Source: Sedimentibacter sp. SX930 (lineage in GTDB: Bacteria; Bacillota; Bacilli; Lactobacillales; Aerococcaceae). Taken from it: 48,253 nt of DNA. The stretch covers positions 1-48,253 of the forward strand of contig MUZD01000013.1 of the NCBI GenBank assembly GCA_002155105.1, written 5' to 3'. Of this stretch, positions 1 through 48,253 are shown piece after piece (within the stretch, counting starts at the first letter, position 1; each line of letters starts with the position of its first letter). A program made the translations under genes and the position numbers. The notes beneath the pieces were generated by a model. The model saw only the letters and a program-made list of their open reading frames with translations, was not told the origin of the DNA and ran no database searches.

Positions 1-238
1 TAGGTTTATTAGATATTATATAATTATTGATATCTTCTCTATTGTTAATTGTTGTATATTCCTCAATATACTCAACGTTATCAATATTATTGAGATTAGT
101 AGCATTATCAATCAAAATATATGATGTTTTTACGTTGTATTGTTTATAAAATTCCTTCGATCTTCTGTTTAGTAATACAACATCTCCCGATTGTTGAGCC
201 ATGTCTGCATTAGTGATTATTATTATTTTGTCAGTCAT
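1..238 (-). CDS. N-terminal part of a putative glycosyltransferase, cut by the window edge
   Basis: An open frame of 79 codons starts at the ATG at 238-236 and runs off the left edge without a stop. The ribosome site AAGGTGA lies 7 bases before the ATG, which fixes the start. The protein begins MTDKIIIITNADMAQQSGDV, a beta strand followed by a small-residue turn, as at the start of many GT-B glycosyltransferases. It is the last visible gene of the exopolysaccharide cluster and points the same way, but a 590-base gap separates it from the acetyltransferase, so it may have its own promoter. The coding call is good. The glycosyltransferase call rests on context and on the first 20 residues only. 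Confidence 0.5.
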   Translation of the reverse strand, partial: MTDKIIIITNADMAQQSGDVVLLNRRSKEFYKQYNVKTSYILIDNATNLNNIDNVEYIEEYTTINNREDINNYIISNKP

Positions 239-831
239 TTTTTAGTCACCTTAGTCCTGTATAATTTTAATGAAATATATATTACTTTGTCGTTATCTAA
301 AACAAAAAATACTGCACAAAAATAATATATACCATTCACATAGCTCTTATTCGTATAACTTGAAGTTTCGATAGATTGCAAACAAGTATTGAACTTGATA
401 GATAAATGTGTAAAAAAACAAATATGATTTAGAACAAACCTATAATGTCAATCCATTTCAATCGAATATTCCTAAAATTCGTATTATGAAACTGAACGGA
501 ATGTAACGGTATCTTCAAATAAATATTCTAGAAAATTATATACTATTAGTTTTTTTCAAGAAATTTTTAATTTTCTCCATTCATAATCTGATTTTCCGGA
601 TTAGCGTAACTACAATGGCTGTAACGCTTAATGATAAAGTATTCATAATTTGTCATAAAAATATAATAAACGATATAGATTAATATTGGAAAATCTCTTA
701 AGTATTAATATTACTGAATTTTGTAAACTCTTCGTTATACACTTCCAACAACATAGGTTATTAGTAGTTTCACGGGTTTAGTTGAATAGTAATTGAAATA
801 AATTTATATTCGAATTTTTTTATAAGTGTGC
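239..831. other. AT-rich intergenic stretch without a gene
   Basis: I find no convincing reading frame on either strand. The stretch is strongly AT-rich and ends at the ribosome site of the partial gene at 1-238. An imperfect dyad with AGCGT and ACGCT arms lies near 603-628; it has no T-run and cannot be called a terminator. The stretch may hold the promoter of the partial gene. Confidence 0.5.
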
Positions 832-1554
832 TTATACGAATTTACTTACTCCAACATTGAGATTGCATTTCAATATAAATTCATCGTAGTTTCTAAACAT
901 ATTATTATTTTTTTTCAAAGCATCTAGGCTTTCTTCGAAGTTTCCAGTTAATTCTAATTTTTTATTAAATGCATTAATTAATGAACTACCATCTTCAAAC
1001 AGAAAAAAATATTCATGGAAGATTTCTTTTGGTGGAATTACACCTGTACGCTCAAAATAAGCCTTAGCCAACGCTACTGCTTCTTCTCTTTGTTTTTTCT
1101 TTCTTTTTTCATAAAATTCATCTAAGCTCATTATTACTTTACAAGGATTTCCTGCAGCTATACAATTATCCGGTATTTTATTGTTTACTACACTCCCAGC
1201 TCCAACTATGACATTATTTCCTATATCAGTATTTTTTAATAATATTGAATCACTACCGATAAATACATTATTACCAATTTTCACTTTACCTACTGATCCT
1301 AATATTTCTCCATATTTATGTTTTAGAACCGACCAACTATAGTCGTGAGTCAATATTCTCACCCCTCCAGTAATCTGAACATCATCACCGATTTCAATTA
1401 ACCATGGATTTACCACATCAACTGAAATTTGATGTGGTGAAAAAAATATAGTTCTATCACCTATTTTTGCTCCTTTTTTTCTTAAATAATTAATATATGT
1501 TTCTGATGATGCCTTTTTCCCTAATAACATTTTAAAAATCAAACCTTTTATCAT
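832..1554 (-). CDS. Left-handed beta-helix (hexapeptide-repeat) acetyltransferase
   Basis: A 240-residue protein that probably transfers an acetyl group from acetyl-CoA to a sugar of the exopolysaccharide in the cytoplasm. Residues about 30-140 carry the hexapeptide pattern [LIV]GxxxxI: IGDRTIF, IGDDVQI, IGNNVFIG, IGNNVIVGAGSVV. The end GNPCKVI is typical of the WbbJ/LacA/NodL branch, and HDYSW around residue 70 holds a likely catalytic His. About 95 further residues (EEAVALAKAYFERTG and on) lie beyond the helix, so it is longer than the simplest members. The start at 1554 lies inside the 3' end of the polymerase gene (23-base overlap), so the two are probably translationally coupled. The acceptor cannot be told from sequence. 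Confidence 0.85.
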   Translation of the reverse strand: MIKGLIFKMLLGKKASSETYINYLRKKGAKIGDRTIFFSPHQISVDVVNPWLIEIGDDVQITGGVRILTHDYSWSVLKHKYGEILGSVGKVKIGNNVFIGSDSILLKNTDIGNNVIVGAGSVVNNKIPDNCIAAGNPCKVIMSLDEFYEKRKKKQREEAVALAKAYFERTGVIPPKEIFHEYFFLFEDGSSLINAFNKKLELTGNFEESLDALKKNNNMFRNYDEFILKCNLNVGVSKFV

Positions 1555-2803
1555 AAATATTACTAGCTCCTCTTTTTCTCATTTTGTTATCTTTACTCAA
1601 TTTTAAGTTTAATTCCTCATATTCTTTTAATACAATGCCATATATAAGGAAGTAATTCATTAATGTTGGAGTTGAGCAAAAAGTTCTATCAATACATAAA
1701 ATAATAAATACCCCTAAAAAACCTGCAAAATATAACATATTAACTTTCCTTGCTAAGAACAGAGGTCTGATCATAATTTTAATAAATAGAAAAAATGCTA
1801 GTACACCATAATATGGCATCACGTATAAAAAGCCTTCTAATCCAAGCGAGTATTTCCAATCCAGACCAACTAATATAAACCTTATGAATTCCAATAAACC
1901 GGTGCTTGAAACGATACTAAAAAAATTGGTCCACTGGACAGTTCTCCCGGAAGCTGTTGGATCATTTAACGTATCCTTGACATAGCGATTTATAATCCTT
2001 GAAATAAATTCTGAATCAGAGTTTATAAAGTAGATTACCATATAAATCATTATAATTATTAATATAATTTTAAAATATGTTTTTTCCCGGCCATGAAATT
2101 GTTTTATGATTCCTTTATACAAATAAGGACAAACTAATATCAAAGAAATAATCACAGATCTTGATCCTGACATAAAAATAGCAATTAAACTTACACATAA
2201 AGCCAAATTCCGCATTACTGCCATTTTTTTATCAAGGCTTTTAAATAAATCTTTATTTGCCAACAACACAGAACTTGATAAAATGTAAAAAATACCAGCT
2301 GAATTTCCCGCTTGGTAGGTTGATGGCATCTTTATTGCTTCTAAACCATCAAATCCAAAGCCAATAGTTTTATTAAAATATGAGTCTCCGTATGTCAGAG
2401 TTAAGCCAGCAATCATAGTTCTTTCAATTCCTATTACATATTGAATAATCGAAAAAGTCCCGACAATCAATAAAGCAACAGTTATAATTTTAATTGCCTC
2501 TTCCTTATTAGCTCTATACCCAACAGCAATCATCAGCGGTGATACTACATATAATATTCCTTCGGCGGCTGGTATCCTCATGCCAGTATTCAAATTTGCT
2601 ATAATTGTAAAAAATACAATTACAGCGAATACAATAAATTCAAAGCCTAACGCATTTTTTTTCATTATTATCTTTAATATACTATTCATATGGAACAGTA
2701 TCCATATTCCAAAAAAAACTAATGCAACTGTTACCGGTATACCTCCGATTAATATACCTGCTTTTGGAAATGCTAGAGTAAAAAATTCGATTATATTTAT
2801 CAA
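1532..2803 (-). CDS. Wzy-like O-antigen/exopolysaccharide polymerase
   Basis: A multi-pass membrane protein with about ten to twelve hydrophobic segments and a larger outside loop near IINRYVKDTLNDPTASGRT, a layout typical of Wzy/O-antigen ligase family members, whose primary sequences diverge greatly. It would join lipid-linked repeat units at the outer face of the membrane. The frame is open back to an ATG at 2929, but that start has no ribosome site and adds a polar, Tyr/Cys-rich 42 residues. I prefer the TTG at 2803, which has AAGGGA upstream and begins directly before the first membrane segment. The gene overlaps the acetyltransferase by 23 bases. No flippase (Wzx) gene is visible; it may lie beyond the left edge. 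Confidence 0.75.
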   Translation of the reverse strand: MINIIEFFTLAFPKAGILIGGIPVTVALVFFGIWILFHMNSILKIIMKKNALGFEFIVFAVIVFFTIIANLNTGMRIPAAEGILYVVSPLMIAVGYRANKEEAIKIITVALLIVGTFSIIQYVIGIERTMIAGLTLTYGDSYFNKTIGFGFDGLEAIKMPSTYQAGNSAGIFYILSSSVLLANKDLFKSLDKKMAVMRNLALCVSLIAIFMSGSRSVIISLILVCPYLYKGIIKQFHGREKTYFKIILIIIMIYMVIYFINSDSEFISRIINRYVKDTLNDPTASGRTVQWTNFFSIVSSTGLLEFIRFILVGLDWKYSLGLEGFLYVMPYYGVLAFFLFIKIMIRPLFLARKVNMLYFAGFLGVFIILCIDRTFCSTPTLMNYFLIYGIVLKEYEELNLKLSKDNKMRKRGASNIYDKRFDF

Positions 2804-3032
2804 TATTTTCAATCCCTTGACTAATTTTATAGATATACATCTATATTGCCAGTTTAAATTACAGTAATAAACCTGATATCCATATCCATTGTAACACTTA
2901 ACATATTTAGACCTATTTATTTTACGCATACAAACTCAATTCTGAGGAACAGTTCAACCAATTTTTCATACAAAAAAAATACAAAAAGATGATTTTTTAA
3001 AGAATAGATTATCAAACATTTTTATTAACTCA

Positions 3033-4256
3033 CTAATCGATTATTAAATGCATAAAATTTTTAAAATAGTTTTCCACTGTCCATTCTCTAGAAATAAGTT
3101 TACCCGAATAAGACATTTCATATCTCTTATTGGAGTCTGATAAAAGCATTTCTATTGATTTTGTCAAGTTTTCTACGAGCATTTCATTCCGTTCTAAAAT
3201 AATTGCGCATTCTGAATTGGCATACTCGGTTATCCCACCAGAATTAGTCGTAATTAATGGTATACCAGAAGAAATGGTCTCTATAACGGTCAAAGGTGCT
3301 GGATCATTCCAAATAGAAGGTACTACTACAATATCAGCCATTAAATAAACAGATGGCATTTCATCATACCCAATAAATCCAGTAAAAATTATCCTATCCA
3401 TCATTGATGACGCTAACTCAAGTAATTTTTTTTCATAATCACTTTTTACATCCTCAGCTCCACTTAAATAGCCGCCGGCTATTACAAGTTTCGCATCCAA
3501 ATCAGATATTTGCTTAAAAGCTAACAATAATTCTTGGATTCCTTTCTCAGGAGATAATCTACCGGTAAATAAAACTACCTTATCATTTTCTTGAATGTCG
3601 TATTTTTTGCGCAGTTCTACCGCTCTTAATTTATCTTCCTTGCTGCCAAATCTACTTATATTAACGCAATTCCTTAAAACTTCAATTCTTTTCTCTTCAA
3701 TAATACGCAATTCTTTTTTTATACTATTAGATATATAGGAACTGACCGTCATTATTTTTTTACAATTACGAATGATATCTTCACAACCATAAAAATCACG
3801 TTGCTCATTATGTAAGTGATAATAATATCGTTCTTTGTATTTTTTAGCGTTATCCCTTTTTTTTAACACCATAAATAATGATGCATGATTCTCAATTATG
3901 ACTTTGTCATATTCATTATCAGCTAATTTTTTACTAACATCACTTATGAAATGTAATCTTTGAAATATATAACGATAAGACATTACTTTCTCTTTTTTGA
4001 AAATATCCTTTGCGGTATGATATATGATCTTATCTAGAATTCTGATATATAGAGGAGTATAGGTAAACTCAGCGTTTGTATTTCTCTTCAAGTTTACAAT
4101 TCGTTCAGCTTCTGGATGGTAACATGTAAATATTTCAAACTCACATTTATGATTTTTCTCATTTTCATTAATTAAATAATCATCTAATGATTCCACAGCT
4201 CCACCTAATACAGCCGGAACAGGAAGATATCCAGATGTAATAATTGCAATTTTCAT
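3033..4256 (-). CDS. Glycosyltransferase family 4
   Basis: A 407-residue GT-B fold enzyme that would add a sugar to the growing lipid-linked repeat unit on the cytoplasmic side. The N-terminus MKIAIITSGYLPVPAVLGGA has the glycine-rich donor-side loop. The C-terminal half holds VVLFTGRLSPEKGIQELL (the start of the second Rossmann domain), then PSIWNDPAPLTVIE with the conserved E-x7-E region, and GGITEY. These are standard GT4 marks. Its ATG overlaps the stop of the acyltransferase by four bases (ATGA), with GGGGGC as ribosome site, so the two are coupled. Donor sugar and linkage cannot be predicted. Confidence 0.88.
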   Translation of the reverse strand: MKIAIITSGYLPVPAVLGGAVESLDDYLINENEKNHKCEFEIFTCYHPEAERIVNLKRNTNAEFTYTPLYIRILDKIIYHTAKDIFKKEKVMSYRYIFQRLHFISDVSKKLADNEYDKVIIENHASLFMVLKKRDNAKKYKERYYYHLHNEQRDFYGCEDIIRNCKKIMTVSSYISNSIKKELRIIEEKRIEVLRNCVNISRFGSKEDKLRAVELRKKYDIQENDKVVLFTGRLSPEKGIQELLLAFKQISDLDAKLVIAGGYLSGAEDVKSDYEKKLLELASSMMDRIIFTGFIGYDEMPSVYLMADIVVVPSIWNDPAPLTVIETISSGIPLITTNSGGITEYANSECAIILERNEMLVENLTKSIEMLLSDSNKRYEMSYSGKLISREWTVENYFKNFMHLIID

Positions 4257-5290
4257 AATATGCCCCCAAAAAATTTAATTTCTTTTTTATACTTTTTACC
4301 AACAACAAATGGAAATATTTTTTTTATTATATTTGATGCAAATAATGAAATACCTAAAGTAACTATTGTAGTAATAACTACACTGATAATATTTGTTCTT
4401 ACGACAACACCCGATGTATTAAAAAATAATGCAATAAATTGTATTACCACTCTTTTGACAGGTTCATGTATACACATTATTATTAATGAGTTTTCCCCAA
4501 ATATGGTTAGAATTTTACTATTCATATTTTTAGCAAATAAATATATTAATGTCACACCAACAAAAGCACCTAAAAGATACGACATGTAATTATCATATTT
4601 ATTTTCACTTATGTTAATTCCATCATTAAAATGATTAGCAAGCAGCAACATTATTAATCCAACTATAAAATTTGTAAATTTAATTTTTTTTTTGTAAGTA
4701 GCTTCACTGATAATGTTAGGTGAAACATAATATCCCATGCCAAAAAATAGAATTCCTTGCATGGCCGAATCCAAAGAAAATGGTAGTCTGAATTCCAAAT
4801 ATTTCGATAAAATAAATCCCATAATAGAAATAAAAATTATTAAGATAGGCATAACTACTTTATTCCATTTTATCTTATTGTTAAAGAAGTGAAAGAAACA
4901 GGTCACAACAAATATACAAGGTAAAAACCACAATGGAGCGTTATATATGTAATTATCCGACCCCGCTTTTGCAAGAAATACATTTATGAATTGATCTGAA
5001 ACAGATATATTTCCTTGATTACGTAAATATCTTTCAATTAAAACCCAATAAATAAAACTTATTAATGAGAAAAATAAATATGGTATCAATAGAGTTCTTA
5101 CTTTTTTAATATAAAAATTGTCTCTTTTTGAGAGGAAGTATGTGATTCCTGAAATCATAAAAAACAATGGCATATGAAAAGAAAATATTATTTTTGTCAA
5201 TACTTTAATCATTGATACATGACCTAAAACAACCAATACAATTCCAATACCTTTCATACAATCAATGTATTTAAGCCTTTCATTTCCCAT
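4253..5290 (-). CDS. Acyltransferase family 3 membrane protein (OafA/WecH-like)
   Basis: A 345-residue integral membrane protein with about ten predicted segments. It begins RLKYIDCMKGIGIVLVVLGH: the R-x10-H pattern at the end of the first helix is the hallmark of acyltransferase family 3 (PF01757). FSFHMPLFFMISG follows as the second conserved motif. It probably adds acetyl or another acyl group to exopolysaccharide sugars across the membrane. The ATG at 5290 is preceded by GGAGG. The stop overlaps the GT4 start. With the hexapeptide acetyltransferase this makes two separate O-acylation enzymes in one cluster. Confidence 0.87.
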   Translation of the reverse strand: MGNERLKYIDCMKGIGIVLVVLGHVSMIKVLTKIIFSFHMPLFFMISGITYFLSKRDNFYIKKVRTLLIPYLFFSLISFIYWVLIERYLRNQGNISVSDQFINVFLAKAGSDNYIYNAPLWFLPCIFVVTCFFHFFNNKIKWNKVVMPILIIFISIMGFILSKYLEFRLPFSLDSAMQGILFFGMGYYVSPNIISEATYKKKIKFTNFIVGLIMLLLANHFNDGINISENKYDNYMSYLLGAFVGVTLIYLFAKNMNSKILTIFGENSLIIMCIHEPVKRVVIQFIALFFNTSGVVVRTNIISVVITTIVTLGISLFASNIIKKIFPFVVGKKYKKEIKFFGGIL

Positions 5291-5309
5291 TTATTAAAAT
5301 TATCCTCCA

Positions 5310-6335
5310 TCAAATTTTATATTTTATTTTTTCTTTAATTGGCCGACCGTAAGCCTGTAGTATACCTGACAACCTCACAGAAATCCACAAAGGCATTACT
5401 TTATAAAGTTGAACGTATACTTCTTTCACACTTCTTTTTTCTATATATTTGTGAACAGGTTTATCTTTCCAAGGACTCAACCCTTTGTATTCAATCCATT
5501 TTCCCGTAAACGGATGCTTGCTACCTTCAATCCAAGCTCTTCTCGAAAGAAAACTGGTTGTAAAGTGGATTATTACCGGATTTTTCCGTGCCTCTGTAAT
5601 TAATTCTTTGCTGTAATAATAAGGAGGTTTACGATAAATCAGCATATTTTCATATGTAAAATCATAGAACATTGTAATAGCATTAAATTTAGGATTAAGC
5701 AGTGCTGTATTCCCCCCCAAAATAGCTCCTAATGCTCCTTGATCTCCTTGAGGAATCATGCCATTGTATTTTTTTATTAAATTCAAAAGTTGATCTTCAA
5801 TATTTTCACTTTTCCATTTTTTGAAATCAATAAGCATAACGCCAGAATTGAATAGAATGTCATTATCCTTTAGACCTAGATTTTTTCTGTACAGTGGGCT
5901 GAATGGGTCAAGTAATGCCGCAATGATTTTATCCTGCATATCCATGTTCCAAAGTTCATCAAGAGGTTTATCAATCAAAATATCACAATCTAAATATAGA
6001 ACTCTTTCCAAATCATTAGGTAGCACACGTGATATAAATAATCTTGCAAACTGACTGATAGAACCTCTGTCCTGTTTAACTTCAATACCAAGCACATTAT
6101 TAATATTAATGGCTGGAATCCAAAGAGGCTTTGGACGATTATACGTCTGAAACACCTTTTCCACATTTTTTTTATTTTCGTTATTGATTCCACTATCCAA
6201 TATGTAAATAATAATTTTCCCCATATCTTTATTATTCTCAAGTAGAGAAACAATTGACACGCCCATAATCTCCGCAAAGTTATTATCGCTAGCATAAACT
6301 ACATGCATTTCATTTGCACTATTCCCATGCATCAT
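5310..6335 (-). CDS. Glycosyltransferase family 8
   Basis: A 341-residue GT-A fold enzyme of the GT8 (galactosyl/glucosyltransferase, GspA/WaaJ-like) family. MHVVYASDNNFAEIMGVSIV is the typical GT8 N-terminus. RVLYLDCDILIDKPLDELW holds the metal-binding DxD motif. LFNSGVMLIDFKKW and the later VIIHFTTSFL with its conserved His complete the set. The C-terminal 80 residues are basic and amphipathic, fitting membrane association. A second ATG follows the first directly. It probably adds the second or third sugar of the repeat unit. Confidence 0.88.
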   Translation of the reverse strand: MMHGNSANEMHVVYASDNNFAEIMGVSIVSLLENNKDMGKIIIYILDSGINNENKKNVEKVFQTYNRPKPLWIPAININNVLGIEVKQDRGSISQFARLFISRVLPNDLERVLYLDCDILIDKPLDELWNMDMQDKIIAALLDPFSPLYRKNLGLKDNDILFNSGVMLIDFKKWKSENIEDQLLNLIKKYNGMIPQGDQGALGAILGGNTALLNPKFNAITMFYDFTYENMLIYRKPPYYYSKELITEARKNPVIIHFTTSFLSRRAWIEGSKHPFTGKWIEYKGLSPWKDKPVHKYIEKRSVKEVYVQLYKVMPLWISVRLSGILQAYGRPIKEKIKYKI

Positions 6336-6516
6336 AAATCCAACTCCATTCTCCGATAATTATTTACACATATATTTAGATATTACCCTGCGGATAATAT
6401 CTAAATATCAAGTAACTTTGTTTCCCCCCTCAAATAATCAATTCAATCCTACTTTACAGAATATTTTTTTATTGCATCTGGATACTGTAGCGATACTTTA
6501 AATAATGATTAATTAT

Positions 6517-7929
6517 TCACACCGAACCTTTTTTCCCAAGTACAACCCCAACTGTCTTAAAGAGAATTTTCAGATACAACCCCAATGAAAAATTGCTGAT
6601 ATACTCCGTATCCAGTTTTACGACTTCTTCAAAGTCCGTGATATCGCTTCTGCCGCTTACTTGCCACATACCAGTAAGACCAGGCTTGGCTGCAAGTCTG
6701 CTTTTGTGATGCAGTTCATATTGTTCATATTCATCCACTGTCGGTGGTCTTGTTCCGACAAGGCTCATATCTCCTTTTAGGATATTGATACTTTGCGGCA
6801 ATTCATCTATCGACACGCGGCGGATAAATTTACCGATCGGCATGATTCGAGGATCATCATCCATCTTGAACATCAGGCCATCCATCTTGTTGTGAGCCAT
6901 CAGTTCTTTCTTGCGTGCTTCGGCATCCATGTACATGGAGCGGAATTTGTAGATGCGGAAGCGCCTGCCGTTGCGGCCGACCCGTTCCTGCGAGAAGAAA
7001 ATCGGACCAGGTGACTGCTTGTAGACGATCGGCGCAATAAAGATGAACGCGATGATGGTCGCCAACAACCCAGCAAACCCGCCGCAGATGTCGATGACTC
7101 GCTTGATGAACAGCTGGCGTGTCGTCGCCATCTTGATGCTAGTCGTCAGCACGGTATATCCGTTGATTTCTTCAACTACTTTATTCGGCATTTCGCTCGA
7201 TACATGATCCAACGAGATATGGACCGTGATTCCCATTGCCAACAAGCTATCCGTAATCGCTACGATTTCATCATAGGAGTTGCGTACATGGATAAAGACG
7301 CCATCCACCGTATTCGTCCGAAGATATTCATGCAGTGTGTCATCATTCGCAACCACTGGAACGCCATTGATCGATTGGCCAATCATATCGGCATCCACAA
7401 TCGCAAGTCCCTTAACGATATAATCACTATATTTCTCTTTTTGCAGCTGATTGATTGTTCTTTCAGCAACTGCTTTTGAAGTCACGACCAACATGTAGGA
7501 CAAGTTCTTCTCGTTGGAATAAGCCATTAGCAATGCCTTCTTCAGAAATACTCTGCCCAACCATAGAAAAACGATATTGATTCCCCAAAATGTAAATAGC
7601 ATACTGCGGGAATAATCCGCCGCTTGTTGCGTTGCGAACATATAGAATGTCACCATCGCTACCAACATGCAGTTATGCTGTAGGACCGCTTTGAACTCCT
7701 TCAGATATCCTCTTCTTAGGATACCGGAATACTCCTCCGTAAAAAAGACTATAAAAATGTGCAGAATCGGGAGGATGACTCCCAACACTGCATATATGGA
7801 CGTCTCAAAGGGCGAGGATATCCCGAAACGAATGATATATGAAATAATAAATGCAGCTTCCAATAAAAAAATATCAATTATCATAAAATCAAAATGCTTT
7901 AACCAACCACTGTTTGCTAACTTATACAT
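6517..7929 (-). CDS. Polyprenyl-phosphate sugar-1-phosphate transferase, long form (WbaP/WcaJ/CpsE type)
   Basis: A 470-residue polytopic priming enzyme. It moves a hexose-1-phosphate from a nucleotide sugar to undecaprenyl phosphate and so starts the repeat unit. Four hydrophobic segments occupy about residues 10-115, then a soluble Rossmann-like CoA-binding-like domain (LSYMLVVTSKAVAERTI). A fifth, re-entrant segment near 280-305 precedes the catalytic domain PF02397. Its marks are FFSQERVGRNGRRFRIYKFR, IDELPQSINILKGDMSLVG, TRPPTVDEYEQY and PGLTGMWQVSGRSD. It lies directly after a shorter enzyme of the same catalytic family, which is unusual. The nucleotide composition is richer in GC than in the glycosyltransferase genes downstream. 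Confidence 0.92.
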   Translation of the reverse strand: MYKLANSGWLKHFDFMIIDIFLLEAAFIISYIIRFGISSPFETSIYAVLGVILPILHIFIVFFTEEYSGILRRGYLKEFKAVLQHNCMLVAMVTFYMFATQQAADYSRSMLFTFWGINIVFLWLGRVFLKKALLMAYSNEKNLSYMLVVTSKAVAERTINQLQKEKYSDYIVKGLAIVDADMIGQSINGVPVVANDDTLHEYLRTNTVDGVFIHVRNSYDEIVAITDSLLAMGITVHISLDHVSSEMPNKVVEEINGYTVLTTSIKMATTRQLFIKRVIDICGGFAGLLATIIAFIFIAPIVYKQSPGPIFFSQERVGRNGRRFRIYKFRSMYMDAEARKKELMAHNKMDGLMFKMDDDPRIMPIGKFIRRVSIDELPQSINILKGDMSLVGTRPPTVDEYEQYELHHKSRLAAKPGLTGMWQVSGRSDITDFEEVVKLDTEYISNFSLGLYLKILFKTVGVVLGKKGSV

Positions 7930-7985
7930 CCGACATACCCCTCAGCCTTTTAAATAAACAATAAACTCCTTTTAAGTGCGCTTAT

Positions 7986-8663
7986 CTAATAAGCGCCATC
8001 ACCCTTACATACAACTTTAACTGTCTTGAACAAAATCTTGATATCCATCCAGTAAGAACGTGTGGTGACATACTCCAAGTCCAATGCCACCATCTGTGCA
8101 AAGGTCAAGCGGCTCCGTCCGCTCACTTGCCACAAACCGCTGATGCCAGGCGTGACCAACAACCGCTGTTTATCATAGTTTGTGTATTCTTCTACTTCCC
8201 TTATCAATGCCGGACGCGGCCCGACCAGACTCATATCTCCCAGCAGGACATTGAAAAGCTGCGGCAGTTCATCGATGCTGCACTTACGGATGCAGGCGCC
8301 GATTTTCGTGACGCGCGGATCTTCCTTCATCTTGAACATCGCACCGCTGACCTCGTTGTACTTCAGCAGATTAGCCAATCGCTCCTCGGCATCAACATAC
8401 ATCGAGCGGAACTTATACATCTTGAACAGTTCCCCGTCCTTCCCGACACGCTCTTGACTGAAGAAGACTGTTCCCTTCGGATCATCCCATTTGATCAGGA
8501 ACGCTACAATCAGAAACACCGGTGAAAGTAGGATAAGTCCCACTAACGCAAGGACAAAATCCGTTATGCGCTTGCACAGTAAGTAGAAAGGCTTACTTTG
8601 CGCGGCCACACTGTTCTCCAATCCAGTAAAAGCCGCAACATTCAAATTCTCTTCAATCTCCAT
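7986..8663 (-). CDS. Short sugar-phosphate transferase (PF02397, EpsL/TuaA-like)
   Basis: A 225-residue minimal phosphoglycosyl transferase. After a 25-residue polar lead it has one re-entrant hydrophobic segment (DFVLALVGLILLSPVFLIVA) and then the full catalytic domain: FFSQERVGKDGELFKMYKFR, IDELPQLFNVLLGDMSLVG, PRPALIREVEEY, PGISGLWQVSGRSR. The ATG at 8663 is chosen because AGGAGG lies 9 bases before it; the in-frame TTG two codons earlier would be too close. It is the first gene of the exopolysaccharide operon seen here. The long-form enzyme follows 56 bases on. The two may use different sugars, or one may act in a different glycan. Confidence 0.9.
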   Translation of the reverse strand: MEIEENLNVAAFTGLENSVAAQSKPFYLLCKRITDFVLALVGLILLSPVFLIVAFLIKWDDPKGTVFFSQERVGKDGELFKMYKFRSMYVDAEERLANLLKYNEVSGAMFKMKEDPRVTKIGACIRKCSIDELPQLFNVLLGDMSLVGPRPALIREVEEYTNYDKQRLLVTPGISGLWQVSGRSRLTFAQMVALDLEYVTTRSYWMDIKILFKTVKVVCKGDGAY

Positions 8664-9418
8664 ACACAATATCCTCCTTCAGAAAATAAAGCTGTATCCT
8701 TAACAACACTCTGTTCGCTTACAAAATAACAAAAGGAATATTATCTGAATCTCTACCAACAAAAATAAATTTATACTTTTTTCAAAAAAATTACCTAAAA
8801 CACTCTTGTTTTTTGATTAAAAAAAATAACGAAGTCAATATTTAATAAGTTACATATTTTTCTAGGAGTATTATAAAATCCTTTAGTCACTTGATTCTAA
8901 TAGTGACTTTAGATAAATATTTCTAAAAATGCCTAAATTAGCTTAAAATATCTTAAAGTACTTATTATGATAACACCCAATTCACAGAATTTACACAAAA
9001 ATCGGAATATTTTCCCACATATACCGTTATTTTTCATAAAAAAAACAAAACTTTTACAAGTAAGCGTTTCAAATATTAACATTAACTATTTATTCATTTA
9101 TTTTACTATCATATATGGCAGTTTTTTGTCACATGTATGATAAGTCTGTTACGATTTACACAAACCATCAATTCCATGTCGTCTTTAACGGCTGTTGAGT
9201 GGACACAATCTAAATAAAGTCACTGAAATGATTTTTGCTAAATTCACGGGAGACCTTTTCCTGTTTAGTGATTTCTTGCAAATTAATGACTGCATGTTTT
9301 TCATCTCTTTATTTCTGGCACAGCACACATCCTATTATTATAAGCCTACCCTGACAGTTTTCTTATTTTATATGACTATAATCATAATTTCAGGTAACAC
9401 TTTCTTGGATTGATTGTT
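8664..9418. other. Long AT-rich region upstream of the exopolysaccharide operon
   Basis: About 750 bases with no supported gene. The only frame of any length on the plus strand (9195-9413) lacks a ribosome site and any known domain. The operon promoter must lie here, but no -35/-10 pair stands out. A catabolite-response-like element (AGTAAGCGTTTCA, near 9059) departs from the consensus at its ends. The usual Wzd/Wze/CpsA regulatory genes are absent, so this is probably a later part of a split locus, or the locus is regulated at transcription from this region. Confidence 0.4.
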
Positions 9419-9420
9419 AC

Positions 9421-9568
9421 CTCCGGTTAAGACGGCTTCGCCGGAGCTGAGCTGCTTGCGAGTCGCTCTCCTCCGGCCAACAGTCGCTCACCGGAGGTGG
9501 GATAGCTGGCGTAGTTGTGTCCTCCGATGAGGCGGGTATTCGTCGGAGGTGGCAGGATTCGCGTTACC
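9421..9568. repeat. Three GC-rich CTCCG-hairpin units
   Basis: Three consecutive units of about 50 bases. Each opens with CTCCG and closes an imperfect hairpin with CGGAG about 20 bases later, followed by a G-rich tail (gtgg or ctgag). The hairpins lie at about 9421-9446, 9470-9497 and 9521-9548. The same unit occurs in a larger array at 18397-19150 and again at 25694-25873. The high GC content contrasts with the AT-rich DNA on the left. I see no coding capacity. Confidence 0.75.
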
Positions 9569-9680
9569 TCTAGTATTTGCAACAACAATCGCAACATTCG
9601 GTTGTAAGGCTAACCAATCAGTAAATTCATCCAATGCTGGAGCTACTGTTCCACAATTGAACGAACGGAGGAATGTTTTC

Positions 9681-9983
9681 CTGATCATTGATGCATTGAC
9701 GAATATGGAATTTTATCAGGGATTGAACAAGCATCTCTACACATGGCTGGCATTTTTGAAGGAGTCAGATGTCGCATCGTTGCCAGTTGGGCGTTACGAA
9801 ATAGATGGTGAGGCAGTGTTTGCACGGGTGCTGGAGTTATGATTGCGCGTTCAACAGATGATTGCCGTTGAGAGGGGCGCACAATACGTACACGGACATC
9901 CAGTATTCGTAGTGCATGCCGGACAGTTTGAGTTGGATAGGCTGACGCCAATCAAGAAAGTCGTCGTCAAAGTGCCGCTGTAG
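9681..9983 (+). pseudogene. Remnant of a YhcH/YjgK/YiaL family (DUF386) gene
   Basis: The 5' part reads LIIDALTNMEFYQGLNKHLY, then TWLAFLKESDVASLPVGRYE and IDGEAVFARVLE, which is the start of the YhcH/YjgK/YiaL family (cupin-like sugar-processing proteins of about 150 residues). The frame then stops at 9840-9842. In the same forward direction, the family's C-terminal end (TPIKKVVVKVPL and a stop at 9981-9983) follows after about 120 bases of broken sequence. The metal-binding middle (the EAHRRYIDIQ region) is missing. The remnant covers about two thirds of a normal gene and has no start codon in context, so it is dead. A terminator follows directly, as expected for the 3' end of a former gene. 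Confidence 0.75.
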
Positions 9984-10000
9984 GATACGGCAATTGAAAA

Positions 10001-10042
10001 GCCAGGACAGCTTTGATTGCGCAAAGGCTGGACTGGCTTTTT
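10001..10042 (+). terminator. Rho-independent terminator after the YhcH remnant
   Basis: GCCAG (10001) pairs with CTGGC (10033-10037), and CTTTG with CAAAG extends the stem inside. A run of T follows. It belongs to the old YhcH gene on the plus strand. Confidence 0.7.
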
Positions 10043-10135
10043 GGGGGTTATTACTGACATCTTGCAGCGGTTGTCTCCTTTTGCTAAACTTTGTAAGTTT
10101 TGTTTTAGGTTACTCGTTTTGATTAATTAATTTTC

Positions 10136-11398
10136 CTATTCGTCAACGACATGAAAGCAAATATCTTTATTAAAGCCCAATCCCTGTAATGAATAATAAT
10201 CAATAACTGACTTGAACCCTGGAAAGGTAATGTAAACTTCTAAAAATTTTTTAAAATTGCGAAAATCTTCAGATCGTTCGTCAATTGTTTTTGTGACGAA
10301 TTCATATTCATGAAGCTCTGACGAAAAGTTATTTTTTAAATAACGGTATACTTTACTCCACTCTGGATATGTCAATAAACCGTCAACCTTGTAAATAATG
10401 AGTTCCAGTTTATCACTTACATCTAAAGGAAGCATAGAATTAAATGAACATCCTAGCACATGAGCTAGATCTATCAGCAATGGTCCGAATTTATGTAGTT
10501 CTTTCGTATTATTAATTTTACTAACAGCATATTTCCATAATAATAGAGCAGCTGCGAATTCGAAACATCCATTCACCCCAGTATAGGGTATTAAATTTGA
10601 TGTTCCTTTTAATTTATAATATTCCTCGTTAACAGCTTCAAGAAGTTCTTTTTTTGACAAACTACACACAAATGCATAAAAAAGCTCATTATTCCCATGT
10701 TTTTCTTTTTCCAATATATCGTCTTCATTATAACTATCTCCGAGATCCTGTACCTCACTCAATTTGATAGTTATGCCATAAGTGTGGTCCGTATAAGCAG
10801 TTGCATCCTCAACCACACAATCAAATTCAATGCCATTATCTATTTCATCCGCCAGTTGAATTGCTAATTCTTTCTTTATAAATCCTACTAGATTTTCATC
10901 TGCATATAATGCAATTGTTTTAGGATTATAAGCACTGAATGTATCTCGCACAACTTTCAAATGTTGGCCTTTATAGCAATGCTGAACATACGTCTGCTGA
11001 CCATTAAAGCTGACACCTATGACATTAGTAAATATTGGCTTAAGTTCTTGTTTTGTTGATACATTTTCATTATTTGTTCTTTTGTTGATATTTGTCTGAA
11101 TTTCCATTTCTTCTCTGGGAAGTGTTTGAGACTCTTCACCGACAATTTCATCACTTTTTGGTGGAGAATTTTGATAGTCATTCTTATTCAAATTACAATC
11201 CTCAGTATTTTTTTTAACTGTCTTGAAAGTTCCAAAATTATATCCATTCACAATCATTGCTCTTTTAATAAGATAAATGACTATGAAAACCCACCCCAAA
11301 AAAATACAAAAAAGCAATCTTGTGAATGCACTGTCTTCTAGTATTGATAATTTGGTAGCACAATAAAAACCACCAATTAAATGTATTAAAAATAGCAT
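10136..11398 (-). CDS. Membrane-anchored protein with a HIRAN domain
   Basis: A 420-residue protein. Two hydrophobic segments lie within residues 1-50 (LFLIHLIGGFYCATKL and LLFCIFLGWVFIVIYLI). A charged linker covers about 55-125. A HIRAN domain covers about 130-215 (VIGVSFNGQQTYV, SAYNPKTIALYADENLVGFI, ELAIQLADEI). HIRAN domains (known from HLTF/Rad5 and small bacterial proteins) bind DNA 3' ends or stalled-fork structures. The C-terminal 190 residues have no domain I recognise and look helical. The ATG at 11398 has GGGAGG five bases before it. An HIRAN domain tied to the membrane is uncommon. The next gene on the same strand, 173 bases upstream, is another uncharacterised protein. Role unknown. 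Confidence 0.75.
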   Translation of the reverse strand: MLFLIHLIGGFYCATKLSILEDSAFTRLLFCIFLGWVFIVIYLIKRAMIVNGYNFGTFKTVKKNTEDCNLNKNDYQNSPPKSDEIVGEESQTLPREEMEIQTNINKRTNNENVSTKQELKPIFTNVIGVSFNGQQTYVQHCYKGQHLKVVRDTFSAYNPKTIALYADENLVGFIKKELAIQLADEIDNGIEFDCVVEDATAYTDHTYGITIKLSEVQDLGDSYNEDDILEKEKHGNNELFYAFVCSLSKKELLEAVNEEYYKLKGTSNLIPYTGVNGCFEFAAALLLWKYAVSKINNTKELHKFGPLLIDLAHVLGCSFNSMLPLDVSDKLELIIYKVDGLLTYPEWSKVYRYLKNNFSSELHEYEFVTKTIDERSEDFRNFKKFLEVYITFPGFKSVIDYYSLQGLGFNKDICFHVVDE

Positions 11399-11571
11399 AA
11401 AAACCTCCCAATTATATAATTTGTTCCAATTTTAGAAACATATAAAATTTAGATCATAATCAGTCATCACTATAAATATATTCATATGGTATCCAACAAC
11501 AATTGCATATTTTCAAATTTCGTCGTTAAATGCATAAGTAACAATCAAATCGTTCATGGCCCGTATTAAAC

Positions 11572-12234
11572 TTAAACGTCACTCCTAGGGCTGCTTCTTA
11601 AGAAGCCTCCTCCCTCTGATATCGATAAGTCGATACCCGTATCCCCATCACCGTCTCGCCAATAGTCTCCCCCATCTGTGTGTACCACATGCGGGTGAAC
11701 AAAACTTATGTCACCAGAATCTGTTAGGTCAATTTCTGCTCCGTAATCTCTTATGTCACCAGAATCTGTAAGATCAATTTCTGCTCCATCATCTCCGATA
11801 ATATCCATTGCATCTAATACTCCAATACTAAATGCACCTATCAACGCAGTTTTGGCTAATTTGCTTGCTCCCTGTTTCATTGCTTCAGAATCATCATTGA
11901 TAGCACCGCTTACAACCTCGAAACTTGACACTACAGTATTTTTCATTCCTTTCCCTATGCCGGTTACCGTCCTACCTGTTGCTGCACCCACATCCTTAAG
12001 TCCTTCAACAACTTCATCTTTATCTTTGCCTATGGCCCCCTTCACCATAGTGTAGGATCCCTCAGCAAACTGACCCAAAATTTCCCCTGAGTTTTTTGTA
12101 GTTTGATACACACCCTCGCCGACCTCTTTTAAAAAATCGCTGTCTGTCGCATTTCCTATTAACTTGATCCCTTCTCCAATAACCTTTCCTGTAACTTCAC
12201 CAGTTATTGCGAATGCTTTTTTCAAGAATCCCAT
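11572..12234 (-). CDS. Gly/Asp-rich protein of unknown function with a duplicated acidic motif
   Basis: A 220-residue protein, no domain recognised. Residues 1-140 are rich in Gly, Lys, Val and Ala, with repeated short GxxxG-type stretches (GEVTGKVIGEGIKLIGN, VGAATGRTVTGIGKGMK), which suggests packed helices able to lie on a membrane. The C-terminal part holds two near-identical copies of YGAEIDLTDSGDI (from about residue 150), then a Gly/Asp-rich tail (GGDYWRDGDGDTGIDL) that resembles an acidic, possibly calcium-binding linker. The ATG has GAGGGG upstream. It sits upstream of the HIRAN gene in the same direction and the two may be co-transcribed. Confidence 0.6.
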   Translation of the reverse strand: MGFLKKAFAITGEVTGKVIGEGIKLIGNATDSDFLKEVGEGVYQTTKNSGEILGQFAEGSYTMVKGAIGKDKDEVVEGLKDVGAATGRTVTGIGKGMKNTVVSSFEVVSGAINDDSEAMKQGASKLAKTALIGAFSIGVLDAMDIIGDDGAEIDLTDSGDIRDYGAEIDLTDSGDISFVHPHVVHTDGGDYWRDGDGDTGIDLSISEGGGFLRSSPRSDV

Positions 12235-13006
12235 ATTGATGCCCCTCTTTCTGATTGAATCGGATAGTTGTGTAGGATATATCCTACATTTTTTTGGATA
12301 TGTTGCGTAACTTATTCTAATTCTTTTTTTTTATCAAAAATCTCTTGCTCTACAGAATCATTCAGCGAATCCACGGATTGTTACCTTGTATAAGGACTTT
12401 CAATCCATCGACAGCTTAACGTAAACTTTCTGCCAAAGATGTTCAGCAAAATTTTCTCAAAAAAAATAACGTTATACTGCATATACGCATTAAAGAATAA
12501 ATAAACATAACATTATTTATTACGCAATATATTTAATTATCTCACTATTTTGCTTGCTTGAAAAGTACTCTACACAAAAAAGAAGATTATTTCGTGTGAA
12601 GTTCATCCATTGATAAGAAGGTTCACTAATCAACTCAATTATTACTTGGAATTGCAATCCGGATTCAAACAAAAAAGCCAAAATTGTTCCAACATTCAGG
12701 AATCAATTTTGACTTTTCACTTGAAGTAAACCTTAATAGTTTAGGGTATTGTATATAGTTCAACTTTCGCACTCAAAAATATGAACTGATCCATTTCAGC
12801 AGATTCGTTACAGAGTCTTCAATAATCTGACTGCCATTCTTCTTGAGCGCACCTCTATTCTTGCTGATAGAGGAAAACTCATGAGAGGCAGCTGCATATA
12901 CATATAGATAGAATCGTTATTATACCAATAGTTTAAATTCATTCCTTGATTGCAAAAGTTGAGCATATAACTATTACTACAGTGTATTTTTGATTAAATT
13001 TTCGTC
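12235..13006. other. Intergenic stretch with one strong bidirectional hairpin
   Basis: No gene is supported in these 770 bases. At 12672-12717 a long imperfect stem (AAAAGCCAAAATTG with CAATTTTGACTTTT) carries A/T tails on both sides and could stop transcription in either direction. The rest is AT-rich. The right end is the 3' side of the UvsE gene; no other terminator stands out for it. Confidence 0.5.
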
Positions 13007-14266
13007 TTAAGAAAGGTTAAAATACAGCGACTGCAACAGATAGTCAGAATCATATTTTTCAGCTAATATGAAGAGCTGACGTTTCAGGGTTGCAAGCGTG
13101 CCGGTTCCGTTCCGGAAGTTGGCGAGGTTCTTTTCGTACTGTCTGCGCTCGGATTCGCTCGCATTCTTTTTGAAGTAGCCCCAAACATGGGCTGCGGCGT
13201 TTTCGGCATAGCCAGGGTGGAGTTCTTCGGCGAAGGCAGTGTTGATGAAGCGATAGAATTCCCGGACCGGGTAAGCTTCTTTGTCTTTCAGTAGCGTGCG
13301 GATGGCTTGATAGATTGCGGGCGATTTTTCAAGGATGGCGTACTTGTAACGGCCCCACTCTTTCTCAAGAAGCGTGATTCGTTTGTTTTCGGTTGTTGCA
13401 TTTTGGCATTTGATGGCGGACAGGTTTTTATCCTTCACTTCCAGCATGATGTCGATGCTCGGATCATCCAGTTGATTGTAGAACTGCAGGAATGTCTCTA
13501 ATTGGATCGTATCGGTATGGGCGCCGGGGCGTTTACCGGGCGCCTGCTGGGAGTAATGGATTTTTTGTTTCCCGTCCGCTTCCTTCCAAGTCTTATTAGC
13601 TTCAGCGATCCAGTATTGGTCATTTCCACCTGATGGCGGCGGGTTGATGGCATGGTGCAGGTTGTCGTAGACAACAGGGATCTGGAGTCGATTCGCCAAT
13701 CCGAGGACCTCTTCGATGTTGTAGAGCCGGTCGTCATTCTCGATAATGAGCCTGTTTTGGACGCTTTCCGGCAGGTGCTGGAAGTTATCGACGAAGCGAT
13801 CCAGTGCTGTTTCTTTATCTCCGTAAATGCCACCGACATGCAGGACGATTTTGTTGCTCATGTCTGTGCCGAGCGCGGTCAGGATTTTGTCGTGATAAAT
13901 CAGATCCTCGATGGCGCGCTCGACAACGTCTTCCGTCGGCGAGTTCAGCACGGTGTATTGGCCCGGGTGCAGGGAGACGCGCATGCCGCTATTGTGGATC
14001 TTGGAGCCGATGCGTTCGAAGGCTTCCTTGTGGATTTCCGGCCAATCGAGTGTGTTCACCGGACTCGAACCGAACGGGATCAGGTCCGAGCTGATGCGGA
14101 ATAGTTTGATGTCATTGGCGCTGTTGTATTCGACCATCTTCTCCAGCGCCTCCAGATTGTGCACGGTCACTTCCGTCAGTTTCTCCGGGGTCGCGTTCCG
14201 TTGCATGACGCTGCGGATATTTGTGTTTGGTGTGCCGATGTTCAGGCAGGCATAGCCGATGCTCAT
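13007..14266 (-). CDS. uvsE: UV damage endonuclease UvsE (UVDE)
   Basis: A 419-residue TIM-barrel nuclease that cuts 5' of cyclobutane dimers and 6-4 photoproducts and starts alternative excision repair. The N-terminus MSIGYACLNIG and the run IKLFRISSDLIPFGS are characteristic of the family. MRVSLHPGQYTVLNSP, IVLHVGGIYGDKETAL, LIIENDD, PVVYDNLHH and IDIMLEVKDKNL hold the metal-binding His, Glu and Asp residues seen in Thermus UVDE. The C-terminal 120 residues, mostly helical, go beyond the minimal barrel (about 300), as in many Gram-positive members. AAAGGAGG before the ATG fixes the start. The Gfo/Idh/MocA gene upstream is 48 bases away on the same strand; a shared transcript is likely. Confidence 0.93.
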   Translation of the reverse strand: MSIGYACLNIGTPNTNIRSVMQRNATPEKLTEVTVHNLEALEKMVEYNSANDIKLFRISSDLIPFGSSPVNTLDWPEIHKEAFERIGSKIHNSGMRVSLHPGQYTVLNSPTEDVVERAIEDLIYHDKILTALGTDMSNKIVLHVGGIYGDKETALDRFVDNFQHLPESVQNRLIIENDDRLYNIEEVLGLANRLQIPVVYDNLHHAINPPPSGGNDQYWIAEANKTWKEADGKQKIHYSQQAPGKRPGAHTDTIQLETFLQFYNQLDDPSIDIMLEVKDKNLSAIKCQNATTENKRITLLEKEWGRYKYAILEKSPAIYQAIRTLLKDKEAYPVREFYRFINTAFAEELHPGYAENAAAHVWGYFKKNASESERRQYEKNLANFRNGTGTLATLKRQLFILAEKYDSDYLLQSLYFNLS

Positions 14267-14314
14267 AGCGGACCTCCTTTGGGTTTTCTATTTGATATTT
14301 TTGGATTCTTGGGA

Positions 14315-15304
14315 TCAGCTCTCGTATCTTTCGCGGTAATCCTGCAGCAACTCATCGAACATGCGGATGCCATTGGCTGCGCTGGCGGCATCGGCGGGAC
14401 TTTTGACTTGGCCATTCAATTCGTCGACGACGGTCTGGATGAACGGCATGGCGACATGCTCCGGCGTTTCGAAAGTGTAGGTCGTCGTTTCTCCGTCCTT
14501 GATGAGGCGGAGCCCTTCGAAGCTTGTGCCTTCGAAGACAAGGGTCCCTCCCGAACCGATGATCGTCACTTCATCCAGTTCAAAGTCGGCGACATAGCAC
14601 CAGGCGGCCGATCCGACGACGCCGTTCGCGAAGCGGAAGGATGCCGAGACGGTGTCCTCCACTTCATAGAGTCCGGCCCGGTTCTCGACGATGCCGGTCA
14701 TCGCGGTAATGTCCCCGAAGTAATAAGCCAAGTAATCGAGCACATGCACTTGAATATCCAAGTCCTTCCCGCCACCAGCAGCCGGTTGAAGGCGCCAAGG
14801 CAAGTTGTCCTTATCCAAGTCTTCTGGTGCCGGTTGCTGGTACTGGCGGATTTCCACCAATTGCGGTTGCCCGATGGCTCCGTCATCCAACAGTTCTTTT
14901 ATTTTCTGGAATTTTTCGAGCGCCCGGCGGTAGAAACTGACGAATACCGGCAAGTCTTTCTCTCCGGCTGCATCCAGTATCGCTTGGCATTCCTCGAATG
15001 TGCGCGCCATCGGTTTCTCGATTAATGGCACTTTTTTTGCCGCGATAACCTGCATGGCGTAGTCGAAATGCGTGGCCGGCGGTGTGGCGATGTAGACGGC
15101 CGTGATTTCTTCGTCCGCCAACAGTTCCTCGACCGTCGCGTACACCCGGCCGTAGCCATGGCGTTTCACCCAATCATGCGCCTTCGCTTCGGTACGATTG
15201 TATACCCCCTTCAGGCGCGAACCGTTCGCTTTATAGAGCCCTGGCCCACTTTTCTTCTCGGTTACGTCACCGCAGCCGATCATTCCCCATACTGTTTCTT
15301 TCAT
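14315..15304 (-). CDS. Gfo/Idh/MocA family NAD(P)-dependent oxidoreductase
   Basis: A 329-residue Rossmann-fold enzyme that would oxidise or reduce a sugar or inositol-like substrate. TVWGMIGCGDVTEKKSG holds the dinucleotide-binding GxGxxxxK variant. AVYIATPPATHFDYAMQ and PLIEKPMARTFEEC (with the conserved EKP and its catalytic Lys) are the family signatures. GGKDLDIQVHVLDYLAYYFG carries the downstream Asp/His pair. I choose the ATG at 15304, with AAAAGGGG upstream; the frame is open to a TTG at 15322. Substrate unknown. It lies directly upstream of uvsE in the same direction, with no obvious functional link. Confidence 0.87.
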   Translation of the reverse strand: MKETVWGMIGCGDVTEKKSGPGLYKANGSRLKGVYNRTEAKAHDWVKRHGYGRVYATVEELLADEEITAVYIATPPATHFDYAMQVIAAKKVPLIEKPMARTFEECQAILDAAGEKDLPVFVSFYRRALEKFQKIKELLDDGAIGQPQLVEIRQYQQPAPEDLDKDNLPWRLQPAAGGGKDLDIQVHVLDYLAYYFGDITAMTGIVENRAGLYEVEDTVSASFRFANGVVGSAAWCYVADFELDEVTIIGSGGTLVFEGTSFEGLRLIKDGETTTYTFETPEHVAMPFIQTVVDELNGQVKSPADAASAANGIRMFDELLQDYRERYES

Positions 15305-15400
15305 ATCCATCCCCTTTTCCAAGTTCGCTTGTTTTTGTATACAACCTATTATACGCGACCGTAGGTTGGTTTAGCTGCATAAATGCTTCATACAGAACAA

Positions 15401-15433
15401 AGCCCCCGAGGCGATTACGTCGCTTCGGGAGCT
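15401..15433 (-). terminator. Terminator-like hairpin between CoA-disulfide reductase and oxidoreductase
   Basis: AGCCCCCGAGGCG and CGCTTCGGGAGCT form a GC-rich stem around a short loop. Reading minus, the stem ends in TTTGTTCT. It insulates the oxidoreductase gene from transcription coming from the reductase. Confidence 0.6.
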
Positions 15434-15504
15434 TATTGCTGCTTTGGACAAAGAACCTATACATTTAACACCGTCCTGAGCATTCGCCCGACATGAACGA
15501 TTTG

Positions 15505-15670
15505 TGTCGGCTGTTCGATATCCTTCATTCTTCGTTCAGTCGACGGATTTAACTTGTGTTGACTGTTCGGTATTCTTCGCCCTTCATTCAGCCGGCATCC
15601 CTGCTTTTCGTCGGCTGTTCGGTATCATTGACTTCACGATCAACCGACGCCTTCGCATTTCGTCGGCTGA
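15505..15670. repeat. Tandem array of about 53-bp units with GTCGGCTGTTCGG
   Basis: Three units begin at about 15505, 15557 and 15610, and a partial fourth at 15662. Each starts GTCGGCTGTTCGGTATC (with changes) and ends with a sequence able to fold back on that start. In the third unit CGTCGGCTG pairs with CAACCGACG with one mismatch. The array fills most of the space between two terminators. There is no Cas gene or spacer pattern. It differs in sequence from the CTCCG family but is built in the same way: short GC-rich hairpin units in tandem. Confidence 0.65.
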
Positions 15671-15702
15671 ACCAACCATTCCAAACAACTGAATGTCAAC
15701 AG

Positions 15703-15728
15703 AAAAAGCCCCCGCCGCAGCGAGAGCC
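15703..15728 (-). terminator. Terminator of the CoA-disulfide reductase gene
   Basis: Reading minus, GGCTCTCGC pairs with GCGGGGGCT using three G-U pairs, and TTTTT follows directly. It lies 18 bases after the reductase stop codon. Confidence 0.75.
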
Positions 15729-15745
15729 GTAAATGTGTTGTTTTA

Positions 15746-18250
15746 TTAGATAAACAAATTCAAGTTAGCATCCATCGTGTCGCCGATGTATGCTGCTACA
15801 CCGCCGAAGTCCACGCCATCGATGATTTCCTCTTCTTTGATGCCCATGATATCCATGGACATGGTGCAGGCTACCATCTTGACGCCCATTTTTTGCGCTT
15901 GGGCGATCATGACCGGCAGGCTGTCGACGTTCTTCTGTTTCATGACGGCTTGGATCATTTTCGATCCGACGCCGCTCATGTTCATTTTCGAGATCGGCAA
16001 TTGGCCTGCGTGATTCGGCAGCATGATGTCGAACATTCTTTCCATGCCGCGTTTCGCTACGCTGACTTTCTCCGGACGTTTGATGACGTTCAAGCCCCAG
16101 AAGGTGAAGAACATCGTCACTGGCTTGCCGTAAGCCGCTGCTCCGTTGGCGATGATGAAGGAAGCCAACGCTTTGTCCAAGTCCCCACTGAAGACAACCA
16201 TCGTTGCGCCATCTTTCGTTTCCTGCAGGACAGGTGCTTGCGCCGCTTGGGCTGCCAAGGCTGCCTGGTTGAAGCCGGCAGGTGCTGCTGGAGCTGCTGC
16301 GCCACCTTTGCCTTTGGAGATGTGGGCACGCACGATTTTGCCGTCGATTTCTTTCGAAAGCAGCGTGTTGCCTGTGTTCTTCGTCCAGGCCGCGATGTCC
16401 GCCAGGAAGCCGAAGTCGGATGCTTCGATGATCAGTTCCTGGCCGTCGACCATCTTGTCCATGTTCTCCTTCACTTTCAGGATCGGACCCGGGCACTGCA
16501 GTCCGCAGGCATCGACTTGAATCGTGTTGCCGACCGCTTGGGCTGGCTTGGTGTGTGTTGGTTCCACATGTACTGCTCCTTCCGGCACTTCTTCTTTATA
16601 GTTCAAAGTCGTATTTGCTTGTTTGTAAGTCTTGAATCCGCCGTCCAGGTTCTTGACGGTGAAGCCGTTCTGCATCAGGATGCGGGCTGCGTTGTAGCCG
16701 CGGTGGCCGACTTGGCAGAACACATGGATCGTTTGGTCTTTCGGCAATTCGCTCATGCGCGCACGGACATCGCCCAATGGGATCGTGTAGGCATCGCCCA
16801 ATACGCCGGTCGCCAACTCGAAGTCTTCGCGGACGTCCAGGAAGAATGCGCCGTTTGCGATCAGGCCGTCGACTTCATGCCATTGGAAAGTATCAATTTT
16901 GCCTTCCAAAATGTTGGAAGCCACATAGCCGGCGATGTTGGCTGGATCTTTAGCGGATGAATACGGTGGTGCGTATGCCAATTCCAAATCCGGCAAGTCG
17001 TAGACGGTCGCGCCCAATTTCATGGCTGTCGCGATGACGTCGACGCGTTTTTCGACGCCTTCCATCCCGACTGCCTGCACACCCAGGATTTTGCCGTCCA
17101 AGCCGAACAACAATTTGATGTCCAACGGGGAAGCCCCTGGGTAATAACCAGCATGGGAGTTCGGATGAATGTGGACCACTTTATAGTCGGTGCCGCATTG
17201 TTTCAAGGTTTTCTCGGTGTTTCCGGCTGCCGCCACTGTCAATTCGAAGACTTTCGCGACGGAAGTTCCCATCGTGCCTTTGTAGCGGACATCCATGCCG
17301 TTCAAGTGATCGGCTACCAAGCGGCCTTGGCGGTTCGCTGGCCATGCCAAAGGAACAACTGTTGGGCTGCCGTTGACGAAGTCAGTCACTTCGATAACGT
17401 CCCCTACCGCGAAGATATCCGGATCGGATGTCTGGAGTTGATCGTTCACGACGATTGCGCCTCTGAAGCCTGTTTCCAAGTTGGATTCGATAGCCAAATC
17501 GTTTTCAGGTGTCACGCCGATGGATAGGATTGTCATATCTGTATCCAAGACTTTGCCGCTGTTCAAGCGGACTTTCATGCCGTTCTCTTCGAAGGCTTTG
17601 ACGCCGTCGCTCAAGATCAATTGCACGTTATGCATATCGATATGCGCGTGCACGGATTGCGCCATTTCGAAGTCGATCGGTGCCATGACCTGGTCGCTCA
17701 TTTCCACCAAGGATACGTGGATGCCCAATTCCCATAGGTTCTCCATCATTTCCAAACCGATGAAGCCGCCGCCGATGACTGTAGCGCGTTTGACTTGGTG
17801 CTCCGTGATGTAGGCTTTGATTTTGTCCATATCCGGGATGTTGCGCAAAGTGAAGACGTTCTGCGCGTCCTCGATGCCTTCGATTGCCGGTTTGATTGGT
17901 TTTGCACCAGTCGAGATGATCAATTTGTCGTAGCTTTCTTCGGTTGTAGCGCCTGTTATTACGTGTTTCACTGTGATAGTCTTTTTGCCGCGGTTGATCT
18001 TCACGACTTCGCTGAAGTTCTTGATGCCGATGTTGAATTTCTTCGCCATGCCACCGACTGTCTCCAACAACAAGTTATCGCGCTCTTGGATTACGCCGCC
18101 GATGTGGTAAGGCAAGCCGCAGTTGGCGAAAGAGATGTATTCACCCTTTTCGAAGATGACGATTTCGTCCTCTTCATTCAATCTTCTCAAGCGTGCCGCT
18201 GCAGTCGCTCCGCCGGCTACGCCGCCGATGATCACAATTTTACGTTTCAT
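15746..18250 (-). CDS. CoA-disulfide/CoA-persulfide reductase fused to rhodanese, TusA and DsrE domains
   Basis: An 834-residue cytoplasmic flavoenzyme for low-molecular-weight disulfides and persulfides. Residues 1-445 are the FAD/NAD(P)H reductase: KIVIIGGVAGGATAAARLRR binds FAD, and SFANCGLPYHIGG holds Cys44, the single redox cysteine of CoA-disulfide reductases. About 455-545 is a rhodanese domain (active Cys in HVFCQVGHRG). About 575-645 is TusA-like (DACGLQCPGPILKVK). About 675-834 is DsrE-like (VACTMSMDIMGI near the end). An Ala/Pro linker (AAAPAAPAGF) joins the last two. The usual CoADR-RHD enzyme stops after the rhodanese. With all four parts one chain could take sulfur from persulfides, pass it on and reduce CoA persulfide. 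The promoter holds a CsoR/CstR-type operator, which supports a role in sulfide or persulfide stress. Confidence 0.92.
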   Translation of the reverse strand: MKRKIVIIGGVAGGATAAARLRRLNEEDEIVIFEKGEYISFANCGLPYHIGGVIQERDNLLLETVGGMAKKFNIGIKNFSEVVKINRGKKTITVKHVITGATTEESYDKLIISTGAKPIKPAIEGIEDAQNVFTLRNIPDMDKIKAYITEHQVKRATVIGGGFIGLEMMENLWELGIHVSLVEMSDQVMAPIDFEMAQSVHAHIDMHNVQLILSDGVKAFEENGMKVRLNSGKVLDTDMTILSIGVTPENDLAIESNLETGFRGAIVVNDQLQTSDPDIFAVGDVIEVTDFVNGSPTVVPLAWPANRQGRLVADHLNGMDVRYKGTMGTSVAKVFELTVAAAGNTEKTLKQCGTDYKVVHIHPNSHAGYYPGASPLDIKLLFGLDGKILGVQAVGMEGVEKRVDVIATAMKLGATVYDLPDLELAYAPPYSSAKDPANIAGYVASNILEGKIDTFQWHEVDGLIANGAFFLDVREDFELATGVLGDAYTIPLGDVRARMSELPKDQTIHVFCQVGHRGYNAARILMQNGFTVKNLDGGFKTYKQANTTLNYKEEVPEGAVHVEPTHTKPAQAVGNTIQVDACGLQCPGPILKVKENMDKMVDGQELIIEASDFGFLADIAAWTKNTGNTLLSKEIDGKIVRAHISKGKGGAAAPAAPAGFNQAALAAQAAQAPVLQETKDGATMVVFSGDLDKALASFIIANGAAAYGKPVTMFFTFWGLNVIKRPEKVSVAKRGMERMFDIMLPNHAGQLPISKMNMSGVGSKMIQAVMKQKNVDSLPVMIAQAQKMGVKMVACTMSMDIMGIKEEEIIDGVDFGGVAAYIGDTMDANLNLFI

Positions 18251-18302
18251 TATATATAATCCTCATTTCACAAAGTTTTTAGGTTTCGGTTGTATGCAGA
18301 TA

Positions 18303-18331
18303 ATAATACCCCGGTAGGTATAATTTGTAAA
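18303..18331 (-). promoter_or_regulatory. Promoter with CsoR/CstR-type operator of the CoA-disulfide reductase gene
   Basis: Reading minus, the -35 box is TTTACA (18331-18326) and the -10 box TATTAT (18308-18303), with exactly 17 bases between. The 16-base dyad ATACCTACCGGGGTAT (18321-18306) fills the spacer and enters the -10 box. GC-rich ATACC...GGTAT dyads in this position are typical operators of CsoR-family repressors, including the persulfide sensor CstR, which controls CoA persulfide reductase genes in related bacteria. No CsoR-family gene lies in the window. Confidence 0.65.
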
Positions 18332-18396
18332 GGGAAATGTGTCGAAAATAGTAAAAACTTTTTGCACAAACTCCCATTCCCGGCCCGCCGGTGCCG

Positions 18397-19150
18397 CCCA
18401 CCTCCGACGAAAAGCGCTTTCGTAGGAGGTGGGGTGTCGGTGATCTGCTGTCCTCCTGTTACCGGGCTCTGGCCGGAGCTGAGCTCGGAATCAGAGTCTG
18501 TCCTCCGACGAACGAGGGTTCGTCGGAGTTGAGCGTTTTGCGCTCGCCTCACCTCCGGTGAAGGCGTGCCTGGTAGGAGTTGGTGCTTTCCTCCGGTGAG
18601 CGCCCTTCTCGACGGAGTTTCGGTTTCGGTGATCCGCTGTCCTCCTGTTACCGGCTGCTGGCCGGAGCTGAGCGTGGAATAGGAAGCTTTCCTCCGACGA
18701 ACGAGGGCTCGTCGAAGGTGAGCGATTTGCGCTCGCATCAGCTCCGGCGAAGGCGTGCCTGGTAGGAGGTGGTGCTTTCCTCCGGTGAGAGCCCTTCTCG
18801 ACGGAGTTGCGGTTCCGCTAATCTGGTGTCCTCCTGTTACCGACTGCTGGCCGGAGCTGAGCGCGGAATCGGAAGCTGTCCTCCGACGAACGAGGGCTCG
18901 TCGAAGGTGAGCGATTTGCGCTCGCTTCAGCTCCGGCGAAGACAACCCTGCTCGAAGTTGGTGCTTTCCTCCGGTGAGCGCCCTTCTCAACGGAGTTGCG
19001 GTTCCGGTGATTTGTTTTCCTCCTGTTACCGGTCTCTGGCCGGAGCTGGGTGCGTAATCGCAGTCTGTTCTCCGGCGAAGGGAGCTTGGTCGGAGGAGCA
19101 TATATTCTCCCCGCCTCAACTCCGGCTAAGGCAAGGCTCGTCTGAGTTGC
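18397..19150. repeat. Array of CTCCG-hairpin units with an exact 189-bp higher-order period
   Basis: Each minor unit of about 47 bases opens with CTCC and closes with GGAG or a decayed form after about 25 bases. The best is CTCCGACGAAC, loop GAGG, GTTCGTCGGAG near 18502-18527. Four different minor units make a major repeat. The start CTCCGGTGAG recurs at 18591, 18780 and 18969, each 189 bases apart. Since 189 is a multiple of three, long frames stay open on both strands, but they have no ribosome site and translate to Arg/Ser/Gly-rich chains, so I treat them as non-coding. Shorter arrays of the same units lie at 9421-9568 and 25694-25873. Confidence 0.85.
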
Positions 19151-19201
19151 ACCCATGCAGATTCATTTATGCGATTATTAGATGCCAAGCGCGCGGAACT
19201 T

Positions 19202-19210
19202 TGGTATACT
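19202..19210 (+). promoter_or_regulatory. Extended -10 promoter of the flavodoxin gene
   Basis: TGGTATACT is an extended -10 element (TGn before TATACT, 19205-19210) 42 bases before the flavodoxin start. No good -35 is visible, as is common with extended -10 promoters. Confidence 0.5.
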
Positions 19211-19251
19211 TTCCTTAAGAAAGCAATCGTGAAAAGAAAGAAGGAAATACA

Positions 19252-19701
19252 ATGGCATCAGCATTGATCGTATACGCAAGTTTGACAGGAAATACCGAAG
19301 AAATCGCCGATATCGTCGCAGACCAGTTGGAAGCATTGGGTGTGGACGTCGAAGTAAAAGAATGTTCACAAGCTGCACCGGAGGACTTCTTGGCATATGA
19401 CATGAACATCATCGCGACTTACACTTACGGAACGGACGGCGACCTGCCTGACGAATTCATGGACTTCTATGAAGAGATGGAAGATGTCGACTTCACAGGC
19501 AAAATTGCCGGCGTCGTCGGATCTGGGGATACGTTCTATGAATATTACTGCAAAGCAGTCGATGATTTCGAAGTTCAATTCAAAAAATTCGGCGCGACAA
19601 TCGGCGCAGAAAATGTCAAGATCGACTTGAACGCCGAAGAAGAGGATATCGCGAACCTGCAGAAATTCTCTGAAGCGATGGTAGCCGCGCTGAACAAATA
19701 A
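19252..19701 (+). CDS. Short-chain flavodoxin
   Basis: A 149-residue FMN protein that carries single electrons in the cytoplasm, often replacing ferredoxin when iron is short. The N-terminal YASLTGNTEEIADIV is the phosphate-binding loop for FMN. TYTYGTDGDLPDEFMDFYEE and VVGSGDTFYEYYCKAVDDF hold the two loops that flank the flavin ring. The length fits short-chain flavodoxins. The protein is very acidic, as is usual. The ribosome site GAAGGAA lies close before the ATG, and an own promoter and terminator mark a single-gene unit. Confidence 0.95.
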   Translation: MASALIVYASLTGNTEEIADIVADQLEALGVDVEVKECSQAAPEDFLAYDMNIIATYTYGTDGDLPDEFMDFYEEMEDVDFTGKIAGVVGSGDTFYEYYCKAVDDFEVQFKKFGATIGAENVKIDLNAEEEDIANLQKFSEAMVAALNK

Positions 19702-19733
19702 GCAACACCCTTCATTACCGCAATAACAAAAGT

Positions 19734-19778
19734 AAGAGTCGGCATTCGGGAATCCCTGCGGTTGGCTCTTCTTTTTTT
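19734..19778 (+). terminator. Flavodoxin terminator
   Basis: AAGAGTCGGC and GTTGGCTCTT form a stem with G-U pairs, followed by a run of seven T after one C. It lies 33 bases after the flavodoxin stop. Confidence 0.8.
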
Positions 19779-19923
19779 AAAACCAGAAAAACGTTTCCAT
19801 TATATGCGGAAAACATAGAAAGTTTTACTCCGATGGAAATGGCACTCGTCCTTTTCATCATTTCTGCAACTTCCAACTGCAGAAACAAATGCATTTACTT
19901 AAAATCGAGGGAGGAGGATCTAC

Positions 19924-20832
19924 ATGGATGTCGGAATGGAATATGAAATATTGATGCTCCAGCTGGGCTCGTTGGCCCGCAAGCTTTTCAATGCCGAGGA
20001 GAATCTTTCGAAATATCAAGAAGCACTGGATAAGGCCATTGCGACGCTGGAAAAGGAGAACCGCGACCTCGAACGGCTGCGCAATGACAGTTTCTCGAAC
20101 ACGCTCCTGAAGCTATTCGGCAACTTTGACCGCCGCTATGACAAAGAGTACCGTGAAATCATCGGTGCTAAAGTCGAGTTCGACAAGGCCTATGCGATGA
20201 AGATTGCCGCGGCGCGCAGAGTCAAGGAAGTCGAAGCGGACATCGAAGAAAAGAAACTGCGTCTGCGCAACATCAAGGAAGACGTCCTGCGCAAACATCC
20301 GGACATGAACCAGGTCGTCAGCGAGCGCCAACAACAGATTCTGGCCCTTGAGCACGAATGGCGCGAAACGAATGAAGCCGAACAAGCCGGAATCGCGGTG
20401 TTGGAATCACTATCGGATATCATCAGTGGCCTCGATGCCGCCGATGCCATTTCGACTTGGGACTTGATCACCGACAGCAGCCTCATCCTGGATTTCCTGA
20501 AGCACGACAAACTGGATGCCGCCGAAGCCTCGCTGCTGCATCTCGAACAGACCGTCTATACTTTTGCGCGGGAACTGCGCGACTTGGATTTCGTCTTCGA
20601 GAGCGACCTCGAAACCATCTCCTCCACCCAGCGCGCCCTGGACATCTTCTTCGACAACCTCTTCTCCGATTGGGGAACAAAAGCTATCATTGAGAAGAAT
20701 ATCGAAAACCTGAAGAAGCTGCAGGACAGCACCGAGGATGTCATGGAAAGTTTGGCGGAGAAGAAACGCGAACTGGAGACGACTTTGGAAGTGTTGGCGG
20801 ATGAGGGAGATGATATAAAAAACTTGACGTGA
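19924..20832 (+). CDS. Coiled-coil protein of unknown function
   Basis: A 302-residue, highly charged protein with almost continuous heptad patterns. Residues about 20-55 (AEENLSKYQEALDKAIATLEKENRD) and 80-135 form the first long coils; 260-295 (IEKNIENLKKL, LAEKKRELETTLEVL) form the last. A non-coil part (FSNTLLKLFGNFDRRYDKEY) lies near 60-80. There is no signal peptide or membrane segment, so it is cytoplasmic. No family is recognised; it resembles the helical hypothetical proteins often found in Lactobacillales cores, and the GC-rich codon use matches core genes nearby. GGAGGAGG before the ATG fixes the start. It might be structural or a scaffold, which is only a guess. Confidence 0.75.
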   Translation: MDVGMEYEILMLQLGSLARKLFNAEENLSKYQEALDKAIATLEKENRDLERLRNDSFSNTLLKLFGNFDRRYDKEYREIIGAKVEFDKAYAMKIAAARRVKEVEADIEEKKLRLRNIKEDVLRKHPDMNQVVSERQQQILALEHEWRETNEAEQAGIAVLESLSDIISGLDAADAISTWDLITDSSLILDFLKHDKLDAAEASLLHLEQTVYTFARELRDLDFVFESDLETISSTQRALDIFFDNLFSDWGTKAIIEKNIENLKKLQDSTEDVMESLAEKKRELETTLEVLADEGDDIKNLT

Positions 20833-20993
20833 TGAGTTCAGTTCCACTTTTGCTCAATCCTATTTTCGATAACAGAGAAAAAGCCAGAGAGTATTGAATG
20901 CTGCTGAAAAAGTGGCAGCCTAATGATTGTGAGCAAGGAAAGCACCACAACATATTAATTTTACTGTCACATAATTAAAGGAGGTCATTAAAT

Positions 20994-21194
20994 ATGACGA
21001 CAATTACATCTACACCAATCATTCAAGCAATTACAATTATTAAACCTTATGTACAAAATAGAGATGATTTTTACAACTCCCAGATTCTCGGAACTGGGCT
21101 ATCTCCTAAACAAACGTTGGACAACGCAATCTACATTGGAAACCAACCAAAACGTGGATGTACTTACGGTTACTTTGCAGCACGTGCTTACTAA
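20994..21194 (+). CDS. Small protein of 66 residues, function unknown
   Basis: A near-perfect ribosome site (AAAGGAGG) lies nine bases before the ATG, which is the main reason to call it. The product is rich in Ile, Thr, Asn and Tyr (TTITSTPIIQAITIIKPY at the start, GCTYGYFAARAY at the end), with no signal peptide or membrane segment. No family is recognised. Its stop overlaps the first recognisable bases of a broken integrase frame, so it may be the first gene, or a fused remnant, of the mobile element that carries the reverse transcriptase. It may instead be a truncated protein whose 3' end was lost by deletion into the integrase. Confidence 0.5.
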   Translation: MTTITSTPIIQAITIIKPYVQNRDDFYNSQILGTGLSPKQTLDNAIYIGNQPKRGCTYGYFAARAY

Positions 21195-21348
21195 TTACCA
21201 AGAGAAAGGTAGGATAAAATTCCTATCTTTCTTTCATGATTTGCGAGATACTCATGCTTCCTTTCTTTTTCCCAGCGATAATATAAGGCTAGATTTTATT
21301 TCTAAAAAATTAGGGCGTAATTCAATACTTACAACACAAAATTTCTAA
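21187..21348 (+). pseudogene. C-terminal remnant of a tyrosine recombinase (phage-type integrase)
   Basis: The frame reads TNYQEKGRIKFLSFFHDLRD, then THASFLFPSDNIRLDFISKK and LGRNSILTTQNF before the stop. This matches the end of the integrase catalytic domain, normally HDLRHTHASLL...LGHSSI.TT. Box II His and Arg (HDLR) survive. The second conserved His (LGH) is Arg here, and the catalytic Tyr after TTQN is absent. All upstream domains are missing. It is a dead fragment and indicates that the AT-rich segment up to about 24000 came in on an integrating element. Confidence 0.75.
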
Positions 21349-21361
21349 TTAGAATTAACGT

Positions 21362-21390
21362 AAAAAAGACACCAGTAAAATACTGACGCC
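21362..21390 (-). terminator. Rho-independent terminator, probably for the reverse transcriptase transcript
   Basis: Reading minus, GGCGTCAGTA, loop TTT, TACTGGTGTC forms a 10-pair stem with G-U pairs, and TTTTTT follows. It is the first good terminator after the reverse transcriptase stop, 275 bases on. It may also have marked the end of the lost element. Confidence 0.65.
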
Positions 21391-21664
21391 TTAGATCTAT
21401 TAAATTCATTGAAACACTGATTTGTATGCCAAGTCCCACTAAATACTCGCTCAAAACATTAGTATAAAACAAGTTTATTAATGTTTAGAAAATTGTGACG
21501 TTTTATTAAGCTTGTGTTAATAACAGATCTGAAAATATTGTTAATTATATATATATATCTATATTTCCATTACAACAAATAGTTTCAAAAAATTATTAAT
21601 TCAGCTGATTTAAGAACATATTCTTTATTTTATTTGAAAATTATTATGCCATTTGTAAATAAAG
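21391..21664. other. AT-rich spacer after the reverse transcriptase gene
   Basis: No gene is supported. There are runs of alternating AT (near 21548-21562) and no strong hairpin. It would be the 3' untranslated part of the reverse transcriptase transcript if the terminator at 21362-21390 is used. Confidence 0.4.
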
Positions 21665-23017
21665 TCACTTCAAATATTCATATTTTGTATGAATCTTAAT
21701 ACCCATCATCTTCTCTATTTTCTTTTTCCGATTTTTTATCTGGGTCATCATTAAGTTGGTCGTATTTGGTGATATCTCATCAAATTTTTTTTGTGCTCTT
21801 TTTGCATAAGAAATAAAATTACCAAATTCAGTACTTTTTGTTCCTAAGTCAGTATACAAACTATATATCCTTTTTCTATAAGGAAGTTTAGGTAACTGTC
21901 TTGTCCTCTTCCTTGCTTGAGAGTATCCTATCATTTGCTTCGCTTTACGATAAAATTTATATGGACTTTTCCCTCTCATTCTAACTGTTTTTCCATCAAA
22001 AATAAAACCTAGGTAATCTAAACGACGTATTTTAGGATTGTCTATGTTTATTACTTCTTGATTCTTATACAAATATAAGCCTGTCTTATTCTCTTGAATG
22101 ACAATTTTGTTTTTTTTTGCTAAATCTCTGATATACCCTTCTATACCCCGCATATCTAAATCATTAGCAATTTCACTTTTAGGTATGACTAGAATAAAAT
22201 CATCTGAATATCGTCTGTATAGCCCAGAATAATTATTGGCAATTTCATTTAACTCTATATCAAAAGATAATGCATATACATTGGCAAATACTGCACTAAT
22301 AGCCGTTCCTTGTGGTATTCCAAATTTTTCTTTATTTCTTTCAGTACGATTCTTTCTCTGAAATTCTCTAAAATCGCCTAGCTGTTTGAAATAACTATTT
22401 TTCTTCTGGAATTTTAAACTCTCATCGCTACCAAACATTTCTATTAAGAGTTCTTTTTCATAATATCCATATTTTGTTATTGAATGAAACACATTGAACC
22501 AGTCATCTGATAATCTTGATTTGTTCATGACTCTCTTCAATGCATCTTTGAGTAGGATATGATCTATCTTGTCGAAATAATTGGTAAAGTCTCCTACTAC
22601 AACATAGGCTTCATCATATTCAACTATTTTATTGATAATCTCTGCTGCAAAATCAATATTGGATTTTTTCGGTTTATTGTTTCGATATGCAGTAATGCAC
22701 TCGTCTATTCCCAATTTTAAACAAAGCTCATTATAGTAGTCGGAATTCAACATCTCGGCGTAGTATTTATAAATGTAATTATCCCAGTGTCCTGCATACA
22801 TAATGTCTCGATTCTTGGGCTTAATTGGTCTATTATCAAATTCTGGATTCTTTTCTCCAATATTTTTTTCAAAGGATGAAGTGTAGTGTATTAACGGCAA
22901 AAAGCTATGTTGCGCAATCTTAGAAGGATTGGTTACATAGCTTTCAGCATTTTCAATTCTTACTCTATTATCAAAATGTAAATATTTTTTCGTAGGATAT
23001 TTTAATTTATCTAACAT
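21665..23017 (-). CDS. Stand-alone reverse transcriptase of the abortive-infection/DRT type (candidate DRT2-like)
   Basis: A 450-residue RNA-directed DNA polymerase. Motif A is VVGDFTNYFDKIDH (140-153, catalytic Asp143). Motif B is GIPQGTAISAVFANVY (233-248). Motif C is YSDD (270-273) in LYRRYSDDFILVIP. LDYLGFIFDG (333-342) follows as motif E. The N-terminal part has HSFLPLIHYT (37-46), RDIMYAGHWDNYIYKYY (70-86) and AYRNNKPKKSNIDFA (110-124), which I associate with the unknown-group/DRT reverse transcriptases rather than group II introns or retrons. There is no maturase X domain, HNH domain or retron NAXXH motif. The C-terminal third is a basic helical thumb. GAGGTG precedes the ATG by 5 bases. 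The gene stands alone behind a long structured leader, the layout of DRT2. Reverse transcriptase: firm. DRT2 class: about even. Confidence 0.85.
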   Translation of the reverse strand: MLDKLKYPTKKYLHFDNRVRIENAESYVTNPSKIAQHSFLPLIHYTSSFEKNIGEKNPEFDNRPIKPKNRDIMYAGHWDNYIYKYYAEMLNSDYYNELCLKLGIDECITAYRNNKPKKSNIDFAAEIINKIVEYDEAYVVVGDFTNYFDKIDHILLKDALKRVMNKSRLSDDWFNVFHSITKYGYYEKELLIEMFGSDESLKFQKKNSYFKQLGDFREFQRKNRTERNKEKFGIPQGTAISAVFANVYALSFDIELNEIANNYSGLYRRYSDDFILVIPKSEIANDLDMRGIEGYIRDLAKKNKIVIQENKTGLYLYKNQEVINIDNPKIRRLDYLGFIFDGKTVRMRGKSPYKFYRKAKQMIGYSQARKRTRQLPKLPYRKRIYSLYTDLGTKSTEFGNFISYAKRAQKKFDEISPNTTNLMMTQIKNRKKKIEKMMGIKIHTKYEYLK

Positions 23018-23427
23018 ATTTACACCTCTTTTTTTTGGAGCGGAAAGGAACAGCAGACCTGATTTCTGACAGTCGTTCCTTTCTGCAGCGCGTGTTAGTC
23101 GATACTCCCTACATTACGACCATTTGATATGTAGAAGATCAGGGTGATTCAACTAATCTGTTACAATGAAATTGACTGGATCGTGGAAGGAGCAAATCAT
23201 ATGGACTTGTCTATTCTGACAATCTACATCTTATCAAACGTGTTAATCCAAGGAACGTTGATGATTCTTGAAATTAACTTAAAGCAATTCTTAGACAGCT
23301 GGGCCGATAAGTTTCTGCTTGACAGTTTGAAACATTGTATTCTGCGTACCTATAGCAGCAGGCATCATTATTCTAACACCATCCAATGTTTATTACTAGA
23401 TGATTAATGGAAAAACTCTCTTTATTC
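23018..23427 (-). ncRNA. Structured leader of the reverse transcriptase, candidate template RNA
   Basis: A TATAAT box at 23439-23434 could start a transcript of about 410 bases before the reverse transcriptase. In the leader I see four hairpins: ATCAACGT with ACGTTTGAT (23262-23255/23241-23233, one bulge); GATCCAG with CTGATC plus TCAA/TTGA inside (about 23182-23136); CTACAT with ATGTAG (23134-23129/23114-23109); and GCAGAAAGGAAC with GTTCCTTTCCGC (23086-23075/23051-23040, 12 positions, one mismatch, 23-base loop). The last ends 22 bases before the start codon. No long sense frame begins there. DRT2 and some other defence reverse transcriptases copy a structured RNA encoded directly upstream. 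The hairpins are seen; the role is inferred. Confidence 0.45.
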
Positions 23428-23507
23428 ATCAAAATTATAAACTAAGTTTAGATTCATATAACGTAATTCAAATGTCTTTTTGAAATGAATTTGCCTTATT
23501 ATCGCTT

Positions 23508-23612
23508 TTACATTTTTACTTCCTCACAGTAATCATTTTCCCTCATAACCACCATAAAAATATCCGTCACTTGAACAGGAGGCATCCCCAAATATCCATT
23601 ATAATTCATCAT
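23508..23612 (-). CDS. Possible 34-residue peptide upstream of the reverse transcriptase leader
   Basis: Two ATG codons in a row (23612, 23609) open MMNYNGYLGMPPVQVTDIF, ending REDYC-like (MRENDYCEEVKM). The frame continues upstream without a stop for about 22 more codons (RIEPPFLGAKLQRGC), so this may be the end of a broken longer gene. The only G-rich ribosome-like site (AAAGGGGG) is too far from the ATG. I do not recognise it. It is listed because it lies in the same island and direction as the reverse transcriptase. Confidence 0.2.
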   Translation of the reverse strand: MMNYNGYLGMPPVQVTDIFMVVMRENDYCEEVKM

Positions 23613-23817
23613 AGGTCTGCTATCAGTATAGCACCCCCTTTGTAACTTTGCTCCAAGAAAGGGTGGTTCAATACGTTTGCATTATAACAAGACTGGCCAG
23701 CTGTTCTAATTTAACTTTTGCTTCACCACTTTCAAAGAACTAGTTTATTATTCGATTTTAAATCTATCTGCTCATATCAACAATCCCGCTTTGAGAATGC
23801 GTCTTATCTTTTTAAGG

Positions 23818-23973
23818 TTACTGATCGGAAATACGATCATGGAGCTCTTTGGTACCGACAAAAACGATCATGTCAGGTGTCCGTGATACCAGTGAGCCGA
23901 GATGTCCGGGTTCAATCATAACAGCTATAATCAACGCACCAAAACTTACCATTGATGCCACTTTGACACTCAT
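23818..23973 (-). CDS. Small membrane protein of 51 residues
   Basis: GGAGGAG precedes the ATG at 23973 with good spacing, which supports translation. The product begins MSVKVASMVSFGALIIAVMI, one likely membrane segment, then EPGHLGSLVSRTPDMIVFVG and a short charged tail ending DRISDQ. No family is recognised. It lies on the same strand as the reverse transcriptase, about 950 bases before its start, in the same AT-rich island. Small single-span proteins next to defence genes can be toxins or membrane effectors, but nothing in the sequence proves that here. It could also be the surviving start of a longer lost gene. Confidence 0.45.
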   Translation of the reverse strand: MSVKVASMVSFGALIIAVMIEPGHLGSLVSRTPDMIVFVGTKELHDRISDQ

Positions 23974-24269
23974 TGAATTTCTCCTCCATTAAATAATTGT
24001 CTGCATAGTCATAACTTATTGTTGTTAGTATTTTCAGCGTCTTGTTAAGTTATTTTAAGGGCCTTCCGGAATTTTTTTTATTCTAAAGAACCTGATAGCA
24101 ATTGAACCCTGATTTTTTAAAGACATGCTTAATTTCGACACACAAAAAAATCTATTGCATTCTTGCGGATCATATGAGAATATAGTACATGTAATCGATT
24201 TTATATCAATTACAGGAGCCCTTGTGGTTCCAGCTTCTGTTTAATCCCCCCAAGGTTAAATAGACAAAG

Positions 24270-24293
24270 CTCAGCTTCGGCTGAGTTTTTTTT
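24270..24293 (+). terminator. Orphan Rho-independent terminator
   Basis: CTCAGC and GCTGAG close a UUCG tetraloop and eight T follow. The form is textbook. No gene on the plus strand ends just before it. Confidence 0.85.
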
Positions 24294-24325
24294 GCGTTCT
24301 GTGGTCAATTTTGCACAAATGCACG

Positions 24326-24365
24326 AGAGAATTATCTATTCTCTAGAGGTAAGTTGTGCTATGAT
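24326..24365 (+). promoter_or_regulatory. Aminopeptidase promoter with a palindrome upstream
   Basis: An extended -10 element, TGCTATGAT (-10 at 24360-24365), lies 38 bases before the aminopeptidase ATG. The perfect palindrome AGAGAAT-TATCT-ATTCTCT (24326-24344) covers the -35 region, where no consensus hexamer exists. This placing suits an operator for an activator or repressor. Confidence 0.5.
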
Positions 24366-24403
24366 AGTGCCATTACGTTTATATGCTTAGGAGTGAATAC
24401 ACA

Positions 24404-25648
24404 ATGGTATTACCGAATTTTGAAGAAAATCTGCAAAAATACGCCAAATTGTTGGTTTCGAAGGGGATCAACGTTCAAAAAGGCCACACGATCGTCATCA
24501 ACATCGACGTCGAGCAGGCACCGTTTGCGCGTCTGTTGACGAAGGAAGCCTATGCGCTGGGCGCCGAGGAAGTCATCGTCAAGTGGACCGACGATATCGT
24601 CACCCGCGAAACGTATCTGCATACGTCCGAGGAGAGAATGACGAATATCCCGCAATACAAGGTGGATGAAAGTCTCGACATGATCGAAAAGAAAGCCAGC
24701 CGCCTTTCTGTCCGCTCGGCCGATCCGGATGCGCTGAACGGCGTCGACGGCAAAAAATTGGCTGCCGTGCAAAAAGCTAATAACGTCGCCTTCGATGCGC
24801 AACGCATCGCGACCCAAGCCAACAAAGTCAGCTGGACCGTCGCTGCCGCAGCCGGCGCGAAATGGGCTGCGAAAGTCTTCCCTGATTTGGCGACCGAAGA
24901 GGAACAAGTCGACGCCTTGTGGAACGAAATCTTCAAGACGTGCCGCGTCTACGAAACCGATCCAGTTGCGGCCTGGGATGCGCATGAAGCGCGCCTGCTG
25001 TCGAAAGCCGATGTGTTGAACGCGGAACAATTCGACACACTGCACTACACAGCGCCGAACGGAACCGATTTGACGATCGGCATGCCGCAAAACCACATCT
25101 GGGAAAGCGCCGGAAGCGTGAACGCGCAGAACGAGAAGTTCATCGCCAACATGCCGACCGAAGAAGTCTTCAGCGCGCCTGATTTCCGCCGCATCGATGG
25201 TGTCGTGAAATCGACCAAACCCCTAAGCTATGCCGGCAATATCATCGACGGCATGACTTTCCGCTTCGAGAACGGCCAAGTGACCGAAGTGACTGCCGAA
25301 AAAGGCGAAGAAACGATCCGCCGATTGGTGGAAGAAAACGACGGCGGAAGAAGCCTCGGCGAAGTCGCCTTGGTTCCGGATCCGTCTCCGATCTCGCAAT
25401 CCGGCATCGTCTTCTTCAACACACTGTTCGACGAAAATGCCTCCAACCACTTGGCGCTGGGCTCCGCTTACGCATCGAGTGTTGTTGGCGGTACTGAAAT
25501 GACGCAAGAAGAGTTGGCAGCAGCCGGCTTGAACCGTTCGACTACGCACGTGGACTTCATGATCGGGTCTGCGGATATGAATATTGACGGGATCCGCAAG
25601 GACGGATCGGTTATGCCGATCTTCCGTAATGGAGATTGGGCGTTCTAA
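24404..25648 (+). CDS. Aminopeptidase of family M29 (PepS/AmpS)
   Basis: A 414-residue cytoplasmic metallo-aminopeptidase that trims N-terminal residues from peptides, as PepS of lactic acid bacteria does. The start MVLPNFEENLQKYAKLLV is typical. The metal ligands can be read: Glu in ANMPTEEVFSAPD, Glu in SLGEVALVPD, His in ENASNHLALGSAY, and His and Asp in STTHVDFMIGS. GVNVQKG-like GINVQKGHTIVIN covers the N-terminal domain core. I choose the ATG at 24404 since AGGAGTG lies 8 bases before it; the frame is open for 7 more codons upstream. It is a single-gene unit, with its own promoter and terminator. Codon use is GC-rich, as in core genes. Confidence 0.93.
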   Translation: MVLPNFEENLQKYAKLLVSKGINVQKGHTIVINIDVEQAPFARLLTKEAYALGAEEVIVKWTDDIVTRETYLHTSEERMTNIPQYKVDESLDMIEKKASRLSVRSADPDALNGVDGKKLAAVQKANNVAFDAQRIATQANKVSWTVAAAAGAKWAAKVFPDLATEEEQVDALWNEIFKTCRVYETDPVAAWDAHEARLLSKADVLNAEQFDTLHYTAPNGTDLTIGMPQNHIWESAGSVNAQNEKFIANMPTEEVFSAPDFRRIDGVVKSTKPLSYAGNIIDGMTFRFENGQVTEVTAEKGEETIRRLVEENDGGRSLGEVALVPDPSPISQSGIVFFNTLFDENASNHLALGSAYASSVVGGTEMTQEELAAAGLNRSTTHVDFMIGSADMNIDGIRKDGSVMPIFRNGDWAF

Positions 25649-25661
25649 TTTTATGAGTGTG

Positions 25662-25686
25662 GCCTCCCGGGGACGGGAGGCTTTTT
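25662..25686 (+). terminator. Aminopeptidase terminator
   Basis: GCCTCCCG, loop GGGA, CGGGAGGC, then five T, 13 bases after the stop codon. Confidence 0.9.
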
Positions 25687-25693
25687 GTGTTGT

Positions 25694-25873
25694 TTTGGGC
25701 TTTCGCCGGAGCTTGCGGCTGGATGGGTGCGTCAGCTCCGACAAGGGTACGCTCCCCGGAGAAGAGCGTGCCGCTGATGTCTCACCTCCGGCCAACATTC
25801 CTTCACAGGAGAAGGACTATTACCGGAAACCCCTCCTCCGGCGAGCGGACCTTTCGCCGGAGGTCCCACCGCG
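25694..25873. repeat. CTCCG-hairpin units, third locus
   Basis: Three to four decayed units of about 50 bases: CTCCGACAAGG...CCGGAG near 25736, CTCCGGCCAAC...AGGAG near 25786, and CTCCGGCGAGC...GCCGGAG near 25835-25862. The last has the clearest stem. The second starts CTCCGGCCAACA, as does a unit at 9470, showing common origin. No coding role is seen. Confidence 0.7.
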
Positions 25874-25943
25874 ATTCAGAAAACGGTTTCTTAAGTTTTC
25901 CTAGCGCGGCAGTACATTGCTTTTGTTCTGATTTTGGATGGGC

Positions 25944-25949
25944 TATAAT
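25944..25949 (+). promoter_or_regulatory. Consensus -10 box before the small membrane protein
   Basis: TATAAT lies 46 bases before the GTG start at 25996. The -35 region is poor (TTGTTC at 25923, spacing 15). Confidence 0.4.
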
Positions 25950-25995
25950 GTGGGTAGATAATCAGACAAGTCTTCACGAAAGCAGGGTGTTTACC

Positions 25996-26262
25996 GTGAT
26001 CGATCGAAAGAAAACGATGGAGCAGCTCGAGGAGGTTTCGCATGCAGTGGAACCGGAAAAGCCGTCCAGCAAGAGTTGGCTGTATATTTTTGGGGCAGTC
26101 ATATTGATTTTTGGCCTCACCTTCATCTTCCAACAGATGAGTGGCATATCGAACGGTGAAGTCCGGCCTGCGGACATCGAGAGCCTGCAAGCAGAAATCG
26201 CTGAACTTAGGGGTACCGTTTCCGATTTGGAAGCGCGCATTGACGCGTTGGAAAACGAATGA
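25996..26262 (+). CDS. Small single-span membrane protein with C-terminal coiled coil
   Basis: An 88-residue protein. A charged cytoplasmic lead of about 30 residues is followed by one membrane helix (WLYIFGAVILIFGLTFIF) and then a heptad-patterned tail (IESLQAEIAELRGTVSDLEARIDAL). The size and layout recall small division or envelope helper proteins of the DivIC/FtsL style, but the resemblance is only in shape and I do not assign a name. Two starts are possible: GTG at 25996 or ATG at 26017; neither has a strong ribosome site. A -10 box lies upstream and a terminator directly downstream, so it is transcribed alone. Confidence 0.65.
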   Translation: MIDRKKTMEQLEEVSHAVEPEKPSSKSWLYIFGAVILIFGLTFIFQQMSGISNGEVRPADIESLQAEIAELRGTVSDLEARIDALENE

Positions 26263-26267
26263 GTTTC

Positions 26268-26292
26268 GGGCAGCTGATTGGCTGCCCTTTTT
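26268..26292 (+). terminator. Terminator of the small membrane protein gene
   Basis: GGGCAGC and GCTGCCC form a 7-pair stem and five T follow, six bases after the stop codon. Confidence 0.85.
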
Positions 26293-26377
26293 ATGTTTTC
26301 CGCTGACTCTCGGGAATTTTTTTCAGATAGGTATGGAAATTGCACGCATTAAGTGATACAATGGGTAGTGTTCTGTT

Positions 26378-26450
26378 GGTCCTATAGCTCAGCGGATAGA
26401 GCACTCGTTTCCTAAACGAGGTGTCGGAAGTTCAATTCTTCTTAGGGCCG
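26378..26450 (+). tRNA. tRNA-Arg (anticodon CCT)
   Basis: A full cloverleaf can be drawn. Acceptor GGTCCTA (26378-26384) pairs with TAGGGCC (26443-26449), one G-T pair. The anticodon stem CTCGT/ACGAG encloses loop TTCCTAA, giving anticodon CCT (26411-26413), which reads AGG. The T arm is GGAAG-TTCAATT-CTTCT. The discriminator is G450 and no CCA is encoded. It stands alone, which makes it a possible integration site, but no integrase or att duplication lies next to it. Confidence 0.95.
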
Positions 26451-26463
26451 TCATTTCAAACGT

Positions 26464-26503
26464 AAAAAGATCAGATATCCTTCGCGGGTATCTGATCTTT
26501 TTT
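26464..26503. terminator. Bidirectional terminator between tRNA-Arg and the NADP-binding protein
   Basis: AAAAAGATCAGATATCC and GGGTATCTGATCTTTTTT form a long stem with A before and T after. It serves the tRNA (plus) and the convergent reductase gene (minus), which ends at 26532. Confidence 0.9.
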
Positions 26504-26531
26504 GCGTATATTATCAGTGTTGGTTAGATGT

Positions 26532-27107
26532 TTAATGGAAGAGGCCGAAACCACCCGTCCAGCTGATTTTATCGGCAGCAGCGAGCGAAATCTGCAGGAA
26601 GCCCATCGCTTCGAGCTCGCGGGCCCGTTTCAGCAAGCCGGCATCGATGAAGGCCAGTCCACTGCCTTCCAATGCGGCAACCAGTTTATCCTTGGCTTCC
26701 TTGTCGTCGGATGCCAACAACACTATCGTTGGGTGGGCACCCGCTACTTTCTTCGTCGCAAGTGTGGCTGCGAATGTCGTGTTGAAAGCTTTGATGACAG
26801 AAGCATCCGGTATTTCTTTGGCGATCTCAGCTGCGGCTGAGCTATCGGCCGGCACAACAAGGCTATCGAATGTCTCAAAATTCAATGGATTGGTGATATC
26901 AATGACGATTTTCCCGGCAAACAAGTCGCGATGGGCAGCCAATATACCGGCAATAGCCGGATACGGAACCGACAAAACCACGATGTCCCCAAACTTCTCA
27001 ACGGCTGTATCCTTTGTGATGTATGTTACTTGATTCCCTGCGGCTTCAAAATTTCCCCCGATTGCACTTCCCATATTCCCTTTGCCAAAAATACTGATTT
27101 CAGCCAT
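26532..27107 (-). CDS. NADP-binding reductase of the F420-dependent oxidoreductase-like family
   Basis: A 191-residue Rossmann protein. ISIFGKGNMGSAIGGNFEAA is a GxGxxG dinucleotide-binding start; VVLSVPYPAIAGIL and IVIDITNPLNF follow as in the PF03807 family (NADPH:F420 oxidoreductase-like, pyrroline-5-carboxylate reductase-like N-terminal domain). VIKAFNTTFA is also a family signature. Members in Firmicutes, which lack F420, probably act on other substrates and their role is open. I choose the ATG at 27107 since AAGGAGG lies just before it; the frame runs 9 codons further up. A bidirectional terminator closes it. Confidence 0.82.
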   Translation of the reverse strand: MAEISIFGKGNMGSAIGGNFEAAGNQVTYITKDTAVEKFGDIVVLSVPYPAIAGILAAHRDLFAGKIVIDITNPLNFETFDSLVVPADSSAAAEIAKEIPDASVIKAFNTTFAATLATKKVAGAHPTIVLLASDDKEAKDKLVAALEGSGLAFIDAGLLKRARELEAMGFLQISLAAADKISWTGGFGLFH

Positions 27108-27236
27108 ATTCCATTCCTCCTTCTGCATGTCCAAGCGTTGCGCACTAACTTTTTATAATCATGTACAAACTTATTATAGCTACCTGCCGGGCCGAAAGGA
27201 AATTTTTGCTCTTAGCCGGTTCTGGTGAATCGAGCG

Positions 27237-27276
27237 CACAAAAAATCGGCTATCCATTTGATCTGGATAGCCGATT
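27237..27276 (-). terminator. Terminator of the Rgg-type regulator gene
   Basis: AATCGGCTATCC and GGATAGCCGATT form a perfect 12-pair stem; reading minus, a run of T follows (27245-27240). It lies 53 bases after the regulator stop. Confidence 0.85.
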
Positions 27277-27328
27277 CTTTGTACTTTATGAGCAGATGTT
27301 ATAAAAATCGCTAAGGTGGAACACTCTA

Positions 27329-28231
27329 TTACTTCAGCAAAACATCTAACTGTATCGGACTTTCGCAATCCATATTAAAGTAATGCGAAAGTTCATTTTC
27401 TAATTCGCTTATCAACTTTGTATCTTCAATCGCATGCAATATAGCATAACCTTTCTCAATGTACTCTGAGCCCTCATCAATTTTACCTGTTTTTTGTAAG
27501 ATGACCCCTTTTCTGGCATAGGCAATTGCTAGTTGATTGTATTTTTGATACTTCTTGCATAAAGGAATAACTTTTTCCAGGTAGGAAAGGGATTCAGGAT
27601 ATTTTTTATCCTCTATCAGCAAAACAGCTAAATTAATATCTACATTGATCAACAGAACTTCAGCTTCCTTCAGATTCTGGTAAGGTGCTAATTGTTGGAT
27701 TACTCTTTCGCCAATGTTCATGGCTACATCAATCGGGAAAATAAATAAAATGTAGTTTATCAATCGGATATCCAATAAATACCATTTATCAAATTTGTCC
27801 ATACGCTCCCAAATTTTCTTAGCAAACAATTGTGCTTCCTCAACGTTTTGAGTTGTATTTAAAATGATTAAGCTTTCACATACGTAGTAAAGATTTCTTA
27901 ACAAATAGTCTTCATCTTCTTTTAAATACGCAATTATCGCATCTTTAAGCAATTTTAAATCATCAAGATGATTAGCATTCAAGGATAAAAATTCATTGAT
28001 CAGCTTTTCTTTTGTGGTCAAACTTTCTTTATTCAGTATGTAACGGAACTCCTCCACTGAAATATTCAGTTTTTCAAGGATTGCTAACCATTTCCGAAAA
28101 GTAGGTTCTATTTCATTTCTTTCTATTTTAGAGTACGCAGATTGGCCAATAATCCCTTCTGCAACATACCGTTGGGAATAACCCCTATCTATCCTTATTT
28201 CTTTCAGAACATCTCCGAAGTCTTTCGACAT
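27329..28231 (-). CDS. Rgg/GadR/MutR-family transcriptional regulator, likely peptide-sensing
   Basis: A 300-residue protein with an N-terminal helix-turn-helix (residues 5-65: LKEIRIDRGYSQRYVAEGII, AYSKIERNEIEPTF, LAILEKLNISVEEF) and a helical TPR-like C-terminal domain. The segment MDKFDKWYLLDIRLINYILF near 145-165 is characteristic of the Rgg/MutR group. These RRNPP-type proteins bind short hydrophobic peptides imported by an oligopeptide permease and then change their DNA binding. GAAGGTG precedes the ATG. A peptide-precursor gene starts 112 bases away on the other strand, and an inverted repeat lies between. A -10 box (TATAAT, 28261-28256 minus) can serve the regulator. The terminator follows directly. 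The family is clear; the peptide link is inferred. Confidence 0.88.
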   Translation of the reverse strand: MSKDFGDVLKEIRIDRGYSQRYVAEGIIGQSAYSKIERNEIEPTFRKWLAILEKLNISVEEFRYILNKESLTTKEKLINEFLSLNANHLDDLKLLKDAIIAYLKEDEDYLLRNLYYVCESLIILNTTQNVEEAQLFAKKIWERMDKFDKWYLLDIRLINYILFIFPIDVAMNIGERVIQQLAPYQNLKEAEVLLINVDINLAVLLIEDKKYPESLSYLEKVIPLCKKYQKYNQLAIAYARKGVILQKTGKIDEGSEYIEKGYAILHAIEDTKLISELENELSHYFNMDCESPIQLDVLLK

Positions 28232-28282
28232 AGCTTCACCTTCTTTTTTAATAGTATTATACGACTAATTGGTTCAGAATGC

Positions 28283-28318
28283 ATTTCTCTTCTTTATAAT
28301 ATAATTATTAAGAGAAAT
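28283..28318. promoter_or_regulatory. Inverted repeat and promoter between the Rgg regulator and the peptide gene
   Basis: ATTTCTCTT (28283-28291) and AAGAGAAAT (28310-28318) are a perfect 9-base inverted repeat with 18 bases between. The space holds TATAATATAAT (28295-28305), which gives two overlapping -10 boxes for the plus-strand peptide gene, whose start is 26 bases on. A regulator bound here would control the promoter directly. The site is the obvious candidate operator for the divergent Rgg protein. Confidence 0.65.
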
Positions 28319-28343
28319 ACTATTTAGAAACGGGGTCGCTATC

Positions 28344-28514
28344 ATGAAAAAAATTATTGTTTTGTCCTTAGCTATAGGAGTACTGGTCACTAATAGTTTT
28401 ATTTTAAAGGAACTAGCTACTTATGACAACTTATCCAGCAAGGATATTCAGAATGAACAAGTGGCAAAAGCACCAGCAAAGTATTCCACTAATATTATTT
28501 GGTTTATGGGATAA
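28344..28514 (+). CDS. Pheromone-precursor-like peptide (56 residues), SHP/PapR-like
   Basis: MKKIIVLSLAIGVLVTNSFI is a charged start plus a hydrophobic core, as in a signal sequence. A polar middle (ELATYDNLSSKDIQNEQVAK) follows, and the end is YSTNIIWFMG. A short hydrophobic C-terminus rich in Ile/Val/Phe and ending in Gly is the form of mature SHP pheromones of streptococci, and the whole layout resembles PapR of the PlcR system. The gene is divergent from an Rgg/MutR regulator, with an inverted repeat at its promoter. The ribosome site is weak (GGGG at 28332-28335). At 56 residues it is longer than usual SHPs (about 20-30). No exporter or protease gene is adjacent. Reading frame and context are seen; pheromone function is inferred. 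Confidence 0.65.
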   Translation: MKKIIVLSLAIGVLVTNSFILKELATYDNLSSKDIQNEQVAKAPAKYSTNIIWFMG

Positions 28515-28565
28515 TCACTTTCCATATTGATCCAAAACAGGCAGTTCTGTACTTCCCTAAAAAAT

Positions 28566-28708
28566 AAAAAACAGGTCCGGACGCGTGTCCTGACCTGCAG
28601 ACTGCCTAAAGCAGTTCTTGGATAAACTTTTTTCCGGCAAACCCATAAAATGGGAACAATAGAAAAGGACCGGATTCGGACTCCGGCCCCAGACTGTTCG
28701 CAGTTTTT
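28566..28708. repeat. Two copies of a double-hairpin element
   Basis: Copy A (28566-28619) has CAGGTCCGGAC/GTCCTGACCTG (one mismatch, loop GCGT), then ACTGC-CTAAA-GCAGT-TCTT. Copy B (28662-28708) has GGACCGGA/TCCGGCCCC around TTCGGAC, then ACTG-TTCG-CAGT-TTTT. Both keep the order: GC hairpin, AGACTG, second hairpin, T-rich end. They lie just after the peptide gene and could terminate it. Confidence 0.6.
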
Positions 28709-28879
28709 AGTTCCTTCAGCGTGTTTCCGCTAAGCCCATCATCTTAACCCTAAAAATTGTAGCGAGGAAATCATATTCGTTCTTTCAAAAAGATGAAGTA
28801 TGTATTGCGATCAAACATTTATAATAAGATGGGGTAATTCGGGGAGGGTTTCGGCTACAGGATAGACAGAAGCGAAACT

Positions 28880-29104
28880 TCAGACTGCTCCATTAGTGAT
28901 TGGTTGATAAGAACCTACCTCCAGCGATTGCTTAAATATTTGTTGTGCAATTGGCTTTGAAACATTGCGATTCAAACAAATGTTACTTATCTTAGTAAGA
29001 GCTCTCTCACTAAGGTAAGTATAGCACCCGTGTGCATTTTTTTCTATTTGTTTTTTAATTTCCCCATAATAAGGGGATGTCAGCCAATATTGAACGTTAT
29101 GAAA
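28880..29104 (-). pseudogene. Open frame without a start, probable gene remnant
   Basis: Seventy-four codons lie between two stops on the minus strand and read like real protein: VQYWLTSPYYGEIKKQIEKN, then CYTYLSERALTKISNICLNR and VSKPIAQQIFKQSLEVGSYQ. There is no ATG, GTG or TTG with a ribosome site at the front. I do not recognise the family. The composition (helical, basic and polar mix) differs from chance translation. I take it as the tail of a broken gene. Confidence 0.35.
28984..29021. repeat. 13-base inverted repeat
   Basis: TACTTATCTTAGT (28984-28996) and ACTAAGGTAAGTA (29009-29021) pair at 13 positions with one G-T, around a 12-base loop. No T-run follows on the plus strand. It could be an operator, an end of a small mobile element or a chance result of the remnant frame. 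Confidence 0.5.
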
Positions 29105-29435
29105 TTACAAGTTGCGTTAAACGTTGCTACACCAATAAAACCAAATTAGTATATTGAATTTACTTACTGTTTAGTTAGGAAAAACCTGGTCGTTATATTA
29201 GCCGAATGATCAAATGAAGTTCAATAATATTACACCCTTTCCGTAGAAAATACAAAATTGTTTTTCGTTGAGCGATCCGATTTTAATAGCTTTTTTTTCA
29301 GCCTATTTGTTAAAAAGTGCACAAACATTGTATAACCTAGCTAAAATAGATGACCGGATTTGGAACAATCAAACTATTGTTCCGTTATTAACATATACTT
29401 TATATTCTTATAATCGCCTCTTCCCACAATAAAAT

Positions 29436-29480
29436 AGGCCCACAACGGCACCCGGTAATTTCCGGGCGCCGCTGTGGGCC
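29436..29480 (-). terminator. guaC terminator
   Basis: AGGCCCACAACGGCACCCGG and CCGGGCGCCGCTGTGGGCCT form a stem of about 20 pairs. Reading minus, TATTTTATTG follows. It begins 12 bases after the guaC stop. Confidence 0.85.
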
Positions 29481-29492
29481 TGTTTTTGTTTA

Positions 29493-30524
29493 TTAAAGAA
29501 TTGTGTCGCCTTCGCCGTATGAGCTGCGGCCGGCTTCGATGATGCCTTGGTTGCTGTCGCCGTTGTAGATGGAGTTCTTGACCAACACATAATCGCATTT
29601 GCGGATCGCTGTGATGTCTTTTCCACCCGCGTAGGAGATGGATGACTGCAGGTCTTCACGCATTTCGTTCAAAGTGTCTGCGATCGTGCCGCGGTAAGGC
29701 GTCAAGATTTTCTTGCCTTCAACGTTTTTGCGTTGGCCTTTTTGGTATTCGGAAGCACTGCCGAAGTACTCTTTGTACAAACGACCATTGATTTCCTTCG
29801 TTTCGCCCGGTGACTCATCGTGTCCGGCCAATAACGAGCCGACCATGACCATTGTCGCACCGAAACGGATCGATTTGGCGATGTCTCCGTTTGTGCGGAC
29901 GCCGCCGTCAGCGATGATTGGTTTGCTTGCTGCTTTCGAGCACCAGCTTACCGCTGCCAGCTGCCAGCCGCCCGTACCGAAACCGGTCTTGATTTTGGTC
30001 GTGCATACTTTACCAGGTCCGATTCCAACTTTTGTAGCATCGGCTCCGGCATTTTCCAATTCACGGACGCCTTCAGGAGTGCCCACGTTACCGGCAATCA
30101 GGAATGTTTCCGGCATAACTGCTTTGACGTGTTTGATCATGCGGATGACTTCGTCGGAATGACCATGCGCCACGTCGATTGTTGTATATTCAGGAACGGC
30201 TTTTTTAGCCGCCAATTCATTTACGAAATCGAATTCTGCTTCTTTGATCCCCAAACTGATGGAAGCAAACAAACCTTTTTCATGCATACGTTGGATAAAT
30301 GGCAAACGGCTCGCCTCATCAAAACGGTGCATGATGTAGAAATAACCTTCCCGTGCTAACTTTTCAGCAAGTTCTTCGTCCAGGATCGTCTGCATATTCG
30401 CAGGCACCACCGGCAATTTGAACGTGCGGCCTCCTAGTACGACAGTTGTGTCGCATTCAGAACGGCTTTGAACAACACTCTTGTTCGGAATTAATTGGAC
30501 ATCTTCATAATCAAAAATTTTCAT
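29493..30524 (-). CDS. guaC: GMP reductase
   Basis: A 343-residue (beta/alpha)8 enzyme of the IMPDH/GMPR family that reduces GMP to IMP with NADPH and releases ammonia. [19 protein letters not shown] carries the catalytic Cys174, and Thr in the same loop as GMPR (CTTK) rather than the IMPDH pattern. There are no CBS domains between strands, which separates it from [25 protein letters not shown] binds phosphate, and VKNSIYNGD near the C-terminus is typical of the Firmicutes GuaC group. About 18 residues ([14 protein letters not shown]) follow. The ATG at 30524 has GGGAAAT only as a weak ribosome site. No purine riboswitch is recognisable upstream. Confidence 0.95.
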
Positions 30525-30749
30525 TTACTATTTCCCTCTTTCTGTTAGTGCACAATCCTTTTGGGAATCGCTTTACACAGACACGGACGTGAAGGCAAAA
30601 AATGTCTTCTATCGTAAAGTCCCAATAGTAAGTTACACTACTGCCACAGCTTTGTCAAAGATTAATTTGTGATGAAACGTTCGGATTTCTTATCCGCGTC
30701 ACGAAAATCCGAGGAAGGCCGCATCCCAGCAAAGTTCCGTGCATCCCCA

Positions 30750-31622
30750 TCACCGATAAAAAGACAACAGTTCCTGGAGCGGCCCGCGATCACGGAAATC
30801 CTTCAGATGGACAACATGGAACGGATGCGCCACAGAAAAACCACGGATCGGAATTTCCTTCAGCGTCCCCTCCTCCAGCTCCTTTTCGACCGAGATGCGG
30901 TAGAGGAAGGCGATGCCTCGGTTCTCCGCCACCAACTGCTTGATCGGGCCGATGCCACCGACGACGGTCGTCCGCCCGAAACTGCTGAGGTTCGTTCCCT
31001 CTTTCAGGAGGGCATTTTCCAGAATCCGCCGTGAACCGGAGCCTTCCTCGCGGACAAAGAGGTGCTCGCTGAACAACGCCGCCAAATCCTGTTCGCTGCG
31101 CCACAACGGGCTGACAGCCGCACAGACCCCGATGAACGGCTCATCAGACAGCTTTTCGAAGCCGAGTTGGCTCTGGTTGAAGTCGCCTTCGATGAGCGCG
31201 AAATCGATTTTCCCCTTCTGGATCAAGCCGATCAGCGTTGCCGTGTTGTCGACAATCATCGATAAATGATGCCGCGGATGCTGCTTCAAGTAGCGCCCAA
31301 TCAGTCCCGGCATGACGTACTCGCCGATCGTCAGCGTCGCCCCGAAAGACAGCGTCGGCGCATCGTCTTGCTGCAGCAGATGTGTGCGGATCCGCTCCAC
31401 ATCGCGGTTCAGCAGCGATAGTTGTTCCTCCAGATAGCGCCCCTTTTCAGTGACCAGCAGCTGCTTGCCTTCATAGCGGAACAGCTGGACGCCCAGCTCC
31501 TCCTGCAGATGCTGGATGTGCTGGGTCACTGCAGGTTGGGTAATGTTCAATTTCTTGGCGGCTTTCGTGTAGCTGCCCTCCTCGATCAGCGTGAGGAACG
31601 TTTTGTAGCGGTAATCCAACAT
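30750..31622 (-). CDS. LysR-family transcriptional regulator
   Basis: A 290-residue regulator. Residues 1-60 are the winged helix-turn-helix (TFLTLIEEGSYTKAAKKLNI, TQPAVTQHIQHLQEEL). The rest is the type-2 periplasmic-binding-like effector domain (LSFGATLTIGEYVMPGLIGR). The ATG at 31622 is taken because GGGAGGTG lies 6 bases before it; a GTG three codons up is also open. LysR genes next to YeiH-type transporters are usually divergent and control them, often with sulfur-linked effectors. Here an insertion element starts 43 bases upstream of the ATG and separates the regulator from its partner and from most of its old promoter. Confidence 0.9.
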   Translation of the reverse strand: MLDYRYKTFLTLIEEGSYTKAAKKLNITQPAVTQHIQHLQEELGVQLFRYEGKQLLVTEKGRYLEEQLSLLNRDVERIRTHLLQQDDAPTLSFGATLTIGEYVMPGLIGRYLKQHPRHHLSMIVDNTATLIGLIQKGKIDFALIEGDFNQSQLGFEKLSDEPFIGVCAAVSPLWRSEQDLAALFSEHLFVREEGSGSRRILENALLKEGTNLSSFGRTTVVGGIGPIKQLVAENRGIAFLYRISVEKELEEGTLKEIPIRGFSVAHPFHVVHLKDFRDRGPLQELLSFYR

Positions 31623-31655
31623 GAGCTGCACCTCCCATTATTTTTACTTATACCT

Positions 31656-31664
31656 GCATAATAA
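31656..31664. repeat. Left copy of the 9-bp target-site duplication
   Basis: GCATAATAA directly before the insertion element; the same nine bases follow it at 33355-33363. Confidence 0.85.
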
Positions 31665-31718
31665 CTAAGTGTATAATTTTTCTATGCAAAACTATTCTTT
31701 TGTTGAAATAGTCAAAAA

Positions 31719-31776
31719 GAAGACCTTACAATACAACTAAAGGTTGGTAGCCAATTTAGTGTAGAGGAAGGTCTTC
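31719..31776 (+). promoter_or_regulatory. Hairpin covering the transposase ribosome site
   Basis: GAAGACCTT (31719-31727) pairs perfectly with AAGGTCTTC (31768-31776). The second arm holds the end of the ribosome site (AGGAAGG) and touches the ATG at 31777. RNA that enters the element from outside would hide the site, the common way for insertion sequences to avoid activation by read-through. A transcript starting inside the loop would lack the first arm. Confidence 0.6.
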
Positions 31777-33177
31777 ATGGAAAAAATTATAGCAGAAATT
31801 CATCACATAATAAAGGATTCAAATCATGTGCTTGATGCAGAAACCACGCTTCAGGCTTATTTCTCACATCTTGTAAGCCAACTAATGAAGGAGGCCTTAG
31901 AGGCCTTGGATAGCGAGTTGTACGTTCCGTTTAAAGCGGAAGGATGGCGTATCGCCAACAGGGATTCACGCACAATTACTTTCACATTCGGCACAGTCGA
32001 GTTTATGCGTAGACGTTTGAAAAAGAAAGGTGAAACAAGCTTTTTCCCACTGGATAACATCTGTGGATTCAATAAAAGCGAGCGCTACTCTACCCTTTTA
32101 CAAAAGCAAGTGGCTGAACTTGTGACCGGCAGCGTCTATCGCGGTGTGGCCGAAGCCGTTACTAAACTGACTTCGTTCAGCATGAGCCATGGAACAGTGG
32201 GCAATATTGTAAAATCAGTAGGAGAAAAGCAAGCGCAGTGGGAGAAACAAAACTTAGAAGAATATGAAGTGGCCTTACCCGAAGAACAGAAAGAAGTACC
32301 TTTTCTATTGGTAGAAGGCGATGGGATCGTCATAAAAGGCAAGGGGAAAAGAAAAGAAGAAATCCACCGAGTCCAAATAGCAGAAGGCGTCACAACAAGC
32401 GGGAAAAGAAAGAAACTGAAAAATCCGATATTTGTTTCATCGTTGAAATCAGCGAAAGATGCATGGGAGAAAGCAACGATTTATTTAGGGAGTCATTACG
32501 ATCTCAAAAATACGGTAGTCATTTCGAACACCGATGGTGGCTCAGGTTATCGGGCAGAGGACTGTGCCTTGGCAATTGGTGTGTGCAAGGAACATATCCA
32601 TCAGTTGGACCGCTACCACGTTCACAAAAAGATTAAGAGTCGGCTTTCTTGGTGTCCAGAGATGGAACTGCCACTGAAAAAGGCCCTATGGTCCTATGAT
32701 TGGGATTCGATTGTGATTGTGTTGGATACGATAGAAAGTAAAATCTCGCTAGAACAAGAGAAAGAGCAAAAAGAGGAATTGCGACTTTTGGCAGCGTACT
32801 TGGAAAGAAACTGGACGTATCTTCGTCCGTTAAGAGAAATCGAATCCTACAAAGGAATCAAAGGGATCGGAAGCTGCGAAAGTAACCATCGCCCTTATAG
32901 CTATCGGATGAAAGGAAACGGGAAGTACTGGAGCCATGACGGCGCTAGGGCTATGGTCTCCATCATTGAAGGCAAGAAGATGGGAACCCTAGAAAAAGCG
33001 TTAACGGAGCCAGTACGTATCGTTCCGGAAAGTTTAGCGACAAAACTGAAATTCGCAGTCAGAAATGCGTTAAAGAAATATTCCGGCAGAGAGAGGACAC
33101 CCGCTAGACAGGCTGGTATACCAGCGATGAACGCGACCTGCAGCATGGGAATGATGAAGAAAATATTTGCGAATTAA
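31777..33177 (+). CDS. ISLre2-family transposase (UPF0236)
   Basis: A 466-residue protein. LYVPFKAEGWRIANRDSRTI, then FTFGTVEFMRRRLKKKG and SERYSTLLQKQVAELVTG, are typical of the UPF0236/ISLre2 group. The DDE-like catalytic region includes LLVEGDGIVIKGKGK (first Asp), VVISNTDGGSGYRA (second Asp) and IGSCESNHRPYSYRMKG (Glu region). The C-terminus ends ARQAGIPAMN, also seen in the group. It is full length with no frameshift. AGGAAGG lies before the ATG inside a hairpin. It lies on the same strand as the downstream transporter gene. Confidence 0.92.
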   Translation: MEKIIAEIHHIIKDSNHVLDAETTLQAYFSHLVSQLMKEALEALDSELYVPFKAEGWRIANRDSRTITFTFGTVEFMRRRLKKKGETSFFPLDNICGFNKSERYSTLLQKQVAELVTGSVYRGVAEAVTKLTSFSMSHGTVGNIVKSVGEKQAQWEKQNLEEYEVALPEEQKEVPFLLVEGDGIVIKGKGKRKEEIHRVQIAEGVTTSGKRKKLKNPIFVSSLKSAKDAWEKATIYLGSHYDLKNTVVISNTDGGSGYRAEDCALAIGVCKEHIHQLDRYHVHKKIKSRLSWCPEMELPLKKALWSYDWDSIVIVLDTIESKISLEQEKEQKEELRLLAAYLERNWTYLRPLREIESYKGIKGIGSCESNHRPYSYRMKGNGKYWSHDGARAMVSIIEGKKMGTLEKALTEPVRIVPESLATKLKFAVRNALKKYSGRERTPARQAGIPAMNATCSMGMMKKIFAN

Positions 33178-33195
33178 TCAGGATTTTCTACAAAT

Positions 33196-33246
33196 CCTCC
33201 GGGAATATAGTGAATTACTCTTTTTGATTCACTGTATTCCCGGAGG
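33196..33246 (+). terminator. Long hairpin after the transposase
   Basis: CCTCCGGGAATA plus AGTGAAT pairs with ATTCACT plus TATTCCCGGAGG, a 19-pair stem with one internal mismatch. No T-run follows directly. It may weaken read-through out of the element or protect the transposase messenger. Confidence 0.55.
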
Positions 33247-33343
33247 GAAGGGCAAGCGACGCGCGCCGAAGCTTCACGGACAATATTAAAACAATTTCAA
33301 ATTGGCAGTACAAGTAAGGTTTCTGAACTTTGCATAGAAAAGA

Positions 33344-33365
33344 TTGACACATACGCATAATAAAT
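33344..33365 (+). promoter_or_regulatory. Outward TTGACA box in the right end of the insertion element
   Basis: A perfect -35 hexamer, TTGACA (33344-33349), lies in the right terminal repeat 5 bases from the junction and points out. CATTAT (33366-33371), 16 bases on in the flanking DNA, matches the -10 consensus at four of six places. Together they could form a hybrid promoter for the transporter. Confidence 0.5.
33355..33363. repeat. Right copy of the 9-bp target-site duplication
   Basis: GCATAATAA directly after the insertion element, equal to 31656-31664. Confidence 0.85.
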
Positions 33366-33441
33366 CATTATTTTTATTTATTCAAAAAGTCGGGTAAAAT
33401 GGATTACTGTAATGCAACATTTAGGGAGGATTTTGATACTC

Positions 33442-34515
33442 ATGAAAATAAATGCACTCAAGAAAGAACTCGATGGCGTGCTGCCCGGCCTCGCCGCCAG
33501 CATCCTCATCTCTTTGATCAGCCAATTTCTCGCCCGTTTCCTGCCGACTCTCGGCGCCGCTTTGATCGCCATTTTGTTGGGGATGCTGCTTGGCAATACG
33601 CTCCTGAACCGGCCTGGATTGAGCCAAGGAACGAAGTTTTCTGAAAAGCGGCTGCTGGAATACGCCATTGTGCTGAACGGATTGATTTTGGATTTCCAAG
33701 TACTGAAATCAGCCGGACTGAAAGGTTTCGTCTTCATCATCCTGCAGATGGCCCTGACGATTTTCGTCACCTACAATCTCGGCAAATACTTCGGATTCGG
33801 TAAACGCTTCTCGCTCCTGATGGGCGCCGGCAACGCAGTCTGCGGCTCCTCCGCCATCGGAACCGTCTCGCCGATCGTCCAGGCCGACAACAAGGAAAAA
33901 GGCATCTCGATCACCATCGTCAACCTGACCGGAACCGCGCTGATGATTGCCCTACCGCTTTTGGGCGCCTTCCTGTATGGCAGCGACACGCTGCGCACCT
34001 CCGCTCTGATCGGCGGCACCGTCCAATCCGTCGGCCAAGTCGTCGCAGCCGCCAAACTCGTCAATGACGATGTCGTCACCCTGGCGACCGTCTTCAAACT
34101 GATGCGCGTGCTGCTGATCATCGGCGTCGCTGTATTGTATGGGCGCATGAATATGAATGAAGGCGAGCCTTTGTTCACACGCAAGAAGCGCGCGGAAGCT
34201 GCTTCAGACGCATCGACTGCCGGAACGGGCGCGCCCGCCAGCCCGGCTACCGTCTCCTACGGCGTTCCCTGGTTCCTGACCGGCTTCGTCGTCTTCTTCC
34301 TGATCCGCAGCTTCATCGGCGTTCCCGACAGCGTCCTGGACGCTTCAAAAGCCATCAGCACCCAATTCGAAGTCGCCGCCCTCGCCGCAATCGGCATGCG
34401 CGTCAAATTCGCCGACATCATCAAAGAAGGCCCCAAAGCCATGCTGTACGGCTTGACCGTTGGTGCTGTGCAGGTTGGGATGGCTATGGTGCTGATACGC
34501 GTGTTTTTCGGATAA
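33442..34515 (+). CDS. YeiH-family putative sulfate exporter (PF03601)
   Basis: A 357-residue membrane protein with about ten to eleven helices. ALIAILLGMLLGNTLLNRPG, LMGAGNAVCGSSAIGTVSPI and ALIGGTVQSVGQVVAAAKLV are conserved family stretches. The family is described as putative sulfate exporters; work on members with LysR partners points to sulfur compounds such as sulfite or taurine breakdown products, but the substrate is not proven. I choose the ATG at 33442, after GGGAGG with a 12-base gap; the frame runs 10 codons further up. About 30 residues rich in Ala, Ser and Thr (AEAASDASTAGTG) form a loop near 235-265. The insertion element upstream has cut the gene off from its likely regulator site. 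Confidence 0.9.
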   Translation: MKINALKKELDGVLPGLAASILISLISQFLARFLPTLGAALIAILLGMLLGNTLLNRPGLSQGTKFSEKRLLEYAIVLNGLILDFQVLKSAGLKGFVFIILQMALTIFVTYNLGKYFGFGKRFSLLMGAGNAVCGSSAIGTVSPIVQADNKEKGISITIVNLTGTALMIALPLLGAFLYGSDTLRTSALIGGTVQSVGQVVAAAKLVNDDVVTLATVFKLMRVLLIIGVAVLYGRMNMNEGEPLFTRKKRAEAASDASTAGTGAPASPATVSYGVPWFLTGFVVFFLIRSFIGVPDSVLDASKAISTQFEVAALAAIGMRVKFADIIKEGPKAMLYGLTVGAVQVGMAMVLIRVFFG

Positions 34516-34524
34516 AAAAATGAA

Positions 34525-34573
34525 TAACGGTCGTAATTCCTTCTCACGTTTAAAAGAGGAATTACGACCGTTA
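34525..34573. terminator. Bidirectional terminator between the YeiH gene and the giant surface protein
   Basis: TAACGGTCGTAATTCCT and AGGAATTACGACCGTTA form a perfect 17-pair stem around 15 bases. A-rich sequence precedes and T-rich follows, so it serves both convergent genes. Confidence 0.92.
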
Positions 34574-34586
34574 ATTTTATTATGCG

Positions 34587-37500
34587 CTACATGGTACTAC
34601 TATTATCCGTATATTTTGTCCATACATCACCTTGAGTACCAGTATAAATACCGGCCCCTCCGCTTAAATAAGCAGAACGAAAATAATTATTATAGGTTAA
34701 TAAATTATCCCCTATTTGTACGCCTTCACCGATTGTTATACTTGTAAGTTGATTTTGACTTAGTGCACCGTTGCCGATAAACGTTACACCTTCCGGAATG
34801 ACTATGTTTGTCAAATGATTGTTCCCAAAAGCGCTGCTGCCGATAGTTGTTACACTATCCGGGATTACAATTTCAGCCAACTGGTTATTATAGAATGCGC
34901 TAGCTCCGATACTTGAAACAGTATTCGAAATTTCTACGATGCTTAGTTGATTATTACTGAAAGAACTGTTCCCGATACTGATTACACCTTCTGGAATTAT
35001 TACGCTTGTTAATTGGTTGCCGTTAAATGCTTGGCTCCCAATACTCGTTACGCCTTCAGAGATGTTTACACTCGTCAACTTATTATAATCGAATGCATTA
35101 TTCCCTATAGTTGTTACGCTTCCTGGAATAGAGACCTCAGTAAGGAAATTGCCGCTAAATGCATTATTTCCGATGCTTGTTACATTTTCTCCTAACTCCA
35201 AGCTAGTTAGTTCGTTAAGACCAAATGCATACGATCCGATGCTAGTGGCACTATTGAGAAACATAACACTACTAAGATGATTATCATAGAAGGAAAAATT
35301 TTCAATACTCGTCACGCTATTTGGAATTACTAAATCTATTAATTTATTTCCGTAGAAAGCTGAATATCCAATGGCTTTCACACCTTCTGAAATAATCACG
35401 TTTGTTAACAGATTGTTTTTAAAAGCACTATTTTCAATTTTCGTTATATTTCCAGGAATTGTAACGTTTGTCAGTTGATTATTACTAAATGCATCTACAC
35501 CAATCACCAACATACTATCCGGAATGACTATACTTGTTAGTTTATTGTTGCCAAAGGCACTACTTCCAATATTTACCACATTATCAGGAATAACAACATT
35601 TGTTAGCTGATTGGCATAAAAAGCTGTAGCACCAATAGTTGTTACACTATCTGGAATATACACGCTTAACAGCTGATTTTGGCTAAAAGCATTATTTCCT
35701 ATACTGGTCACACCATCAGGAATAACCACACTTGTTAACATGTTATTCTGGAATGCATAGCTTTCAATATTCGTTAGGCTGTCAGGCAAAACTACACTTG
35801 TGAGTTTCTTATCACCAAGTGAAGAAATGCTTGTCACTATTCCCTTCTCATCTGATTGTAAAGTTCCAAGTATTTTAAAATCACCATAAATCCCATTTTT
35901 CATCAAACTTCCGTCGATTATTTCAGGAATTACTATGTCTAAGGCAGAACCATTATAACCCATAATTGAAACTGGTTTTGCTAATTCTATTTTTTTTACT
36001 CCCACCATTCTGGACCCATCATCAGCCGTCGCAATAACATATATGATGCCTGTTTTTACTGCGGTAACCAAACCATTGTTATCCATCACAGCTGCACCGT
36101 TTTCAGCCAATAATGACCAGGTCACACCTGTAGTATTGGGCTTATTTACTACAATTGCACTCATTTGCATCGTTTGGCCAATCGCCATTACGTCCGAATT
36201 ACTGCTAATCATGATATCTGTTGACAAGGCAACATCTTCTTTAATCCACACTCCATCTTGAGTGCCGATGTATGTTCCTGCTCCGCCAACTTCGTACGCG
36301 TTCCGGAAATAATTTTGATGATTAAAAATATCACTTAATAAATCATCCCCAATCTCTACACCCTCACCGATTGTAATTCTTGTCAGCTTGTTTTCTCCAA
36401 ATGCGTTCTTTCCCAAAGTTTTTACACTATTCGGAATAACTATATTTGTCAATTGATTATTATAAAACGCATTTCTGCCAATAGATGTTACATTTACCGG
36501 GATTTCGACATTTGCAAGTTCATTCGAATTGAATGCATATTCACCTATACTTGTAACCTCTTCCGGTATAACCACATTGGTCAAATTATTGACATTAAAT
36601 GCTTCATTTGGGATGCTGGTCACGCCTTCGGGAATAACTACGCTGGTGAGGTTGTTATAGGCAAACGCGGATACACCGATAAAGGTTACATTATCAGGAA
36701 TCTTTAAATCTGTTAACTCGTTAGCATGAAATGCCTCTTCTCCTATGCTGGTCACACTTTCAGGAATGATTACACTTGTTAACTCATTGAATCTGAACAC
36801 ATACGGATAAATATAAGTCGGCATAACATAATAATCGTTTATTGATGCTCCTAAGATGGCAAAATTCTCAAAATAACCCCATCCAGAGTAATCAAATTCC
36901 ATTTGATTAACTTCTATCAAATCTGGAATGACAATATCCGTATCTGTTCCGCTGTATAATCTGATTGCAACACCAGTGGCAATCTTTATTTCTTTCTTGC
37001 CGATGATAGCTGAACCTTCGTCTACCGTTGCGATCACATTTACAGTTCCATTGCTTAATGCAGTCAATAATCCTGTATCATCAATCGTTGCTGACCCGGT
37101 TCCATTTTCTACTGACCAATGTATGGTTGCATCCTTCGCATCAATTGGGGAAAAATATGCATGCATCTGCAGGGAATCCAAAACCAACACACCTACAGCA
37201 TCATTTTCTGCTGTAACAGTAATAGCTTCAACATGAACTACCAGATCTTTTTGTGCGTCTTTGATTATCGCTGTTACTGCGTCTACTTCCGCTTGAGTAT
37301 TTTCGGCAGTAACGATATTCCGATTAACTATTTCTTGGTATATTCCCCACCTATTTTCTGTGTAGTCGGCTTCTGCTACAGCTTTCAAAGCTTCGTTGTA
37401 TGCGGATAAATCGGCTGGATTAACCTTAATGGTGATAATAAGATCTTCTGCACTATTTCCTGAAGCATCTCTTGCAGTATAAGTGATTACATATGACCCT

Positions 37501-40469
37501 GCTTTTGAAGTATCAATAGTTGTAACTTCATTTCCTTCTTCATCAGTGATGATTGATGTTACATTAATTTCTGCATCTGCATTGTCTGTACCTGTCACCT
37601 TAGGCAATGAAAATTCTGAACTGTTTGCCAATGTTAGGTTCTTTTCACCAACATAATTCATCAAAGGTGCTTTTGAATCCTTCACTATAACGACGCGAGT
37701 TGATACTGTTTCGTTACCAGATGCATCTTTTGCAGTATAATCAACTGAATACGACCCCAAAACTGAAGTATCAACAGTACTTTTTATTGTTACTACTGGG
37801 TTATCATCAATATTATCTGTAACTATGATGCCTGCATCTTCATATGCAGTTCCAAATTCTATCGTGATTGTTTGCTCTCCTATTAACGTGATTACCGGTG
37901 CAACTCTTTCAATTACACTCAAGGCATCCTTCGCAATCCAGCCCATTTCTTGATTTCCAGACGAGATAAGAACCCATGTCACACCGTAGTCTGTGATCAC
38001 TTCTTTAATCGCAGTTACTTCTTCCCCTAAATATTCAGAACTATTGCTGATGGTTGCCCAACCTTTTACGTTCCATGGTTGCGTGTTAATTCCATCGCCA
38101 TTTCGGGCAATTTTTGCATCATAATTTACCGCTTGTTCTGATATGATTTTGGCATACGTTTGGACTTTCAAAGCATCTTTGGCGATCCAGCCCAATTCTT
38201 TGCCGTTCTGGGAAACAAGCGCCCAGGTCACGCCGTAGTCAGTGACTTGTTCTTTGGTGACTTCAACTGTCTGGCCTGCATAGGCTGCACTTGAATACAA
38301 TGTTTGGTAGCCTTTGACTCCCCACGGTGCTGTGTTGATGGCATCCGAATCGCGGTTGACGATGGCGTCATAGCTTACCGCAGTCTCTTTAGTGATTTGT
38401 GCGTAAGTTTGAACTTTCAATGCGTCTTTCGCAATCCAACCTAGCTCTTTGCCGTTCTGGGAAACAAGCGCCCATGTGACACCGTAATCCGTTGTTTGTT
38501 CTTTTGTGACTTCAACGGTCTGGCCCGCATAAGCTGCGCTTGAAGACAGTGTTTGGTAGCCTTTGACTCCCCACGGTGCCGTGTTAATCGCATCGGAATC
38601 GCGATTGACGATGGCGTCGTAGCTTACCGCAGCCTCTTTGGTGATTTGCGCGTAGGTTTGGACTTTCAAGGCGTCTTTCGCGATCCAGCCCAATTCTTTG
38701 CCGTTCTGGGAAACAAGCGCCCAGGTTACGCCGTAGTCAGTGACTTGTTCTTTGGTGACTTCAACGGTTTGACCCACATAAGCAGCACTTGATGATAGCG
38801 TCTGGTAACCTTTGACTCCCCATGGCGCCGTGTTGATGGCGTCGGAATCACGGCTGATGGTTGCGGAATAATCCACAGCGGTTTCTTTGGTGATTTGCGC
38901 GTAGATTTGGACTTTCAGAGCGTCCTTGGCAATCCAGCCCAACTCTTCGCCGTTCAGCGAAATTTGCGCCCAGGTCACGCCGTAGTCCGTTACTTGTTCT
39001 TTTTTGACTTCAACAGTCTGTCCCACGTAAGCTGCGCTTGAAGACAGTGTTTGGTAGCCTTTGACTCCCCATGGCGCTGTGTTGATGGCGTCAGAATCGC
39101 GATTGACGGTGGCAGGATAATCCACCACGGTTTCGGAGACGACTGCCGCATAAGTCTGGACGGCCAACGCATCTTTCGCGATCCATCCCAGCACTTCACC
39201 ATTCAAGGAGATTTGTGACCACGTCACGCCATAATCCGTTGTTTGTTCTTTGATGACGTCAACTGTTTTCCCGACATAAGCTGCGCTGGAAGTTATGGTT
39301 TGAAAACCTCTCGCTCCCCATGGTGCGGTATTGATTGCATCTGTTCCACGGCTGATGGTTGCAGGATAGTCCACCACGGTTTCGGAAGTGATGGCAGCAT
39401 AAGTTTGGACCGTCAAAGCATCTTTCGCGATCCAGCCAAGTTCTTTCCCGTTAAGCGAAACCAATGCCCAAGTCACGCCATAATCGGTCACTTTTTCTTT
39501 CGTCACATCTACGGTTTTATTCAAAATATCTGAACTATTCCCAATATTTTGCCACCCTTCCACGTTCCAAGGCTGCGTATTGATTGCATTATCCTTCACA
39601 CTAACCGTCGCAGGATAATCTACAACTGTTTCTGATATTATTTGGGAAAAGTTAGAATCCGTCGTTAAAGTGTCTTTTACAACCATAAAATATTCAGTCT
39701 CATTGTTAATATCTACAAATTTATAAACAGTTTCATACTTGACTTCACCACCTGCAGATGGCGCATAGCTACCCAACATGTCTACGAAAATCACTGCTTC
39801 TCCAACAAGATGCCCCTCAGATTCATAAAAATGGAGTCCCTCACTCTTATGTGCATTTTCGAAAGGCTCAGTTCTATATATTTTAATATTTGACGGATCA
39901 ACACTTTCATCGGTTACTTCTTCGAATCTATTATAATTTGGCTCCACATAATTATCTGCATTTATGTTTCTGAATGAAAAGTAGACAGGCTCAATATCCT
40001 GTTCTTCACCAAAAGAATAATTAGTATTGGATTTTATTATCTGATTTTCAATTAGAACAACATCCTCAGCTTCTGTAGCACCCATCTGAGTTATTGTGAG
40101 GTATAGATCACCTGTATCATTTGCTGTTTTGACATAAACTTGAAAAGTACTATTTATGCCTTCCATATTAAACCACATTCCATTAACGTAACTATCTACT
40201 CCCATAGATTCATACCAATCAGAAAAGTTATATGGATTAATAACAGACTCCTGATTAATCACTTCAACAACCGTCGCTTCTTGAATATTTGCTAAATCAA
40301 CAGTTAACGCGTTCCCTGCATTTGTGTCAGAAGTTCCTGATACTGCTTGTCCGTCCACTTCCTCAGCCGATACACCGGGTACATTCGCTGTTCCCAAAGC
40401 AACAACTGTGGCACCCATCACACCTAAAACTACCCATTGCGATTTGACTTTGCGCATAACTTTTCTCAT
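34587..40469 (-). CDS. Giant secreted surface protein with GW modules and BspA-type leucine-rich repeats
   Basis: A 1960-residue protein. Residues 1-37 are a signal peptide (VKSQWVVLGVMGATVVALG). An unrecognised domain of about 230 residues follows. Seven 83-residue GW/SH3-like modules (key run DYGVTWALVS...LGWIAKDAL) lie at 39650-37900. Then come two DUF5011 Ig-like domains (VITLIGEQTITIEFGTAYED), a FIVAR-like helical segment, and two cycles of a bacterial Ig domain plus 23-residue leucine-rich repeats (LTSVVIPDGVTSIGNNAF). Both repeat blocks end in the same cap (NNYFRSAYLSGGAG and NYFRNAYEVGGAG). GW modules bind teichoic acids in Listeria; BspA repeats often bind host or bacterial surfaces. 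There is no LPXTG or membrane anchor. AGGAGGAG before 40469 fixes the start, though the frame runs to 40538. Confidence 0.9.
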   Translation of the reverse strand: MRKVMRKVKSQWVVLGVMGATVVALGTANVPGVSAEEVDGQAVSGTSDTNAGNALTVDLANIQEATVVEVINQESVINPYNFSDWYESMGVDSYVNGMWFNMEGINSTFQVYVKTANDTGDLYLTITQMGATEAEDVVLIENQIIKSNTNYSFGEEQDIEPVYFSFRNINADNYVEPNYNRFEEVTDESVDPSNIKIYRTEPFENAHKSEGLHFYESEGHLVGEAVIFVDMLGSYAPSAGGEVKYETVYKFVDINNETEYFMVVKDTLTTDSNFSQIISETVVDYPATVSVKDNAINTQPWNVEGWQNIGNSSDILNKTVDVTKEKVTDYGVTWALVSLNGKELGWIAKDALTVQTYAAITSETVVDYPATISRGTDAINTAPWGARGFQTITSSAAYVGKTVDVIKEQTTDYGVTWSQISLNGEVLGWIAKDALAVQTYAAVVSETVVDYPATVNRDSDAINTAPWGVKGYQTLSSSAAYVGQTVEVKKEQVTDYGVTWAQISLNGEELGWIAKDALKVQIYAQITKETAVDYSATISRDSDAINTAPWGVKGYQTLSSSAAYVGQTVEVTKEQVTDYGVTWALVSQNGKELGWIAKDALKVQTYAQITKEAAVSYDAIVNRDSDAINTAPWGVKGYQTLSSSAAYAGQTVEVTKEQTTDYGVTWALVSQNGKELGWIAKDALKVQTYAQITKETAVSYDAIVNRDSDAINTAPWGVKGYQTLYSSAAYAGQTVEVTKEQVTDYGVTWALVSQNGKELGWIAKDALKVQTYAKIISEQAVNYDAKIARNGDGINTQPWNVKGWATISNSSEYLGEEVTAIKEVITDYGVTWVLISSGNQEMGWIAKDALSVIERVAPVITLIGEQTITIEFGTAYEDAGIIVTDNIDDNPVVTIKSTVDTSVLGSYSVDYTAKDASGNETVSTRVVIVKDSKAPLMNYVGEKNLTLANSSEFSLPKVTGTDNADAEINVTSIITDEEGNEVTTIDTSKAGSYVITYTARDASGNSAEDLIITIKVNPADLSAYNEALKAVAEADYTENRWGIYQEIVNRNIVTAENTQAEVDAVTAIIKDAQKDLVVHVEAITVTAENDAVGVLVLDSLQMHAYFSPIDAKDATIHWSVENGTGSATIDDTGLLTALSNGTVNVIATVDEGSAIIGKKEIKIATGVAIRLYSGTDTDIVIPDLIEVNQMEFDYSGWGYFENFAILGASINDYYVMPTYIYPYVFRFNELTSVIIPESVTSIGEEAFHANELTDLKIPDNVTFIGVSAFAYNNLTSVVIPEGVTSIPNEAFNVNNLTNVVIPEEVTSIGEYAFNSNELANVEIPVNVTSIGRNAFYNNQLTNIVIPNSVKTLGKNAFGENKLTRITIGEGVEIGDDLLSDIFNHQNYFRNAYEVGGAGTYIGTQDGVWIKEDVALSTDIMISSNSDVMAIGQTMQMSAIVVNKPNTTGVTWSLLAENGAAVMDNNGLVTAVKTGIIYVIATADDGSRMVGVKKIELAKPVSIMGYNGSALDIVIPEIIDGSLMKNGIYGDFKILGTLQSDEKGIVTSISSLGDKKLTSVVLPDSLTNIESYAFQNNMLTSVVIPDGVTSIGNNAFSQNQLLSVYIPDSVTTIGATAFYANQLTNVVIPDNVVNIGSSAFGNNKLTSIVIPDSMLVIGVDAFSNNQLTNVTIPGNITKIENSAFKNNLLTNVIISEGVKAIGYSAFYGNKLIDLVIPNSVTSIENFSFYDNHLSSVMFLNSATSIGSYAFGLNELTSLELGENVTSIGNNAFSGNFLTEVSIPGSVTTIGNNAFDYNKLTSVNISEGVTSIGSQAFNGNQLTSVIIPEGVISIGNSSFSNNQLSIVEISNTVSSIGASAFYNNQLAEIVIPDSVTTIGSSAFGNNHLTNIVIPEGVTFIGNGALSQNQLTSITIGEGVQIGDNLLTYNNYFRSAYLSGGAGIYTGTQGDVWTKYTDNSSTM
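37900..39650 (-). repeat. Seven tandem GW modules of 249 bp
   Basis: Seven copies of an 83-codon unit. The central copies differ at only a few codons, while the first and last differ most (AINTQPWNVEGW and GINTQPWNVKGW in place of AINTAPWGVKGY). Such close central copies point to recent unequal crossing-over. Confidence 0.85.
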
Positions 40470-40838
40470 TGTTCTCCTCCTGAGCTCCTCCAAAATTGTA
40501 CAATAAATTATGAATATCTTACTTTTCAATTTTATCATTTTAGAATAAATATAAACATAGAGATTTTACGGATTATAGATATTTATTTTTTGTTTTTTGA
40601 TGATACATATGACGATGCGTTTTATTTGGATATTAATCATCAGGCTTAAGAAATTATAAAACCTGTTAGCTTGAGTATGGGAAAAGGTAGACGGCTCATC
40701 CATCACCGGAGAGGTTGCTGCCTGATTCTATCTATTTTCGGGTAAATAAGCATGCAAATAGCCCGTCTATTCTTCCAAAAATATTGGATGAACAGACAGG
40801 CTATTTATTTTCCCTATTTGTTTATGGCACTCCGAGGT
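40470..40838. other. Intergenic stretch with promoter of the LRR protein and a terminator
   Basis: At 40756-40806, AAATAGCC.GTCT and AGAC.GGCTATTT form a 13-pair hairpin that probably ends the NlpC/P60 gene (minus), although its T-run is short. The segment 40470-40545 is very close to the one upstream of the next paralog (43323-43398). No gene is supported here. Confidence 0.6.
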
Positions 40839-43322
40839 TCATCGTCCAAATAATGTAACCAAAACTTGTTCTGCGCTCATGTTCTTGATGCCGTCCGGAT
40901 CGTTCAATAATGCGTTTCCGGATACATCCCACGTCATCTTGTCAAATTGAGTCAGATAAGAATAATCAGTTTTGGTGTTCGGGAATTTTCTGTACCATTC
41001 CGGATATAATGTGCTCATATACCATTTCGCTAACTGTACGGCTTTGCTGTTGCTTTCCCCTGACGGTGTCGGAGTTCCATTAATCTGTACACCAGCTGGG
41101 GAAGAGTGGATAATCACAAGACTGCCGTCCAATGCTGTACCCAGAACCATGTAGACATGGCCGGAGGAACTCAAAATATCCCCAGGTTTGTACCCGCTGA
41201 TTTGAGCGCGGTAAGTATACGTTCCCCACCCACGATCTGCGAATTCCTTGGATATTTGATCTGCGTACATGACGTAGCCATCCTTATTGTTCTCACTGTT
41301 TACTGTGTTATAAATAGTCCAACCGATAAAGCCGGAACAATCCAAACCGTTATGGATTTGATACATCGTGTTATTGTAATTATAGTTCGAGCCATACCGT
41401 TGGAAGAATGAATGCCATTGCGGATTAATCCCCATCGTAATCGCTTCGACTCCGGAACCGTTATCCGCTTCGTTCCAACCGCCTCCCCAGACATAGAGCG
41501 TGTTTCCCACTGGTTCCAGTGATGTCTGTAAAAGATGCTTCAGCGTCAACTGGTTTGTTTGCGTCCAATCCCGTTTATAGAACATACGCTGGCCATCACT
41601 ATACAATTTTCCCAAAATCGTATTCTGGGAAATGTATTTGCCTGTCCATAACTGCTCGGAAGCGCCATCTACTACCGCTCTGATCTGATACGTTTCTCCC
41701 GGGTTCAGATCCTTCTCGTTGAAACTAAGATTCGACCACAAACCTTCGCCCGTTTGCGATACCGCTAATTCAATTCTGTGTCCACTTGTTGTGGATTGAA
41801 GATAACCGGAAATTTTGTCACTAGCTGCCTTAGCCCTTGTGTCATTTATATAAGTTGCATAGCTGATTTGCGAGGTCAATTGGATGTTGGTGGACTCCGA
41901 TTGCCATGCTGAACCAAATTGTGTCGCAACTCCTCCGAAGTCCTTTTGAAGTGCAGATTTCGCAATCCAACCTAATTCTTTGCCATCCAAGGAAATCAAC
42001 GCCCAAGTCACGCCATAATCCATTACTTTTTCCTGACTGATCGTTACTGTCTTGCCTAAATAGTTTGCGCTTAAGCCCAACGTTCTGAAGCCCTTCGCTC
42101 CCCATGGCTGTGTGTTGATGGCATCTGTTCCTCTTACGATTAACGCAACATAATCCACTTCTGTCGTCGCTGTGACTTGTGAGTAGCTACCTTGAGTTAA
42201 AGCATCCTTCGCGATCCACCCCAGCACTTCGCTGTTTAATGAAATTTGTGCCCACGTCACGCCGTAATCCATTACCTGTTCTTTGGTTACTTCCACTGTT
42301 TTTCCGACATACACTGCGCTAGAGGCGATGGTTTGGTAACCTCTCGCTCCCCACGGCGCTGTGTTGATGGCGTCCGTTCCGCGGCTGATGGTCGCTGGGT
42401 AATCCACGGCAGTTTCTTTTGTGATTTGTGCGTAGGTTTGGATTGTCAAAGCGTTCTTGGCAATCCAGCCTAAAATTTCACCGTTCAATGAGATTTGTGC
42501 CCAGGTCACGCCATAATCCGTTACCTGTTCCTTGGTTACATCCACTGATTTTCCGACATAATCTGCGCTTGAGCCGATGGTTTGATAGCCTCTCGCTCCC
42601 CACGGTGCAGTATTGATGGCGTCCGTTCCGCGGCTGATGGTTGCTGGGTAATCCACAGATGTTTCGTTTGTGATTTGTGCGTAGGTTTGGACTTTCAAAG
42701 CGTCCTTGGCGATCCAGCCTAATTCCTTGCCGTCAAGTGAAACCAGTGCCCAAGTCACTCCATAATCCGTTACCTGTTCCTTAGTTACATCCACTGTTTT
42801 CCCGACATAATTTGCGCTTGAGCCAATGGTTTGATAGCCTTTCGCTCCCCACGGTGCCGTGTTGATGGCATCGGTTACGCGGCTGATCGTTGCCGCGTAA
42901 TCCACGGCTGTTTCCGATAAGATTTTGGCGTAGTTTTGGACAGTCAAAGCGTTCTTGGCGATCCAGCCTATTTCTTGGCCGTCTTTAGAAATCAAAGCCC
43001 AAGTCACGCCATTATCCGCCACCTGTTCTTGACTGACCGAAACAGCCGCATTCAAATAATCCGCGCTGTACCCGATTGTTTCGTACCCTTCCGTTCCCCA
43101 CGGCTTCGTATTGATACCATCTGTTCCGCGGCTGATGATTGCCTCATAATCCACAGCTGTTGTAGATAATATTTTCACAAAAACAGCTTCTGTTGCGGTC
43201 ACACCGTCCAGCTCTGCCGCTACTGCTTGTGGTACGTTCATTGTTCCTAACGCAACAACCGTCGCACCCATGACACCCAAAACTACCCATTGCGATCTCA
43301 CCTTGTGCATTACATTTCCCAT
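40839..43322 (-). CDS. Secreted peptidoglycan hydrolase: five GW modules and NlpC/P60 domain
   Basis: An 827-residue protein. A signal peptide (VRSQWVVLGVMGATVVALG) is followed by five 83-residue GW modules (43180-41937), a linker domain of about 130 residues, and an NlpC/P60-type cysteine peptidase. Key residues: Cys662 in LDCSGFIGW, His722 in SSGHVYMVLG, and His739 in VIIHSSP as the third polar residue. WGGGWN and YKPGDILSS are further family marks. It probably cuts peptide stems of peptidoglycan, held on the wall by GW binding to lipoteichoic acid, like Listeria Ami. About 95 residues follow the domain. AGGAGGAG before 43322 fixes the start. A 69-base upstream extension is open but is conserved promoter DNA. 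Confidence 0.9.
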   Translation of the reverse strand: MGNVMHKVRSQWVVLGVMGATVVALGTMNVPQAVAAELDGVTATEAVFVKILSTTAVDYEAIISRGTDGINTKPWGTEGYETIGYSADYLNAAVSVSQEQVADNGVTWALISKDGQEIGWIAKNALTVQNYAKILSETAVDYAATISRVTDAINTAPWGAKGYQTIGSSANYVGKTVDVTKEQVTDYGVTWALVSLDGKELGWIAKDALKVQTYAQITNETSVDYPATISRGTDAINTAPWGARGYQTIGSSADYVGKSVDVTKEQVTDYGVTWAQISLNGEILGWIAKNALTIQTYAQITKETAVDYPATISRGTDAINTAPWGARGYQTIASSAVYVGKTVEVTKEQVMDYGVTWAQISLNSEVLGWIAKDALTQGSYSQVTATTEVDYVALIVRGTDAINTQPWGAKGFRTLGLSANYLGKTVTISQEKVMDYGVTWALISLDGKELGWIAKSALQKDFGGVATQFGSAWQSESTNIQLTSQISYATYINDTRAKAASDKISGYLQSTTSGHRIELAVSQTGEGLWSNLSFNEKDLNPGETYQIRAVVDGASEQLWTGKYISQNTILGKLYSDGQRMFYKRDWTQTNQLTLKHLLQTSLEPVGNTLYVWGGGWNEADNGSGVEAITMGINPQWHSFFQRYGSNYNYNNTMYQIHNGLDCSGFIGWTIYNTVNSENNKDGYVMYADQISKEFADRGWGTYTYRAQISGYKPGDILSSSGHVYMVLGTALDGSLVIIHSSPAGVQINGTPTPSGESNSKAVQLAKWYMSTLYPEWYRKFPNTKTDYSYLTQFDKMTWDVSGNALLNDPDGIKNMSAEQVLVTLFGR

Positions 43323-43398
43323 TGTTCTCCTCCTGAGCGTATCCAAAATTATACGATAGATTATGAATATCTTACCCTTCAATTTTATCATTCTTTAA
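43323..43398 (-). promoter_or_regulatory. Conserved upstream module shared with the LRR-protein gene
   Basis: Reading minus, ATTCATAAT, then CGTATAATTTTGG and GCTCAGGAGGAGAACA lead to the ATG. The gene at 34587-40469 has the same order with TGTACAATTTTGG. TATAAT here is a good -10 box. The common segment extends about 75 bases, so the two genes were duplicated with their promoter or share regulation. Confidence 0.55.
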
Positions 43399-43456
43399 CA
43401 AATATAAATAAAGAAATTTTTTAAGCTCGCTTCTTCTCACAACAAAAAGGATTGCG

Positions 43457-43504
43457 AAAAAAAGCAACGGCTCTAGCTCTTAATATATCCGAGCTAAAGC
43501 CGTT
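43457..43504 (-). terminator. Terminator of the GW-G5-Ig protein gene
   Basis: AACGGCTTTAGCTC and GAGCTAGAGCCGTT (minus) form a 14-pair stem with one G-U, and a seven-T run follows. It lies 45 bases after the stop. Confidence 0.88.
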
Positions 43505-43548
43505 GTGTATTTTTTTATTCGTCCAGTGTGTTTCCGAGTGACATTCGC

Positions 43549-46500
43549 TTATTGTGGAAGTGAATCCACTACAAATGTTGACGTTGATACTCTACCGAAA
43601 TAATCAACAGCAGTTAACGTATATGTCCCATTTTTCGTGAAAGTCATCATTTCCATGAAATCTGAGTCCACATTGGCTGACATGTTTTCCGTCGTACCAT
43701 CTGGACGCGTGACTGAAACGATACCCACATCATCAATAGCCATTAGGCGATATGTCACCGAATCAGCCGTTCTTGATTCTTCCATTGCGTAGACATCAGG
43801 AGCGAATGCGTCAATGTTGAATGTCGGGATAGACAAGTAGGTTACATTGCCTGATTTATCGTAGGCAATCACATCGCTGTATCCGTTTCTCGTTACATTG
43901 AATGAGAACTCGTTGCTTGTTATCGTCGTCCCATCAGGGGCGATGGCATGGTCAAAGTCGCTTTCTGGAATGCTTACGTAAACTGTAATGGATTGTTCTT
44001 GTGTTGGATTCGGATTGCTTACCGTGTAAGTAATTTTTGGTCCTACTTTATCAACAAAGCCATCAATCTGGGTAACCTCATAGGTTGCGACTGCTTCGTT
44101 TCCGCTATTGTCGGTAACCTTGAATGTATACGTTCCATTTTGATAGAACGTGTATTCGGATGGCCCCCATCCATAGGTTGTCGTTCCGTCATGTGAAACA
44201 AAGGTAGCAATCCCACCATCTTCAACGATAGTAACCCTAAGGACAAGCTCTTCTGCTGCATTAGTCGTACGCGAAGGCGTAAAGAAAATGAGTGGCGCAT
44301 GATTGTCTTCCGTTTTGACTGGAACGACTTTCACGTTGAAGATGTCAATGTTGATAGACTCGACATTCCCGGATTTATCGACTGCTTGGATAGTGTACGT
44401 TCCAGGTTTTATTACCGTGAAGTGATATTCACTGTCATTGATGATCGTATAACCGTCTTCTGCGATAATATAAGCTACTGCATCATTATCTGTTGCATGA
44501 ACTGTAACATCAACTGCATCCACATTTGATTCGGTTGTGCTCACTTCGTAGCTCAATTCTGTGAAAGTCCCATTCGGCACCGGTGCTAGAATGTTGGTAA
44601 TGTCCACACCTTCATAGGCTATGTTTCCGTTCACATCAGTGATGGTCACATGATAATAGCCATTTTTGCTTACGACGAAGTTTGCAATATCACTGGTTAC
44701 AACTGTCTCATCTGGTAAAGTGATTGATGCGACACCGACATTGTCGGTTGCGACAACAGTAAAAATAATCGGTCCAATAGTTGGAGAAGTGTTCAAAATC
44801 AATTGCGCTTGAGGATTTTCCACATCAACATAAACCGGTTCTTCTACGTCTTCCACAACTTCTTTAGTACCATAAACAACTACTTGTTTGACTGGTACTA
44901 CGGTGATTCTTGCAGATACTTTTTCTTCACTAGTTTTTACACCGTTAACATAAGTTACGTTATAAGTTGTTTCTTTAACACCTTCGACACCTTCAGAAAT
45001 CACTTCAACAGTACCTACTAATTTAGTATCGTCATAACTAAACTCACGCTCGTAAGCAACAGGAGTAGATACTACTTCTTGTTTAACTTCGATTGTTTGT
45101 GCGCCAACTACGACTACTTTGTTAACAGGTGCTTTCGTTACTACTTCAGATGCTACTGTACGGGAAACTTCTTCACCGTTATTGTATGTTACTGTATACG
45201 AAATTTCTTTCGTTCCAGTTTGGCCTTGAGTTTCTACTACTTCTGTACCCTCAACTAAGGTGTTGTCATATTTCGTGACTGTTTGATATGCTATATCTTC
45301 TATTTCGGTAATAGTTCCAGTTGTTTCAATAGCTTTTGTCCCCACTGTGATCACTTTATTTACAGGAGCTACGGTTACTTCTTCTGCTACTGCAGTTTCA
45401 CTAATTTTTTGTCCTTTAACATAAGTTACTTCATAAGTAGTTACTTTTGTTCCGTTTTGTCCTTCGGTTGTTACCACTGATGAATCTGTATAAGCTGACT
45501 CGTCATTTTGGTAGACTGTTCCAAATGAAATTTCTGTTTCCCGTACTTCTTGCTTAACTTCTTTTGTTCCCACTCGAATAATTTGGTTAACAGATTCAGT
45601 TTCTACTGTATTTCCTATTTGTACTTTTTCACCAATTACTCCATCAGTAGTTTTTTGAGTATAAGTCTTAACGACTATACCATCTTGGCCTACTTGATCT
45701 ATTACTGTTTCACCAACCATCAAAGAGTCGTCCTCAACAGTTACAATTTTATAAGGCGCTGTAGTTGTTTCTTCAAATGTATTTGTTACTACAGTTACTA
45801 CTTTTTGTGTTCCTATGACTACTACTTCAGTTGTAGGCGCAATTACAAACCATTCTTCACCTCTTACACTTGATACTTGGATACCATTTTCAGTTGTTAC
45901 TGTGATTGGTACTACGATCATACCGTAATCCCCTTGTTTTTCTACATAGGTAGTACCTTCAGGAAGTGATCCATCATACCGTGTGATAATTTCGTAAGGA
46001 ATTTGGATGTTTAGAGAGTCTACACGCACTGTTACCACTTTTTCAGGTGTTACTTCTACTGTTTCAACACGTTCAGGTTCGATTACTTCTTCATAAGCCT
46101 CTGATACTAGTTGTTTTTCTTCTGTAAATTCGCCTGTTTCATTCCCTTCAGCGTCCAATACTGGTACTTGAATAGTTACATATACGGCTTCTACATGCAA
46201 TATTACCGCAGGAATCACTACATCTTTGGTTATGGCAGGAATAACGTTTGTTACTTCTTCGCCAATGAATGTATATTCAGAATCAGGAGCCATTGTGATT
46301 TCTTCATACGTTTCACCGTCTACAACAACTTCTTCCGTTTGTTCATTCAGGCAAGCTTTCGCAACCCAACCTAATTCCTTTCCGTTCATCGAAACTAAGA
46401 CCCAGGTTACGCCATAATCAGTAATCTGCTCTTTGCTTACTTTTACGGTTTTGCCAAGGTAATCCGCACTGGAACCGACTGTTTGATAGCTTTTTGTTCC

Positions 46501-48153
46501 CCACGGTGCTGTGTTGATGGCATCCGTTCCGCGGGTGATCGTTGCTTGGTAATCAACTTCAGTTTCTGCTACGATTTTTGCATAGGTTTGGACAGTCAAA
46601 GCATCTTTCGCGATCCAACCCAGAACTTCGCCGTTCAACGAAATTTGTGCCCACGTCACGCCATAGTCTGTCACTTGTTCTTTGGTGACTTCGACTGTTT
46701 GATCACTGTAGTCTGCACTTGATGCAAGCGTTTGGTAACCTTTCGTTCCCCACGGTGCTGTGTTGATGGCATCCGTAGCACGGCTGATTGTTGCGGAATA
46801 TTCCACTGCTGTTTCTTCTGTTATTTGGGCATAGGTTTGGATTTTCAAAGCATCTTTCGCAATCCAGCCCAATACTTCGCCATTCAGGGAGACTTGTGCC
46901 CACGTTACGCCATAATCCGTTTCTTGTTCCTTTGTGACTTCAACCGTTTGGCCAACGTAAGCTGCACTGGTCGCAAGCGTTTGGTAGCCTTTCGTGCCCC
47001 ATGGAGCCGTGTTGATGGCATCGTAATCACGAGCGATCGTTGCCGAATAAGCGACTGCTGTTTCTTTTGTGACTTGCGCGTAGCTCTGCGCTGTCAAAGC
47101 CTCTTTCGCGATCCAGCCTAAAGATTCACCGTTTAAGGAGATTTGTGCCCAGGTCACGCCGTAATCGGTCGTTTGTTCCTTCGTTACTTCGACTGTTTGG
47201 CCAGCATAAGCTGCACTTGTTGAAATCGTTTGGTAGCCTTTCGTACCCCATGGCGCTGTGTTGATGGCATCTGTATCACGGCTGATGACGGCAGGATACT
47301 CGACTGCTGTTTCGGAAACGATAGCCGCATAGGTTTGCGTGGTCAAGGCATCTTTGGCAATCCAGCCGAGTTCTTTCCCATCCAGTGAAACCAAGGCCCA
47401 GGTTACGCCGTAGTCAGTCACCTGTTCTTTAGTGACCTCTACGGCTTTACCTGCAAAGTCCGCGCTCGATGCGATAGTCTGATAACCGCGTATGCCCCAA
47501 GGAGATGTATTGATCGCATCCGTGTCACGGCTGATTGTGGCAGGATATTCGACTGCCGTTTCGGAAACGATAGCTGCATAAGTTTGCGCAGTCAATGCAT
47601 CTTTTGCGATCCAACCGAGTTCTTTCCCATTCATAGAAACCAAAGCCCAGGTCACGCCATAATCCGTCACTTGCTCTTTTATTACGTCCACGGTTCTACC
47701 CACATAATATGCGCTCAATCCGATCGTTTGATAGCCTTGTATTCCCCACGGTGCGGTATTGATCGCATCCGTATCTCGGCTGATGACAGCGGGGTATTCG
47801 ACGTCTATCGTGGACAAAATGGTTGCGTAATCCACTTCTTCGGCAGCAGGTACTTCTTCAGATACTTCGCTTGGAGTCTGTGGTTCAGCAAATTCAGAAA
47901 TCACAGCTTGTGTTGCCGAATTAGTGCTGTCTTCGGACTCTTGGGAATTCGTTTGAACCGCATTTTCAGAAGCTCCCAATACTACGGAACCTGCCCCTGA
48001 CTCACTTCCGGCAACACTTTCTGATGCTGTTGCCCCCTCAATCTCATCCGCTGATATTTGTGGGACATCAACAGCGCCTAAAGCAATGACCGTGGCACCC
48101 ATTATCCCCAAAACTGCCCATTGCGATTTGACCTTGCGCAATACTTTTCTCAT
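43549..48153 (-). CDS. Giant secreted surface protein: six GW modules, five G5 domains, five Ig-like domains
   Basis: A 1534-residue protein. The signal peptide (VKSQWAVLGIMGATVIALG) is followed by a Ser/Glu-rich linker of about 75 residues, six 83-residue GW modules (47830-46337), and a Val/Glu/Thr-rich stretch. Five G5-type domains come next, each ending like APVNKVVVVGAQTI or APVNKVITVGTKAI. Five Ig-like domains close the chain (VVATDNVGVASITLPD, TFKVTDNSGNEAVATYEV). G5 domains bind N-acetylglucosamine-containing glycans or mediate zinc-linked adhesion in other Gram-positives. The chain ends STFVVDSLPQ, with no LPXTG or membrane helix. GGAGGAG before the ATG fixes the start. It is probably a wall-held adhesin, first of three paralogs in this direction, each with its own terminator. 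Confidence 0.9.
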   Translation of the reverse strand: MRKVLRKVKSQWAVLGIMGATVIALGAVDVPQISADEIEGATASESVAGSESGAGSVVLGASENAVQTNSQESEDSTNSATQAVISEFAEPQTPSEVSEEVPAAEEVDYATILSTIDVEYPAVISRDTDAINTAPWGIQGYQTIGLSAYYVGRTVDVIKEQVTDYGVTWALVSMNGKELGWIAKDALTAQTYAAIVSETAVEYPATISRDTDAINTSPWGIRGYQTIASSADFAGKAVEVTKEQVTDYGVTWALVSLDGKELGWIAKDALTTQTYAAIVSETAVEYPAVISRDTDAINTAPWGTKGYQTISTSAAYAGQTVEVTKEQTTDYGVTWAQISLNGESLGWIAKEALTAQSYAQVTKETAVAYSATIARDYDAINTAPWGTKGYQTLATSAAYVGQTVEVTKEQETDYGVTWAQVSLNGEVLGWIAKDALKIQTYAQITEETAVEYSATISRATDAINTAPWGTKGYQTLASSADYSDQTVEVTKEQVTDYGVTWAQISLNGEVLGWIAKDALTVQTYAKIVAETEVDYQATITRGTDAINTAPWGTKSYQTVGSSADYLGKTVKVSKEQITDYGVTWVLVSMNGKELGWVAKACLNEQTEEVVVDGETYEEITMAPDSEYTFIGEEVTNVIPAITKDVVIPAVILHVEAVYVTIQVPVLDAEGNETGEFTEEKQLVSEAYEEVIEPERVETVEVTPEKVVTVRVDSLNIQIPYEIITRYDGSLPEGTTYVEKQGDYGMIVVPITVTTENGIQVSSVRGEEWFVIAPTTEVVVIGTQKVVTVVTNTFEETTTAPYKIVTVEDDSLMVGETVIDQVGQDGIVVKTYTQKTTDGVIGEKVQIGNTVETESVNQIIRVGTKEVKQEVRETEISFGTVYQNDESAYTDSSVVTTEGQNGTKVTTYEVTYVKGQKISETAVAEEVTVAPVNKVITVGTKAIETTGTITEIEDIAYQTVTKYDNTLVEGTEVVETQGQTGTKEISYTVTYNNGEEVSRTVASEVVTKAPVNKVVVVGAQTIEVKQEVVSTPVAYEREFSYDDTKLVGTVEVISEGVEGVKETTYNVTYVNGVKTSEEKVSARITVVPVKQVVVYGTKEVVEDVEEPVYVDVENPQAQLILNTSPTIGPIIFTVVATDNVGVASITLPDETVVTSDIANFVVSKNGYYHVTITDVNGNIAYEGVDITNILAPVPNGTFTELSYEVSTTESNVDAVDVTVHATDNDAVAYIIAEDGYTIINDSEYHFTVIKPGTYTIQAVDKSGNVESINIDIFNVKVVPVKTEDNHAPLIFFTPSRTTNAAEELVLRVTIVEDGGIATFVSHDGTTTYGWGPSEYTFYQNGTYTFKVTDNSGNEAVATYEVTQIDGFVDKVGPKITYTVSNPNPTQEQSITVYVSIPESDFDHAIAPDGTTITSNEFSFNVTRNGYSDVIAYDKSGNVTYLSIPTFNIDAFAPDVYAMEESRTADSVTYRLMAIDDVGIVSVTRPDGTTENMSANVDSDFMEMMTFTKNGTYTLTAVDYFGRVSTSTFVVDSLPQ

Positions 48154-48253
48154 TATTCTCCTCCTCGTATTAAAAGAATATTTGTGATATAAATATTATT
48201 CATTTCACTTTTAAATAATATCATTTTTAGTTAAATTTAAGAATATTTATTTT

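Follow-up and report, generated by a model that had tools for sequence, protein, structure and literature searches.

A DRT2 locus from a mostly Bacilli clade with a conserved upstream RNA, a predicted GUU-flanked template and a stop-free antisense frame

The window, a 48,253-nucleotide stretch of contig MUZD01000013.1 from a genome deposited as Sedimentibacter sp. SX930 that must be Trichococcus, carries on its minus strand a gene for a 450-residue reverse transcriptase (RT) starting at an ATG (Table 1). A preliminary description, made from the sequence alone, had proposed this enzyme and its YSDD, GIPQG and AYRNN motifs; the ORF is real, and the motifs are mostly invariant in an alignment of the window RT with 10 relatives. 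RVT_1 is its only Pfam domain at E up to 0.001, with no maturase or HNH domain at that threshold, and the retron reading was rejected, the NCBIfam retron models scoring 43.9 against a cut-off of 235 or weaker; the absence of maturase, HNH and retron marks noted at the outset thus holds. The YxDD motif is intact and the gene is a single ORF without an effector domain, as in DRT2 systems.

By sequence and by modeled fold, the window RT is firmly a member of the DRT2 (UG2) family, in line with the DRT2-type layout suggested earlier. The PADLOC Drt2 model matches it with 445.5 bits (E 7.5e-134) and a second Drt2 model with 292.9, while the best non-Drt2 family reaches 67.7. Solved DRT2 structures match it by sequence at E of about 1e-50, and a fold search with an AlphaFold2 model from an alignment of 11 rows (mean pLDDT 70.5; poor in the first 80 residues) places the DRT2 structure 9c0i first (E 3.4e-24) and DRT9 next (E 1.8e-10). 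The best NCBIfam model is also Drt2, but its score of 338.9 lies under the cut-off of 390, and the window RT is therefore a divergent member. A group II intron RT/maturase shares the RT fold, but the window has neither a maturase domain nor an intron RNA: the NCBIfam model gives E 1.3e-16 with 60.7 bits against a cut-off of 300, and there is no Rfam match, hence no intron RNA match, at E up to 1. The group II intron reading was rejected on these grounds, and the DGR reading likewise, as the window RT matches DRT2 far above the enzymes of either class.

In a tree limited to 55 DRT2-like RTs, the window RT sits in a divergent, mostly Bacilli clade, several inner nodes of which are weak. It clusters with the RTs of genomes G130 and G144 (support 0.98), apart from the other two Trichococcus RTs, and this grouping suggests that the locus was transferred horizontally. 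RT matches were found in 4 of the 76 genomes of the host family, with a fifth match (E 3.6e-4) spanning residues 232-298 only, and in 20 of 395 genomes drawn from the host order at E up to 1e-30. A pattern search of the genome contigs from the single protein gave 35 pattern matches and no relative, and an alignment-based query of the same contigs gave 81 relatives, of which 80 were kept. The viral contigs gave 328 pattern matches and no relative; a DRT2 relative is present in three phage records, one of them Clostridioides phage HGP05. A predicted DRT2 in Bacillota is already in print, as the available text of PMC12786058 lists a Listeria monocytogenes strain with DRT2.

The RT gene lies in a strain-specific insert: the chromosome shared with G068, of the same species, stops at 20815 and resumes at 24143. 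We searched for the flanks in 10 of the 12 other genomes of the genus. In nine of these both lie on a single contig, about 0.34 to 15.4 kb apart; in the tenth, G067, they are on different contigs. PADLOC, run on 10 ORFs picked from the cargo of this site, found AbiEi-, AbiC- and DzbA-like genes in G068, AbiLi- and NsnA-like genes with a methyltransferase in G066, and AbiEii in G071. G066 and G071 also hold sugar-transport and glycosidase-like ORFs there, recognized by eye, and therefore more than defence genes is exchanged. The locus is thus at a chromosomal swap site and not in a recognisable mobile element. The remnant integrase reported beside the RT is weakly supported. The fragment resembles the C-terminal end of a tyrosine integrase but has no Pfam integrase match; tblastn matches it to an Enterococcus phage region that carries no annotation (60.5% identity over 38 aa, E 1e-5) and far more weakly to annotated integrases (E 0.1 and above). 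Across strains (L141-L149) the variable site is bordered by a hypothetical ORF and an M29 peptidase, and some strains carry almost nothing there. Elsewhere, at 18268-19218 of the window and also in L141, L143 and L144, both strands carry overlapping ORFs in which SSGERPSRRS/RRRTADYR-like peptides recur; these are probably an intergenic Trichococcus DNA repeat family rather than genes.

Table 1 Features of the locus in window coordinates.
Feature	Position	Strand	Basis or remark
Strain-specific insert at variable Trichococcus site	20816..24142	.	ends relative to same-species G068
Fragment resembling C-terminal end of tyrosine integrase, beside RT	21049-21348		
RT ORF	21665..23017	-	450 aa, ATG start
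Predicted DRT2 non-coding RNA	23020..23363	-	conserved across homologs; ends inferred
Extended -10 (TGTTAGAAT), predicted promoter for ncRNA and RT	23370..23378	-	pattern TGNTANNAT
5' handle hairpin	23342..23361	-	covariation; stem in window only 4 bp
Predicted 180-nt RT template (one repeat unit)	23154..23333	-	
GUU-1, first predicted jump repeat, within template	23331..23333	-	
GUU-2, second predicted jump repeat, directly 3' of template	23151..23153	-	
Pseudoknot arm 1 (CCUGAU), 3' of template	23138..23143	-	sequence, covariation
Pseudoknot arm 2 (AUCAGG), terminal hairpin loop	23058..23063	-	sequence, covariation
Scaffold hairpin H1	23109..23134	-	covariation
Second pseudoknot-type pairing, H1 loop (GGUCG) with CGACU	23097..23121	-	hand-placed arms only
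Terminal hairpin H2, the last hairpin of the preliminary description	23043..23083	-	arms 23074-23083 and 23043-23052, 10 bp
TTGACA, predicted junction promoter -35 on concatemeric cDNA	23319..23324	+	
TACAAT, predicted junction promoter -10	23162..23167	+	17 bp from -35 only once repeats are joined
AAGGAG, predicted Shine-Dalgarno of neo	23187..23192	+	
ATG, predicted neo start	23201..23203	+	60-codon repeats, frame open through all of them

In the closest relatives, the sequence 5' of the RT aligns all the way from the extended -10 to the RT start, while identity in the DNA ahead of the promoter is 26-55% for 7 of 8 pairs and 92% for the remaining one, the closely related L009/L010. Template identity between relatives is 49-92%. 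The TGNTANNAT pattern recurs 43-49 nt 5' of the template in 17 of 18 loci. We placed the 5' end of the predicted RNA about 7 nt past this -10 and its 3' end near the RT start codon. That the RNA is produced and bound by the RT is a prediction. The preliminary description had counted four hairpins in this region. The last of them is real, with 10-bp arms, and 9 of its 12 predicted pairs have a sequence in which both sides changed and pairing was kept; as a set of four they are not beyond chance by folding energy. Folding energy is not significant for the 383-nt leader (z = -1.16) or for eight scaffolds (+0.16 to -1.65), and we rejected it as evidence of structure. The support for the RNA structure is comparative, not energetic.

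Five helices, with hand-placed arms and 14 to 17 loci each, show pairing of 92.9, 95.2, 96.0, 98.6 and 100%, compared with 65, 63, 82, 66 and 77% when the arms are shuffled, and none of 2000 shuffles reaches the observed pairing for any of them. L004 and L015 were omitted from all four scaffold helices because their scaffolds did not line up; the handle was scored without L045, H1 also without L040 and L050, and H2 also without L046. When the best 6-bp match was chosen freely in 15 loci, pseudoknot 1 and the 5' handle were each matched by 0 of 5000 permutations. The signal is uneven across loci: a clear handle is missing from L013, L045 and L050, and 6 of 14 swapped partners fit the pseudoknot arm of L011 and of L013 as well as its own does. 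The window has the full 6-bp pseudoknot and 4 of 6 pairs in the handle stem. The covariance model R1, built from 11 training sequences and run over 54 sources, recovers all 11 as well as L042, L031, L045 and L046 at the expected place and finds nothing in 37 of the 54; its weak matches to L057 (E 0.28) and L017 (E 0.81) are not credible. By sequence, then, the locus has a conserved upstream ncRNA with a 5' handle and a pseudoknotted 3' scaffold, as DRT2 systems do. Neither of the two outcomes that the preliminary description gave as refuting it, a group II intron or DGR affiliation of the RT and a lack of conservation or covariation upstream, was observed.

The 410 bases upstream of the RT hold no sense frame of 60 aa or more, as stated in the preliminary description, which however missed an 87-aa antisense ORF (23144..23407, plus strand) that proved to be the key to the locus. 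This strand, copied head to tail from the predicted template, would place TTGACA 17 bp from TACAAT across the junction, followed by AAGGAG and the ATG at 23201, and the frame of the joined repeats runs on with no stop: ICYNEIDWIVEGANHMDLSILTIYILSNVLIQGTLMILEINLKQFLDSWADKFLLDSLKL. The proposal that the upstream RNA is a rolling-circle template therefore gains a predicted template unit, a junction promoter and a stop-free frame. The template is flanked by a short direct repeat, GUU, as DRT2 templates are by theirs.

These features recur in the 18 loci that we tabulated, the window and 17 relatives out of 23 clade loci. All 18 have a stop-free unit of 162-192 nt whose length is divisible by 3, as each of the seven lengths seen (162, 171, 177, 180, 186, 189 and 192 nt) is; dinucleotide-matched shuffles are open in 0.1-10.4% of cases, and the sense strand is open in 0 of 18 loci. 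In 17 loci a junction promoter is predicted with no more than 2 mismatches in either hexamer, spaced 17 bp in 16 of them and 18 bp in L004; L015 falls short at the junction -35, which has 3 mismatches. GUU is common in register to both template ends in 17 loci and is the only shared trinucleotide in 12, the exception being L045 with a six-base repeat without GUU. We rejected ACA as the jump motif, as none of the 18 loci shares it in register between the two ends. An SD-like sequence lies ahead of an in-frame start, chosen by eye among the in-frame starts, in 16 of the 16 loci looked at (L042 and L045 left out). The start is ATG in 13 and GTG in 3, at 44-62 nt from the beginning of the unit. 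Two frames are open in L048. Of the five clade loci outside the table, L051 and L052 are open with other repeats under the promoter and repeat rule described below, Kurthia L043 has an open 168-nt unit with no exact repeat, and in Streptococcus L014 and L049 no unit was found.

We considered whether the antisense frame could be an ordinary small genomic gene (23201-23407 or 23144-23407, plus strand), such as a small hydrophobic toxin, with the RNA as its antisense regulator. Such a linear ORF exists, 68 aa from 23201 with a Shine-Dalgarno and an ATG; an extended -10 (TGTTACAAT) lies ahead of it, and its product is hydrophobic. Nevertheless, in 16 loci the linear ORF ends 5 to 173 nt beyond the template at no shared point, the neighbouring gene is a DRT2 RT, and a small gene leaves unexplained the multiple-of-3 unit in 18 of 18 loci, the -35 at the far end, the 17-bp junction spacing and the GUU repeat. 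We therefore regard it as very improbable. We give as little credence to decay or inactivity of the DRT2 in this strain. The adjoining integrase remnant and the incomplete handle stem would fit it, but the 450-aa ORF is intact with its catalytic residues and the unit, promoter, repeats and 6-bp pseudoknot are intact as well.

Some template pairs had first been picked with the frame filter on, and we therefore ran two rules that ignore the frame. The first takes the best junction promoter with a direct repeat of 3 or more, in 87 loci that remain after 18 duplicate or non-DRT2 loci and those with under 440 nt upstream were dropped and that still include near-alike ones. Its top choice is open in 49 of the 87 loci compared with 937 of 7352 candidate pairs overall, and in 37 of 75 without 12 near-alike Rhodobacteraceae-type loci that share one 129-nt CGTT unit. 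The tabulated unit is ranked first in 11 of 18 loci. The first choice is not open in six, L009, L010, L012, L013 and L039, where the tabulated unit ranks 2, 3, 5, 2 and 2, and L015, where it is absent among the pairs listed; in L061 the first choice is another open unit. The second rule uses the promoter elements and an exact 17-bp spacing alone, at any cut and with ties averaged. In the clade it gives 14.5 of 23 open, against a shuffle mean of 1.15 and maximum of 2.65 (60 shuffles), and in all loci (92, with L023 dropped and L115-L120 added) 48.4 open, against 8.0 and at most 10.5 (20 shuffles). The open unit at times differs from the tabulated one (L004, L010 and L043). Neither set of counts is to be read as a probability, because the relatives are not independent. 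The jump repeats match their own partner better than swapped ones (4.32 vs 2.36), which is not evidence because the pairs had been pre-chosen to share at least 3 bases.

Outside the clade, other candidate jump repeats appear under the first rule, CGTT in Rhodobacteraceae and GATTG in Clostridia, both with 129-nt units, and two phage records (L119 and L120) carry a GTAT repeat with units of 132 and 135 nt. The open units with these repeats come from the Clostridia loci L054, L055 and L059, from part of L094-L113 (Rhodobacteraceae and relatives) and from the two phage records. For the Enterococcus faecium plasmid locus L117, none of the five candidates listed is open.

The predicted Neo proteins are more hydrophobic than shuffles (mean GRAVY 0.70 vs 0.19), with single-locus z-scores of 0.6 to 2.6; in L004 and L045 a different frame is more hydrophobic than Neo. 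On the Kyte-Doolittle scale, a value of about 1.6 suggests a membrane span, and the best 19-residue Neo window scores 1.59-2.58. An AlphaFold2 model of one Neo repeat is a single long helix (mean pLDDT 77.8, pTM 0.44), which was not used as evidence. Template substitutions are spread evenly over the codon positions in two close pairs, 6/4/4 in T. flocculiformis/K1Tr and 5/5/5 in G130/G144, with a sole indel of 3 nt, and therefore selection at the amino-acid level is not visible. Published Neo is described, in the available text of PMC12039810, as conserved mostly through nucleotide signals, with a bias to hydrophobic codons.

The lack of codon-position bias in these two pairs, together with the two open frames of L048, would also fit a DRT2-type RT that copies its RNA repeatedly to make a cDNA that is itself the effector, comparable to the homopolymer cDNA of DRT9, with the open frame a by-product of composition. 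This is hardly likely, given that shuffles of the same dinucleotide composition are so seldom open and that an SD-like sequence and a start follow the junction promoter in every locus looked at. Template stop codons, moreover, abolished defence by KpnDRT2 although cDNA was still made, according to the available text of PMC12039810. DRT9 (UG28) resembles the window in having a UG RT with an upstream ncRNA and is the second-best fold match, but it copies a poly-U tract into poly-dA, for which no coding role was found in the available texts (PMC12483538, PMC12632851).

We consider it highly probable that this is a DRT2 system in which GUU guides the jump and each neo repeat has 60 codons. The DRT2 identity, the conserved structured RNA, the direct repeat, the junction promoter, the multiple-of-3 stop-free frame, the SD and the start are read from the sequence; cDNA synthesis, jumping, the phage trigger, Neo expression and toxicity would follow by analogy with KpnDRT2, as far as the available texts describe it (PMC11100668, PMC12039810). 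The RT and the upstream RNA would be co-transcribed from the extended -10 promoter, and the folded RNA, with its 5' handle and pseudoknotted 3' scaffold, would hold the RT. The RT would copy the 180-nt template up to and including GUU-1, whereupon the cDNA end, AAC, may leave GUU-1 and re-pair with GUU-2; copying would restart there, and repeats of 180 nt would therefore be strung together. Once the cDNA becomes double-stranded, which in KpnDRT2 occurs on phage infection, each junction would create a promoter that is absent from the genome, and its transcript would contain the AAGGAG, the ATG and 60-codon repeats read in one frame without end. The resulting hydrophobic protein, Neo, would then arrest growth and stop the phage.

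The resemblance to KpnDRT2 of Klebsiella pneumoniae (PDB 9c0i; PMC11100668, PMC12039810, PMC12596737, in their available text) lies in the single UG2 RT gene with its upstream ncRNA, the order of 5' handle, template and pseudoknotted 3' scaffold (PMC12039810, PMC12596737), the direct repeat flanking the template, the junction promoter with 17-bp spacing, and a unit divisible by 3 with a stop-free frame and a hydrophobic Neo. The two RTs are 30% identical over the fold alignment, and the window has YSDD where KpnDRT2 has YCDD. The jump repeat is GUU in the window rather than ACA (ACA-1/ACA-2), the unit is 180 nt (162-192 in the 18 loci) rather than 120, and the predicted ncRNA is about 340 nt rather than about 280. 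Published DRT2 units, as described in the available text of PMC12039810, are bounded by ACA, 111-129 nt long in 42 close homologs and stop-free, with 17-bp junction spacing; the window unit lies outside this range. In the available text of PMC11100668, Tang et al. found Neo harder to annotate in divergent clades and allowed for other mechanisms there. GUU-type or long DRT2 units do not appear in the literature as covered here, which is openly accessible main text, with PMC11100668 standing for Tang et al., and includes the available texts of PMC12632851, PMC12483538 and PMC11124354.

This divergent Bacilli clade would follow the same logic as KpnDRT2 once the ACA requirement is dropped, the rule being a direct repeat with a junction promoter, mostly at 17 bp. 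The jump mechanism thereby becomes testable, as one can ask whether a repeat-to-repeat match alone suffices or whether the letters matter too. The frame-blind rules offer a simple route to hidden neo genes, and the clade offers Gram-positive DRT2 systems for testing. We propose more tentatively, as a possibility that we hold about evenly balanced and do not favour, that the DRT2 jump signal is no fixed ACA and that any short direct repeat could serve, provided its two copies co-vary, as GUU would in Bacilli, CGUU in Rhodobacteraceae, GAUUG in Clostridia and GUAU in the two phage records. The endless-gene mechanism would then extend far beyond Klebsiella-like systems. As part of the same proposal, the Bacilli repeats, of 54-64 residues, would each carry a hydrophobic stretch of membrane-spanning length, so that Neo may act on the membrane.

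The two streptococcal relatives, L014 (Streptococcus infantis) and L049 (S. mitis), are DRT2 relatives at 45-46% identity. By eye, both have a short sense ORF 5' of the RT (MNFFEEIV... and similar), possibly a different arrangement.
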